NCBI GenBank assembly: GCA_902597175.1 | Contig: CACJWN010000003.1 | Location: 1-52,641, forward strand | DNA length: 52,641 bases | Direction of reading: 5' to 3' | Source of the DNA: an uncultured Pelagibacteraceae bacterium | GTDB taxonomy: Bacteria > Pseudomonadota > Alphaproteobacteria > Pelagibacterales > Pelagibacteraceae | Shown here: in pieces, positions 1-52,641 of the stretch | Layout: the number at the start of each line of letters is the position of its first letter | How positions within the stretch are numbered: position 1 is the stretch's first letter | The notes under the pieces: generated by a model | The model's database searches: none | Seen by the model: only the letters and a program-made list of their open reading frames with translations | Told to the model about the DNA's origin: nothing | Program-made: the position numbers and the translations under genes

Positions 1-229
1 AATATTTATAAAGATCAACACCTAGTTTTGTAATTTTAAACTCAACCTCGTTATCGATAATTAAATTTGATCCGTTTCTTTTAAAATTATATTTATGGTA
101 ACCGATTGATTTATTGTTTCTAAATAATTCATATTCTAAATAATTATATTTTGAATAGTGGTCTACATGAGCATTAATTTCTAAAGACATTATAGAAATT
201 AAAGCAATTGAAAGTAAATATTTTTTCAT
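1..229 (-). CDS. Exported protein of unknown function (N-terminal part, cut by window edge)
   Basis: The reading frame is open from an ATG at 229 down to base 1, so only about the first 76 residues are visible. The start MKKYLLSIALISIMSLEINA looks like a Sec signal peptide: two lysines, a hydrophobic core and a small residue before the likely cleavage site. The mature start has the pattern LEYELFRNNKSIGYHKYNF, which resembles alphaproteobacterial secreted proteins of the DUF6134/DUF3108 type; this is recognition by eye and no function is known to me. Its start codon is only 12 bases from the divergent cysteine synthase start, so any promoter must lie inside the neighbouring gene. Sure that it is a gene, unsure of the family. 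Confidence 0.7.
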   Translation of the reverse strand, partial: MKKYLLSIALISIMSLEINAHVDHYSKYNYLEYELFRNNKSIGYHKYNFKRNGSNLIIDNEVEFKITKLGVDLYKY

Positions 230-234
230 ATATT
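208..234 (+). promoter_or_regulatory. Possible promoter of cysteine synthase inside the divergent gene
   Basis: A TTGAAA (208-213) is followed after 15 bases by TATATT (229-234). Transcription would start at about 241, right at the ATG at 242, which would give a leaderless or nearly leaderless message. The spacer is short and AT-rich DNA yields such matches by chance, so this is a weak call. Confidence 0.25.
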
Positions 235-241
235 TAGTGTT

Positions 242-1237
242 ATGGAAACTTTTTCAGTAATTTCTCAGATTGGAAATACACCATTAGTAAGACTAAAACA
301 AGCCTCTGAATTGACTGGTTGTAATATATATGGAAAGGCTGAATATTTAAATCCAGGAGAGTCTGTAAAAGACAGAGCAGCATTATTTATTGTTGAAGAT
401 GCAATCAAAAGAAAACTTATTTCAAAAGGAGGCACCATTGTGGAGGGAACAGCTGGAAATACTGGGATAGGATTAGCTGTTGTTTGTAAAGAGTATGACC
501 TTAAACTAAAAATAGTTATTCCTAATACCCAATCAATAGAAAAAAAAGAAACTCTTAAAAAATTAGGTGCTGAACTAATTGAGGTTGATGCTGTGCCTTA
601 CTCAAATCCTAAAAATTATATAAAACAGTCTAAACAAATCGCTGATGATTTAAATAAAAAAAGTAAAAAAGGTGTCTACTGGGCTAATCAGTTTGATAAT
701 GTCATTAATACAGAAGCTCATATCAAAACTACTGCAGAAGAGATTTGGAACCAAACTGCTGGCTCGATCGATGGTTTTACTTGTGCAGTTGGTACGGGTG
801 GTACTTTGGCTGGTGTTTCAATAGGATTAAAAAATAAAAACAAAAATATAAAAATTGCTTTATCTGACCCGATGGGTTCTTCGCTGTTCTCTCATATTAA
901 GTATAATAGACTAGAAAGCTCAGGCAACTCGATTACCGAAGGTATTGGAACTGCAAGAATTACCAAAAATTTTGAAAAGGCATTGGTTGATGATGCTTTT
1001 CAAACAGATGATACAGAAGCTTTAAATATAGTGTACGAATTAATTGAAAATCAAAAAATTATACTAGGTGGGTCTTCAGGTATTAATATTGCTGGTGCTA
1101 TTAAGCTCGCAAAAGAAATGGGTCCTGGAAAAACTATAGTTACTATACTTTGTGATAATGGAAAAAGATATGCTAGTAAAATTTTTAATAAGAAGTTTTT
1201 AAAAAGTAAAAATTTACCAATACCAAAATGGTTATAA
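242..1237 (+). CDS. cysK: Cysteine synthase (O-acetylserine sulfhydrylase), PLP-dependent
   Basis: This is a fold-type II PLP enzyme of 331 residues, the normal length for CysK, which makes L-cysteine from O-acetylserine and sulfide in the cytosol. The N-terminal IGNTPLVRL, the PLP lysine K43 in NPGESVKDR, the substrate loop EGTAGNTG (68-75) and the phosphate-binding GTGGT (184-188) are all present. The EGTAGNTG loop replaces the more common EPTSGNTG and is seen in a CysK subgroup, so a cystathionine beta-synthase-like role cannot be fully excluded. The start is the first ATG and keeps the complete N-terminal motif. It is divergent from the gene at 1-229 and its last codons overlap the end of the convergent aapP by 6 bases. 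Confidence 0.88.
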
Positions 1238-1963
1238 TATTTGACTTAGAAAGAGTTTAGTACGATCTGATTTTGGATTTTCAAAAAACTCTTTTGTTTT
1301 TGCTCTTTCAACTATTTTTCCTTCATCCATAAAAATCATATAGTCTGCCACTTCCTTGGCAAACCCCATTTCGTGAGTAACTACTATCATAGTCATTCCG
1401 CCTTTTGCTAAATCAACCATTACATCTAAAACTTCTTTAATCATTTCTGGATCTAACGCGGAAGTAGGTTCATCAAATAACATAATTTTTGGTTCCATGC
1501 ATAGTGCTCTAGCTATCGCTGCTCTTTGTTGCTGGCCTCCTGAGAGTTGACCAGGAAATTTAAGAGCTTGATCGTCGATTTGAACTCTTGTTAAATTTTT
1601 CATTGCAACTTCCTCAGCTTCTTTTTTAGGTAACTTTTTTACCCAAATAGGTGCTAAAGTACAGTTATCTAAAATTGAAAGATGAGGAAATAAATTAAAT
1701 TGCTGAAACACCATTCCAACTTCTGCTCTTATCTTTTCAATATTTTTAGTGTTCTCAGCTAGCTCTGTGCCATCAACGATAATATTTCCCTCTTGATGTT
1801 CCTCTAATCTATTGATGCATCTTATTAAAGTTGATTTTCCGGACCCTGATGGACCACAAATAACTATTTTTTCTTGTGGAGCAACTTCAAGATCAATATC
1901 TTTTAATACCTGAAATTTATCAAACCATTTATTAACTTTTTTTAACTCAATTATTTTTCCCAT
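1232..1963 (-). CDS. aapP: General L-amino acid ABC transporter, ATP-binding protein
   Basis: This 243-residue ATPase powers uptake of polar and other L-amino acids across the inner membrane with the permeases AapQ and AapM and the binding protein AapJ. Walker A is GPSGSGKS (37-44), the Q-loop is in MVFQQFNLF (about 84-92), the signature is LSGGQ (140-144), Walker B is IMLFDE (160-165) and the switch histidine is in VTHEMGF. These are typical of the GlnQ/AapP polar-amino-acid family. It is the last gene of aapJQMP, one base after aapM, and it converges on cysK. The substrate range is inferred from the four-gene order. Confidence 0.92.
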
Positions 1964-1964
1964 T

Positions 1965-3218
1965 TTATCTCTCAGTACTTAACTTTTTTTCTAAATTTTG
2001 ACTGTATCTACTCATTGCATAGCATATTATCCAGAAAACTAAACCAGCAAATACATATCCTTCCATAGCCATACCTAGCCATTTCGGATTAGTCTTAGCT
2101 AAACCTATCATACCTGCTAATTCCATCAACCCTACTACAAAAATTAAAGGTGTATCTTTTACTAAGGCTAACAGTGTATTAGCTATTCCAGGTATTACTA
2201 ATTTTAGAGCTTGAGGCAATATAATGAGTACATTCATTCTCCAATATCCCATACCTAAAGATTTAGCAGCCTCATATTGACCTTTTGGTAACGCTTGTAA
2301 TCCTCCTCTAACAACTTCTGCCATGTAAGCAGCTTCAAACAATGTGATAGCTATTAAAACTCTAATTAGCTTATCAATAAAAGTGCCATCTGGTAAAAAC
2401 ATAGGAAACATTACAGCAGACATAAATAATACTGTAATCAATGGAACACCTCTCCAAAGTTCTATGAACCCGATAGATATATATCTGATAGCGGGTAAAG
2501 TTGATCTTCTTCCTAAAGCAAGAAATACACCTATAGGAAAACAAAATAATATTGCAAATGCAGATATAATAAATGTTAAAGATAAGCCTCCCCATGCAGC
2601 AGTTTCAACATATTTTAAACCAAAACCTCCACCAGAGATTAATTCAATGCCTAAAAACGGGTATATAAATATTAAAAATAAAATGAAATATTTTTTAAGT
2701 TTTGCTGAAACAAAAAATGAGACACCAACAATAGTAAATAAGATCAAGAATGCCGTATTAATTCTCCATTGTTCAGCATCTGGATAAAGTCCGTACATAA
2801 ACCTATTAAACCAAACTTTAATAAAAACCCAGCAAGCACCATCACCTGTACAATCCTCTTTGGTATTACCTACAAAATTTGCATCTAAAATGAACCAATT
2901 TAAAAGTGGTGGAATAGATTTGATTAAAATAAAAAGTGTAAGAAGAGTTAAAAATGCATTAAAATTATTGGAATTTATATTCTTGTTTAAAATATCAAGA
3001 GATCTAATTCCACTAAACTCAATTCTTATTAAATAGAGTCCAATAAAACCAAATACTAGAGGTAAAAAATAACTGATTTGACTTGGAAAAAAGCCTAATA
3101 AATTATAATTAAAAAAAGCATTAACAAAGACATCAAGAAGACTTAAGAAAATAAGCGTAATTCCTATAGGAAGGTAAGATTTAATGTTTTCTTTGGAAGG
3201 TTTAGAAATTATATTCAT
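1965..3218 (-). CDS. aapM: General L-amino acid ABC transporter, permease
   Basis: This is an integral membrane permease of 417 residues, much longer than His/Gln-type permeases (about 230), as is usual for AapM. Several hydrophobic segments lie before the C-terminal BPD_transp_1 domain (about 205-410). The EAA loop that docks to the ATPase reads [21 protein letters not shown] periplasmic loop of about 50 residues with two cysteines (DCTGDGACW) lies in the N-terminal half, between two predicted membrane segments. Its ATG overlaps the stop of aapQ at 3218 by one base, so the two are probably translationally coupled. Confidence 0.9.
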
Positions 3219-4393
3219 TATTTTTCCTTAATAGCCATTTTTTTATTATACCAATTCATGAATATTGAGATTGAAATACTCAAAGTTAGATAAGTGAGCA
3301 TAGTGATGGAGATTATTTCGATTGCCCTGCCTGTTTGCATTAAAGCAGTACCAGCAAAAACTAGTACTATATCAGGATAAGCGATGGCAGCAGCTAATGA
3401 GGAATTTTTAGTTAAGTTAAGATATTGATTAGTTGTTGGCGGTATAATTATCCTTAGAGCCTGGGGCATTACAACTAATTTTAAAATTTGGTTTTTAGTC
3501 AAACCTATACTAGCTGCGGCTTCTTTTTGGCCTTTACTTACTCCCAAAATTCCAGCTCTTACATTTTCAGCGATAAAAGTTGCTGTATACATTGACAAAG
3601 CTAAAGCTAAAGCAATTAATTCAGGAATAATACTAACTCCACCTTCGAATGTGAAAACTGTTGGTGAAAGTTGTTTCAAAACTGGATATTCAAAAGTAAG
3701 AGATACTCCAAAAAAAAGAAAAGTAATTAAAGGTACTAATATTAATGTTGATAAAGATATTATTGCAGTTGGTAATTGTTTTCCAAATTGTTCTCTTTGT
3801 TTCGTAGCGTAAGAATTTATAAAATAGATTGCTATAAATGCGGCTATTATAGATAGAAGAAAAATGTTAAAATTTGTCCATATAAACTTTGGAACGTACC
3901 AACCTTTTATTGTTAAAAAAGAAATATCATTAAAGCTTATACCGTTTTCAGGTAAAGGTAATGCACGCAATGCAGCAAAATACCAGAAAAAAATTTGTAA
4001 TATTAAAGGAATATTTCTAAAAATTTCTACATACCATTCAGCTACTTTTGCAATCAAATAATTGTCTGATAATCTAGATACACCTACAATTACACCAGCT
4101 ATTGTTGCAAAAAATATTCCGATCGCTGAAACTAAAATTGTATTTAATAAACCTACTAAAAATGCTCTCCCGTATGAGTGCGATCCGTCGTACTCAATCA
4201 TTGAAAATGTGATATCAAATGATGCTTCTTGATTTAAAAAACCAAATCCAAAAGATATTCCTCTGTTACCCATGTTAATTTGAGCATTGGTTGCAAAATA
4301 AATAATTACGGACAGTAAGGCCAAAATAGTTACTACTTGAGGAATTAAATCTCTTGCTTTTTTGTTTTCAATGTTGAATTTTTTAAAAATCAT
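3218..4393 (-). CDS. aapQ: General L-amino acid ABC transporter, permease
   Basis: This permease of 391 residues pairs with AapM. The frame stays open to 4495, but the first 34 codons of that longer form lie across the end of aapJ and the hairpin at 4406-4438, so I place the start at the ATG at 4393 (MIFKKFNIENKK). The C-terminal half holds the transport domain with the EAA loop ENVRAGILGVSKGQKEAAAS. A long periplasmic region precedes it, as usual in AapQ. Expression probably depends on read-through of the hairpin located just upstream. Confidence 0.9.
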   Translation of the reverse strand: MIFKKFNIENKKARDLIPQVVTILALLSVIIYFATNAQINMGNRGISFGFGFLNQEASFDITFSMIEYDGSHSYGRAFLVGLLNTILVSAIGIFFATIAGVIVGVSRLSDNYLIAKVAEWYVEIFRNIPLILQIFFWYFAALRALPLPENGISFNDISFLTIKGWYVPKFIWTNFNIFLLSIIAAFIAIYFINSYATKQREQFGKQLPTAIISLSTLILVPLITFLFFGVSLTFEYPVLKQLSPTVFTFEGGVSIIPELIALALALSMYTATFIAENVRAGILGVSKGQKEAAASIGLTKNQILKLVVMPQALRIIIPPTTNQYLNLTKNSSLAAAIAYPDIVLVFAGTALMQTGRAIEIISITMLTYLTLSISISIFMNWYNKKMAIKEK

Positions 4394-4405
4394 TATTTTG
4401 AGAAT

Positions 4406-4438
4406 AAAAAAAAGGGCCAGATTAATCCAGCCCTTTTT
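4406..4438 (-). terminator. Intergenic hairpin between aapJ and aapQ (attenuating terminator)
   Basis: On the minus strand, AAAAAGGGCTGG (4427-4438) pairs with CTGGCCCTTTTT (4409-4420) around the loop ATTAAT (4421-4426), and three more T follow. All 12 positions pair, two of them as G-T wobbles. This is a classic intrinsic terminator shape. It lies 14 bases after the aapJ stop and 12 bases before the aapQ start, so it probably stops most transcripts after aapJ and lets a fraction continue into the permease genes. Confidence 0.85.
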
Positions 4439-4452
4439 AATTTTATTAGCAA

Positions 4453-5499
4453 TTATCTTGCTGGTGGTACGTAAAGAATTCCACCTTTGGTCCATAATTC
4501 GTTTGGACCTCTGTTAGGTAATATTCCTGTATCAGCTATGTGTTTCTTATAGCTTTCACCATAATTACCAACTTGCTCGATAATTCTTAAGCTCCAATCA
4601 TTATCTAGACCAAAAGCTGCACCTAGTTCACCTTCAGATCCAACTAATCTTTTGATAGCTGGGTTATCAGAGTCTTTTAGGCTTGAAGCGTTTGACGAAT
4701 TAACGCCATACTCTTCAGCTTCGATCATAGTATTAAGAGACCATCTAACGATATCTTCCCATACAGAGTCACCTTGTCTTACAACAGGTCCTAATGGCTC
4801 TTTAGAAATCGTTTCAGGTAATACTTTATGTTCATCTGGGTTCGACATTTTTGTTCTTTGTGCCGCTAAGCCAGATTTATCAGTAGTATAAGTATCACAT
4901 CTTCCAGCATCGTAAGCTTGAACAACTTCGTCTGCTTTTTCAAACGCAATTGGTTCGTACTTGATGTTTTTAGAATTGAAAAAGTCTCTCATGTTAAGCT
5001 CAGTAGTTGTACCTGTGTTTGTACAAGCAGAAATACCGTCTTTGAAATCATTCACAGAATTAATTCCAGAATTTTTTCTAACCATGAAACCTTGTCCATC
5101 ATAAAAGTTCACACCAACAAAAGTTAAACCAATGTCAGCATCTCTTGATAATGTCCAAGTAGTGTTACGTGCAAGTACATCAATTTCACCTGATGTTAAA
5201 GCCGTAAATCTTTCTTTAGCACTTAATGGAGTGTATTTAACTTTGTCTGCATCACCTAATACAGCGGCAGCAACAGCTCTACATACATCCACATCAATAC
5301 CAGACCAGTTCCCAGATGCATCAGCATTAGAAAAACCTGGCAGACCTTGCGAAACTCCACATTTCACAAAACCAGCTTTCTTAGTATTGTCTAGAGTTTT
5401 AGATTTTTTAGAACCTGCTCCTCCTCCACCTTGGCCGCAAGCAACCAAAAGTAAAGAAGCAAATCCAACTAAAATCCAAGTTTTGATAGATTTCATCAT
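4453..5499 (-). CDS. aapJ: General L-amino acid ABC transporter, binding protein (predicted lipoprotein)
   Basis: This is the 348-residue solute-binding protein that captures amino acids and delivers them to AapQMP. The N-terminus ends in the lipobox LVAC followed by a Gly-rich linker (GQGGGGAGS), so it is probably lipid-anchored rather than free in the periplasm. The mature part begins with KCGVSQGLPGFS and ends with LWTKGGILYVPPAR, both typical of AapJ. Cysteines suited to disulfides occur in VCRAV, SACTNTG and RCDTY, as in the AapJ/BztA group. It is first in the operon, has a good upstream promoter and is followed by a terminator-like hairpin. Confidence 0.93.
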   Translation of the reverse strand: MMKSIKTWILVGFASLLLVACGQGGGGAGSKKSKTLDNTKKAGFVKCGVSQGLPGFSNADASGNWSGIDVDVCRAVAAAVLGDADKVKYTPLSAKERFTALTSGEIDVLARNTTWTLSRDADIGLTFVGVNFYDGQGFMVRKNSGINSVNDFKDGISACTNTGTTTELNMRDFFNSKNIKYEPIAFEKADEVVQAYDAGRCDTYTTDKSGLAAQRTKMSNPDEHKVLPETISKEPLGPVVRQGDSVWEDIVRWSLNTMIEAEEYGVNSSNASSLKDSDNPAIKRLVGSEGELGAAFGLDNDWSLRIIEQVGNYGESYKKHIADTGILPNRGPNELWTKGGILYVPPAR

Positions 5500-5515
5500 T
5501 TAAGATTTCCTTTTT

Positions 5516-5551
5516 TATTGTTAACAATATTTTTGAATTAAGAATTCAAAA
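5516..5551. repeat. Two adjacent palindromes in the aapJ leader
   Basis: A perfect 14-base palindrome (TATTGTTAACAATA, 5516-5529) is followed by a perfect inverted repeat with 9-base arms and a 3-base spacer (arms 5531-5539 and 5543-5551). Both lie between the predicted -10 element and the aapJ start codon. They could be operator half-sites for a dimeric regulator or a pair of leader hairpins. No regulator can be named from sequence. Confidence 0.5.
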
Positions 5552-5558
5552 CGTGCTT

Positions 5559-5587
5559 AATATAATTTTATTTTGCCCCTACTTCAA
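5559..5587 (-). promoter_or_regulatory. Predicted sigma-70 promoter of aapJQMP
   Basis: Read on the minus strand, TTGAAG (5582-5587) and TATATT (5559-5564) are separated by exactly 17 bases. Transcription would start near 5551, giving a leader of about 50 bases that contains the two palindromes at 5516-5551. The spacing and both hexamers fit the housekeeping consensus well. Confidence 0.6.
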
Positions 5588-5657
5588 TTTTATGATAGTC
5601 AATATATGGGTTTAAAATTTTCAAAATTAACTAAATGTGTTCATTTACAACCCAAAT

Positions 5658-6698
5658 TTAAGATTTTTTGTATAAGGTCATTTCATGAAGTCTGCTCAAA
5701 GTTCTTCTAAAAATATTTGAATGTTTTTTTGAGGTTCCTAATTTATCCAGCGCACAATTTAAAGAAACAGTAAGGCTAATTTTTTTTTCATAAAAAATAT
5801 CAATTAAAGTTATAAATCTTAATTGTTGATTGGAGTTAAATTCATTAAAATTAGGAATCTCCTCAATAAATACATGTTTACATATTTGAGATAAATTTAA
5901 ATAATCCTCTGCGCCAAGATTTTGATCACATAATTGATTGAAATTGAACCTTGCGACGCCCTGATAAAAATTAATAATCTTAAAAACTCTTCCTTTTGTA
6001 TTAATTTCCTTTTCTTCTTTTTTTAAATTTTTTGTAAATATTCTAAAATTTTTATTTAAATTAAATAATGTTTTTTCATTTAAGGGATAAAAAATTCGTT
6101 GGTTCTTGTCTTGTATCTGAGTTCTATAGTCGTCTTCTAAAAATAGTACCTTTTGCACTGAATTCTTTTTTATTAATTCAATAAAAGGTATAAATTGTTC
6201 CCTTTGTAATCCATCTTTATATAGTTCAGCTAATTTTGTATTCGTTGTAATTATAATCTTAATATTCTCTTTGAATATTCTTTCAAATAATTTTCCAAGA
6301 ATCATTGCATCAACAATATTTGTAACTTGAAATTCATCTAAAAAAATAAGATCGAACTTTTTTTTTAAATTATTAACGAATTTTGAAATTGAATTTTCCT
6401 CGCTTTTTTTGTGTCTGAAATCATGAAAGTTAATCATAAATTCATTAAAATGAGCTTTCATTTTCTTAGCCTTAACTTGCTCATATACTTGACTCACTAT
6501 CATTGTTTTTCCAACACCCACATTACCATATAGATAAAAACAATGTTTATCAGTCTGCGAAAAGAAACTAATTAATTTCTTTTTTGTATTTAAAAAATCC
6601 TCTAAAGATTTTACTACTTCTATTTGTTTTTTATTAATTTCAAATTTATTACTATTGCAAAATTCTCTAAAAGAATTTTGTAAAGAATTTTTAAACAT
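5658..6698 (-). CDS. zapE: Cell division ATPase ZapE (AFG1 family)
   Basis: This AAA-type ATPase has 346 residues, within the family range. Walker A is GNVGVGKT (58-65), Walker B is LIFLDE (117-122) followed by FQV, and the sensor-like TTNT follows, in the layout usual for ZapE/AFG1. In E. coli ZapE acts at the division site under stress, and mitochondrial AFG1 helps clear oxidative-phosphorylation subunits; which role holds here is unknown. The product is very rich in Lys, Asn and Phe, as expected from the AT bias. It ends a run galE, tartrate dehydrogenase, zapE with gaps of 3 to 7 bases. Confidence 0.85.
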   Translation of the reverse strand: MFKNSLQNSFREFCNSNKFEINKKQIEVVKSLEDFLNTKKKLISFFSQTDKHCFYLYGNVGVGKTMIVSQVYEQVKAKKMKAHFNEFMINFHDFRHKKSEENSISKFVNNLKKKFDLIFLDEFQVTNIVDAMILGKLFERIFKENIKIIITTNTKLAELYKDGLQREQFIPFIELIKKNSVQKVLFLEDDYRTQIQDKNQRIFYPLNEKTLFNLNKNFRIFTKNLKKEEKEINTKGRVFKIINFYQGVARFNFNQLCDQNLGAEDYLNLSQICKHVFIEEIPNFNEFNSNQQLRFITLIDIFYEKKISLTVSLNCALDKLGTSKKHSNIFRRTLSRLHEMTLYKKS

Positions 6699-6701
6699 TA
6701 A

Positions 6702-7766
6702 TTATATATTATTAAATACAGCTTTAGCGCATTTTACTGTATCGCTATTTCCTTGCAGATCCTTTGTTCTATTCTCTTTATTTGCCAAAGTTTTCTCAAT
6801 TGAATTTTCTATGCTTTTTGATGCCTCATGCTCACCTAAAAAATCTAACATCATTGCTCCAGACCAAATTTGGCCAATCGGATTTGCTATTCCTTTGCCT
6901 GCTATATCAGGTGCAGAACCGTGTACTGGTTCAAACAGTGATGGAAATTTTTTATTAGGGTTTATGTTTCCTGACGGAGCAATTCCTATTGTTCCTGTGC
7001 ATGCTGGCCCTAAATCTGATAAAATATCTCCAAATAAATTTGAGGCCACTACAACGTCAAACCATTCAGGTGTTAGGACAAATCGTGCAGTTAGTATATC
7101 AATATGATATTGATCAGTTTTAATATTAGGATAATTTTTTTTCATTAAATTAAATCTTTCATCCCAATATGGCATCGTGATTGAAATTCCATTTGACTTT
7201 GTTGCATTCGTTACTTTTTTTCTTCCTCTTGATTTAGCTAATTCAAATGCAAATTTTTGAACTCTATCAATTCCATGTCTTGACATGATAGTTTCTTGTA
7301 TAGCAATTTCTCTCTCCGAGCCTTGAAACATTTTTCCTCCTACTGATGAATATTCCCCTTCAGTATTTTCTCTTACGATAAGCATATCTATGTCACCAGG
7401 ATTTTTATTTGCTAAAGGGCTTGGAACGCCGTCAAACAGTTTTACTGGTCTTAAATTTATGTATTGGTCAAATTCTCTTCTAAATTTTAGCAAGGAACCC
7501 CACAGACTTATATGATCTGGGACTTTAGATGGATCTCCAACTGCGCCAAAATATATCGCGTCATGACTTGAAATTTTTTCTTTCCAATCATCAGGTAACA
7601 TTTTACCATTTTTTTCATAATAGTCACACGAAGCAAAATCAAATTCATCGAACTGTATATTGAACTGGTGTTTTTTAGCAGTTTCTTTTAATACTTTTAT
7701 ACTTTCTGGCATTACTTCTTTGCCAATTCCATCACCAGCAATTGTTGCTATTTTATAATTTTTCAT
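6702..7766 (-). CDS. Tartrate / D-malate dehydrogenase (decarboxylating)
   Basis: This 354-residue member of the isocitrate/isopropylmalate dehydrogenase family oxidises and decarboxylates a 2-hydroxy-diacid with NAD. The N-terminal IAGDGIGKEVMPE, the substrate Arg segment LLKFRREFDQYINLRPV, the VRENTEGEYS block, the metal-binding region NLFGDILSDLGP and the C-terminal EPVHGSAPDIAGKGIANP are complete. LRPVKLFDGVPSPL and the overall pattern match tartrate dehydrogenase/D-malate dehydrogenase (TtuC/DmlA) better than LeuB, which usually continues LRPA. Specificity among tartrate, D-malate and 3-isopropylmalate is inferred. It lies between galE and zapE on the same strand. Confidence 0.8.
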   Translation of the reverse strand: MKNYKIATIAGDGIGKEVMPESIKVLKETAKKHQFNIQFDEFDFASCDYYEKNGKMLPDDWKEKISSHDAIYFGAVGDPSKVPDHISLWGSLLKFRREFDQYINLRPVKLFDGVPSPLANKNPGDIDMLIVRENTEGEYSSVGGKMFQGSEREIAIQETIMSRHGIDRVQKFAFELAKSRGRKKVTNATKSNGISITMPYWDERFNLMKKNYPNIKTDQYHIDILTARFVLTPEWFDVVVASNLFGDILSDLGPACTGTIGIAPSGNINPNKKFPSLFEPVHGSAPDIAGKGIANPIGQIWSGAMMLDFLGEHEASKSIENSIEKTLANKENRTKDLQGNSDTVKCAKAVFNNI

Positions 7767-7773
7767 AAAAATA

Positions 7774-8745
7774 TTATTGTCTCTTTTCCCATATTAAGCA
7801 ACTTTTTACAATTTTTCTCAAACTATTGAATTTTGGGCTCCATTGAATAAAACGCATCAATTTCTTATTAGATGCGATAATTTTGACCATATCTCCTTTC
7901 CTATTAGGAAATTTAACAATTTTTGCATTTTTATTTGCATACTTTTTAAATTCTTTGATTGCATCATAAACTGAAATTCCTTTTCCATAACCACAGTTTA
8001 AAATTGTAGAAATGTTATATTTATTAATTTTTAATAAAACTTTGTAATGAATTTCTGAGATATCTGATACGTGAATATAATCTCTTATACATGTACCGTC
8101 TCTAGTTTTATATTTTGTTCCATAAATTTTAAAAATTGGTTTTTTTTTATTTACCTCTATAGACAAATTCTTAAATAATTGATCTCCTTTATTAATTTGA
8201 CCTATTTTTCCTGTTGAACTAGCTCCAGCAACATTAAAATATCTTAGAATTCCATAGTTCAATTTATTTTTTTTACAAAAGATTTTTATCAGCTTTTCAC
8301 ATTGCAATTTAGTGTACCCATAAACACTACTAGGGTTTAGTTTGGTTTTTTCATTTACTTTTGTAAGTCCATCTTTATAAACTGAACACGTTGATGAAAA
8401 AATGATATTTTTTACTTTTGTATTCTTGATTGCTTCAAGTAATGTTTTAGTTCCATCAACATTAATTTTTTTATATTTTTTCGGTTTTCTTTCACTTTCG
8501 CCAACAGATAAAACTGCCGCAAGGTGAATGACTGAGTCAATATTATTTTTAACAATAATCTTTTTAATTTGATTTTTATTTGATATGTCTGATTTATAAA
8601 AAATTGCTTTTTTATTAATCAACCTCCTAAAACCAGTTGATAAGTTATCTACTATATAAACTCTTTTTTTGTTTTTAATAAATATTTCAGTAGTGTGCGA
8701 GCCAATATAACCCGCTCCACCAGTAATAAGAATGTTTTTGATCAT
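7774..8745 (-). CDS. galE: UDP-glucose 4-epimerase
   Basis: This extended short-chain dehydrogenase/reductase of 323 residues interconverts UDP-glucose and UDP-galactose for surface polysaccharide. The NAD-binding motif GGAGYIGS (9-16), the catalytic Ser/Thr region SSTCSVY (117-123) and the YxxxK pair (Y142, K146) are present. The C-terminus contains GTCIRDYIHVSDI, which is characteristic of GalE. It starts 11 bases after the tRNA-Arg 3' end and probably shares its transcript. Epimerase activity on other UDP-sugars is possible. Confidence 0.87.
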   Translation of the reverse strand: MIKNILITGGAGYIGSHTTEIFIKNKKRVYIVDNLSTGFRRLINKKAIFYKSDISNKNQIKKIIVKNNIDSVIHLAAVLSVGESERKPKKYKKINVDGTKTLLEAIKNTKVKNIIFSSTCSVYKDGLTKVNEKTKLNPSSVYGYTKLQCEKLIKIFCKKNKLNYGILRYFNVAGASSTGKIGQINKGDQLFKNLSIEVNKKKPIFKIYGTKYKTRDGTCIRDYIHVSDISEIHYKVLLKINKYNISTILNCGYGKGISVYDAIKEFKKYANKNAKIVKFPNRKGDMVKIIASNKKLMRFIQWSPKFNSLRKIVKSCLIWEKRQ

Positions 8746-8756
8746 AATTTCATTGA

Positions 8757-8833
8757 TGGCGCGCCCTGAAGGATTCGAACCTACGACCCTCGGTTTAGAA
8801 AACCGATGCTCTATCCAGCTGAGCTAAGGGCGC
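8757..8833 (-). tRNA. tRNA-Arg (anticodon TCT)
   Basis: The minus strand folds as a cloverleaf of 77 bases with an encoded CCA. The acceptor stem GCGCCCT/AGGGCGC is perfect, the D-stem is GCTC/GAGC, the anticodon stem is TCGGT/ACCGA with loop TTTCTAA, and the variable loop is GGGTC. The anticodon TCT (complement at 8797-8799) reads AGA, the main arginine codon in this AT-rich genome. The T-stem GTAGG/CCTTC has one T-T mismatch. It starts 19 bases after fbpC and ends 11 bases before galE, all on one strand. Confidence 0.97.
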
Positions 8834-8852
8834 CAAATATTATTATATTTAC

Positions 8853-9923
8853 TTAAAAACATACTAAGTGGTCAATATAAATCGGAGATTTCACACCGAA
8901 TTGTTCAGATTTTTCGTGTTGGTGAATATGATGAGAATGTACAAATACAGGTAAATGCTCCCCTTTTTTTGTTTTAAGAGTATATATAAAATTAGTTCCT
9001 CTAAACTTTCTGTCTACTACTTCTAATTTTAATTTACTTTGATCATCATGGATTAAATCCTCGGGTTGTAAAAGAAGTTTGACTTTAGATCCGGATGGAA
9101 AATTATTAGATAATTTACCTCTTATTTCACCCAACTCTTCGTGTTGTAACCTGTGTACCGCACACTCACTGTCTACTACCTTAACATCTATGAATATACC
9201 TTTGTTTAAAAAATTTGCTACGTCAATAGAATTTGGTTCATGGTGTACATTATAAGGAACGTCAAATTGTTTTAATTCTTGATTTAAAATAATTCCGCAT
9301 TTGTCAGCCATTGAAAAGGCTTCGTAGGAGTCATGAGTTACGATTATTGTTGTCAATTTAATTCGTTTTAAAAGTTTTTTTACCGAAACTTGTATTTCTT
9401 CTTTTAAGCTTTGATCTATATTTGAAAAAGGCTCGTCTAAAAGTAATAAGTCTGGTTTCGACATTAGTGATCTGGCTAATGAAACTCTTTGAGCCTCACC
9501 CGCGCTAATTTGATGTGGGTATTTTTCTAATATTGGTTCAATATGTAATATACTAATAATTTCTCCCGTATCTACAGGCGAACCGTTGCCGTTAGCTCTT
9601 TTTTTTCCAAAATTTATATTCTCAATGACGGTGTAATTAGGGAATAAAGAATTATCCTGAAATGATAAGGCTATATTTCTTTTTTCGGGTTCGATATGTA
9701 TTTCATTTGATGAAATCAGCTTACCTTTCAGAAAGATCTTACCTGAATTCAACTTTTGTAAGCCAGCCAAAGTTCTAAGTATCGTCGTTTTTCCTATTCC
9801 GGAAGGACCTAACAAAGAAATTATCTCACCCTGATTTTCAATTTTAAGATTAACATTATTCACTTTGTTTTTCTCGCTAGCAACAAAGTTTCCTTTTTGA
9901 ATTTCTAGGAAATAGTCTGACAT
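8853..9923 (-). CDS. fbpC: Iron(III) ABC transporter, ATP-binding protein
   Basis: This 356-residue ATPase has the C-terminal TOBE-like extension found in FbpC/AfuC and energises Fe(III) import. Walker A is GPSGIGKT (39-46), the Q-loop is SFQDNSLFP, Walker B is LLLLDE (159-164) and the switch region is VTHDSYEA. The signature reads ISAGE (139-143) instead of LSGGQ, a notable departure that still keeps the central Gly and the following QR. It is the last gene of fbpABC, 12 bases after fbpB. Iron as substrate is inferred from the binding protein and the upstream Fur boxes. Confidence 0.87.
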   Translation of the reverse strand: MSDYFLEIQKGNFVASEKNKVNNVNLKIENQGEIISLLGPSGIGKTTILRTLAGLQKLNSGKIFLKGKLISSNEIHIEPEKRNIALSFQDNSLFPNYTVIENINFGKKRANGNGSPVDTGEIISILHIEPILEKYPHQISAGEAQRVSLARSLMSKPDLLLLDEPFSNIDQSLKEEIQVSVKKLLKRIKLTTIIVTHDSYEAFSMADKCGIILNQELKQFDVPYNVHHEPNSIDVANFLNKGIFIDVKVVDSECAVHRLQHEELGEIRGKLSNNFPSGSKVKLLLQPEDLIHDDQSKLKLEVVDRKFRGTNFIYTLKTKKGEHLPVFVHSHHIHQHEKSEQFGVKSPIYIDHLVCF

Positions 9924-9935
9924 AATTTGATTATA

Positions 9936-11552
9936 TTAGCTTTTTTTAGAAAGTATATATTTTGATGAAAAAATTATAAAAACTGTTGACCAGATTATCA
10001 GCAATAAAGAGGGTAAAGCTGCTGCCTCTAGCAAATCTTGGGAAGCATAAACATAAGCCTGGGTTGCAAATGTTTCAAAATTGAAAGGTCTTAAGATCAT
10101 TGTGATAGGTAGTTCTTTAATAATTTCTAACGAAATTAAAACTATAATCAAAATAATATTTGTTTTTAAATGAGGAATATGAATCTTAGAAAAGGTTTTA
10201 AATTTTGAATAACCTAACAAGTAAGCACTTTCATCAATGGAATTGTTAATTTTTTCATAATTTGATTTTATGCCATTAAATGATAAAGAAAAAAATCTAA
10301 TAAAATAAGCAAGAATTAATCCAAAAATTGAACCGATAAAAATATGTTTAGAACTAGATACTTCAAAAGTATTTGATACAAAATCACTTAAATTTGAAAA
10401 TAGTGTAATAAATGCTACAGCTAGGATAATTCCAGGTATTGCATAACCTGATATAGAAAAATTTGTAATGTAATCAAGTATTTTGCTTCTAGCAATTCTG
10501 CTGCCATAGTTAATGTATAGAGAGATAGAAACTAATGTGATGCTGGCCAAACCTACTAATAAAAGAGTATTAAGATTTAGTTTTAACAAATCTAAATCTT
10601 GGATATACTTAGGAAACTTGATGGTCCAGTATATCATCTGAGATACTGGAAATATAAAACTTATAAATAACACTGAAGAGCAAAAAAATACTGCTACAAA
10701 AGATTTTTTACCAGACAATTTGATCTTATTAATAGGTTTAAAACCTCTTCCTGGCTGATGATATTTAGCTTCTTTTCTAGAATAAATTTCAAATGAGAAT
10801 AGTATTAAAATAAAAATTAATAAGATAAAAGAAATTTGATTAGCTGAATTAAGATCATCAAATGATAACCAAGAATTATAAATTCCTGTAGTTAAAGTTG
10901 AAACGCTAAAAAAAGAGACTGTTCCAAAATCTGATAAACATTCCATAGCTACTAATGATAAACCTGCGAATATTGCTGGCCTCGCTGATGGTAAAATTAT
11001 TTGTAAAAAAGTTTCTTTTTCGGAGAGGCCTAAATTTTTTCCAACTTCAATATAATTACTCGATTGGTAAAAAAATGAAGATCTTGTCAATACATATACA
11101 TATGGAAATAATGAAAAGGAAATAGCTAATATTGAACCAAACATTCCATCTATTTTTGGAATTAAATCGTTGTAATTACCATTGCCAAAAAAATATGTAA
11201 ATATTGAGAATGCTGTTCCATAGTTTTCAAAGAAAGCTATGATGGAAAAAGCATAAATATAACTTGGAACTGCAAAAGCTAGGATTAATCCCCAACTAAA
11301 AAAATTTGAAAGAGGGAATTCATAAAAGGACACAAAATACGCGCTTGTTACACCTAAAAATAATGTAATCAATAGAACAAATAATAATATTGTTAAGGAA
11401 TTAAAAATATAATCAAAAAGAAAAGTATTTTTCAAAATTGTAAAATAATTACTTGTTTCTTGAAAAAAACTAAAAAAAACAGTTAATATAGGAAGAGATA
11501 CTATAAGAGCAATAATCAATGAGCTAAAAAACCACAAATTATATTTTGTCAT
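9936..11552 (-). CDS. fbpB: Iron(III) ABC transporter, permease (two fused transport domains)
   Basis: This 538-residue inner-membrane protein has about twelve hydrophobic segments arranged as two permease domains in tandem, the usual form of FbpB/SfuB. An EAA loop is visible in each half: EVGKNLGLSEKETF around 165-180 and ESAYLLGYSKFKTF around 430-445. It forms the membrane channel for iron delivered by FbpA and powered by FbpC. It starts 27 bases after fbpA with no terminator between, so it should share the Fur-controlled transcript. Confidence 0.88.
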   Translation of the reverse strand: MTKYNLWFFSSLIIALIVSLPILTVFFSFFQETSNYFTILKNTFLFDYIFNSLTILLFVLLITLFLGVTSAYFVSFYEFPLSNFFSWGLILAFAVPSYIYAFSIIAFFENYGTAFSIFTYFFGNGNYNDLIPKIDGMFGSILAISFSLFPYVYVLTRSSFFYQSSNYIEVGKNLGLSEKETFLQIILPSARPAIFAGLSLVAMECLSDFGTVSFFSVSTLTTGIYNSWLSFDDLNSANQISFILLIFILILFSFEIYSRKEAKYHQPGRGFKPINKIKLSGKKSFVAVFFCSSVLFISFIFPVSQMIYWTIKFPKYIQDLDLLKLNLNTLLLVGLASITLVSISLYINYGSRIARSKILDYITNFSISGYAIPGIILAVAFITLFSNLSDFVSNTFEVSSSKHIFIGSIFGLILAYFIRFFSLSFNGIKSNYEKINNSIDESAYLLGYSKFKTFSKIHIPHLKTNIILIIVLISLEIIKELPITMILRPFNFETFATQAYVYASQDLLEAAALPSLLLIIWSTVFIIFSSKYILSKKS

Positions 11553-11579
11553 ACTTTATAGATCACTCCTATAAAATTA

Positions 11580-12599
11580 CTACTTCCAACCTGCAGCCGT
11601 CATAACTTCTAGTGCATCAGCTTGTCTTTTTCCGTAATTAACAACTCTTGTTTTTAAATCTTGTTTAAAATCTAACCCCATATTTACAACAAGAGGATGT
11701 GGAGATACACCTTTAATCATTGGATACTCAAATGTGTTGTTTACAATATGATTTTGAGCTTCCTTACTTAATAAGAACTCAACTAACTTTATCGCATTAG
11801 CTTTATTTGGTGCACCCTTTACTAGCCCTGCACCACTTATGTTCATATGAGTTCCTCTTCCATCTTGATTTGGAAAGAAAGGTTTTACTTTTTTAGCAGC
11901 CGTTTGCTGTTCTGGTCCTTTTTTTCCAGAAAGCATGAGTGCCAAGTAGTAAGTGTTAGCTACTGCTATATCAGCTTCTCCAGCAGCTACAGCAAGTATT
12001 TGAGCTCTATCATTACCTTTAGGTGATCTAGCCATATTTGAAACTATACCTTTTGACCAATCAGCAATTTTAGCTTTTCCATTATTTTTAATTAAAGAAG
12101 CTACAAGTGATTGATTGTAAATATTGTTTGATGCTCTTATTACTAATCTACCTTTCCATTTTGGATCAGCTAAACTTTCATAAGTTAAACCAGCTAACTC
12201 TGCACCACTAACTCTTTCTGGTGCGAAATATACGATCCTAGCTCTCTTCGCGATACCAGTCCATTTTGATGTTCTAAAGTTACTTGGCACAGCAGATTTA
12301 ATAGTTGCACTAGTAAGTCCTCCTTGAAGGTTAGCTTCAAACGCACCTAGTCTTCCAGCGTCTGCTGTAATGTATAGATCTGCTCGGCTATCAGCTCCCT
12401 CCTCTATTATCCTTTTTTCTAAAGCACCTGACTTTCCTGATACAACATTTACTTTAATTCCTGTTTTAACAGTAAACTTTTCATAAAGTTGAACATCAGA
12501 GTCATAATGCCTTGCGCTAAATATATTTACTTCGTTTGCATATAGGCTTCCTGCAAATGAAACTAAAAATAGATAGCTGAATAGTAATGTATTTTTCAT
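11580..12599 (-). CDS. fbpA: Iron(III)-binding periplasmic protein
   Basis: This 339-residue solute-binding protein starts with a Sec signal peptide (cleavage likely after SLYA). The mature start NEVNIFSARHYDSD and the paired tyrosines in ANTYYLAL, which ligate Fe(III) in the FbpA/FutA family, are present. It captures iron in the periplasm for FbpBC. A strong Shine-Dalgarno (AAAGGAG) precedes the ATG at 12599. Two perfect Fur-type boxes lie just upstream, so iron repression is very likely. Confidence 0.93.
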   Translation of the reverse strand: MKNTLLFSYLFLVSFAGSLYANEVNIFSARHYDSDVQLYEKFTVKTGIKVNVVSGKSGALEKRIIEEGADSRADLYITADAGRLGAFEANLQGGLTSATIKSAVPSNFRTSKWTGIAKRARIVYFAPERVSGAELAGLTYESLADPKWKGRLVIRASNNIYNQSLVASLIKNNGKAKIADWSKGIVSNMARSPKGNDRAQILAVAAGEADIAVANTYYLALMLSGKKGPEQQTAAKKVKPFFPNQDGRGTHMNISGAGLVKGAPNKANAIKLVEFLLSKEAQNHIVNNTFEYPMIKGVSPHPLVVNMGLDFKQDLKTRVVNYGKRQADALEVMTAAGWK

Positions 12600-12614
12600 T
12601 GTGCTCCTTTAGTT

Positions 12615-12627
12615 GATAATGATTATC
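12615..12627. promoter_or_regulatory. Fur-type box 1 upstream of fbpA
   Basis: GATAATGATTATC is a perfect 6-1-6 palindrome matching the classic Fur core (GATAAT-N-ATTATC). It extends to AATGATTATCATT at 12618-12630. It lies 16 bases before the fbpA start codon, over the likely transcript start, where a bound repressor would block transcription. Confidence 0.85.
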
Positions 12628-12641
12628 ATTTACAATATATT

Positions 12642-12654
12642 GAGAATGATTATC
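12642..12654. promoter_or_regulatory. Fur-type box 2 upstream of fbpA
   Basis: GAGAATGATTATC differs by one base from box 1 and contains the same perfect 13-base palindrome AATGATTATCATT (12645-12657). The two boxes are 27 bases apart centre to centre. The sequence between them contains TATATT on the minus strand (12635-12640), a possible -10 element of fbpA. It also sits 70 bases upstream of the divergent small ORF at 12727. Confidence 0.85.
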
Positions 12655-12726
12655 ATTTGCATAATTGACGCACTCTTTTATGGTATAACCTGTTGATAAC
12701 TTAAGTAAAATAGAGTTAATAGAAGT

Positions 12727-12942
12727 ATGTTGCAAATCAATCCAAAAAAATTCAAAAGTATTAAAAATAATTCAATTCCATCGCCATTGAGACCTAAATT
12801 CAGAAATAAAGCTGAAACAAATATATATTTTCTCTCAAAAAGAAAATTTCAAAGTGAAAAAAAACAGTCAATGCTAAAAAATGTAAAGTTAATCTCAGGA
12901 ATTATTATCTTAGTAGTCAGCGGTTATATTTTATCTAATTAA
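12727..12942 (+). CDS. Small hypothetical protein with C-terminal membrane segment
   Basis: I do not recognise this 71-residue product. The first 50 residues are strongly basic and Ser/Asn-rich. Residues 51-70 (KLISGIIILVVSGYILSN) form one hydrophobic segment, so it could be a tail-anchored inner-membrane protein. It is divergent from fbpA with the two Fur boxes between them, so it could be iron-controlled, and its stop overlaps the end of the convergent hydratase-like gene by 8 bases. The start is preceded by a weak GAAG. It fills an otherwise empty gap, which supports it, but homologues need checking. Confidence 0.5.
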   Translation: MLQINPKKFKSIKNNSIPSPLRPKFRNKAETNIYFLSKRKFQSEKKQSMLKNVKLISGIIILVVSGYILSN

Positions 12943-13711
12943 TTTTAGTTTTCACAGATCCCAATTTTTCAATTTTACCCTTATAAATACCTTTGCTAAG
13001 AATTGGCACAACTCCTACTGACGAACCAGTAAAAACATAAAAATCTTTATCATGTCTTATTTTGTCTTTCTGCAGCTTTTTTAGGACAAATAATAAAGAA
13101 TTCATTGGATTAATATACACAGTATTAGTATTTCCATTAACGGATTGTTTAATCTTCGGATTAGAAATATTAGTTTTTAAGTTTTTAACATTATTATTAC
13201 TAAATTTTTTTCTAGGTCCAATAACAAATTTTACATTTGCTCCGAAATCAGAACATAAATCTCCAAAACTCTTTATTCCTTTTTTCTTCTGTCTGTATCC
13301 TACTATCTCAATACATGGTGCAATATAAACTATAAATTGACTCATATTATTTTTTGATATTTTCCTTTTATAATTAAAAAAATTCTTTTTAAGGAGATAA
13401 CAAACTTCAAGTTCGATTCCTAAAGTATATTTATTAATCTTCACTGATTTATTGTTTTTTAAAACGTTATGTTTATATACAGATGCGTAAAAAGGTTCTT
13501 TTTCTTTTAGATTTTTCATAACAGGTATCCCCGTTCCCCCTGCTTTAAACCCTATAATTGGTTTTTTAATTTTACTTTCACATAATTTTCTCAGTTTATC
13601 AGCATTCGAAAGTTTTTTTGTATATCTAACTGAAATTGGATTTATAATTTTATTTTTTAGAAATGCATTGACAAGCTTACTTGCAACTAAATTTAAATTT
13701 TTATCTATCAT
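12935..13711 (-). CDS. 2-keto-4-pentenoate hydratase-like / fumarylacetoacetase-family protein
   Basis: This protein of 258 residues looks like a divergent MhpD-type hydratase of the fumarylacetoacetate-hydrolase fold. Visible similarities are IGFKAGGTG near residue 55, the acidic metal-ligand pair in LGIELEVCYLL (about 97-107) and the C-terminal VFTGSSVGVVPI, which resembles the GS-x-x-G segment of hydratases. The substrate is unknown. The start codon overlaps the phosphofructokinase stop (TAATG), so the two genes are co-transcribed and probably translationally coupled. The protein is Lys/Asn-rich and divergent, so the family call is moderate. Confidence 0.6.
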   Translation of the reverse strand: MIDKNLNLVASKLVNAFLKNKIINPISVRYTKKLSNADKLRKLCESKIKKPIIGFKAGGTGIPVMKNLKEKEPFYASVYKHNVLKNNKSVKINKYTLGIELEVCYLLKKNFFNYKRKISKNNMSQFIVYIAPCIEIVGYRQKKKGIKSFGDLCSDFGANVKFVIGPRKKFSNNNVKNLKTNISNPKIKQSVNGNTNTVYINPMNSLLFVLKKLQKDKIRHDKDFYVFTGSSVGVVPILSKGIYKGKIEKLGSVKTKIN

Positions 13712-14799
13712 TAAATATCATCTCCTAAATAAATGCCTAATGATAGAGCTGTTTCAACTAAAGAATCTTTTCTTTCAACATTTTTATATGTTTTTATTCC
13801 TTCATCAATAGGGACATCTACTACTTTTCTATCCCTCCAAGCAACCATTCGATCGAATTTTTTTTGATTTAGTAAATCTACCGCATAAACTCCAAATGCA
13901 CTTGCTAATATTCTATCACTTGCTGTTGGAGAAGCTCCTCTTTGAACATGACCAAGAGAGGTGACTCTACATTCGACATCTGTTTTCTTCATTAATTCTT
14001 GAGCTATATAATCTCCAATACCGCCAAGTCTCTGTTCTCCATCCATATATTTATGAACTACTCTTGAGCCGTCTTCTTTTTTTACTGCTTCTGCAACTAC
14101 AATTAATGAATGTTGAATATCATTTTTCTTCATAAAATTAAGTTTATTAATTATTCCGTCTATTGAATATTTTATTTCTGGAATTAAAATAATGTCTGCG
14201 CCTCCTGCTATTCCCGCGTTTAAAGCTATGTGTCCAGCATCTCGTCCCATTACTTCAAGCACCATAGACCTTCTATGGCTAGCGGCTGTAGATTGTAAAT
14301 TATCTAAAGCTTGTGTAGCAACATCAACTGCAGTATGAAAACCTATAGAACTTTCTGTTGCTCCTACATCGTTATCAATGGTTTTTGGAATTGCTACTAT
14401 TTTCATATTGCCTTCTTTTGCTAATTTTTTTAAGATTTGCATACTTCCATCTCCACCTATTATAATTAAACCATCTAGCTTCATAGAATGGTAACCTTCA
14501 ATTATTTCTTTTGATTTATCATCGTATTTTCCATTTCCAATTGGAATTTTAAAAGGATTGCCTTTATTTGTAGAACCTAAAAAAGTCCCACCTTGCCTCA
14601 ACAAATAGCCTCCAAAAGTTTTATGGTTTAGCTGTATAGCATCTACTGGTCGTTTAATTAATCCAGTCGTACCCTCTCTTATTCCAAATACATCCATATT
14701 GTATTTATTTTTTGCTCTGTAAAAAATTGATCTAATAGCAGCATTTAGACCACCGCAATCTCCTCCGCTTGTTAAAATTCCTATCTTTTTATTGCTCAT
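13711..14799 (-). CDS. pfkA: 6-phosphofructokinase (mixed-signature type)
   Basis: This 362-residue protein of the PFK family phosphorylates fructose 6-phosphate to the 1,6-bisphosphate. The phosphate loop GGDG is at 115-118 and the catalytic PKTIDND at 138-144 (Asp142 is the likely base); the substrate motif MGRDAGH and the RVTSLGHVQRGASP block are intact. Gly118 is the residue typical of ATP enzymes, whereas Lys139 is typical of pyrophosphate enzymes. The Gly/Lys combination is known in ATP-using enzymes such as trypanosomatid PFK, so ATP is the better guess. It is divergent from pyruvate kinase and overlaps the hydratase-like gene by one base. Confidence 0.92.
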   Translation of the reverse strand: MSNKKIGILTSGGDCGGLNAAIRSIFYRAKNKYNMDVFGIREGTTGLIKRPVDAIQLNHKTFGGYLLRQGGTFLGSTNKGNPFKIPIGNGKYDDKSKEIIEGYHSMKLDGLIIIGGDGSMQILKKLAKEGNMKIVAIPKTIDNDVGATESSIGFHTAVDVATQALDNLQSTAASHRRSMVLEVMGRDAGHIALNAGIAGGADIILIPEIKYSIDGIINKLNFMKKNDIQHSLIVVAEAVKKEDGSRVVHKYMDGEQRLGGIGDYIAQELMKKTDVECRVTSLGHVQRGASPTASDRILASAFGVYAVDLLNQKKFDRMVAWRDRKVVDVPIDEGIKTYKNVERKDSLVETALSLGIYLGDDI

Positions 14800-14826
14800 T
14801 AATTTAATTTTCTAATATGTTTTTTT

Positions 14827-14863
14827 TTAAGAGAAGTGGTGTTATAACATAAAAATCTCTTAA
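14827..14863. repeat. Nested dyad between pfkA and pyk
   Basis: Arms TTAAGAGA (14827-14834) and TCTCTTAA (14856-14863) enclose a 10-base palindrome TGTTATAACA (14840-14849). The two symmetry centres differ by only half a base. The right arm includes the A of the pyk start codon. It may be an operator shared by the divergent glycolytic genes or a hairpin that hides the pyk start. Confidence 0.45.
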
Positions 14864-16272
14864 TGGAAAAAAAAGCAAAAATTTTAGCTACTCTTGGTCC
14901 ATCAATTTATAGTGAATCTAAGTTAAATAAGCTTATAGAATTCGGGGTTGATGCATTTAGAATTAATTTCAGTCATGATACCAGTGGTATGAGGAGAATT
15001 ATTTCCCGAATAAGAAATATTGAGAAAAAAAAAGGTAAAAAGATTTCTCTAATAGCAGATTTACAAGGAATAAAATTAAGAATTGGGAAAGTTAAAGGTG
15101 GAATTCAGAAAATAAGATATAACCAAAAGTTTATTTTAGATAACAAAAGTCAAGAAGGAAATAATTTAAGAGTTAATTTTCCATATTCTAAAATACTTAA
15201 AAAATTAAAAAAAGGTAATAAGATTTTAATTGATGACGGAAAATTTTTATTTTCTGTTATTGGAAAATCTAAAAATTCTATAATTACAAAATGTAAAAGT
15301 CATAATTGTATCATACGAAGTAATAAAGGTGTTCATATTCCTAATTTGAATATGTCCTTTAATAATCTTACTGCAAAAGATAAAAAAGATATTAAAATTG
15401 CTACTCAACTTGGTTGTAATTGGATCGCATTGTCTTTTTTGCAAAATGAAAAAATTATTCTTGAGGCAAGAAGATTGATTAGAAAAGATATTGGGATTAT
15501 TTCAAAAATAGAAAATAAGATTGCATTAAAAAATATTGATAAGATAATAAAGTTTACTGATGCAGTTATGGTAGCAAGAGGTGATTTAGCAATTGATATT
15601 GGACATAGTGAAGTTCCAAAAGTTCAATTGAGTTTAATAAAAAAATGCTCTCAAAATTCTAAATCTGTTATTGTGGCAACGCAAATGCTAGAAAGCATGA
15701 TCGAAAATAGTACTGCAACTAGAGCAGAAGTTAATGATATTGCTACAGCTATTTTTCAAGGTGCTGATACAGTTATGTTATCTGCAGAAGCAGCCATTGG
15801 TAAATTTCCTATCCAAGCTGTATCCACTATGACACAAACAATACTGTCTGCAGAAAAATATAAGAGAGAACACATAGAAGACTTTAAAAATTCAATAATA
15901 GCAAACAAAGATCCAGTAAAATCAATCCTATTATCAGTAAAAAATATTGCTTATAATACGAATGTAAAAGCAATTATTGTTTTTTCAAATTCAGGAAAAT
16001 CAGCAAAACTTGTCTCAGCTATGAGGCCGGCCGCAAAAATTGTAACTATTTCTCCAAATATAAATGTTTGTAGACAAGTTTCTCTTATATGGGGTGTTCA
16101 ATCAATAAATAGCCGTGATGCAAATGGATGGAAAGATATGATGTCCATTTCAAAAGAAATTATTAAAAAATTAAAATTTATAAAAAAAAATGACTTTGTG
16201 GTAATTACAGCTGGATTACCATTCGGTAAAGCGGGTATGACTAACATGGTGCGTCTTTACAAGGTTGGATAA
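14863..16272 (+). CDS. pyk: Pyruvate kinase
   Basis: This 469-residue enzyme transfers phosphate from phosphoenolpyruvate to ADP. The conserved RINFSH (33-38), ADLQGIKLR (68-76), the Mg/PEP region MVARGDLAID, the ATQMLESMI block, ATRAEVNDIATA and MLSAEAAIG follow in the normal order, with the C-terminal domain complete. GIKLR in place of the usual GPKIR/GPKLR is a small variation. It is divergent from pfkA, so the pair would supply the first committed and the last steps of glycolysis. A small ORF follows after two bases. Confidence 0.93.
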   Translation: MEKKAKILATLGPSIYSESKLNKLIEFGVDAFRINFSHDTSGMRRIISRIRNIEKKKGKKISLIADLQGIKLRIGKVKGGIQKIRYNQKFILDNKSQEGNNLRVNFPYSKILKKLKKGNKILIDDGKFLFSVIGKSKNSIITKCKSHNCIIRSNKGVHIPNLNMSFNNLTAKDKKDIKIATQLGCNWIALSFLQNEKIILEARRLIRKDIGIISKIENKIALKNIDKIIKFTDAVMVARGDLAIDIGHSEVPKVQLSLIKKCSQNSKSVIVATQMLESMIENSTATRAEVNDIATAIFQGADTVMLSAEAAIGKFPIQAVSTMTQTILSAEKYKREHIEDFKNSIIANKDPVKSILLSVKNIAYNTNVKAIIVFSNSGKSAKLVSAMRPAAKIVTISPNINVCRQVSLIWGVQSINSRDANGWKDMMSISKEIIKKLKFIKKNDFVVITAGLPFGKAGMTNMVRLYKVG

Positions 16273-16274
16273 TA

Positions 16275-16454
16275 GTGAAATATAATTACAGTATTGATGA
16301 AATTCTTAATGCCGTAAGTGAGTTGCAAAATAAAAAGAAAAAAGTAATTACACAAATAAAAATAAAAGAGGAAGAAAAGAATACTTCTAAAATACCAAAA
16401 GATACGTTGAAAATTATAGAGGAAGCAGAAAAAAGATTCTTTTCTAAAAATTAA
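16275..16454 (+). CDS. Small hypothetical protein behind pyruvate kinase (59 aa, GTG start)
   Basis: A frame of 59 codons starts with GTG two bases after the pyk stop and ends at a TAA at 16452-16454. The product is highly charged (MKYNYSIDEILNAVSELQNK at the start, many Lys and Glu) and likely helical, with no membrane segment. I do not recognise it. Its exact fit between pyk and the convergent glycosyltransferase, and its predicted coupling to pyk, support it as real. An ATG start is not available near the beginning. Confidence 0.55.
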   Translation: MKYNYSIDEILNAVSELQNKKKKVITQIKIKEEEKNTSKIPKDTLKIIEEAEKRFFSKN

Positions 16455-16467
16455 AATTTTAATTTTT
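16446..16467. terminator. AT-only perfect palindrome between convergent genes (possible bidirectional terminator)
   Basis: AAAAATTAAAA (16446-16456) is followed directly by its reverse complement TTTTAATTTTT (16457-16467). It covers the stop codons of both convergent genes. A hairpin would be AT-only and weak, so termination is a guess based on position. Confidence 0.3.
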
Positions 16468-17328
16468 AATTACTTTTTCGTAAGGTCTATAGTTTGATGG
16501 CTGGTTAAACATTGAGCTTAAAAGTCCCCTAAGCTCTGCAACTAAATATACTAAGTTTTTTTTATTATAAAATATTGAATTTTTCGAAATTTTTATTATT
16601 AATTTGTATAAAATAACTAAACTTTTTCTTAAGGCATATAAATTACCAAAATGCTTTTTAAAATAATAAATCTTACTCCAATTATAATGCCAGCATCTAG
16701 TAAGTGTAGCATAATGTTGTAAATTTTTATCATGCGAAGAGGAACCAATATGAAAAGTATTAATTTTTTTTGAAATAAATATTTTTTTATTTTTTTTTGT
16801 TAATCTTCTTGCAAAATCATACGCCTCAAAATATAAAAAAAAATTTTCATCAAAGTAATCATTTTTATTGAAATTTTTTTTATTAATTAACCAAGTCAGA
16901 TCAACTAAGTCTACTTGTTCTAATTGATATTCATTTTTTTTAAATTTTGGGTAATTTTTGTAAATTTCATAATTTGAATAGTCTTTATTGCCTATGTCAT
17001 AAGGTGTTATTATTGTAAAATCATCAAATTTTTTTACTAGTTCAGACAATTTTTCTAAACAATTATCTATCAATTTAACATCTGGTTGAGATAAAAAAAT
17101 ATATTGATTTATTGATAAACTAATTCCTAGATTAAATGCTGCAGGATAACCTATATTTTTATCAGGAATAACTACTTTTACATTTTTATATTTAGTTTCT
17201 AATTTTTTTTTTAAATTAAAATCTCTGCTATTTTCTATTATTATTATTTCAAAAGAATTTTTTATTTCTTTTATTCTTTCTTCTAAAAGTGCTGAACTAA
17301 AAAAAGAAGGTATAACAACAGAAATCAT
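16459..17328 (-). CDS. Family 2 glycosyltransferase
   Basis: This 289-residue GT-A fold protein begins with ISVVIPSFF and carries the nucleotide-sugar region NIGYPAAFNLGI (about 58-69). SQPDV (about 80-84) stands where a DxD-type metal motif is expected, with a single Asp. The later DENFFLYFEAYDFARRL resembles the ED-containing acceptor segment of rhamnosyltransferase-like enzymes. It probably adds a sugar to a surface glycan; donor and acceptor are unknown. It follows gap after 12 bases, so it may ride on the glycerol transport transcript. The sequence is Lys-rich and divergent. Confidence 0.75.
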   Translation of the reverse strand: MISVVIPSFFSSALLEERIKEIKNSFEIIIIENSRDFNLKKKLETKYKNVKVVIPDKNIGYPAAFNLGISLSINQYIFLSQPDVKLIDNCLEKLSELVKKFDDFTIITPYDIGNKDYSNYEIYKNYPKFKKNEYQLEQVDLVDLTWLINKKNFNKNDYFDENFFLYFEAYDFARRLTKKNKKIFISKKINTFHIGSSSHDKNLQHYATLTRCWHYNWSKIYYFKKHFGNLYALRKSLVILYKLIIKISKNSIFYNKKNLVYLVAELRGLLSSMFNQPSNYRPYEKVIKN

Positions 17329-17340
17329 GATGTTTTGCTA

Positions 17341-18354
17341 TTAAGAATAACTGATTAAGTTAGATATTTGTATAGCTGTATCGCACATTCTGTTGGAAAA
17401 ACCCCACTCGTTATCGTACCATGATAACACTCTGCTAAACTTACCTTTGATAACTTGCGTTTGAGTTACATCAAATATTGAACTGTGCGGATTATGATTA
17501 AAATCTTTAGATACTAAAGGTTTTTGATTTATATCTAAGAAACCTTTTAGCTCACCCTTTGCAGCATTAATCATAGCTTCATTAATAACATCAGGTGTTA
17601 CATCTTTTTCGGTTACCAACGTAAAGTCGATCAATGAAACATTTGGGGTCGGAACTCTTATAGCTGTACCATCTAATTTACCTTTCAAACTAGGTAGGAC
17701 TAAACTCATAGCCTTAGCTGCGCCTGTTGAAGTGGGTATCATTGCACCCTCAGTAGACCTAGCCCTTCTTAAGTCTTTATGTAATGTATCTAAAAGTTTT
17801 TGATCACCAGTGTAGCTGTGAATAGTAGTCATATATCCATAACTTATCCCGAAGTTTTTTTCTAAAATCATAGCCACAGGTGCTAAACAGTTTGTTGTGC
17901 AAGACCCGTTTGAAATAATATTATGTTCTTTTTTTAACTCTTTGCTATTAACACCTTGTACAATTGTAAAATCAACTTCTTTTCCTGGAGCTGAGATTAT
18001 TACTTTTTTAGCTCCGCCTTTAATATGTTTTTCTGCTGAAGATTTATCTAAAAATATACCAGTGCATTCTAAAACAACATCAGCTCCTACTTTACCCCAA
18101 GGAATATTGGCTGGGTCCTTCTCTGCAAAAACTCTAATTTCCTGATTGCTGATTTTAAAACCATCTTTGGATGTTTGAATATCCTCATTAATAATTCCAT
18201 GGGTGCTGTCATATTTTATTAAATGTGCATTTGTCTCGATAGATCCTAAGTCATTTATTGCAACAACTTGAATTTTACTTTTATAATTTTCTAAAATAGC
18301 TCTTAAAATTAATCTCCCTATTCTTCCAAATCCGTTAATACCGATTTTTACCAT
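17341..18354 (-). CDS. gap: Glyceraldehyde-3-phosphate dehydrogenase
   Basis: This 337-residue enzyme oxidises glyceraldehyde 3-phosphate to 1,3-bisphosphoglycerate. The NAD-binding start VKIGINGFGRIGR, the active-site cysteine C152 in SCTTNC, the catalytic His in IHSYTGDQ and the C-terminal SWYDNEWGFSNRM are all present. Asp35 in the motif AINDLG favours NAD over NADP. A clear Shine-Dalgarno AAGGAG precedes the start. It lies 26 bases after glpU without a visible terminator, so it probably belongs to the glycerol transport operon. Confidence 0.95.
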   Translation of the reverse strand: MVKIGINGFGRIGRLILRAILENYKSKIQVVAINDLGSIETNAHLIKYDSTHGIINEDIQTSKDGFKISNQEIRVFAEKDPANIPWGKVGADVVLECTGIFLDKSSAEKHIKGGAKKVIISAPGKEVDFTIVQGVNSKELKKEHNIISNGSCTTNCLAPVAMILEKNFGISYGYMTTIHSYTGDQKLLDTLHKDLRRARSTEGAMIPTSTGAAKAMSLVLPSLKGKLDGTAIRVPTPNVSLIDFTLVTEKDVTPDVINEAMINAAKGELKGFLDINQKPLVSKDFNHNPHSSIFDVTQTQVIKGKFSRVLSWYDNEWGFSNRMCDTAIQISNLISYS

Positions 18355-18380
18355 TTAATCTCCTTATAAATGAATTTTTT

Positions 18381-18740
18381 TTAGACGTATCTAAATACAA
18401 CAACTGCATAGCCAATGCAAATTATTGTTGCAATCCACAATACACTTCCAACTAGAGCTAACCAAAATAAATGAATGAACGCACTGCCTAATAATGAAAT
18501 AAATAATCTATCGCCTCTAGTTGTGTCTAATCCCAAAATTCCCTTTCTTGGGTTACCTCCTGGTGATTTTTTTTCCCATATAACCATTGCTGTTAAACAT
18601 AAAGCTATGAATATAAAAAATGCAGCTGTCTGCCAGGTCCATGCCATCCAAGTAATAAACTCAAATTCAAAGAAGCCTTTCTCCTTTTCTTTGGCCATAT
18701 CACCCCACGTGGCAGCATTTAAAATATTAAACATCATCAT
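18381..18740 (-). CDS. glpU: Small membrane protein of the glycerol ABC system (DUF2160 type)
   Basis: This 119-residue protein has about three hydrophobic segments (roughly 30-52, 80-97 and 98-115) and a basic loop with KKSPGGNPRKGILGLDTTRGDRLF. That loop and the position directly after the second permease match the DUF2160 protein (GlpU) of rhizobial glycerol transport operons. Its role is not known to me. It starts in an ATGA overlap with glpQ; three ATG codons in a row (MMM) leave the exact start open by up to six bases. Confidence 0.8.
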   Translation of the reverse strand: MMMFNILNAATWGDMAKEKEKGFFEFEFITWMAWTWQTAAFFIFIALCLTAMVIWEKKSPGGNPRKGILGLDTTRGDRLFISLLGSAFIHLFWLALVGSVLWIATIICIGYAVVVFRYV

Positions 18741-19537
18741 ACTCTTCCTAACGCAAATCCTTTAGCTATATAGTTTCTTACGAAATAAATTACGATAGCA
18801 CCAGGAATAATTGTCAAACTTCCTGCGGCAGCAAGTAATCCTAATTCATATCCTGATGTACTGGCGGTTCTTGTCATTGTTGCAGCAATCGGCTTTGCTG
18901 CCACCGCAGTTAATGTTTTTGCTAATAGTAATTCGACCCAAGAAAACATAAAACAGAAAAACATTGTAATACCTATACCTGCAGTGATTGTTGGAATAAA
19001 TATCTTGAAAAAAAATCTCCAAAACGAATAACCATCAACATAAGCTGTTTCATCAAGTTCTTTTGGCACCGAAGACATAAATCCTTCTAAAATCCAAACT
19101 GCTAAAGGAATATTAAACAAACAATGTGATAAAGCTACAGCCACATGTGTATCAAATAAGTTTACTGATGAATAAAATTGAAAAAATGGTAAGGCAAATA
19201 CTGCTGGTGGGGCCATTCTGTTAGTCAATAGCCAGAAAAATAAATGTTTATCCCCCAAAAATTTATATCTAGAAAAAGCGTAAGCTGCAGGTAGTGCAGC
19301 TGCCACTGAAATCACGGTGTTCATCACTACGTAATAAATAGAATTAAGATAACCGGTATACCAAGTGCTGTCGGTAAAAATTTTCTTATAATTATCTAAT
19401 GTAAATTCTTGAGGCCATAATGTGTAAGTGTTTATAATCTCAGTTGTTGTTTTAAATGACATATTAAGTAACCAATAAATTGGAAGCATCAAGAAAATAA
19501 TATAAATAGTAGGAACTACCCACTTAGCTTTCTTCAT
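18737..19537 (-). CDS. glpQ: Glycerol ABC transporter, permease
   Basis: This is a MalG-type permease of 266 residues with six hydrophobic segments. The docking loop EELDETAYVDGYSFWRFFFK-type region (sequence ELDETAYVDGYS about 173-184) carries the EAA-like motif. The RMAPPAVFALPFF and CFMFSWVEL stretches are typical of GlpQ of rhizobial glycerol importers. It overlaps glpP upstream and glpU downstream by 4 bases each. Glycerol as substrate is inferred from the operon and the linked glpK; another polyol is possible. Confidence 0.83.
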   Translation of the reverse strand: MKKAKWVVPTIYIIFLMLPIYWLLNMSFKTTTEIINTYTLWPQEFTLDNYKKIFTDSTWYTGYLNSIYYVVMNTVISVAAALPAAYAFSRYKFLGDKHLFFWLLTNRMAPPAVFALPFFQFYSSVNLFDTHVAVALSHCLFNIPLAVWILEGFMSSVPKELDETAYVDGYSFWRFFFKIFIPTITAGIGITMFFCFMFSWVELLLAKTLTAVAAKPIAATMTRTASTSGYELGLLAAAGSLTIIPGAIVIYFVRNYIAKGFALGRV

Positions 19538-20400
19538 GATTTTTCCTCATTTCTCATCATTAATGTGTAGAATACCCAACAAACTAAAAGTACTATAAAG
19601 AAGTATATTAACGACATTGCTGCAGCTGGTCCTAAATCAAACTGTCCTAATGCCATTTTAACTAAGTCTATAGATAAAAATGCAGTAGCATTGCCTGGAC
19701 CCCCTCCAGTTAAAACGAATGGCTCTGTATAAATCATGAAACTGTCCATAAATCTTAAAAGTATCGCAATCGTTAATACTTTTTTCATTTTAGGTAATTC
19801 AATTTTCGTAAAAATTGCCCAACGACTAGCCCCATCAATTTCTGCCGCTTGATAGTAAGCAGGTTGAATAGATCTTAATCCTGCATAAGACAATAAAACT
19901 ACTAACGATGTCCAATGCCATACATCCATTAGTATAGTTGTGAACCAAGCATCACCAATTTGTTGAGTAAAGTTATAATCAAATCCTAAAGCATTAAGTG
20001 AATGACCTAAGAAACCAATATCTGGTAGTGCAAAAATATTCCACATTGCTCCTACAACGTTCCATGGAATTAAAAGTGGCATGGACATTAAAACTAAACA
20101 AACAGGTACTCCTATTCCCTCTTTGGGCATAGTAAGTGCAATAGCTATTCCTAGTGGAATTTGAATAAATAAAATTATAAACGTAAATAAAAATTGTCTA
20201 CCAAGTGATGCGTGAAATCTTTCGGATAACATGATTTGTTTAAACCATCTTGTGCCTTCCCACATAAAAACATTATTCCCGAAAGTTTCCTGGAAAGCAT
20301 AGTTTACTACTGTCATTAACGGAATAATGGCATTGAAAGCTACCAGCACAAATACTGGTATTACAAAAAACCATGCTTTTTGATTTACTGTTTTATTCAT
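19534..20400 (-). CDS. glpP: Glycerol ABC transporter, permease
   Basis: This is a MalF-type permease of 288 residues with six membrane segments and the docking loop YYQAAEIDGASRWAIFTKI. It pairs with GlpQ to form the channel. FVLTGGGPGNAT after the docking loop is standard for sugar and polyol permeases. It overlaps the glpT stop and the glpQ start by 4 bases each, so the set glpTPQU is tightly coupled. Confidence 0.83.
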   Translation of the reverse strand: MNKTVNQKAWFFVIPVFVLVAFNAIIPLMTVVNYAFQETFGNNVFMWEGTRWFKQIMLSERFHASLGRQFLFTFIILFIQIPLGIAIALTMPKEGIGVPVCLVLMSMPLLIPWNVVGAMWNIFALPDIGFLGHSLNALGFDYNFTQQIGDAWFTTILMDVWHWTSLVVLLSYAGLRSIQPAYYQAAEIDGASRWAIFTKIELPKMKKVLTIAILLRFMDSFMIYTEPFVLTGGGPGNATAFLSIDLVKMALGQFDLGPAAAMSLIYFFIVLLVCWVFYTLMMRNEEKS

Positions 20401-21461
20401 TCAATTATCCAACTATCTCCATATGTATAAGTATATTCTTTTTTAAATTTTAAAAATGCAGATCCTGACGGAATATCTTCATTAGATTTTGCAATAATTT
20501 TGATTTTTCCAGTTTCACTTTCAGTATCTACAATTTTATGCCTTCCAGTATTACTTACTGATAAAACTTTAACTGGAATTCCTTCATTGCTAAAAGATAT
20601 AAATTCAGGTCTCACGCCAACTTCTGTTTTGTTAAAATTACTTTTTTTAATTTGTTGGTGAGTTTCTATTTTTTTTCCATTAACGATCACATCATTTCCT
20701 TTAATTTGACAAGGCAAAACATTCATACCTGGCGAACCAATAAAATATCCAACAAATGTATGCTTTGGTTTTTCAAACAAATCTACTGGTGTTCCTGTTT
20801 GAACAATTTGACCTTCATGCATTACAACTACTTGATCAGCAAATGTTAAAGCCTCTGTTTGATCGTGTGTTACATAAATCATTGTTCTATTAATCTTTTG
20901 ATGAAGTTCTTTAAGTTTAGATCTTAAAATCCATTTTAAATGTGGATCGATTACTGTTAATGGTTCATCAAACATAATAGCATTTACATCTGATCTTACC
21001 AATCCACGCCCTAGTGAAATCTTTTGTTTACCATCTGCAGTTAGACCAGAAGCTCTATTGTTTAATGTTGAAGATAATTCCAACATTTCAGCTATCTCTT
21101 GAACTTTTGCTTTGATTTCTTCCTCTGGAATGTTTCTATTTCTTAAAGGAAAAGCTAAATTATCATACACTGTCATCGTGTCATAAATAACTGGGAATTG
21201 AAAAATCTGTGCGATATTTCTCTCTACAGGACTCAACCCAGAAATAACTTTATCATCAAATAATATATCGCCTTTAGTTGGTGTAATTAGTCCAGAAATA
21301 ATATTTAATAATGTTGTCTTTCCACAACCTGACGGGCCTAATAAAGCATAAGCGCCCCCATCATTCCAATCAATGTCTACTCCTCTGATTGCCCAATCAG
21401 AGTCTGAAGACTGAGTTTTTAAATAACTATGGCTTAAACCTTTTAAAGTAACTTTAGCCAT
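20397..21461 (-). CDS. glpT: Glycerol ABC transporter, ATP-binding protein (degenerate signature)
   Basis: This 354-residue ATPase of the UgpC/MalK group has a C-terminal TOBE domain. Walker A is GPSGCGKT (42-49), Walker B is AIMFDE (161-166) and the switch His is H199 in YVTHDQTEA. The ABC signature is LTADGKQ (140-146) instead of LSGGQQQ, as in the GlpT subunit of rhizobial glycerol importers. It would form a heterodimer with GlpS, giving one good and one degenerate ATP site. It overlaps glpS by 8 bases and glpP by 4. Confidence 0.82.
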   Translation of the reverse strand: MAKVTLKGLSHSYLKTQSSDSDWAIRGVDIDWNDGGAYALLGPSGCGKTTLLNIISGLITPTKGDILFDDKVISGLSPVERNIAQIFQFPVIYDTMTVYDNLAFPLRNRNIPEEEIKAKVQEIAEMLELSSTLNNRASGLTADGKQKISLGRGLVRSDVNAIMFDEPLTVIDPHLKWILRSKLKELHQKINRTMIYVTHDQTEALTFADQVVVMHEGQIVQTGTPVDLFEKPKHTFVGYFIGSPGMNVLPCQIKGNDVIVNGKKIETHQQIKKSNFNKTEVGVRPEFISFSNEGIPVKVLSVSNTGRHKIVDTESETGKIKIIAKSNEDIPSGSAFLKFKKEYTYTYGDSWIIE

Positions 21462-22518
21462 TAGATACTAACCTTTCGTTTTGATCAAAATAAACAAACT
21501 CATCTGTATTCATGTATAAATTCATCTCATCACCAACTTTTTTTTGAAAAACTCCGTTAGACAAAGAAACCCAATTCAAATTTCCGTTTGTAAAGTGGAT
21601 TAAGCTCTCAGAACCACTGATTTCAGAGATTAAAACTTTACCTTTTATCTCAAGTGTATTGTTACCCTCTTTATAAGTGGTAATATTGTGGGGTCTAATT
21701 CCTACTTTATATTCACCGTCTTTGATATTTAATTTAGTCTTCCATTGAATGTCATTTTGTAAAAATGAACACTGCTCTCCTGATTTTTTTATTTTAGCAA
21801 TATTCATTGGTGGATCACTAAAGACTTGGGCTGAAACTAGAGAGTTAGGTTTATTATAAGTATCTAAAGTTTTTCCATATTGAATAATCTTACCTTCCTG
21901 TAACGTTGCAGTATTACCACCTAAGAGTAAAGCTTCTGAGGGTTCTGTGGTTGCATAAACTACAATACAGTCTCTATTTTCAAATAATTTTGGCAATTCT
22001 TCTCTCAGTTCCTCTCTTAATTTAAAATCTAAGTTAGCAAGTGGTTCATCTAAAAGAATTAAATCTGAGTCTTTTACAAGTGCTCTTGCTAAAGCAGTTC
22101 TTTGTTGTTGACCTCCGGAAAGTTCATTTGGTTTTTTATTCAACATTTCAGAGAGTTTAAGTAATTCTGCAACTTTCCCAACTCTTTGTTTTGTTTCATC
22201 TGAACTTACTCCAGTAATTTTTAATGGAGATGCAATGTTGTCATAAACTGTGAAGTTGGGGTAATTAATAAATTGCTGGTAAACCATCGAGACATTTCTT
22301 TTTTGAACTTTCATACCTGTCACATTCTCGTTGTTAAACCATATCTCGCCTGATGTTGGTTTATCTAGGCCAGCCATGATCTGCATTAAAGTAGTCTTTC
22401 CAGCTAAAGTAGAGCCTAAAAGAATGTTAATCGTATTTTTTTGTAATTTTAAATTTGTTTTATAAATATGAGTGTCTAATCCTACTTTTTTCTCGACGTT
22501 TTTTAATTCTAAGCTCAT
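21454..22518 (-). CDS. glpS: Glycerol ABC transporter, ATP-binding protein (no switch histidine)
   Basis: This is the partner ATPase of GlpT, also 354 residues with a TOBE domain. Walker A is GSTLAGKT (35-42), the signature LSGGQ (133-137) is perfect and Walker B is LILLDE (153-158). The switch position reads YATTEP (188-193), so the catalytic histidine is Thr191. GPTLAGKT-like P-loops with a missing histidine are typical of GlpS proteins. It starts 67 bases after glpV, beyond the hairpin at 22538-22565. Confidence 0.82.
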   Translation of the reverse strand: MSLELKNVEKKVGLDTHIYKTNLKLQKNTINILLGSTLAGKTTLMQIMAGLDKPTSGEIWFNNENVTGMKVQKRNVSMVYQQFINYPNFTVYDNIASPLKITGVSSDETKQRVGKVAELLKLSEMLNKKPNELSGGQQQRTALARALVKDSDLILLDEPLANLDFKLREELREELPKLFENRDCIVVYATTEPSEALLLGGNTATLQEGKIIQYGKTLDTYNKPNSLVSAQVFSDPPMNIAKIKKSGEQCSFLQNDIQWKTKLNIKDGEYKVGIRPHNITTYKEGNNTLEIKGKVLISEISGSESLIHFTNGNLNWVSLSNGVFQKKVGDEMNLYMNTDEFVYFDQNERLVSNG

Positions 22519-22537
22519 AATTTTTGAATTTCGTTTT

Positions 22538-22565
22538 AAAAAAAGGGGGCTGTTAAGCCCCCTTT
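22538..22565 (-). terminator. Intergenic hairpin between glpV and glpS (attenuating terminator)
   Basis: On the minus strand AAAGGGGGC (22557-22565) pairs perfectly with GCCCCCTTT (22542-22550) around the loop TTAACA, and a run of seven T (22538-22544) follows. This is a strong intrinsic terminator with a GC-rich stem that stands out in the AT-rich background. Placed between the binding protein and the first ATPase, it should lower expression of the membrane parts relative to GlpV. Confidence 0.88.
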
Positions 22566-22585
22566 AAATTTAGATTTAACCTAAA

Positions 22586-24319
22586 TTAATTCCAAGCTTT
22601 AGAGAATGGAACTGTCTTACCTTTAGGTTTCTCGTTACGTTTTGCTTTTGGCGATCCCGGTTGTTTCAACCAATAATCAGCACCTTTCGGTTTAGCTAAT
22701 CTTGGACCACATCCACCGTATGTATTGTTTGCTTTATCAGCAGCTTCCATACGAGACATAACTAAGTTCATCTCTTCTGCAAGACGATCCATAGCTTGTT
22801 GTGGAGTAAACGCACCTGAGTTTACATCTCCAATTTGTTGCCACCAGATTTGTGCAAGTTTCGGATAATCCGGAACGTTGATACCTGTTGGTGACCACAA
22901 TACTCTATTTTTAGATCTGTAGAATTCTACAAGTCCACCAAGTTTTGGAGCTCTTTGAGTAAAGTGCTTGTGATTAATTGTGCTATCTCTAATGATAGTT
23001 AAACCAACATCGCTTTTCTTAAGATCAACAGTTTTTGATACTACGAACTGAGCGTATAACCAAGCAGCTTTTCTTCTATCAACTGGAGTAGACTTAAATA
23101 AAGTCCATGATCCAGCATCTTGATAACCAAGCTTCATACCTTCATCCCAGTAAGGACCCTTAGGTGATGGTCCCATTCTCCATAAAGGATTCCCGTTGTC
23201 GTCAACTGTTTTGTTTCCAGAACTCTTTGGCGCAACCATCGATGCCGTGAAAGCTGTATACCAGAAAATTTGCTGAGCAACGTTTCCTGATGATAAAGCT
23301 GGCAGAGACTGATAGAAGTCCATCGCTGCAGCACCTGGAGGTGCATAAGCTCTTAACCACTCGTCCCATTTTCTGATTGCATATACGGCAGCAGGACCAT
23401 TTGCAGCCCCACCTCTTGCTACGTCAGCACCAACTGGGTTACAAGAACCTTTTTCCATTCTTATTCCCCACTCATCTACTGGAACTCCGTTAGGTTTACC
23501 AACTGAACCTGCACCAGCCATTGATAACCACGCGTCTGTCATTCTCCATCCTAAGTCTGGAGCTCTCTTACCGTAGTCCATGTGACCGTATACTCTAACA
23601 CCGTCGATATTCTTTACTTCTTTTGTAAAGTATTCAGCGATATCTTCGTAAGCAGACCAGTTTACTGGTACACCTAGATCATATCCGTATTTAGCTTTGA
23701 AACCTTTTTTGATTTCAGGTCTGTCAAACCAGTCTTTTCTAAACCAGTAAAGGTTAGCAAATTGTTGGTCAGGTAATTGATATAAATCACCATCTGGACC
23801 TGTAGTAAATGATTTACCGATGAAATCATCGATATCTAATGTTGGTAAAGTTACATCTTTACCTTCACCTTTCATCCACTTTGTTAAGTTTACTGCTAAC
23901 TGAAGTCTTGAATGCGTACCAATCAAATCAGAGTCATTGATATATGCATCATACAAGTTTCTTCCAGTTTGCATTTGAGTTTGTACAGCTTGTACTACTT
24001 CTCCTTCTCCAAGTAACTGGTGATTAACTTTAATTCCAGTTATCTCTTCAAAAGCTTTTGTTAAAACTTTTGACTCATATTCGTGAGTTGGAATGGTTTC
24101 TGACAATACATTTATTTCCATTCCTTTGAATGGCTTTGCAGCATCATGAAACCAATTGAGTTCTTTCTCTCTTTCTTTTGCAGAAATTGTCGAAAGACTA
24201 AACTCACCATCTGACCATTTCTTAATTGCAGCTCCGTGTCCGTCAGCTACAGCGTTTGAAATAGTTAATAGAGAAATTGAAACAGCAACAGCTAAAATAT
24301 TCTTCAATGTTTTAAACAT
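22586..24319 (-). CDS. glpV: Glycerol ABC transporter, periplasmic binding protein
   Basis: This large solute-binding protein of 577 residues has a Sec signal peptide (cleavage probably after NAVA). Its length, the KWSDGEFSLSTISAKEREKE start and the repeated Trp-rich blocks (PVNWSAYEDIAEYF, WDEWLRAYAPPGAAAMDFY) match GlpV of rhizobial glycerol ABC importers and related family 1 binding proteins. Two cysteines in the mature part (SCNPVGA and GGCGPRL) may form a disulfide. A GAGG ribosome site lies 11 bases before the ATG. Glycerol is inferred from operon content and nearby glpK; binding of another polyol is possible. Confidence 0.84.
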   Translation of the reverse strand: MFKTLKNILAVAVSISLLTISNAVADGHGAAIKKWSDGEFSLSTISAKEREKELNWFHDAAKPFKGMEINVLSETIPTHEYESKVLTKAFEEITGIKVNHQLLGEGEVVQAVQTQMQTGRNLYDAYINDSDLIGTHSRLQLAVNLTKWMKGEGKDVTLPTLDIDDFIGKSFTTGPDGDLYQLPDQQFANLYWFRKDWFDRPEIKKGFKAKYGYDLGVPVNWSAYEDIAEYFTKEVKNIDGVRVYGHMDYGKRAPDLGWRMTDAWLSMAGAGSVGKPNGVPVDEWGIRMEKGSCNPVGADVARGGAANGPAAVYAIRKWDEWLRAYAPPGAAAMDFYQSLPALSSGNVAQQIFWYTAFTASMVAPKSSGNKTVDDNGNPLWRMGPSPKGPYWDEGMKLGYQDAGSWTLFKSTPVDRRKAAWLYAQFVVSKTVDLKKSDVGLTIIRDSTINHKHFTQRAPKLGGLVEFYRSKNRVLWSPTGINVPDYPKLAQIWWQQIGDVNSGAFTPQQAMDRLAEEMNLVMSRMEAADKANNTYGGCGPRLAKPKGADYWLKQPGSPKAKRNEKPKGKTVPFSKAWN

Positions 24320-24424
24320 AGATTATTTCCCTCGTTGTTGTTGTTTAAAGATTGTGTATTCAACCAAAATAAAAGTGAAAAGTACAGCGCAGAAAGTTTA
24401 AAAATTACAACTTTAAGGTGTGTA

Positions 24425-25906
24425 TTAATTTATTAAGGCTCTCTTCACAGCTTTTTCCCAGCCGTTAATTAGAATTGTTCTAGATTTATTTTTCATTTTT
24501 GGTGAGAATTTTTTATCTAAATTCCAATTTTTAGAAATATCTTTTAATGATTTATATATCCCTATACGTAAACCAGCCATAAAGGCTGCTCCTAAAGCTG
24601 TAGTTTCTTGCACTTTAGGTCTTAATACTTTTACATTTACTATGTCTGATAAAAATTGTGAAAACCAATTATTCATTACCATCCCACCATCAACTTTTAC
24701 AATTTTAGGTCTTAAACCGTCATGTTTCATAGCTTCAAAAAGATCATGAGTTTGATAAGCAACTGCTTCGATCGTAGCTCTGACTATTTCTTTAGGACTT
24801 GTATCTCTAGTAATACCGCTTAAAACTCCTCTAGCGTTAGCTTCCCAATACGGAGCTCCTAATCCAGTGAATGCTGGAACTAAATAAATATCATTGTTGT
24901 TTTGAAGTGATTTAACTATTTTTTCTGTTTCAGGTGCTTTCTTAAAAAATTTCATTCGATCTCTTAACCATTGCACACCAGCACCAGCTATAAAAATAGA
25001 TCCCTCCATTGCATATGTTGTCTTTCCATTAATTCTGTAAGCAATAGTTGTTAATAGTCTGTTTTTTGAGTAAATTTTTTTAGAACCGGTATTTAATAAT
25101 ACAAAAGCTCCAGTTCCGTAAGTGCTTTTTAATGAGCCAGGTTCAAAACAACATTGGCCAATAGTTGCTGATTGTTGATCACCTACTACTCCATTAATTG
25201 GAATTGGTTTACCAGTTACAGAAGGATGAGTTTGACCGTAATCATCTGCACAATCTTTCACTTCTGGTAAAATATGTTTTTTAATTTTAAGGAGATTTAA
25301 TATTGTATCATCCCATTTATTTGAGGAAATATTATATATCATTGTTCTACTTGCATTTGTTGCATCTGTTGCATGAACTTTTCCCTTTGTAAGTCTCCAA
25401 ATTAAAAAGCTGTCAATTGTTCCAAATAACAACTGTTTCTTACTCATTAACTGACGTGCTTTAGGGACATTGTCTAAAATCCATTTAATTTTTGTTCCGG
25501 AAAAATATGAGTCAATTAAAAGGCCTGTTTTATTAAAAACCATCGTATCCTTGTTTTGCTTTCTCAGCTTTTTACAAAATTCTTCAGTCCTTCTGTCTTG
25601 CCAAACAATAGCTTTATAAACAGGTTTCCCAGTTTTTTTATCCCATAGAACAGTGGTCTCTCTTTGATTAGTGATACCGATACTTAAAATTTTACCTTTT
25701 AAGCGTTTAGCTTTTTGTATTACATCTTTTAAAGTTTTTATTGTTGTTTTCCAAATTTCATCCGGATTATGCTCAACCCATCCACTTTTTGGAAAATATT
25801 GTGTAAATTCTTTTTGTGAAGAAAAAATTGGTTTTCCTTTTAAATCAAATAAAATAGATCTATTGGATGTTGTTCCTGCGTCAATTGAAATTATAAATTT
25901 CTTCAT
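24425..25906 (-). CDS. glpK: Glycerol kinase
   Basis: This FGGY-family kinase of 493 residues phosphorylates glycerol to sn-glycerol 3-phosphate with ATP. The N-terminal ISIDAGTTSNRSILFD, the ITNQRETTVLWD block with the substrate Arg-Glu, the VWQDRRT segment, GDQQSATIGQ and the DGGMVMNNWF ATP motif are present. The frame extends to 25921, but the ATG at 25906 gives the normal N-terminus and overlaps the gpsA stop as ATGA. It ends about 105 bases before the glpV transporter operon on the same strand. Confidence 0.94.
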   Translation of the reverse strand: MKKFIISIDAGTTSNRSILFDLKGKPIFSSQKEFTQYFPKSGWVEHNPDEIWKTTIKTLKDVIQKAKRLKGKILSIGITNQRETTVLWDKKTGKPVYKAIVWQDRRTEEFCKKLRKQNKDTMVFNKTGLLIDSYFSGTKIKWILDNVPKARQLMSKKQLLFGTIDSFLIWRLTKGKVHATDATNASRTMIYNISSNKWDDTILNLLKIKKHILPEVKDCADDYGQTHPSVTGKPIPINGVVGDQQSATIGQCCFEPGSLKSTYGTGAFVLLNTGSKKIYSKNRLLTTIAYRINGKTTYAMEGSIFIAGAGVQWLRDRMKFFKKAPETEKIVKSLQNNNDIYLVPAFTGLGAPYWEANARGVLSGITRDTSPKEIVRATIEAVAYQTHDLFEAMKHDGLRPKIVKVDGGMVMNNWFSQFLSDIVNVKVLRPKVQETTALGAAFMAGLRIGIYKSLKDISKNWNLDKKFSPKMKNKSRTILINGWEKAVKRALIN

Positions 25907-26949
25907 CTGAAAGCTTCCCAATTTAACTCAAGTTTTTTGTCTTCAACAATAGCATTAATCATACCTAGCATTAAAGGTAATTGTTTCTCATTAAAATCCT
26001 CATTTACTTTCTTTGCGATCTCTTTAGCTAAGTCAGCGCCCTCAACAGTAACTTTTTCCATTTTTGTTTTTTTTGCTTCAGAAAATGTTAGCCCCTCTCC
26101 AATATAGGCTCCCATTTTTGCATTTCTTCCTCCGCCAGAACTCACGTAAAGATCTCCTAAACCGGCTAAACCTTTAACGGTTTCTTTTTTTCCTTTTAAA
26201 TGTTCAACAAAAATCTCCATTTCATAAATCGACTGTTTAATAAGAGCAGAAGCAGTGTTCAAATAGTTTTTTTCTCTAACCTCATCAGGTATATTAGAAC
26301 TACACAGGCCTTTTGCTGCTCCTACTGCCATTGAAAATATATTCTTAATTGCTGCGGAAACTTCTACACCGTTTAAATCATCTGAATAAGATGTATGATA
26401 ATAATTTGTATTTAACATGTCAGCTATTTTTTTTGCTACTTGAATATCTTTATTAGCTATGACAACACTGCTATGAACTCTATTAGCCAGTCCGGTTGCT
26501 AGACATGGTCCACCTACAGCTGAGATATTTATTTCTTTTATACCTTTCTCTGATAACAATCTTTCAAGCTTATCGACCAATAGTTCATAATTATTATTGT
26601 AAATACTTAAACCTTTAGTGAGCATTAACAATTTAGGTAATTTTTTTTTATTGAATAGTCTGCTTAATTGATTTGCAGCCCAATCAATTCCTTTTGAGCT
26701 AATTCCCAATACAATTAAATCAACATTCGAATTTAAAAGTTCATCAAATTTTTCAAATCTGAATATATTTATTTCTTTTGGAATTTTGGTGTTTAAACTC
26801 GGGTGTAAATATTCATTTTTTTTTAAGTTATCAATAAAATCATTTTCTAAATGTGTTCCCACTATATTAATATCGTGGTTATTGTCTAAACATGGTATCG
26901 CAAAGGCAGAACCCATTGCTCCCGCTCCAATTATTACAATTTTTGACAT
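25903..26949 (-). CDS. gpsA: GpsA-like NAD(P)-dependent glycerol-3-phosphate dehydrogenase
   Basis: This 348-residue protein interconverts glycerol 3-phosphate and dihydroxyacetone phosphate. It has the N-terminal Rossmann motif GAGAMGSAF, the catalytic lysine in GVEVSAAIKNIFSM and the C-terminal KGLAGLGDLYVSSGGGRN. It is divergent from biosynthetic GpsA: VGGPCLATGLANR stands where SGPSFAxEVA is usual. The coupling to glpK by a 4-base overlap suggests a catabolic role, oxidising the GlpK product in place of the membrane enzyme GlpD, which is not in this window. The biosynthetic direction for phospholipid remains possible. Confidence 0.82.
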   Translation of the reverse strand: MSKIVIIGAGAMGSAFAIPCLDNNHDINIVGTHLENDFIDNLKKNEYLHPSLNTKIPKEINIFRFEKFDELLNSNVDLIVLGISSKGIDWAANQLSRLFNKKKLPKLLMLTKGLSIYNNNYELLVDKLERLLSEKGIKEINISAVGGPCLATGLANRVHSSVVIANKDIQVAKKIADMLNTNYYHTSYSDDLNGVEVSAAIKNIFSMAVGAAKGLCSSNIPDEVREKNYLNTASALIKQSIYEMEIFVEHLKGKKETVKGLAGLGDLYVSSGGGRNAKMGAYIGEGLTFSEAKKTKMEKVTVEGADLAKEIAKKVNEDFNEKQLPLMLGMINAIVEDKKLELNWEAFR

Positions 26950-28362
26950 TTAATCCTTAAATAAAATTTTTTTGAAAATCAAAAAAACTGATATTAGCTC
27001 AATTTTACCAATAATCATAAAAATAATTAAAGCCATCTTAGAAGATATTAACAAATCTGAAAAATTAAGATTTTGTAAATTGTACATTTCAGAATTAACA
27101 GTATTTGTCAAAGTAAGAATGGCTAATTTAAATGACTTTTCAAAACCAATGTTATCAAGCACTAAAAAAGCAGATAAGATGAATAAGCTTATAAAAAATG
27201 AAATAAATATCAAGAATGAAAATTTTATATTTTCATCAGTAATTTTATTATCAGAATTGAAAATTGTTTTTTTAATTACACTATTCGGACTTATTAATTT
27301 GATTATTTCACCAGACGTTATTTTTAATAGTATATAAAATCTAGTTAATTTAATTCCTGATGAATTTGAAATTAATGAGCCACCAATAATAGTGATAAGC
27401 AGAAAATATAAGCTTAAATTATTATCAGATTTTATTAAAGAAATTCCTGAATTAGCTAAACTACTGACTATACTTATTATTATATTTAAACCATTTAAAT
27501 CATATAAATAAATCAAAAATATAAAAACTATTGCAATTACTATTAAATAAAAATCTTCTTTGTGTTCTCTAAATAAAGTTTTTTTATTAAAAAGATTAAA
27601 TAAGAAATAAAAATTCAACATTGATAAAATTAGGGTTAATATTAAAACTAATTTTTGTGAGTTAGTAGAAATTATTTCTGATAAGTTATTAGAGGGTAAA
27701 AAACCTCCTCCGGAAACTAAAGTCATTGTAAGATTTAGAGAGTTAAAAAGTCTTATACCCGAAATATTTAATAATGTAAGAAAAATGAGGCTTAATACTG
27801 AATAATAAATAAATATTTTTAAAATATTGTCCCTAACATTTTGTTCAGATTTTACAATATTTTCACCTGTATAAGTCAGATTCGTCATTTTAAAATTGAA
27901 TGATTTATTTGAAAAAATGAGAATTAAAAAAAATAAAAAGTATAATCCACCTATCCATTGAGAAGATGATCTCCATAAAATTAAAGTTGGATCTAAATAT
28001 TTTATACTATCAAAAGTCGAAAAGCCTGTGCCTGTTAAACCAGAAATTGATTCAAAATAAGCATTCATAAATGTTACTTTAGAATTGCTCAAATAAAAGG
28101 GAGTAGAAATTAACAACCCTACAATTAAATAAACAAAAATTATTAAAATTAATTGATCGATAAAATCTATTTTTTTATTAGATTTTTTTCCAAAAAAATA
28201 AAATCCACTGCCTAGCAAAATTGATAATACTAGTGTTAATAAATACGATTCTATATTGAGAAAATAGTCAAAATACGATGAATACAAAATATTTATAAAA
28301 GCTGACAAACTTATTGGAAAACAAAATAAACTTAAGTAAAAACTTATACTTTTAACGTTCAT
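26950..28362 (-). CDS. trkH: Potassium uptake protein TrkH
   Basis: This integral membrane protein of 470 residues with about ten hydrophobic segments is the K+-translocating subunit of the Trk system. Pore-loop glycines are visible in SGLTGTGFSTFDS (about 106-118), SQWIGGLYF, LVSGGGFLPSNN and ANSGISL, as expected for the four M1-P-M2 repeats. It works with TrkA, whose gene is immediately upstream. The stop lies directly before the gpsA ATG with no gap, so K+ uptake and glycerol genes are on one transcript. Confidence 0.85.
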   Translation of the reverse strand: MNVKSISFYLSLFCFPISLSAFINILYSSYFDYFLNIESYLLTLVLSILLGSGFYFFGKKSNKKIDFIDQLILIIFVYLIVGLLISTPFYLSNSKVTFMNAYFESISGLTGTGFSTFDSIKYLDPTLILWRSSSQWIGGLYFLFFLILIFSNKSFNFKMTNLTYTGENIVKSEQNVRDNILKIFIYYSVLSLIFLTLLNISGIRLFNSLNLTMTLVSGGGFLPSNNLSEIISTNSQKLVLILTLILSMLNFYFLFNLFNKKTLFREHKEDFYLIVIAIVFIFLIYLYDLNGLNIIISIVSSLANSGISLIKSDNNLSLYFLLITIIGGSLISNSSGIKLTRFYILLKITSGEIIKLISPNSVIKKTIFNSDNKITDENIKFSFLIFISFFISLFILSAFLVLDNIGFEKSFKLAILTLTNTVNSEMYNLQNLNFSDLLISSKMALIIFMIIGKIELISVFLIFKKILFKD

Positions 28363-28367
28363 TTTTA

Positions 28368-29741
28368 CTAAATAGAACCTACGCTAAAAATACTCTCGAC
28401 ATCTTTTAATTGTTCTCTTTTAGCAAGAAAGACAACTAAATCATCTTTTTCAAAAATAAAATTAGACCTTGGAATAATTACTTTTTCTTTTCGTACAATC
28501 GCACCAATTCTTATATCTTCAGGCAGGTTTGAGTCTCTTATTTTTTTATTTAATAATTCTGAATTATCCAAAATTTTAGCTTCCATAAATTCATACTCGC
28601 CATCTAACACTGAATAAACTGAGCTTATTGTTCCTCTGTGAACATGTTCCATAATTCTAGATACGGTTGTCATTCTTGGATCAACTAGATCGTCTATATT
28701 CAGTGAGTCTTGTAACAAATTATAATTAGACTTATTAACTATTGCTATAGTTCTTTTTTTCATACCACTTTTTTCAGCTAAAACGCATGCCATCATATTA
28801 TTCTCGTCATCATTAGTTAAAGCTAAAACTGTTTCCGAACCTTCAAGGTTTGCCTCTTTAAGAATTTCTTCATCTAATGCATCTCCATTTATAATAATAG
28901 ATGATGATAGCTCATTTGCTATTTCTTCTGCTCTTTTTTTATCTTTTTCAATTATTTTTACCCTTAAGTCTTCGAAATTTTCCTCTAACATTTTTGCTAG
29001 ATTTAATCCTATATTTCCTCCCCCAATAATTAATACATTTTTTGATATTTTTTCTTCGTGTCCAAAAGCTTTTAAAATTTGGTTAAGTTGATCGCTGTTT
29101 ACAACTACATAAACATTATCATCTTCTAACATTTGATCATTTTTTTTAAGATATAAAAATTTATCTTTTCTTAAAGCACCAATAATGTTTGCTTTAAAAT
29201 CTGGAAATTTTTCTGTAAGCTTTTTTAGTGGTATATTTTTTATAGGACAGTTTTTTTCTATTGAAATTTCTAACATTTTTACTTTTCCGTTTCCAAAAGG
29301 AACACTGTCCAATGCTCCTGGTGCTTCAAGTCTTCTATACAAGGATTTGGCAACCTCTAGTTCGGGTGAAATAATAACATCTATTGGTATATTGGATTTG
29401 TTATATAGTTTTCCCCATTTTCCCTCTAAAAAATCTTTCGTTCTAATTCTTGCAATCTTTTTTGAAACATTAAATAGTGAACTAGCAAGCTGACATACAA
29501 TCATATTTGTTTCATCATTTCGTGTTACAGCAATAATCATATCTGCTTTTTCAGCTCCTGCATTTTCTAAAACACTAGGCAAAGAGGCTCTTCCAACAAT
29601 CCCCTTAACATCCTGAGTCTCGTTAATTTTTTTGATATCATCTGAAGACTGGTCGATTACTGTTACTGAATGTCCTTGAGCTGACAATTGTTTACTAATT
29701 GAAAAGCCGACTTTGCCAGCTCCGCATATTATAATATTCAT
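28368..29741 (-). CDS. trkA: Trk potassium transport regulator TrkA
   Basis: This cytosolic protein of 457 residues contains two RCK modules, each with a TrkA_N Rossmann domain and a TrkA_C domain. The first NAD-binding motif is GAGKVGFSIS at the N-terminus and the second is GGGNIGLNLA around 240. It gates TrkH in response to nucleotides. It lies one base after ntrX and five bases before trkH. The ntrYX-trkA order is common in alphaproteobacteria. Confidence 0.92.
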   Translation of the reverse strand: MNIIICGAGKVGFSISKQLSAQGHSVTVIDQSSDDIKKINETQDVKGIVGRASLPSVLENAGAEKADMIIAVTRNDETNMIVCQLASSLFNVSKKIARIRTKDFLEGKWGKLYNKSNIPIDVIISPELEVAKSLYRRLEAPGALDSVPFGNGKVKMLEISIEKNCPIKNIPLKKLTEKFPDFKANIIGALRKDKFLYLKKNDQMLEDDNVYVVVNSDQLNQILKAFGHEEKISKNVLIIGGGNIGLNLAKMLEENFEDLRVKIIEKDKKRAEEIANELSSSIIINGDALDEEILKEANLEGSETVLALTNDDENNMMACVLAEKSGMKKRTIAIVNKSNYNLLQDSLNIDDLVDPRMTTVSRIMEHVHRGTISSVYSVLDGEYEFMEAKILDNSELLNKKIRDSNLPEDIRIGAIVRKEKVIIPRSNFIFEKDDLVVFLAKREQLKDVESIFSVGSI

Positions 29742-29742
29742 T

Positions 29743-31110
29743 TTAGTTAATTCCTTTTATTCCTAGCTCTTTAAGTTTTCTGTGAAGTGCAGATCGCTCC
29801 ATACCAATAAAGTCAGCTGTTTTAGAAATATTTCCATGATTTTTCTTTAACTGAGTTATTAAGTACTCTTTTTCAAAACTTCTTCTTGCTTCTTTTAAAG
29901 AAGATGAAAATGATTTTTCTAAAAGATCCTTACTGGAATAATTTGAAGAAGCTGGGTTTAAAATATCGTTTATTAATTGATTTATATTTGATTGAGGTTC
30001 GTTAGCTGACAAAATTGTTATTCTCTCGATAAGATTTCTTAACTCTCTGACATTTCCTGGCCAATCGTAAGTGTATAAATTATCATTGTTAATTTCTAAA
30101 TTATGTAATTGAACTCCATTAATTTCTGAAAGCTTTTTTTTGAAATAGTTAATCAGCAATGGAATATCTTCGGTTCTAGAATTGAGTGAGTTGAGCTCAA
30201 TGGGTATCACATTTAATCTATGAAAAAGATCTTCTCTAAATTTATTTATTTTTACTAAATCATTTAAGTTTTTAGATGTAGAGGATATTAGTCTTATGTT
30301 AACATTCACATCTTTAGAACCATTTAGCCTTTTAAATTTTTGATCTATAAGAACTCTAAGTATATTTGACTGAGTCCCGTAAGGTATCTCAGAAACTTCA
30401 TCAATTAATAGAGTTCCTTTATTAGCTCTTTCTAGTGCACCAAAAGATATACTGCCATCATCAAATTCCTCTCCAAATAACTCTTTTTCATACGTGTTTT
30501 CTTTAAGTAAGGCAGCATTTATAATAACGAATGGTTCGTGAGATCTAACTGAATTTTTGTGAATTTTTCTAGCAACTAGTTCCTTACCTGTACCAGTTGG
30601 TCCAGAGATTAAAACTCTACTTTCAGAAGTCGATAATTTTTCAATAATTTTTTTAGCTTTCATTATTGATGGGCTTTTTCCAATTAATTCAAACGAATGG
30701 AAAAGTTTGTTTTCTATAAGTTTTTTTTCTTTTTTAAGCTCTGATGACTCGAGCGCTCTATTTACATAATTAAGAATTTTCTCTTTAGAAAAAGGTTTTT
30801 CAATAAATTCGTATGCACCAAGACGTGTTGCTTCAACTGCTATTTGGACTGTCGCATGACCAGAAATCATAATTACTGGTATTAACTTATCTTTAATTGT
30901 AATCATTTTTAATAAATCAATTCCGTCCTTATCAGCTTTATCGAGTTTAATATCTACAATAGCTAGATCTGGAAGTTTTTTATTTATTTCAAAAACTGCT
31001 TGATCATAATTAGCAGCTGTTCGCACTATATAATTCTGTTCAACCAAAATATTGCTTACAATCGAACGAATATCTGGATTATCATCAATTACTAAAATTT
31101 CTTTATGCAT
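29743..31110 (-). CDS. ntrX: Response regulator NtrX (AAA+ type without GAFTGA)
   Basis: This 455-residue regulator has a receiver domain (phosphoacceptor D53, Lys105), an AAA+ domain with Walker A GPTGTGKE (170-177) and Walker B TLLIDE (233-238), and a C-terminal Fis-type helix-turn-helix. The sigma-54 contact loop GAFTGA is missing: FGEEFDDGSISFGALE stands in its place (212-227). NtrX of several alphaproteobacteria also lacks it, so regulation is probably through the usual sigma factor. It is encoded 8 bases into the end of ntrY. Control of nitrogen metabolism or respiration is inferred from the family. Confidence 0.9.
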   Translation of the reverse strand: MHKEILVIDDNPDIRSIVSNILVEQNYIVRTAANYDQAVFEINKKLPDLAIVDIKLDKADKDGIDLLKMITIKDKLIPVIMISGHATVQIAVEATRLGAYEFIEKPFSKEKILNYVNRALESSELKKEKKLIENKLFHSFELIGKSPSIMKAKKIIEKLSTSESRVLISGPTGTGKELVARKIHKNSVRSHEPFVIINAALLKENTYEKELFGEEFDDGSISFGALERANKGTLLIDEVSEIPYGTQSNILRVLIDQKFKRLNGSKDVNVNIRLISSTSKNLNDLVKINKFREDLFHRLNVIPIELNSLNSRTEDIPLLINYFKKKLSEINGVQLHNLEINNDNLYTYDWPGNVRELRNLIERITILSANEPQSNINQLINDILNPASSNYSSKDLLEKSFSSSLKEARRSFEKEYLITQLKKNHGNISKTADFIGMERSALHRKLKELGIKGIN

Positions 31111-32884
31111 TTAATTTTGGTAAAGTAAGATTGATTACAGTTCCTTTTCCTTTTTTATTGTTTTTAATTGAAAAGACACCAGAGTGTTCATTAATAATTT
31201 TAGTGACAATTGGCAAACCAAGTCCGGTGCCTGTTTTTTTTGTTGTAAAATAAGGCGTCATAGCTTTTTTAGCGTCTGTAATACCTGGTCCATTATCTGT
31301 CAACCTACAAGTTATATAATCATTATTACTATTAATTTCTATGTCAATAATCCCCTTGAATTTAGGGTCTTTTTTTCTAATTTCCTCAAAAGCCTCCTCG
31401 GAATTCTTCATCAAATTTATGAATGCTCTATTGAGTTGATCTTCATCTCCGTTAATAAAAGCTTTTTTTTCTTTCACTTTCAAATTTATAGATGCTTTTG
31501 ATGTCATTTTTACAAAGTCTAATGAGACATTAATTAATTTTAAAAAGTTAATTTTTTTTAAAATTGGTCTAGGCATTCTTGCGAAGTTTGAAAATTCGTT
31601 AACTAATTTTTCAATATCTCTTATTTGTCTATTAATTGTTTCTAAATATTTTTCAAATTCTTGGCCATGATTATTAAGTTTATTTTTGTATTTTTCTCTT
31701 AAACTATCGATTGACAATTGAATTGGTGTTAAAGGATTTTTGATTTCATGTGCTAGCTTTCTAGCTACTGTTTCCCAAGCTTCGTACCTCTCTGTAATAA
31801 GAAGTTTGTTTTGTTGCTCTTTCAATCTTTCTATCATTAAATTAAAATTTTTATTTAATTGTTTAAATTCCTCATCTGTATCTAAATCAGGAACTTTAAC
31901 ATCTAAAGCACCCTTGCTTATAGAGTCAGAGGCACCAATCAAGTTTACTATTGGTTTTGTTAATCTTGAAGCAAAAGTTATTGCTATTGAAGTTGATAAA
32001 AATAATAGTAACGTGACTACAATGATATAAATAATTGCAAAAGTAACCTTTATACCCGTTTGACTATTTTCTACAGAATAATAAAAGCTTACAGCCTCTT
32101 CAGTCTCATTTAAATACCTTAGAATTTCAGGATCAATATTTCTGGAAATATAAAGATAAGTGTCTACCAAGGAATTCAATTTGGTCATTACAGTAGTTTT
32201 ATTTTCTAAATTATTTGATACAAATACTGGTTTCCCTTGTAAAACTAAATCGTAATCTTCGTCAGAAGGTATTATAAATTCTTCACTTACATCTCTAACA
32301 TCTGAAATTAAAATATTTCCCAAACTATCTATTAAATAAACATCATCTATTCTTCTTAAAAATTTTTCAGACCTTAATATTTTTTTAAAGCTTGAGGGAT
32401 TGGAATAGTATAAATTTGAAGCTCTGTTTAAACCCACACTCATTAAAATTACGTCAGACAAAACGTTTTCCTTACTTTCTTCTAAATAATTTTTTGCTAC
32501 ATCATAAGAATTATTAACTGCTTTAGTAATTTGTTTATCAAAATAATTTTGGACACCAAAATTAAAAATAAATAAAGAAAAAATAGCAACAATTAAAGAG
32601 GGAATTACTGTAAAAAGTGAAAAAACAGATATATACTTTAAATTAGTTTGCGATCCTTTTTTATTTTTTTTACCAGCGTAGTAAAATCGATAAAAATTTT
32701 TAAAAATAAGGGTAAAAAAAACTAATAGTAAAATAATATCGATTATTAATAATGTTTGTAAGTTTTTATCAGTTAATGATATGAAGCCTTCATTAATAAA
32801 GGTCAAGAAGGTTACAATTCCCATAAAAATACATAAAAATGAGGATAAAATAATCCAGTTGAAATTTTTTATAATTTTAAACAT
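31103..32884 (-). CDS. ntrY: Sensor histidine kinase NtrY
   Basis: This 593-residue membrane kinase is the partner of NtrX. Membrane segments are visible at about 10-30, 45-62, 84-110 and 280-303, with a periplasmic sensor region of about 170 residues between the last two. A HAMP domain (about 304-357) and the H-box with H379 (RKLAHEIKNPLTP) follow, and the C-terminal ATPase has NLMKNSEEA, DNGPGI and GTGLGLPI. It is shorter than typical NtrY (700 or more) because the cytoplasmic PAS domain is missing. It starts the operon ntrYX-trkAH-gpsA-glpK. Confidence 0.9.
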   Translation of the reverse strand: MFKIIKNFNWIILSSFLCIFMGIVTFLTFINEGFISLTDKNLQTLLIIDIILLLVFFTLIFKNFYRFYYAGKKNKKGSQTNLKYISVFSLFTVIPSLIVAIFSLFIFNFGVQNYFDKQITKAVNNSYDVAKNYLEESKENVLSDVILMSVGLNRASNLYYSNPSSFKKILRSEKFLRRIDDVYLIDSLGNILISDVRDVSEEFIIPSDEDYDLVLQGKPVFVSNNLENKTTVMTKLNSLVDTYLYISRNIDPEILRYLNETEEAVSFYYSVENSQTGIKVTFAIIYIIVVTLLLFLSTSIAITFASRLTKPIVNLIGASDSISKGALDVKVPDLDTDEEFKQLNKNFNLMIERLKEQQNKLLITERYEAWETVARKLAHEIKNPLTPIQLSIDSLREKYKNKLNNHGQEFEKYLETINRQIRDIEKLVNEFSNFARMPRPILKKINFLKLINVSLDFVKMTSKASINLKVKEKKAFINGDEDQLNRAFINLMKNSEEAFEEIRKKDPKFKGIIDIEINSNNDYITCRLTDNGPGITDAKKAMTPYFTTKKTGTGLGLPIVTKIINEHSGVFSIKNNKKGKGTVINLTLPKLNA

Positions 32885-32931
32885 CTAAATAAGCATTAAT
32901 TATTTATATAAATATATTATAAGTTTATATC

Positions 32932-34077
32932 ATGAGTTTTTGTTTAATTATTCTTGCTGGAGGTAATAGCCATAGATTTAGGTCTAATATAGGCAAACCA
33001 TATCAAAAAATAGCGGGGAAATCATTAATTGAAATAAATCTGAGTAAAGCAACGAGATTTAAACAAATTAAAAAGTTTATTCTTGTATATAATAAAAAAG
33101 ACTTAAAACGAGTGAAATCTCTTAAACTTAAAAATGTAAAACTTGTTGCCGGAGGAAAAAATAGACAACAATCTACTTATAATGCTCTAAAATACTTATC
33201 AAGTCAAAAAGGAATATCTAAAGTATTAATACATGATGTAGCTAGACCAAATTTTTCTACAAAACTTTTAAAAGCCATATTAAGAAATATAAGAAATCAC
33301 AGAGCAGTTGTTCCTAAATTAGAAGTGCAAGATGCAATTAAACAAATAATAGACTCAAGTAATGAAGAATACATAGTAGGAAAAAAAAGAGATAATTTAT
33401 TTTTAACTCAAACACCACAAGCGTTTAATTTAAAGGAAATATACTATCTACATAAAACCAATTTTAGCAAATATAAAGATGATGATATTTCTTTGTATAT
33501 GGATCTTAATAAAGTTAAGTTTATCAATGGAGAAAAAAATAATTTTAAGATTACAGATAAATTGGATTTTGAAAATTTAAGGAATATTTATAAATCCAAA
33601 CAAAGTGTTGGAATAGGTTTCGACGTACATAGATTAGTCCCTAAAAGAAAACTTTATTTAGCAGGTTTAAATATAAAATCTAAATTAGGTACATTGGGAC
33701 ACTCAGATGGTGATCCTATCCTTCATGCTATTACTGATTCAATTTTAGGAGCTTGTAAAATGGGAGATATAGGTCAATTGTTTTCTGATAAAAGTAAAAA
33801 ATTTAAAAATATAAGATCGACTGTTTTGCTTAAAAAGGTAGTAGATAAGACTAAGTCTAATGGATATTTTATAAATAATATTGATTTAAACATTATAACT
33901 CAAACACCTAAGATAAAATACTTAAAAAATAAAATGATTGATAGTATTGCTAAGCTCTGTGAAATTTCTAAAGATCAAATTAATATAAAAGGGAAAACAA
34001 CCGAAAAACTAGGTGTTATTGGAAAAGAAAAAGCAATAGCGTGCGAAGTTATATGTTCAGTCATTAAATATGATTAA
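32932..34077 (+). CDS. ispDF: Bifunctional 2-C-methyl-D-erythritol 4-phosphate cytidylyltransferase / MECDP synthase
   Basis: This fusion of 381 residues carries out two non-consecutive steps of the non-mevalonate isoprenoid pathway. IspD covers about 1-222 with the CTP loop LAGGNSHRF (8-16), the HDVARP block (101-106) and TQTPQAF. IspF begins near 226 with the zinc ligands DVH (231-233) and continues with LGHSDGDPILHAITDSILGA and GDIG. The fused form is usual in alphaproteobacteria. It is divergent from ntrY and overlaps pgpA by 8 bases. Confidence 0.93.
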   Translation: MSFCLIILAGGNSHRFRSNIGKPYQKIAGKSLIEINLSKATRFKQIKKFILVYNKKDLKRVKSLKLKNVKLVAGGKNRQQSTYNALKYLSSQKGISKVLIHDVARPNFSTKLLKAILRNIRNHRAVVPKLEVQDAIKQIIDSSNEEYIVGKKRDNLFLTQTPQAFNLKEIYYLHKTNFSKYKDDDISLYMDLNKVKFINGEKNNFKITDKLDFENLRNIYKSKQSVGIGFDVHRLVPKRKLYLAGLNIKSKLGTLGHSDGDPILHAITDSILGACKMGDIGQLFSDKSKKFKNIRSTVLLKKVVDKTKSNGYFINNIDLNIITQTPKIKYLKNKMIDSIAKLCEISKDQINIKGKTTEKLGVIGKEKAIACEVICSVIKYD

Positions 34078-34573
34078 AACCATAAATTATTTATTTGTTA
34101 CATGTTTTGGTATTGGATCTTTTAGATTTGCTCCAGGAACTATAACTTCTTTAGTTACAACAATTTTTTTATATAGCCTATTTCATTTAATTAATCTTTC
34201 TAGCAGTATTATATTACTAATTTTGTTTTTAGTTTTTATATATTCATTTTATGCAGTCTCCGAATATATAAAATATAATGAAAACAAAGACCCTAAAGAA
34301 GTTGTTATAGATGAGTTTATTGGCCAATCTATTCCAATTTACCTTTATGAAATTGCGCACGGAACTACAAAAGACCAACAGGAATCAATTCTATCTTATT
34401 TATATATTTTTATTTTATTTAGATTTTTTGACATCAAAAAACCATTTCCGGTTAGTTTTTTTGATAAAAAATTTAAAAATAGTTTTGGAGTAATAATAGA
34501 CGATGTGGTTGCAGGTCTATATGTCGTCCTTACATTTATAATCTTTATGATAATTAAATCTAAATTTTTCTAA
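34070..34573 (+). CDS. pgpA: Phosphatidylglycerophosphatase A
   Basis: This inner-membrane enzyme of 167 residues removes phosphate from phosphatidylglycerophosphate to make phosphatidylglycerol. It has about four hydrophobic segments. The N-terminal GIGSFRFAPGTITSL, the acidic VVIDEFIGQ motif (about 80-88) and the C-terminal DIKKPFPVSFFD/IIDDVVAGL blocks match PgpA. It overlaps ispDF by 8 bases and shares one base with the next gene. Confidence 0.88.
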   Translation: MIKTINYLFVTCFGIGSFRFAPGTITSLVTTIFLYSLFHLINLSSSIILLILFLVFIYSFYAVSEYIKYNENKDPKEVVIDEFIGQSIPIYLYEIAHGTTKDQQESILSYLYIFILFRFFDIKKPFPVSFFDKKFKNSFGVIIDDVVAGLYVVLTFIIFMIIKSKFF

Positions 34574-35052
34574 TGAGTCTAACTAAAAATATAATTTTAT
34601 TAATTAAAAGAAAAAAAATGAAAATTTCAATCGCGGAATCTTGCACCGGAGGAATGTTGTCTAGCGCTATTACCTCTTTTAGTGGAGCGTCAAAAGTATT
34701 TACTATGGGATTAGTTACTTACTCAAATCAATCTAAAACAAGTATATTAAAAGTACCTCAAAAAATAATAGAAAAATATGGAGCTGTAAGTGTTCAATGT
34801 TGTTTGGCTATGGTCAATAATTTGAGTAAAATTAGTAAATCAAAAGTCTGTGTCTCAATCACAGGAATAGCTGGACCTAAAGGAGGGTCTAAACAAAAAC
34901 CAGTTGGTTTGGTTTATATTGGAATTAGGGTTGGAAAAAAAGTTATTGTTAATAAATGTAATTTTAAGGATAAAGGAAGAGTTTTTATTCAAAAGCAAAC
35001 TGTAAAAAAAACTCTGAATTTATTAGCGCAATTGATTAAACGGGATAGCTAA
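34573..35052 (+). CDS. pncC: CinA C-terminal-type nicotinamide-nucleotide amidase
   Basis: This stand-alone CinA_C domain of 159 residues deamidates nicotinamide mononucleotide in pyridine-nucleotide recycling. The conserved IAESCTGGMLSSAIT (about 18-32), MGLVTYSN, KYGAVS and SITGIAGPKGGS-like segments are all visible. The N-terminal MoaB-like half of full CinA is absent, as in other PncC proteins. It shares one base with pgpA and its end overlaps the convergent gene at 35036 by 17 bases. Confidence 0.88.
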   Translation: MSLTKNIILLIKRKKMKISIAESCTGGMLSSAITSFSGASKVFTMGLVTYSNQSKTSILKVPQKIIEKYGAVSVQCCLAMVNNLSKISKSKVCVSITGIAGPKGGSKQKPVGLVYIGIRVGKKVIVNKCNFKDKGRVFIQKQTVKKTLNLLAQLIKRDS

Positions 35053-35347
35053 ACTCTGGATTAACAATTACATCTAAAAGATGAGCAGTAAAACTATTAA
35101 GTAACAAGAAAATACTAAAAGCTACAATATAAAGTATAAATACTAAAAAATTTCTAGCTCTTTTTCTTTGCAATAATTTTCTATCTTCTGGAACCCATTC
35201 TTTATTTTGAGATTTAAAATCGTAGGAAAACATCCAATAAGTTAAATTAGTTTCGTTTGGATCACCTGTTCTAATTGTTTTGATATATGAAGACAAAAAT
35301 TTGAAAGTTAGAATAAATAAAATTAATAAAGATGAAATTGTAAACAT
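35036..35347 (-). CDS. Hypothetical small membrane protein (two membrane segments)
   Basis: I do not recognise this 103-residue product. A hydrophobic segment at the N-terminus (about 3-20) and another at about 68-88 flank a polar loop of about 45 residues with KSQNKEWVPEDRKLLQRKRA. The loop carries many charged residues and would lie in the cytoplasm or the periplasm depending on topology. It follows ratA with a one-base overlap and converges on pncC. It belongs to the ratA-lipA-ftsB run, which suggests an envelope or respiration-linked role, but that is only context. Confidence 0.65.
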   Translation of the reverse strand: MFTISSLLILFILTFKFLSSYIKTIRTGDPNETNLTYWMFSYDFKSQNKEWVPEDRKLLQRKRARNFLVFILYIVAFSIFLLLNSFTAHLLDVIVNPEFSYPV

Positions 35348-35790
35348 TATTTAAATAATTTAATTGCTCTTTCCTCAAAAGCTTTGGCAATTTTATTTAA
35401 ACCAAGCTCAAAAGATTTTTTCATTATTCCATTCAAAATCGGATTTTTCAATTCAAAATCAATTGAAAATTCTAACTGTGTCGAATTGTTTACCTCCTTA
35501 AATTTCCACTCATTTTTCAGATATTTTAATGGTCCATCAAGATTAGTTACTATAATTGTATCTTTTTCTTTATAATAAGACACGTGACTTGAGAAAGTTT
35601 CATTCAAGATGCTCTTACCTACTTTTAAATCTCCATTAAAAGTAATTAAATCTGCGCTCTCATTCCTTTCAGAAATTTTACCTTCAATACACCACGGAAC
35701 AAATTCTGGATATTTTTCAATATCTAGAACCATTTCCACTAATTGTTCTTTTTTACAAGGAATAATTTTTTTTATTGATGCGGAAGACAT
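35347..35790 (-). CDS. ratA: RatA/Coq10-type START-domain protein
   Basis: This 147-residue SRPBCC-fold protein belongs to the group called ubiquinone-binding Coq10 or RatA toxin. [16 protein letters not shown] (27-42), the central beta strands and the C-terminal helix [18 protein letters not shown] are typical. In alphaproteobacteria a lipid or quinone carrier role is more likely than a toxin role, and no antitoxin gene is adjacent. The gene overlaps the end of lipA by 19 bases, the usual alphaproteobacterial neighbour. Confidence 0.85.
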
Positions 35791-36716
35791 TCAAGCTGTT
35801 TATTCCTTGCATCTTGCAATTTTCTAAAATCTTCATCTGCATGATAGGAAGATCTTGTAAGAGGTGATGAAGAAACAAGTAGAAAACCTTTTGTCTTTGC
35901 AATTTGCTCGAGCTCTTTAAATTCATCAGGATGATAATAACGATTCAGTGGATGATGTTTAGGAGATGGTTGTAAGTATTGACCGATAGTAATGAAATCA
36001 ACTTCGGCAAACCTAAGATCGTCCATAACTTGAATTACTTCTTCTTTGTTTTCACCCAAGCCAACCATAATTCCTGATTTAGTAAAAACTTTTTTGTTAA
36101 ATTTTTTTGCATTTTTTAAAAGTTCTAATGAAGCAAAATAACGTGCTCCTGGTCTTACAGTTGTATAAAGTCTAGGCACTGTCTCTATATTATGGTTAAA
36201 TACGTCTAGATCAGCTTTTAAAACTTTTTTGTAAGCATCTCCTTTTCTCAAAAAGTCAGGAGTTAAGACTTCTATAGATGTTTTTGGATTTTTATCTCTG
36301 GTAGCTTTAACAACTCTATAAAAATGTTCCGATCCCCCATCATCTAAATCATCTCTGTCTACAGAAGTAATTACAACATGTTTCAAATTTAAATTTTGAA
36401 CTGCTTTTGCGATTTTAATTGGTTCAAAAATATCTAGCTTTGTTGGTTTTCCAGTTTTGACATCGCAAAATGCACATGCTCTAGTGCAGGTATCTCCCAT
36501 AATCATAAACGTAGCGTGTTTTTTGCTCCAACACTCAGTTATATTTGGACAATTAGCTTCCTGACAGACAGTAACAAGGTTATTTTGATTAACGACTTGT
36601 TTGGTTTGAAAGAAAATTTGAGAGTCTACTATTTTTGACCTTATCCATTCAGGTTTCTTTTTAATAGGATTAAAAGGCTTATTTACTTTTTCTGGGTGTC
36701 TTGGTTTTGAGCTCAT
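35772..36716 (-). CDS. lipA: Lipoyl synthase
   Basis: This radical SAM enzyme of 314 residues inserts sulfur into protein-bound octanoyl groups to make lipoyl cofactors. The auxiliary cluster ligands are in [12 protein letters not shown] (51-62), the radical SAM CxxxCxxC is CTRACAFC (77-84) and the C-terminal RSSYHA serine ligand is present. Length and motif order are normal. It overlaps ftsB by 4 bases and ratA by 19. Confidence 0.96.
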
Positions 36717-37006
36717 TTTAACTTAATAATAATTTCATCTTTTGTACCATATAGAAATTTTTCCCTATAGAGCATGTCTAAATAATCTAAATCATTATTT
36801 TTAACTAATGATATTTTTGTTTCCAAGTCTTGTAATTTGTTAGTCAACATTTTTTCTTTAATTTTTAATTCTTCGAATAATTTTTTTTTATCAAAATAAG
36901 AAATTAACCCTCTTTCACCTCCGATTAAATTAATTCCAATATAAAGAGATAAAAAAATATTTAATAATATAAATTTTTTTTCCTTTAAACTTTCAATAAG
37001 TCGCAT
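36713..37006 (-). CDS. ftsB: Septum formation initiator FtsB-like protein
   Basis: This 97-residue bitopic protein has a membrane segment at about 11-27 followed by a coiled coil (about 38-72, rich in Lys, Leu and Glu). The C-terminal [19 protein letters not shown] matches the conserved end of FtsB/DivIC (usually RE-x-L-x-x-x-x-P-x-E). It acts in the divisome with FtsL and FtsQ. It starts 3 bases after enolase, its standard neighbour. Confidence 0.85.
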
Positions 37007-37009
37007 AAG

Positions 37010-38266
37010 TTAGATTCTAGCCATTTTTGCTTGATTTCCAAGTTCTTCTTCAATGCGTAATAACCTATTGTATTTCGCTACTCTTTCAGATCTCGCCAAA
37101 GATCCAGTTTTAATTTGAGAAGACATTGTCGCGGACGCCAAATCAGCAATAAATGTATCTTCGGTATCTCCCGATCTGTGAGAAATGATAGTATTAAAAT
37201 CTGCAGCTTTTGCCATTGAAATTACTTCTAAAGTTTCAGTCAAAGTGCCTATTTGATTTGGTTTTACTAAAATACAATTTGCTGACTTTTCTTTTATTCC
37301 TTTACTTAAACGTTTTACATTTGTAACGAATAAATCATCTCCTACAATTTGAACATTTTTCCCTATTTCGTTTGTAATTTTTTTCCACGAATCCCAGTCC
37401 TCTTCAGCAAAAGGATCCTCTATTGATTTTATTGGATAGCTGGAAGTTAGTTTTTTATAATAACTAATATTATCTTCAACTGATGTGTAATTTTTTGATT
37501 GAATTGAGTACTCCCCTTTTTCGTTAATTAATTCATTAGCTGCTACATCTAGACAAATAACTATATCTTTTTCCGGTTTTAAATTTGACTTTTCTATTGC
37601 ATTTACAATTAACTCCAAGGCTTGCTCATTTGTATTAATTGATGGAGCAAATCCGCCTTCATCTCCTACATTTGTGAGCATTTTGTTTGATTTTAATAAT
37701 TTCTTCAAATTTTGAATAACAACATAACATTTTTCAATAGCATCCATAAAATTTTTTGCTGAGTCAGGTCTAATCATAAATTCTTGAATATTTAGGTCAT
37801 TGTCGGCATGCGCACCGCCATTAATGATATTCATTAACGGTAAGGGTAAAGAAAAAGCATTCCCTAAATATTTAAATAATGATTTTTTATTTGATAAAGC
37901 TGAACATTTTGAATTAGCTAGTGAAACTGCTAGAGTGGCATTAGCTCCCAAATTTTTTTTATTCTCACTTCCATCTAAATCTAATAAAGCTTTATCTATT
38001 TTTTTTTGGTCTTCAGACTCGAGCCCTTTAAGTTTATCTGAAATTTTATTATTTATATTTTCAACTGCAATATTTACACTTTTGCCTAAAAATTTATTCT
38101 TATCCTGATCTCTTAATTCGTGTGCTTCAAATGCACCAGTTGATGCACCTGATGGAGAAATTGCAGTGGCAGAAATATTATTTTCTAAAAAAACTTCTGC
38201 TTCCACTGTTGGATTTCCTCTGCTATCAAAGACCTGTCTGCCTTTTATACTCTTAATTTTTGCCAT
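37010..38266 (-). CDS. eno: Enolase
   Basis: This 418-residue enzyme converts 2-phosphoglycerate to phosphoenolpyruvate and is a likely degradosome partner. The N-terminal RQVFDSRGNPTVEAEV, GASTGAFEAHELRD, the catalytic Glu in NVGDEGGFAPS, the metal-binding Asp in CLDVAANE, SIEDPFAEEDW and GDDLFVTN, the base Lys in LVKPNQIGT and SHRSGDTED are all present. It is a standard length and sits between kdsA and ftsB with gaps of 2 to 3 bases. Confidence 0.97.
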   Translation of the reverse strand: MAKIKSIKGRQVFDSRGNPTVEAEVFLENNISATAISPSGASTGAFEAHELRDQDKNKFLGKSVNIAVENINNKISDKLKGLESEDQKKIDKALLDLDGSENKKNLGANATLAVSLANSKCSALSNKKSLFKYLGNAFSLPLPLMNIINGGAHADNDLNIQEFMIRPDSAKNFMDAIEKCYVVIQNLKKLLKSNKMLTNVGDEGGFAPSINTNEQALELIVNAIEKSNLKPEKDIVICLDVAANELINEKGEYSIQSKNYTSVEDNISYYKKLTSSYPIKSIEDPFAEEDWDSWKKITNEIGKNVQIVGDDLFVTNVKRLSKGIKEKSANCILVKPNQIGTLTETLEVISMAKAADFNTIISHRSGDTEDTFIADLASATMSSQIKTGSLARSERVAKYNRLLRIEEELGNQAKMARI

Positions 38267-38268
38267 TG

Positions 38269-39090
38269 TTATTTTACTATCTTATCTATCTCGGTAAGTT
38301 TTTTTAACAAATTTTTTACTTCATTTAATGGAACCATGTTTGGACCATCTGAAGGTGCATTATCTGGATCCTCATGTGTTTCCATGAAAATTGCACCAAC
38401 GCCAACGGCAATAGCAGCACGAGCTAAATAAGGAACAAATTCTCTTTGTCCACCACTTTTCTCTCCCATACCACCTGGTTGTTGTACTGAATGAGTTGCA
38501 TCAAATACGATTGGAAATCCGAATTTCGACATTATAGGTAGTGATCTCATATCTGAAACAAGAGTATTGTAACCAAAGCTCGCTCCTCTTTCTGTAATTA
38601 AAATATTTTTATTCCCAGAGTCTTCAATTTTTTTTATTACATTAGCCATATCCCACGGAGCTAAAAATTGTCCTTTTTTAACATTAATTATTTTACCAGT
38701 TTTTGCTGCAGCAATTAATAAATCGGTTTGTCTACATAAGAACGCTGGAATTTGAAGGACATCCACGTGATTAGAAACTACAGAACATTGTTCGGCAGTA
38801 TGAACATCAGTTAAAACTGGGACACCAACTTCTTTTCTAATTTTATCGAAAATGGGAAGTGATTTTTCTAAACCTAAACCTCTTTTTCCTTTTAAACTTG
38901 TTCTATTAGCTTTATCAAAAGAAGTTTTGTAAATAAGATTAATACCTAGCTCGCTTGTAATTTTTTTAAGTTCGTTTGAAATCTTTATAGCGTGCTCTTC
39001 ACTCTCAAGCTGACAAGGGCCAGCGATTAGAGTAAATGGTTTGTTGTTAGCGATCTCAAAATTAGAACATTTTACTTTATGATTATTCAT
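38269..39090 (-). CDS. kdsA: 3-deoxy-8-phosphooctulonate synthase
   Basis: This 273-residue TIM-barrel enzyme joins arabinose 5-phosphate and phosphoenolpyruvate to make Kdo 8-phosphate for lipopolysaccharide. Key segments are [13 protein letters not shown] (about 23-35), [45 protein letters not shown] and [11 protein letters not shown]. It overlaps the pyrG stop by 4 bases and lies before eno, the typical alphaproteobacterial order. Confidence 0.95.
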
Positions 39091-40709
39091 TTTGTTGTAT
39101 TGATTTTAGCAGCCTTTATAAATGAAGAGAATAAAGGATGTGGTGCTAAAGGTCTAGATTTAAATTCTGGATGAAACTGAACTCCAATAAACCAAGGATG
39201 TTTTTCCAATTCTATAATTTCTGGTAATTTGTTGTCTGGAGATAAACCTGAAAAAATCATACCTTTGTTTTCAAAATCTTTTTTATAATTGATGTTAACT
39301 TCATATCTATGACGGTGTCTTTCGTTTATCTTCACTGCATTGTAAATTTTACTTATTTTTGTGTCTTTTTTAAGTCTTGCTTCATAACTACCTAAACGCA
39401 TTGTTCCGCCTAAATCTTTGTCAGTGCCCTTCATTAATTTTCCATCTTTTGTCCATTCACTCATTAGTCCAACGACTGATGCTTTAGATGGTCCAAATTC
39501 GCTAGATGTTGCTTTTTTTATATTTAATTTATTTCTAGCGAATTCAATCACTGCCATTTGCATACCAAAACAGATGCCTAAGAAAGGAATTTTGTTCAAT
39601 CTTGCATAATTAATAGCTGCTATTTTTCCTTCTGTGCCTCTTTTACCAAACCCTCCTGGTATCAAAATTCCAGATACTCCTTTAAGTTTATTTTTTATTT
39701 CACTTGGTTTTAAAAAGTCAGACTCAATTCTTATTAAATTCACTTTTAAATTATTTGCTATTCCACCATGTGTTAAAGCCTCGTCTAAAGATTTATATGC
39801 ATCTTTAAGCTCAACATATTTGCCAATTATTGCTATGTTAACTTTATTTTTTGTGTTCAAAACTAAATGGGTAATTTTTTTCCAAGGAGAAAGATTTACT
39901 TTTTTCTTAGATTTAACTCTAAAAAATCTTAATACTCTTTCATCTAGTTTCTCTTTATTAAAACTTATCGGAGCTTCATAAATTGTTTTTACGTCCACAG
40001 TTTCTATTACATCTTCTATTTCAACGTTACAAAATAATGAAATTTTCTTTCTTTGATCTAAAGGTATAGATCTTTCAGATCTGCAAATAATAATATCTGG
40101 TTGAATACCTATACTCCTTAATTCTTTAACTGAATGTTGGGTTGGTTTTGTTTTTATCTCATCAGAGGCCTTCATGTAAGGGACTAAAGTTAGGTGAATG
40201 AACAATGTATTTTTTTTACCTATTTCATTTGAAAATTGTCTTATAGCTTCTAAAAAAGGTAGACTTTCGATATCACCAACAGTACCCCCTATTTCGCAAA
40301 TAACAAAATCTTCTTTATTTGAATCATTTTTTATAAATTCTTTAATTCTATTTGTAATGTGAGGTATTACTTGAACAGTTTTACCTAGATATTTTCCTTG
40401 TCGTTCTCTTTTCAATACGTCATTATAAATTTTACCTGTAGTAATATTGTCTGATTTTTTTGCTGAAATTCCTGAAAATCTTTCATAGTGTCCTAAATCT
40501 AAATCGGTTTCCGCACCATCATCTGTAACGAAAACTTCACCGTGTTGAAAAGGACTCATTGTTCCAGGGTCAACATTTAAGTAAGGATCTAATTTTCTTA
40601 TTCTTACTTTAAAACCTCGAGATTGAAGTAGGTAAGCTAATGATGCAGATGATAATCCTTTTCCCAGAGAAGAGACCACGCCGCCAGTAACGAAAATGTA
40701 TCGCGCCAT
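39087..40709 (-). CDS. pyrG: CTP synthase
   Basis: This 540-residue enzyme aminates UTP to CTP using glutamine. The synthetase half starts with [16 protein letters not shown] and has the Mg region [19 protein letters not shown]. The glutaminase half has the oxyanion GGFGKRG, the nucleophile Cys in GICFGMQ and the HPEF His-Glu pair near the C-terminus. The start ATG at 40709 follows a 17-base inverted repeat directly, with no Shine-Dalgarno. It overlaps kdsA by 4 bases and is 44 bases after secG. Confidence 0.97.
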
Positions 40710-40710
40710 G

Positions 40711-40727
40711 GAAGTATGTTATACTTC
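40711..40727. repeat. Inverted repeat abutting the pyrG start codon
   Basis: GAAGTAT (40711-40717) and ATACTTC (40721-40727) are perfect complements separated by 3 bases. The repeat ends one base before the pyrG ATG and takes the place where a ribosome-binding site is expected. It could act as a hairpin in the message or as an operator. Confidence 0.5.
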
Positions 40728-40753
40728 ATTACTTTATAATTACAAAGCCTTAA

Positions 40754-41053
40754 TTACTTTGATTGGGGTATTTGTGGAAGATTTGAATTTTCCTCTTCCT
40801 CTTTCTCTAAAACTGATTGTGTTTCACGAAACTCGTCTCTAGAGATAGCTACAATTGCAATACTACAAATTATAAATAAAGTGGCAATTATAGAGGTAAA
40901 TTTTGTAAGAAAGTTTCCTACTGACCTTGCGGACGTGAAATTATCTTGTGAAACACCTAAACCTAATGCCCCACCTTCAGATCTCTGCAGTAGAATTACA
41001 ATAATTAATATTATTGCTAGTATAACGTTTATTAAAATTAGTAAACTTTCCAT
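40754..41053 (-). CDS. secG: Preprotein translocase subunit SecG
   Basis: This 99-residue membrane protein is the small subunit of the SecYEG channel. Two hydrophobic segments (about 3-22 and 49-70) flank the conserved QRSEGGALGLG and the following Gly/Ser-rich loop. The C-terminus is acidic (EKEEEENS). It lies 5 bases after tpiA, a common bacterial pairing. Confidence 0.92.
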   Translation of the reverse strand: MESLLILINVILAIILIIVILLQRSEGGALGLGVSQDNFTSARSVGNFLTKFTSIIATLFIICSIAIVAISRDEFRETQSVLEKEEEENSNLPQIPQSK

Positions 41054-41058
41054 AACGT

Positions 41059-41802
41059 TTATCTATAGTAATTTTTTATTATATCAATAAATTTTTTTGA
41101 GGATTTTGAAGCTCCACCTATTAGAAATCCATCAATTTCCTTAATGTCTTTAAATATTTTGACACTATTACCGTCCACAGAACCTCCATAAAGAACTGCA
41201 GGATTTTTTTTCTTATAAATTTGTTTTAATATTTTTTTTATGTAAATGATTGTTTCCTCGAGCTCATTTTTTGTTGGAATTTTACCTGTTCCAATAGACC
41301 AAATCGGCTCATAAGCTACTATAATATTATCTTTATTAAATTTTTTCTCTAAAACTTTTGTGATTTGTTTTTTTAAAACACTAAAAGTTTTTTTATTTTT
41401 TTTTTCAATTTTATTTTCACCTACACAAAAGACAACTTTTAAATTATTTTTTAAAGCAAAATTTACTTTGTTCTTTAGCATCTGATTTGTATCACCCTCG
41501 CTCCTATTATCTGAATGACCCACTAATGTACATTTTGCTCCAACACTTTTTAACATATAAGGGCTAATCGCGGCTGTATTTGATGAAAAGTGGTCCTTCT
41601 GATAACAATTCTGAGAACCAATCAAAATTTTTTTGTTCTTAAAATATTTAGAAAAAGTCTCTAATAAGATATATGGTGGTGTTATAATTATTCTATATTT
41701 TTTACGATTTTTATCTTTTAAATGAAAAAAGTTAATTTTTTTGATTATATTTATAGATTTTGGGACGCCAAACATTTTCCAATTTCCAATAAAGTATTTC
41801 AT
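41059..41802 (-). CDS. tpiA: Triosephosphate isomerase (Glu97 replaced by Asp)
   Basis: This 247-residue TIM-barrel enzyme interconverts dihydroxyacetone phosphate and glyceraldehyde 3-phosphate. Catalytic residues Asn7 and Lys9 (GNWKM), His96 (GHS) and the base Glu in AYEPIWSIGTGKIPT are present, with the phosphate loop YGGSV near the end. The nearly invariant Glu after GHS (Glu97 in standard numbering) is Asp98 here: the motif is GHSDNR, not GHSERR. The sequence is otherwise full-length, so activity is expected but may be altered. It is divergent from ppiD and leads into secG. Confidence 0.93.
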   Translation of the reverse strand: MKYFIGNWKMFGVPKSINIIKKINFFHLKDKNRKKYRIIITPPYILLETFSKYFKNKKILIGSQNCYQKDHFSSNTAAISPYMLKSVGAKCTLVGHSDNRSEGDTNQMLKNKVNFALKNNLKVVFCVGENKIEKKNKKTFSVLKKQITKVLEKKFNKDNIIVAYEPIWSIGTGKIPTKNELEETIIYIKKILKQIYKKKNPAVLYGGSVDGNSVKIFKDIKEIDGFLIGGASKSSKKFIDIIKNYYR

Positions 41803-41836
41803 TATTTGCCTTAATATAAAATTTAATCTATAGGTG

Positions 41837-41842
41837 TATAAT
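41837..41842 (+). promoter_or_regulatory. -10 element (TATAAT) upstream of ppiD
   Basis: A perfect TATAAT lies 24 bases before the ppiD ATG in the only gap (64 bases) between tpiA and ppiD. No good -35 is seen at 16 to 18 bases. Transcription of ppiD-trpEGDC probably starts near 41850. Confidence 0.4.
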
Positions 41843-41866
41843 TTTAAAACTTAATAAATTATTATA

Positions 41867-43321
41867 ATGTTAACTTCAATAGGAAAATTTTCTAAGTCTT
41901 TTTTTATCAAACTTTTGGTTGGAATAATTATTCTTCCATTTGTTTTTTGGGGAATGGGTGATGTATTTAGAGGTGGAAGCCAAAATGTAATAGCTTCGGT
42001 AGACTCTAAGAAGATAAGCACACAAGAGTTTGTGAAATATCTTCAAAGGCTCAATCTTAACGAGGAACAAATTAAAAATTTACCAAATACAAATCTTATT
42101 GAGAAAATTCTATCTGAATATATTGGAAAAAAGGTTATGTCATTAGAAATTGAGAGACTTGGAATAATGGTAAATGATGTTTCTTTAAGAAATATTATTA
42201 AAAATGATAAATCTTTTTTCAAAGATGATAAATTTTCAAGAACTAAATACGAAAAATTTTTATTAACGAGTGGTGTTACCGCTCCATTATTTGAGGCAAA
42301 TATCGCAGAACAGGAAAAAAGAAGGCAATTTTTAAGCTCTATATCTGGTGGTACGGTCATTCCTGAAATATTAATCATCAATGAATTTAAAAAAGAGAAT
42401 CAAATCAAAACAATTCAATATATTGATTTAGAAAAATACCACTCCAAAGATAGACCTACAGAAAAAAGTAAAAAAGAACTTTATGAAAGAAATAAAAATG
42501 TTTTTTTTAAAGAATTTAAAAGTCTTAAATATGCTGAAATTACACCAGAAAAAATAAGTGGCAACAAAGAATATAGTGAAATTTTTTTTAAAAAATTAGA
42601 CACTTTTGAAAATGATATTTTGGATGGTCAAACTTTCAATGAAGCAGTACAAAATTCTAATCTAGATGTTATTTCAATTAATAAAGTTACTGCAAATAAA
42701 GAAGATGAAAATAAAAAAAAAATTGAAAGGATACCAGATGATCTTTTTAAAAAAATCTACAGTATAAATAATACGAAAACGCCTAAGGTCATTAATTTAG
42801 GTAATAAATATTATTTAGCAGAAGTATCGAATATTGAAAAGAAAAGTAGATCGATTAATGATCCAGAGGTTCAAGAAGCATTGAATGCGCAATTAAGTTT
42901 TGAGAAAAAAATTGAAAATAATAATTCAATTATAAAAGATATCAGTATGGGAGCTTTTGACAAATCAAGATTTATTAAATTTGCATCGGATAATCAATTG
43001 GAAGTTAAAGATTATAAAATAAATGATTTGAAACAAAATGAAATTTTTTCTGAGAATGTTTTGAAAAGAATATTTCAACAAAAAGACGGAGAAATCAATC
43101 TTATTACTAATAGCACTTTATCTAAAAGCTTTTTAGTTATGTCAATTAAGACTAAATATAGGGATTTAAAAAAAGGAAGTAATGAATATGAGAAATATGA
43201 AGCAAAAGCTCGACTAAATTTAGTTAATAAAATCTATCAATCTCATGATAATAATCTTAATGAAAAATATAAAGTAGAATTTAATCAAAGAACAATAGAA
43301 CGAGTTAAAAATTCATTTTGA
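41867..43321 (+). CDS. ppiD: PpiD-like periplasmic folding factor (SurA N-terminal type)
   Basis: This 484-residue protein has an N-terminal membrane anchor (about 13-30, LLVGIIILPFVFWGMGDVF) and a large periplasmic part. The start and the following SVDSKKISTQEF are typical of the SurA_N_3 domain of PpiD. A parvulin domain is not obvious in the middle, and the protein is shorter than E. coli PpiD (623), so isomerase activity may be weak or absent. It would chaperone exported proteins leaving SecYEG. Its stop overlaps the trpE start by one base, the order common in alphaproteobacteria. Confidence 0.8.
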   Translation: MLTSIGKFSKSFFIKLLVGIIILPFVFWGMGDVFRGGSQNVIASVDSKKISTQEFVKYLQRLNLNEEQIKNLPNTNLIEKILSEYIGKKVMSLEIERLGIMVNDVSLRNIIKNDKSFFKDDKFSRTKYEKFLLTSGVTAPLFEANIAEQEKRRQFLSSISGGTVIPEILIINEFKKENQIKTIQYIDLEKYHSKDRPTEKSKKELYERNKNVFFKEFKSLKYAEITPEKISGNKEYSEIFFKKLDTFENDILDGQTFNEAVQNSNLDVISINKVTANKEDENKKKIERIPDDLFKKIYSINNTKTPKVINLGNKYYLAEVSNIEKKSRSINDPEVQEALNAQLSFEKKIENNNSIIKDISMGAFDKSRFIKFASDNQLEVKDYKINDLKQNEIFSENVLKRIFQQKDGEINLITNSTLSKSFLVMSIKTKYRDLKKGSNEYEKYEAKARLNLVNKIYQSHDNNLNEKYKVEFNQRTIERVKNSF

Positions 43322-44778
43322 TGAGATTGAATAAAAGTTTAAACGAATTTAAAAAAAATCATTTAAGAAAAAAAAACCAGGTATTATTTAGATCTCTTCA
43401 TTGCAAAAACTATTACAAAGTTGAAAATCTTTATAAATTTCTTTTAGCAGAAAAAAATAGTTTTATTTTTGAATCTGTGGAAAAAGGAACTACAAGAGGA
43501 AGATATACAATTATAGGCCTCGACCCAGATAAAATCTGGGATATACGTAATAACGTAGTAAATTTAGATAATAATGGAAAAATAAATAAGATAAAAACTA
43601 ATCCTTTAAAATATCTAAATAAACTTATCAATGAATTTAAAATAGAAATTCCAAGAAAACTTCCGTCTATGGCTTCAATGCTAGTTGGATACTTTTCTTA
43701 CGATATAATTCGATATGTTGAGAAAATTCCTGATAGATGCAAGGATGATTTAAAAATTCCAGACGTAAGACTTTCTCGACCGAGGAATTTGGTAATTTAT
43801 GATAACTTAAAGAAAAAAATTTATTATATTGAAAATGTTTATGCTGATACAAAAATAAAAGATTATAATGAAAAATATAATGAGATACTTAAGAAATTTG
43901 AACTTTACGAAAGTTTTGAAAATATAAAACTTCCAAGCCAATTTACTTTTAAATCTAATAAAAATGTTATCAAATCAAATACTTCTAAAAAAAAATTTAA
44001 AATACTTGTTAGGAAAGCTAAATCTTATATTAAAAAAGGTGATATTTTTCAGGTAGTTCTAAGTCAAAGATTTGAGAGAAAGATTAATAAAAGACCTATT
44101 GAGATCTATAATTATTTAAGAAAATCGAACCCATCTCCTTTTATGTTTTATTTTAATTATAAAGATTTTAATGTGCTTGGCAGTAGTCCAGAAATTTTAG
44201 TGAGGCTTAGAAAGGGTGAAATTACTGTAAGGCCGATTGCGGGGACAAGACCTAGAGGAAAAACAACCAAAGCAGATAAGAAGAATGTTTCTGATCTTCT
44301 TAAAGACAAAAAAGAGTTAGCAGAGCATCTTATGCTTCTAGATCTTGGAAGAAATGATGTTGGAAAAGTTTCAAAAATAAATACTGTAAAGGTGACTGAG
44401 AGATTTAAAGTAGAGAAATATTCCCATGTTATGCATATTGTATCTAATGTAGTTGGAGAGTTTAATAATCAATCTTCAATTTTTGAAACATTGCTCTCAG
44501 GTTTTCCTGCAGGAACAGTAAGTGGTGCACCAAAAATTAGAGCGATGGAAATAATTGATGAGCTTGAAAAAAATAAACGAAAATTATACGCTGGTGGTAT
44601 AGGTTATTTTACACCTAATAATGAATTTGACACTTGTATTGCTTTAAGAACGGCTCTTATCAAAAATAATAAATTTTATGTTCAAGCTGGTGCAGGAATT
44701 GTTGCTGATAGTAAACCTGACAAAGAGTACGCAGAAACAGTTAATAAAGCTAAAGCTTTAATGAAGGCGGTGGATTAA
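43321..44778 (+). CDS. trpE: Anthranilate synthase component I
   Basis: This 485-residue protein forms anthranilate from chorismate with ammonia supplied by TrpG. The N-terminal inhibitor-binding region [19 protein letters not shown] corresponds to the LLES motif for tryptophan feedback, here FIFES. The C-terminal chorismate-binding domain has [29 protein letters not shown] and the [15 protein letters not shown] block. The ATG at 43321 is preferred over the upstream in-frame TTG at 43318; it forms TGATG with the ppiD stop. It is directly followed by trpG. Confidence 0.95.
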
Positions 44779-45345
44779 ATGAAAATTTTATTAATAGATA
44801 ATTATGATAGCTTTACTTATAATTTATATCATTACATTTCAAAAATTAAGAAAAATGTTGAAGTTATCAGAAATGATAAAATAGATAGTAAAACAATTTT
44901 AAGAAAAAAATATGATAAGATTGTAATATCCCCAGGACCTGGCAACCCTAACCAAGCCGGGAATTGTCTTAAAATTGTAAAAGAAGTTCATAAAAAAATC
45001 CCTATTCTCGGAGTTTGTTTAGGGCATCAAATCATAGGTCAAGTTTTTGGTGGAAAGATTATTAATGCTAAAAATTTAATGCATGGAAAAACAAGTAAGA
45101 TTAAGCATAATAAAAAGGGTTTATTTAAGAATATTCATAATAACTTTGAGGCCACTAGATATCATAGTTTAGTTGTCGATCGTAATAGATTACCAAAGAG
45201 TCTGTTAATTACAGCTGAAACTAAAAACAAAACAATTATGGGATTAATGCATAAAGATTTTGATATTCATGGGTTTCAATTTCATCCTGAAAGTATAAGT
45301 ACTAAAGTAGGTATGAAGTTAATTAAAAACTTTATAATTAATTAA
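44779..45345 (+). CDS. trpG: Anthranilate synthase component II (glutamine amidotransferase)
   Basis: This class I amidotransferase of 188 residues supplies ammonia to TrpE. It has the start LLIDNYDSFTYNLYHY, ISPGPGNPNQAG, the nucleophile Cys in GVCLGHQ and the His-Glu pair in FQFHPESI. The ATG directly follows the trpE stop with no gap. It may also serve 4-aminobenzoate synthesis, since no pabA is visible here. Confidence 0.94.
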   Translation: MKILLIDNYDSFTYNLYHYISKIKKNVEVIRNDKIDSKTILRKKYDKIVISPGPGNPNQAGNCLKIVKEVHKKIPILGVCLGHQIIGQVFGGKIINAKNLMHGKTSKIKHNKKGLFKNIHNNFEATRYHSLVVDRNRLPKSLLITAETKNKTIMGLMHKDFDIHGFQFHPESISTKVGMKLIKNFIIN

Positions 45346-45346
45346 A

Positions 45347-46342
45347 ATGTCAAATTTTAAAGAAAGTTTAAAAAAAGGTCAGAACCTTACTTTTGAGAAT
45401 AGTAAAGCTCTTTTTAATGAGCTTATGGAGGGTAATTATGATGAAAATTCAATCGTTGAAATTTTAGAATCTCTTATAAAAAAAGGCGAAACAAAAGATG
45501 AGTTAGCCGGAGGGATTTTTGTGTTGAGAAAAAAAGCTACCAAAGTTAAAGCTGATCAAAGTACCATAGATACATGTGGAACTGGGGGCGATGGGCATAA
45601 CTCTTTAAATATTTCAACTGCAGCAGCTATAGTTTTAGCAAGTATGGGTGTAAAGGTTGCTAAGCATGGTAATAAAGCTGTTTCTTCAAATTGCGGGTCT
45701 GCAGATGTATTAGAGGCTTTAAAAATAAATATTAATTTAAAACCTGATGAGGTTGAAGAAAGTATAAAGAAGTTTAATTTTGCTTTTATGTTTGCGCCTA
45801 ATTATCATTCAGCAATGAAACATGTGGGACCTGCCAGAAAAAAAATGGGGAAAAAAACAATCTTTAATTTAATTGGTCCTCTAAGTAGTCCTGCACAAGT
45901 AAAAAGACAAGTTGTAGGAGTTTTTGATAAAAAATGGATGAAACCTTTTGCAGAAGCACTTAAAGAAAATGGAGTCGTTCACGCTTTTATTGTTCATAGC
46001 GAAGACGGGATGGACGAGATATCACCATTTGCTAAAACTAATGTAGTAGAACTTAAAGATAATATTATTAAAGAGTTTCAAATTGATCCAAAAACTTTAG
46101 GAATTGACTGTTCAAATAAGGAGAATTTAAAAGGAAAAAATGCTGTATATAATGCTGAAAAAATAGTAGAAATATTTAAAGGTCAAAAAAATGAGTTCTC
46201 TAAATCTGTTGCTCTCAATGTTGCGGCTGGATTGATTGTTTCTGGTAAAGAAAGTAATTTTAAGATATCGTATGAAAAGGCTGTGAAACATTTAAATTCA
46301 GGAAATGTGTTTCACCATTTAGTAAAGATTCAATCAAACTAA
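45347..46342 (+). CDS. trpD: Anthranilate phosphoribosyltransferase
   Basis: This 331-residue enzyme joins anthranilate to phosphoribosyl pyrophosphate. The glycine-rich PRPP loop DTCGTGGDGHNSLNIST (about 75-91), VAKHGNKAVSSNCGSADVLE, FAPNYHSAMKHVGPARKKMG and FNLIGPLSSPA are complete. It starts one base after trpG and shares one base with trpC. Confidence 0.95.
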   Translation: MSNFKESLKKGQNLTFENSKALFNELMEGNYDENSIVEILESLIKKGETKDELAGGIFVLRKKATKVKADQSTIDTCGTGGDGHNSLNISTAAAIVLASMGVKVAKHGNKAVSSNCGSADVLEALKININLKPDEVEESIKKFNFAFMFAPNYHSAMKHVGPARKKMGKKTIFNLIGPLSSPAQVKRQVVGVFDKKWMKPFAEALKENGVVHAFIVHSEDGMDEISPFAKTNVVELKDNIIKEFQIDPKTLGIDCSNKENLKGKNAVYNAEKIVEIFKGQKNEFSKSVALNVAAGLIVSGKESNFKISYEKAVKHLNSGNVFHHLVKIQSN

Positions 46343-47133
46343 TGGCAAATATTTTAGAAAATATTATTACGGATAAAAAAAACTCTTTAGAACGTATTAA
46401 AAAAGAAAAATCTTTAGACACCTTGGAAAAAAATATTAAAGGGCAAATTTTTTTCAATTTTAAAGAAGCAATTCTAAAAAATAATGATGTATCTTTGATA
46501 GCAGAAATTAAAAAAGCTAGCCCATCTGCTGGTATTCTTGTAAATAAATTTAATCATTTAGACATTGCAAAAATGTATGTAGACAATGGGGCTACTTGTC
46601 TTTCAGTTTTAACAGAGGAAAAGCATTTTTTAGGAAAATTAGATTATATTCAAGATATAAAAAAACAAATTAAAGTTCCAATTTTAGCTAAAGATTTTTT
46701 TATAGATCCTTATCAAATCGCATTATCTAAAAGTTATGGTTGTGATTGTATCTTAATAATAATTGCAGCTCTAAATGGAGCCCAAGCTGACGAAATATAT
46801 TCCGAAGCTTTAAAACATAATTTATCTGTCATAGTAGAAGTGCACGATCAGAAAGAAGCTGAAACAGCTTTAAAATTTGATCGAGCTTTAATTGGAATAA
46901 ATAATAGGAATTTAAAAACACTTGAAGTTTCTTTAAATAATACTATTTCAATTTTTGAAGTTATTAAAACACACAAAGGCCCTATTATTTCTGAAAGCGG
47001 AATTAAAACTGCAGATGATGCTAAATATATTTATGAGAAAACAGGAATTAAAAATTTTCTAATTGGAGAATCACTTTTAAAATCCGACAATCCTGGTGAA
47101 TTAATGAACAAACTAATTCAAATTAATCAATAA
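46342..47133 (+). CDS. trpC: Indole-3-glycerol-phosphate synthase
   Basis: This 263-residue TIM-barrel enzyme closes the indole ring. Conserved parts are IAEIKKASPSAGIL (about 54-67), LSVLTEEKHFLG, ILAKDFFIDPYQI, the EVHDQKEAE segment, IGINNRNLKT and ISESGIKT. It is a single-function enzyme, not fused to TrpF, and it is the last trp gene here; trpF, trpB and trpA are not in the window. Confidence 0.95.
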   Translation: MANILENIITDKKNSLERIKKEKSLDTLEKNIKGQIFFNFKEAILKNNDVSLIAEIKKASPSAGILVNKFNHLDIAKMYVDNGATCLSVLTEEKHFLGKLDYIQDIKKQIKVPILAKDFFIDPYQIALSKSYGCDCILIIIAALNGAQADEIYSEALKHNLSVIVEVHDQKEAETALKFDRALIGINNRNLKTLEVSLNNTISIFEVIKTHKGPIISESGIKTADDAKYIYEKTGIKNFLIGESLLKSDNPGELMNKLIQINQ

Positions 47134-47152
47134 ATTAGCTATTTATTTGAAG

Positions 47153-47180
47153 TTGTAATTTAAAGAGAACTTTTATAGAA
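47153..47180 (+). promoter_or_regulatory. Predicted lexA promoter
   Basis: TTGTAA (47153-47158) and TATAGA (47175-47180) are spaced by 16 bases. The -10 overlaps the second half of the SOS box at 47167-47181, the right place for self-repression by LexA. Transcription would start near 47187, which supports the ATG at 47204 rather than 47186. Confidence 0.45.
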
Positions 47181-47181
47181 C
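47167..47181. promoter_or_regulatory. SOS box (LexA operator) of the alphaproteobacterial type
   Basis: GAAC-TTTTATA-GAAC is a direct repeat of GAAC with a 7-base spacer, the complement of the known alphaproteobacterial consensus GTTC-N7-GTTC. It lies 22 bases upstream of the lexA start. Self-repression of lexA is the established pattern in this class. Confidence 0.85.
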
Positions 47182-47203
47182 ATAAATGTACAGGGTTTGT
47201 TCT

Positions 47204-47878
47204 ATGCTAACAAAAAAACAAAAAAACTTATTAATATTCATCAATAAGAAAATTAGATCTTCAGGTATTTCTCCATCTTACGAAGAAATGAAGAATTCAC
47301 TCAACCTTAAGTCGAAATCAGGAATACATAGATTAATTTCTGCATTAGAAGAAAGAGGTTTTGTTAAGCGATTAGCACATAAAGCTAGAGCGTTAGAAGT
47401 AGTAAAATTACCAGAGAATGCCAGCGCGAACGATATATTTAACACATTTACGCCAAGCGTTATCAAAGGTGGATTAGATAAGAATGAAAATAAATCTACT
47501 GATGTTTCAGTATTAGGAAGTATAGCCGCTGGTACACCAATTGAGGCTATTCAACAAGAGGTTGATAGAGTTGCGTTGCCAGAGGACCTTCAAAATAATG
47601 GTGAGCACTACGGTCTTAAAGTAAAAGGTGACTCAATGATTGAAGCAGGTATTGCTGACGGTGATACAGTTATTATAAAAAAAGTTTCCAATGTGGATAA
47701 TGGTCAGATTGCAGTAGTCTTAATAGACGACCAGGAAGCTACTTTAAAAAGAGTAAGAAAAAAAGGTAACACTATCGCTCTTGAGGCAGCAAATCGAAAC
47801 TACGGAACTAAAATTTACGCTGCGAATAGAATAAAAATTCAAGGTAAACTTGTTTCTTTATATAGAAACTTTCATTAA
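47204..47878 (+). CDS. lexA: SOS repressor LexA
   Basis: This 224-residue repressor has an N-terminal winged helix (SPSYEEMKNSLNL followed by GIHRLISALEERGFV) and a C-terminal S24 self-cleavage domain. The cleavage site is Ala109-Gly110, and the catalytic dyad is Ser144 (GDSMIEAGI) and Lys182 (EATLKRV). An in-frame ATG at 47186 exists, but the ATG at 47204 gives the standard MLTKKQ start and fits the promoter. It is followed by gltX after 19 bases, so DNA damage may also raise the downstream genes. Confidence 0.95.
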   Translation: MLTKKQKNLLIFINKKIRSSGISPSYEEMKNSLNLKSKSGIHRLISALEERGFVKRLAHKARALEVVKLPENASANDIFNTFTPSVIKGGLDKNENKSTDVSVLGSIAAGTPIEAIQQEVDRVALPEDLQNNGEHYGLKVKGDSMIEAGIADGDTVIIKKVSNVDNGQIAVVLIDDQEATLKRVRKKGNTIALEAANRNYGTKIYAANRIKIQGKLVSLYRNFH

Positions 47879-47897
47879 AATAGTCTAATTAATATTA

Positions 47898-49286
47898 ATG
47901 TCTTTTAATTGTAGGTTTGCGCCCTCTCCTACTGGGCCACTTCATATTGGCGGCGTTCGAACAGCTTTGTTCAATTGGCTTTTAGCTAAAAAAAATAAGG
48001 GTAAATATTTTCTAAGGATAGAGGACACTGATAAAGAAAGATCTAAAGAAGAATTCAAAAAACAAATTATTACATCTTTAGCTTGGCTTGGTATTAAGCA
48101 TGATGGAGATGAGTACATTCAATCTAAAAATATATCTAAACACGTTTCAGTTGCAGAGGAATTGTTAAAAAAAGGTTTTGCCTACAAATGTTATTGTTCT
48201 GAGGAAGAAATTAATGAACAAAAAGAAAAATGTAAAAAGCAAGGAATACCATATGTTTATAATAGAAAATGGAGAGATGCCAAAGATTTAAAAATTCCAG
48301 AAGGAGTAAAACCAGTATTAAGATTTAAAAGTAAAATATCGGGAAATACGGTTATAAAAGATTTAGTGCAAGGGGATAGAAACATTTCAAATTCTACTAT
48401 TGAGGATTTTGTAATTTTAAGAAAAGATAATACTCCAACATACCAGCTATCAGCCACGGTTGATGATCATGAAATGAAAATAACTCATGTTATTAGAGGA
48501 GATGATCATATGATAAACTCTTTTAAACAAAGACAAATTTACGAAGCAATGGGTTGGGAGGTTCCAAACTTTGCACACATTCCTTTAATTCATAGTGAGC
48601 AAGGAAAGAAATTATCAAAAAGAGATAATGCTTCCACTCTTGAAGACTATATTAAAGTAGGAGTTATATCAGACGCTTTAAGGAATTATTTATTAAGATT
48701 GGGATGGTCCTACAAAGATAAAGAAATTTTTACTAAACAAGAAAGTATTGATTTATTTGATTTAAGTGGTGTTGGTAAATCCCCTTCAAAATTAGATATG
48801 AATAGAATTTATTCAATTAATGAAACGTACATAAAATCTATGGATGAAAAAGATCTTTTCAATTTCTTCAAGGAATACGTTTCAAAATACAAAAAACCTA
48901 TTAATCAATCAAAAGAAAATATGCTTTTAAAATCAATGGGCTTCTTAAAGAATAAAGCAAAAACTCTAGAGGATATTTGGAATAATGCCCAATATATTAT
49001 TAATGATAAAATTGAGATTGGCGCAGATGATAAAAAACTTATTGATGATTTATCTAAGAAAGTAATAAAAGACTTTACTAGTGAGTATGAAAAACTATCA
49101 GCTTTATCTAGAGAAGCTTTAGAGCCTATAATTAAATCTTTAATTGATAAACATAAGACTAATTTTAAAGGTGTGGGTCAACCTATAAGAATAGCACTAG
49201 TGGGTTCAAGATTTGGGCCAGGTATATATGATGTTATTTTGTCTTTAGATAAATCAGAAGTAATTAAAAGACTTAAACAAATTTAG
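47898..49286 (+). CDS. gltX: Glutamate-tRNA ligase
   Basis: This class I synthetase of 462 residues charges tRNA-Glu, and possibly tRNA-Gln if the Gln pathway is indirect. The HIGH motif is PTGPLHIGGVRTALF (about 9-23) and the KMSKS loop is KLSKRDN. It has a full C-terminal anticodon-binding domain ending in PIRIALVGSRFGPGIYDVI. It lies between lexA and the nuclease gene, whose ATG follows the gltX stop with no gap. Confidence 0.95.
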   Translation: MSFNCRFAPSPTGPLHIGGVRTALFNWLLAKKNKGKYFLRIEDTDKERSKEEFKKQIITSLAWLGIKHDGDEYIQSKNISKHVSVAEELLKKGFAYKCYCSEEEINEQKEKCKKQGIPYVYNRKWRDAKDLKIPEGVKPVLRFKSKISGNTVIKDLVQGDRNISNSTIEDFVILRKDNTPTYQLSATVDDHEMKITHVIRGDDHMINSFKQRQIYEAMGWEVPNFAHIPLIHSEQGKKLSKRDNASTLEDYIKVGVISDALRNYLLRLGWSYKDKEIFTKQESIDLFDLSGVGKSPSKLDMNRIYSINETYIKSMDEKDLFNFFKEYVSKYKKPINQSKENMLLKSMGFLKNKAKTLEDIWNNAQYIINDKIEIGADDKKLIDDLSKKVIKDFTSEYEKLSALSREALEPIIKSLIDKHKTNFKGVGQPIRIALVGSRFGPGIYDVILSLDKSEVIKRLKQI

Positions 49287-50054
49287 ATGAAAGACGCTGT
49301 ATCTTTCAGAACAAGAAAAACATCAATTTACGATAAGAAATCAAACAATCCTTTTAAAATAAGTAGGTCAAAATTTTTCAATTTTCTTAGTTGTAAAAGA
49401 TGCTTTTATTTAGATCGAGTAAAAGGGTTAAAAGAACCCTCAATGCCTGGATGGGCTCTAAACGTTGCTGTAGATGAGCTTTTAAAGAAGGAGTTTGATC
49501 TTTATAGAAAAGAACAAAAACCTCATCCAATTATGGTTAAGTATAATTTAAACTTTGTGCCTTATCAGCACAAAGATTTGGATACCTGGAGAAATTCTTT
49601 AAAAGGCGGAATTTCATATTTAGATGAAAAAACTAATCTTATTATTCACGGAGGTATTGATGATCTCTGGTTTGATTTAAATGAAAAAAAGATAGTTGTG
49701 GTAGATTATAAAGCTCAATCATCATCTTATCCTGTAACAGTATCATCCTATCTCGATGCTGAATGGCATCTTAGCTATAAATTACAAATGGATATTTACG
49801 TACATATTTTAAGAAAAATGAATTTTGATGTCTCTGACCGAACATTTTTTTATGTTTGTAATGGGGAAAAAACAAATGATAAATTTGATAACAAAATAGT
49901 CTTCAAAACTACACTAATACCTTACAGGGTGAATACGTCTTGGATTGAGGAAAAATTAATTGAAATGAAAGATGTCTTAAATCTTGATCAGCCACCTGAA
50001 ATTGAAAAAACTTGTGAAAAGTGTGCTTACTTAGAAGGTGGAAAAAAATTTTAA
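49287..50054 (+). CDS. PD-(D/E)xK nuclease-family protein with four paired cysteines (Cas4/RecB-like)
   Basis: This 255-residue protein has the nuclease core: Asp125/Asp126 in GGIDDLW, then Asp140-x-Lys142 in VVVDYKA, then a helix with Gln167 (KLQMDIYVHIL), as in RecB/Cas4 nucleases. Cysteine pairs C36/C39 (SCKRC) and C243/C246 (CEKC) bracket the core, like the iron-sulfur cysteines of AddB and Cas4. It is predicted to cut DNA ends, but the substrate is unknown. It is directly behind gltX in a run headed by lexA, so it could be damage-inducible. No Cas genes or CRISPR array are nearby. Confidence 0.72.
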   Translation: MKDAVSFRTRKTSIYDKKSNNPFKISRSKFFNFLSCKRCFYLDRVKGLKEPSMPGWALNVAVDELLKKEFDLYRKEQKPHPIMVKYNLNFVPYQHKDLDTWRNSLKGGISYLDEKTNLIIHGGIDDLWFDLNEKKIVVVDYKAQSSSYPVTVSSYLDAEWHLSYKLQMDIYVHILRKMNFDVSDRTFFYVCNGEKTNDKFDNKIVFKTTLIPYRVNTSWIEEKLIEMKDVLNLDQPPEIEKTCEKCAYLEGGKKF

Positions 50055-50058
50055 TAAA

Positions 50059-51156
50059 TTATTTTAATAAATTCCAAATAGATTTATCATCATAATCACC
50101 AGTTATTGAATGATAAGTTAAAACTCTATTTTTTTCTAAATCAATATGAATTTGTTGACTACCGTGACCTCGCATTTGCGCGTGTCTTGATTTATTTTTT
50201 TTGTTAAACCAAAAATATCCCGCATATTCAGCATTTTTATTATCTGATTTATCTCTCATAGACTCAATATTTTTTAAGTAGTCTCCAATACAAGTGCTTG
50301 AATTCCAATCTTTAGAAACTTGAATGCCAAGTTTTAAAAAGTCTTCTCTGGTAGCATAAGTCCAACCATGCAATAAAGGCCATCCGTTATCATCAATTAA
50401 AAAAAACATTTCTGAACTTGTGCCTGCTTTATTTGCAAAATCTTGGTAAGCTTTTTTAAGGCCACCGGGTGATTTTAGATCTATTGATCTAGCAACTAAA
50501 TCAGTAAGGAAATTATTATAATTAAATACTTTCTTTGTAGTTTTTAAATTACTTGACTCAGCTAAATATTCTTTTACTGTCTTTTTTTTTTGAATAACTT
50601 GACCAGCATAAATGAATGTTGCAGAACCTGCTTTCCTGCTAGCAAAATTTGTATCACCCGCTCTCATATTAGTTAAATCTCTAAATGTAGAATTTTCATA
50701 TAATGTCCCTTTAGCTTCTGGAACATAGTCAGAAATCTTATCATCTAAACTTTTAATATCTCCATTACAAATAGCGTTGCCTAGCACATAGCTTACAAAG
50801 CTTTTTGAAATAGAAAAACTATATAACTTCGTATCGTCTTGAATTTTGTCTGATTTTTTATCAACTACTACATTTTGACCATCAAAGTACAAAACACTTA
50901 ATAAACTTTTGTTTTGAAGAATCTTGTCTATATTTTTTGTGTTTTTATTCTCAATTAATTCTTTATTCAGAGATAAAGATTTTTTTGCTGGTGAAATCAA
51001 TACTTTGTTAAATTCGGCTGGTGTCCCAACAATTCTTCCTTTTAAAAATCTGTCTAGCTCTTGTTTAGACTTTCCTTTTAAGTGATCAGCCCATACTGAT
51101 GGGTAAAGTAAAATACCTAAAATTACAGTAGAGACTAAAGTTTTAAATTTACTCAT
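50059..51156 (-). CDS. Exported serine hydrolase (beta-lactamase / transpeptidase-like)
   Basis: This 365-residue protein has a signal peptide (cleavage after SVWA). The SxxK motif SISK (about 116-119), a tyrosine motif YNN (about 216-218) and a GHG segment near residue 331 in place of the usual KTG/HxG follow the class C beta-lactamase/esterase plan, as in 6-aminohexanoate-dimer hydrolase. The likely role is cleavage of an ester or amide, not antibiotic resistance. The substrate is unknown. The start codon region carries an 18-base tandem repeat and lacks a Shine-Dalgarno. Confidence 0.75.
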   Translation of the reverse strand: MSKFKTLVSTVILGILLYPSVWADHLKGKSKQELDRFLKGRIVGTPAEFNKVLISPAKKSLSLNKELIENKNTKNIDKILQNKSLLSVLYFDGQNVVVDKKSDKIQDDTKLYSFSISKSFVSYVLGNAICNGDIKSLDDKISDYVPEAKGTLYENSTFRDLTNMRAGDTNFASRKAGSATFIYAGQVIQKKKTVKEYLAESSNLKTTKKVFNYNNFLTDLVARSIDLKSPGGLKKAYQDFANKAGTSSEMFFLIDDNGWPLLHGWTYATREDFLKLGIQVSKDWNSSTCIGDYLKNIESMRDKSDNKNAEYAGYFWFNKKNKSRHAQMRGHGSQQIHIDLEKNRVLTYHSITGDYDDKSIWNLLK

Positions 51157-51191
51157 AAATAAACATAATATTATAAATAAACATAATATTA
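51156..51191. repeat. Perfect 18-base tandem duplication in the serine hydrolase leader
   Basis: TAAATAAACATAATATTA occurs at 51156-51173 and again at 51174-51191 with no change. It begins at the first base of the start codon of the serine hydrolase gene and fills most of the gap to the Glu-Pro protein gene. It looks like a recent slippage or duplication event. Confidence 0.9.
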
Positions 51192-51208
51192 ATAAATTTG
51201 ATTATCAA

Positions 51209-51838
51209 CTATCTATTATTATTTTCATCATCATTATTAGATGATTGACCATTATTTTCTGATTGAGGTTCTTCTTGAGTAGTCTCTGTTTGAGTTTCCT
51301 CTTGAACTGGCTGTTCAGGTTCTGGCTGCGGTTCAGGTGTTGGTTCCTGTGATTGAGCTCTTGCAATATCTGCTGCACTTTGTGGAGATGGTTCTCTTCT
51401 CATAAAGAAGTATATTCCAGCGGCAATAACTGCAATAGCACCTAGAATGTACAACATGATATTTAAAATACTTAATCCTTCTTTTTCTTCTTCAATTGGC
51501 GTTTCTTCTGTAACCGGTTTCACTTCCTCTTCTTCAGGTTTAGCGTCTTGTTCTTGGTTGGCTTCAGCGTTAACTTGCTCTTTTGGCTCTTCAGTTTGAG
51601 GAGCTGGCTCAGGTTCTGGTTCCGGCTCCGGCTCTGGTTCTTTAGCTGGTTCTGGTTCTGGCTCAGGTTCAGGTTCTGGCTCTGGTTCCGGTTCTGGCTC
51701 TTTTTTAGGCTCAGGAGCAGGTGTTGAAACTTCAGTTTTAGGTGCTTGGGCTACGTCTTCTTTATTCTTAATTAAGGGATCTATTGCCCCCGTTACCACA
51801 AGTATTATACCAGCGGCTATAACTATAATTGGATCCAT
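51209..51838 (-). CDS. Glu-Pro repeat membrane protein
   Basis: I do not recognise this 209-residue product. It has an N-terminal hydrophobic segment (about 4-20), a long Glu-Pro region (47-64 and 67-78) with an acidic tail to about 120, a second hydrophobic segment (123-146) and an acidic C-terminus. EP dipeptides form stiff extended rods, as in TonB, so the loop may span part of the periplasm. The family and function are unknown. It precedes the serine hydrolase on the same strand with about 50 bases between. Confidence 0.7.
   Translation of the reverse strand: MDPIIVIAAGIILVVTGAIDPLIKNKEDVAQAPKTEVSTPAPEPKKEPEPEPEPEPEPEPEPEPAKEPEPEPEPEPEPAPQTEEPKEQVNAEANQEQDAKPEEEEVKPVTEETPIEEEKEGLSILNIMLYILGAIAVIAAGIYFFMRREPSPQSAADIARAQSQEPTPEPQPEPEQPVQEETQTETTQEEPQSENNGQSSNNDDENNNR
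51605..51700 (-). repeat. Hexanucleotide coding repeat (Glu-Pro codons)
   Basis: Fifteen Glu-Pro units, in two blocks, are coded mainly by GAACCA, GAGCCA and GAACCT-like hexamers, which read GGTTCT, GGCTCT, GGTTCC and similar on the plus strand. The repeat is slightly degenerate at third positions, so it is older than a fresh expansion. Such tracts can change in length by slippage, always in frame. Confidence 0.85.
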
Positions 51839-51972
51839 GAGTCGGATTCTAAACTTTTGGTTTATTAAATCACCTTTATATGTGAACGATTTGGGTGCTG
51901 TGTGAATAAAAAAATACTAAAATATTGAGATTTTAGTGATAAAATTTACTCAAAATTTGATAATATCAATTG

Positions 51973-52095
51973 ATGAATTCAATTTTTCTATTTTTTTTAA
52001 CGGCATATATTATTTATTATCTTTTTAGACCTGTAACAAAAAAAGAAATAGAGAAATTCGAAAATCCTGATAACTGGTCAAATATGGGTCTTTAA
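51973..52095 (+). CDS. Possible 40-residue membrane-anchored microprotein
   Basis: A frame of 40 codons starts with ATG at 51973 and ends with TAA at 52093-52095. The product has an N-terminal hydrophobic segment (IFLFFLTAYIIYYLF) followed by a charged tail (TKKEIEKFENPDNWSNMGL). It overlaps the end of the convergent deacetylase-family gene by 18 bases and sits in an otherwise empty gap. The coherent layout argues for a real gene, but it could be chance. Confidence 0.35.
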   Translation: MNSIFLFFLTAYIIYYLFRPVTKKEIEKFENPDNWSNMGL

Positions 52096-52641
52096 ACCTT
52101 TAAGGTGCTCAATTATACTTTCAGATAAAGCTTGTAAATCGTAACCACCTTCCAAAAAAGAAATTACTCTTCCTTTTGAATGAATATTAGCAATTTCAAT
52201 TATTTTTTTTGTAATCGTAAAAAAATCACTAGATTCTAAGTTTATATTTGCTAGAGGATCTCTTTTATGGGCATCAAAACCAGCAGAAATTAAAATAACT
52301 TCTGGCTTAAACTTTTCTACAGGAGTTAAAACTTTTTTTTCAAAAATATCATGAAATTCCTCACTTTTTGTGCCAGCTTTTAATGTGGCGTTATAAATAT
52401 TACCTACACCTGTTTCATTTTCAGCTCCAGTTCCAGGAAATAATGGAAATTCATGAGAAGATCCATAAGCAACAGACTTATCTTTATAAAATATTTCTTG
52501 GGTTCCATTGCCATGGTGAACATCAAAGTCAATAATAGCTACTTTTCCAATATTATATTTTTTTTGTAAATATCTTGCTGCAACCGCCACATTATTAATA
52601 AAACAAAATCCATTAGCTCGAACAGTTTCTGCATGATGCCC
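52078..52641 (-). CDS. Histone deacetylase family protein (C-terminal part, cut by window edge)
   Basis: The frame is open to the right edge, so the start is outside; 187 codons are visible. The zinc-dependent amidohydrolase signature is clear: GHHA followed by GFCFINN, then the metal ligands in IIDFDVHHGNGTQEIF (Asp, His), the downstream Asp in SAGFDAHKRDPLA, and GGYDLQAL near the end. The family includes acetoin-utilisation AcuC and acetylpolyamine amidohydrolase, so deacetylation of a small molecule is more likely than of histones. It converges on the small ORF at 51973. Confidence 0.85.
   Translation of the reverse strand, partial: GHHAETVRANGFCFINNVAVAARYLQKKYNIGKVAIIDFDVHHGNGTQEIFYKDKSVAYGSSHEFPLFPGTGAENETGVGNIYNATLKAGTKSEEFHDIFEKKVLTPVEKFKPEVILISAGFDAHKRDPLANINLESSDFFTITKKIIEIANIHSKGRVISFLEGGYDLQALSESIIEHLKGLKTHI

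Follow-up and report, generated by a model that had tools for sequence, protein, structure and literature searches.

Aspartate in place of the conserved Glu97 of triosephosphate isomerase throughout one SAR11 genus-level clade, with accompanying changes in loops 3 and 4

Triosephosphate isomerase (TPI) is a standard textbook case of an enzyme brought close to perfection. The closest described systems to the protein considered here are the canonical dimeric TPIs (PF00121) of chicken, yeast, human, and Brucella and the mutants engineered from such enzymes. According to the portions of a 2025 review used here, Glu97 of known TPIs forms an ion pair with Lys12, Thr75 from the partner subunit bonds Glu97 and Asn10, and Gln64 bonds Lys12 and the Gly76' amides (PMC12874384). 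Among the papers that these portions cite, one describes Glu97 in its title as "fully conserved" and another concerns rare variation at residue 96 (PMC12874384). Engineered replacement of Glu97 by Asp has had very different outcomes: section 3.8 of the review, as excerpted, reports a 100-fold drop in kcat/Km for Plasmodium falciparum TPI (PfTPI), no detectable effect for the chicken enzyme, and only small changes for the trypanosome, yeast, and human enzymes, differences that the review authors ascribe to packing around Lys12 (PMC12874384). The weight of Glu97 is thus disputed, as mutants differ between species. The initial annotation of the present locus held that the exchange lowers activity strongly, which this part of the record does not support as worded; published work points both ways, and a strong loss of activity from Asp97 is not established. 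Among the matches listed in a search of open-licence papers, we found no study of a natural Asp97 TPI or of a SAR11 TPI. The paper on residue 96 reportedly deals with Phe96 of the Plasmodium enzyme.

A second comparison is offered by the human variant E104D, the most frequent TPI-deficiency mutation. It lies at the dimer interface and, in the sections of the source drawn on here, is described as having activity of the same magnitude but as heat-labile (PMC3853089). The comparison of 20 TPIs in those sections gives Glu104 and Lys112 as invariant among bacterial and eukaryotic enzymes, with Asp104 in archaeal TPIs (PMC3853089).

The gene studied here lies in a window of 52,641 nucleotides (the whole stretch of DNA analyzed) from an uncultured Pelagibacteraceae bacterium. 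The features of the gene and its product are as follows.

41059..41802, minus strand: tpiA (triosephosphate isomerase, TPI), 247 aa, identified by open reading frame, Pfam TIM, and AlphaFold2 model
41776..41778, minus strand: Lys9 (canonical Lys12), the active-site lysine and, in known TPIs, the partner of residue 97 (PMC12874384, as excerpted)
41569..41586, minus strand: loop 3, residues 73 to 78, SSNTAA; mostly GA[HFY]TG[DE] in the class; Thr76 (canonical Thr75) retained
41509..41511, minus strand: codon GAT of Asp98 (position 97 in yeast, chicken, and human numbering); Glu in 170/170 sequences from outside the genus
41506..41508, minus strand: Asn99 (canonical Arg98); Asn in 118/118 genus rows; 97% of the sampled class sequences have Arg
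41491..41493, minus strand: Asp104, in the alignment column of human Glu104; in the genus, Asp in 116/118 and Glu in 2 (L070 and L117)
41308..41310, minus strand: Glu165, the catalytic base, within YEPIWSIGTG (loop 6)

Residues of the window protein were equated with canonical positions by alignment and human TPI numbering. Window residue 98 is canonical residue 97; other TPIs have one more residue in the loop that follows GHS, and the window and human numbers hence coincide from residue 103 on. The Pelagibacteraceae TPIs compared were one residue shorter after GHS (window 41461-41508, residues 99 to 114) than those of the second family of the order and of other alphaproteobacteria.

By Pfam score, fold, and catalytic residues, the window protein belongs to the TPI family. 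It scored 211.6 bits against Pfam TIM (PF00121; cut-off, 20.1) and is the sole TIM-family match in its genome, which is 86% complete. Its AlphaFold2 model, a monomer, has a mean pLDDT of 89, falling to 75 over the loop-3 block (residues 71 to 80). The best PDB match to the model was Brucella melitensis TPI (4nvt_A; Z, 34.4; rmsd, 1.7 Å; 245 residues aligned), the Z scores for the canonical dimeric enzymes ran from 32 to 34, and almost every one of the 50 titles listed names TPI; the model has the TIM-barrel fold of solved TPIs. Against the NCBIfam equivalog TIGR00419 (tim) it reached 112.9 bits, below the cut-off of 130.6. Among nine other SAR11 TPIs this cut-off was passed by three of the six with Glu97 and by none of the three with Asp97; as Glu97 enzymes miss it as well, the miss reflects SAR11 divergence and not Asp97. 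SAR11 TPIs lie near or under this threshold (7/10 tested fail), and automatic annotation may therefore fall back on weaker naming rules for them.

We surveyed residue 97 in relatives at several taxonomic distances. A TIM match was present in 122 of 169 genomes of the same genus and in 14/14 of those at least 90% complete. TPIs were fetched for 119 of the 122, the other three being C-terminal fragments that end short of site 97. All 118 rows aligned at the site carry Asp; the 119th (L119) has a broken frame, and another reading-frame piece of it also contains GHSDNR, the motif that the window gene encodes with GGT CAT TCA GAT (41520..41509, minus strand; GHSD) followed by NR. Identity to the window TPI falls to 62% within the genus, so Asp97 is not one shared recent copy. 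Of the TPIs at 61 named loci in GTDB genomes, the nearest, that of AG-360-D04, is 98% identical. These named loci, which overlap with the genus set and so do not count as independent of it, carry Asp in 52 cases, Glu in seven, and a gap in two, and the seven with Glu are most similar, among the references compared, to a group that we designate g6. Together, g6 and these seven g6-like loci (AG-414-B15 and AG-359-B04, for example) make up what we call the sister SAR11 group. TPI matches were split between frames in three genus members, L118 (G110), L117 (G043), and L119 (G004), through assembly error or decay; split or incomplete TPIs also include L113 (G084), in which the N terminus is missing from the aligned frame, and the named locus L225.

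Outside the genus, all 170 TPIs read have Glu97 and none has Asp. They comprise 50 from the same order (of 122 non-genus genomes with a match), 90 from a search of the class (of ~111 matches), and 30 from a search of the phylum, which were the best-scoring loci (29 outside the class and 1 inside) and are biased to canonical enzymes. Glu97 was found in 35/35 from other genera of the same family, 15/15 from the second family of the order, 90/90 from the class (L169 and L294 read GHSERR and L261 reads GHCERE, so still Glu), and 30/30 from the phylum. The initial annotation had read GHSD in place of GHSE at 41509-41520, described the Glu as nearly invariant, and considered a natural Asp enzyme unusual; all of this is borne out by the sequences surveyed, which were confined to the phylum. 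Frequent Asp97 in other TPIs is rejected within that survey of a single phylum. Aligning SAR11 TPIs, which had been proposed as a check on whether Asp is fixed, gave an answer in two parts: fixation holds for the genus and does not extend to the other genera of the family.

Glu97 is strongly conserved yet not part of the definition of the TPI family, and it is one of two strongly conserved residues that the window protein lacks, the other being Glu104. The earlier statement that all other catalytic residues remain is right for the catalytic machinery itself. In covered genus rows, Asn10 is present in 115/115, Lys12 in 115/116, His95 in 118/118, and Glu165 in 118/118, with all four in the window TPI; the lone non-Lys entry at Lys12 is L113, the row without its N terminus. 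Ser96 is kept in 118/118, Gln64 and Thr75 are retained, and Cys126 and phosphate-binding loops 6, 7, and 8 are invariant where covered (Pro166, Trp168, Ile170, Gly171, Gly173, GGS at 206 to 208, and GG at 229 and 230). The statement does not carry over to nearly invariant neighbors, which are altered: R98N, E104D, and G72S, with Gly76 replaced by Ala or Ser in most members. Asn replaces Arg98 in all covered genus members (118/118) and is already present in 68% of the family's other genera. At the dimer interface, Asp replaces Glu104 in 116/118, and Lys112 is retained in 118/118; residue 102, variable elsewhere, is Glu in 116/118. In loop 3, SSNTAA is the commonest sequence of the genus (74 rows) in place of GA[HFY]TG[DE], and position 74 is Asn or Asp in 116/117 genus rows where most others have an aromatic residue or His. 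Ancestral loop-3 glycines persist in some members (Gly76 in 22/117 and Gly72 in 6/117). Each of these members has Asp97, which therefore does not depend on those loop-3 changes.

Compared with canonical dimeric TPIs, the genus shares the fold, Asn10, Lys12, His95, Ser96, Cys126, Glu165, loop 6, and the YGGS and GG phosphate loops, and it differs in Asp97, Asn98, Asp104, a loop 3 that is mostly SSNTAA, and one residue less after GHS. The engineered E97D enzymes of chicken, yeast, trypanosome, human, and P. falciparum have the same substitution at the same site, as far as the excerpted review describes them (PMC12874384), but are laboratory mutants that are otherwise canonical, whereas the genus enzyme is natural and fixed and has loop 3 and loop 4 changes. 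The human E104D variant has in common with it the Glu-to-Asp exchange at the dimer interface (PMC3853089, as excerpted), but in the genus Asp104 is the normal state and occurs with Asp97 and, in 116/118, Glu102. By analogy with the human variant, the heat-lability associated with Asp104 may matter less in cold seawater. The sister SAR11 group resembles the genus in loop 4 length, Asn98, Lys233, and gene neighborhood but has Glu97, Glu104, and Gly72 in 9/9. In 13 columns, at least 90% of genus members share one residue that never occurs in the nine g6 and g6-like sequences. Five of these fall in loops 3 and 4, namely, 73 (Ser instead of Gly), 78 (Ala), 98 (Asp), 102 (Glu), and 104 (Asp); the remaining eight columns are 41, 62, 89, 195, 203, 223, 245, and 247, and at 62 it is g6 that deviates. 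Changed conserved columns were concentrated in residues 61 to 113 (7/16 versus 4/39 elsewhere; Fisher p = 0.009), a region picked post hoc.

Asp97 is fixed and under purifying selection in the genus. Of the genus tree rows, 69 encode it as GAT and 46 as GAC, and the tree requires at least 30 switches between the two, with none to Glu. For comparison, 28 conserved fourfold sites show between 15 and 34 purine/pyrimidine switches of the third base (median, 23.5), the change that would make an Asp codon a Glu codon. Acidic positions 70, 133, 152, and 180 switched between Asp and Glu 13 to 18 times each, and positions 30, 129, 165, 210, 224, and 240, like residue 98, never did so. Across the gene, dN/dS was 0.03 to 0.10 in ten close genus pairs with the 247 codons alone. 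It was 0.03 to 0.18 in 13 pairs when ~13 codons upstream of the start were included; the three pairs absent from the former set are L039/L041, L004/L005, and L059/L075, and the last gave the highest value (0.18) with a dS of only 0.03.

The neighborhood of tpiA is a run of genes in the order eno, DAHP-synthase/KdsA family gene, CTP synthase, secG, and tpiA, with a divergent gene beyond.

37010..38266, minus strand: enolase (eno), in the same gene run as tpiA
38269-39090: DAHP-synthase/KdsA family gene (kdsA), between eno and CTP synthase in the run
39087-40709: CTP synthase (pyrG), in the same run
40754..41053, minus strand: secG, directly downstream of tpiA (Pfam SecG, 56.4 bits)
41867..43321, plus strand: divergent gene with a SurA-like N-terminal domain by Pfam (called ppiD), followed by trpE, trpG, trpD, and trpC

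In the 20 relatives fetched, the gene order is the same wherever their stretches cover it. Besides enolase, the window encodes pyruvate kinase. The window genome (86% complete assembly) gave no match to phosphoglycerate kinase (PGK) or to class I or class II aldolase. In the genus, 13/13 sampled genomes with a completeness of 90% or more have PGK, 22/25 genomes searched (the window genome included) have class I aldolase, and class II aldolase exceeded its cut-off in 0/37. PGK and class I aldolase adjoin each other in relatives (G142, for example), and their absence from the window genome is likely a gap in the assembly. Relaxed constraint following loss of lower glycolysis was considered and rejected on these counts of PGK and class I aldolase.

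Flanking genes bear on the number of origins. The genus comes together with g6 (Glu97) adjacent in a tree of trpE, trpG, trpD, and ppiD (support, 71) and in one of kdsA, trpE, trpG, and ppiD (support, 99), a gene set that mixes both flanks. A tree of eno, kdsA, and pyrG rejects the genus as a single clade (p-AU, 6e-95), owing to two members in which these genes are g6-like. In these Asp97 members, L355 (G119) and L358 (G020), eno-kdsA-pyrG groups with g6 and the trp/ppiD genes and TPI are of genus type, which is recombination with a breakpoint near pyrG/tpiA. In the TPI tree itself, the Glu-bearing g6 branches within the Asp group, a placement that is weakly supported, and the Asp rows made up one side of a branch in 0/200 bootstrap trees, but a topology with a single Asp clade survives the AU test (p-AU, 0.43). 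Two origins of Asp97 were set aside given that weak support, the p-AU value, and the two flanking-gene trees that unite the genus. A single Glu-to-Asp change on the genus stem is the simplest reading, and a reversal to Glu in g6 is a possible alternative history.

With a probability of roughly 70%, these sequence comparisons suggest that the window encodes a genuine and very probably active TPI of a clade in which Asp97 is fixed and selected and in which the contact between loops 3 and 4 has been repacked. Asp97, one carbon shorter than Glu, would still supply a carboxylate for Lys12, directly or via water. The freed space would be filled by repacking of loop 4 (R98N, E104D, and the one-residue-shorter loop) and by loop 3 of the partner subunit, and catalysis would be unchanged, with Glu165 as the base, His95, Lys12, Asn10, and loops 6 to 8 in their usual roles. 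Since the genus keeps Ser96 and Glu165 and the packing residues Asn10 and Gln64, we infer that it should stand nearer to the tolerant orthologs than to PfTPI, with near-normal activity. In favor of this reading are the Asp/Glu split at residue 97, the codon switches and low dN/dS, the conserved catalytic residues and TPI fold, the clustering of changed columns around loops 3 and 4, the absent or mild E97D effects in all of the engineered enzymes except PfTPI, and the presence of the surrounding pathway, with class I aldolase and PGK in the genus and enolase and pyruvate kinase in the window. Counted against this reading are the 100-fold cost of E97D in PfTPI, as excerpted, from which it follows that tolerance of Asp97 depends on background, together with the ancestral glycines found alongside Asp97, the TIGR00419 miss, and a monomer model that is less sure at loop 3.

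A related account is that Asp97 began as a neutral one-off exchange, later locked in (epistatic entrenchment), which at no stage altered activity. Its confinement to one genus that groups in two flanking-gene trees, the absence of a detectable E97D effect in chicken TPI in the excerpted review (PMC12874384), and the variation of loop-3 glycines inside a genus where Asp97 does not vary all speak for it, and we regard it as a serious contender that falls somewhat short of even odds. It overlaps with the repacked, active enzyme favored above, from which it is inseparable by sequence alone. Another account, toward which the initial annotation leaned, is a slowed enzyme; Asp97 would weaken the positioning of Lys12, and slow-growing oligotrophs could cope with a less efficient TPI. 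The PfTPI result in the excerpted review (PMC12874384) and the alteration of several further nearly invariant residues in the genus fit that idea, but mere tolerance predicts other residues or reversion at the site, neither of which appears among the 118 sequences even though the third base has switched 30 times or more, and the same family's other genera keep Glu97 in 35/35; we consider a slowed enzyme unlikely.

It would be far more surprising if the protein had changed its substrate or function and were no longer mainly a TPI. The long branch leading to the genus and its sister group in the TPI tree (0.57 to 0.69 changes per column) could be read in that way, but the gene is the only TIM-family match in its genome, its catalytic and phosphate-loop residues are intact, aldolase and PGK are retained in the genus, and the TIGR00419 miss is not peculiar to Asp97 TPIs; we therefore give such a change very little credence. 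Least credible of all is an error of sequencing or assembly, or a gene in decay, to which the frame-split TPI matches of three genus members (G110, G043, and G004) might point. Sequencing error had been named in advance as something that would undo the observation; it is excluded, as is a pseudogene in the window, by the agreement of 118 genus TPIs, the use of both Asp codons, and the low dN/dS.

Taken together, the results add a natural variant to a thoroughly studied enzyme, and what is new in it is the co-occurrence of Asp97 with Arg98Asn, Glu104Asp, and an altered loop 3, the loop that contacts the active site of the partner subunit. We tentatively propose, as a possibility that we would not bet on, that the genus has rebuilt the dimer contact that positions Lys12, such that Asp97, Asn98, Glu102, and Asp104, together with an SSNTAA-type loop from the partner, would form a second natural way of holding Lys12, possibly with a looser, cold-suited interface that includes the human-deficiency substitution. 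The Asp97 clade and the Glu97 sister groups are matched native enzymes for a direct test of residue 97. In addition, as Glu104 to Asp is the normal state of the clade, its neighboring residues may reveal what makes the human TPI-deficiency substitution harmless.

Residue 233 (window 41104-41106) is Lys in the genus and g6, Leu in 97 to 100% of the class and phylum sets, and Gln or Leu in the family's other genera. This change, next to the last phosphate loop, predates Asp97.
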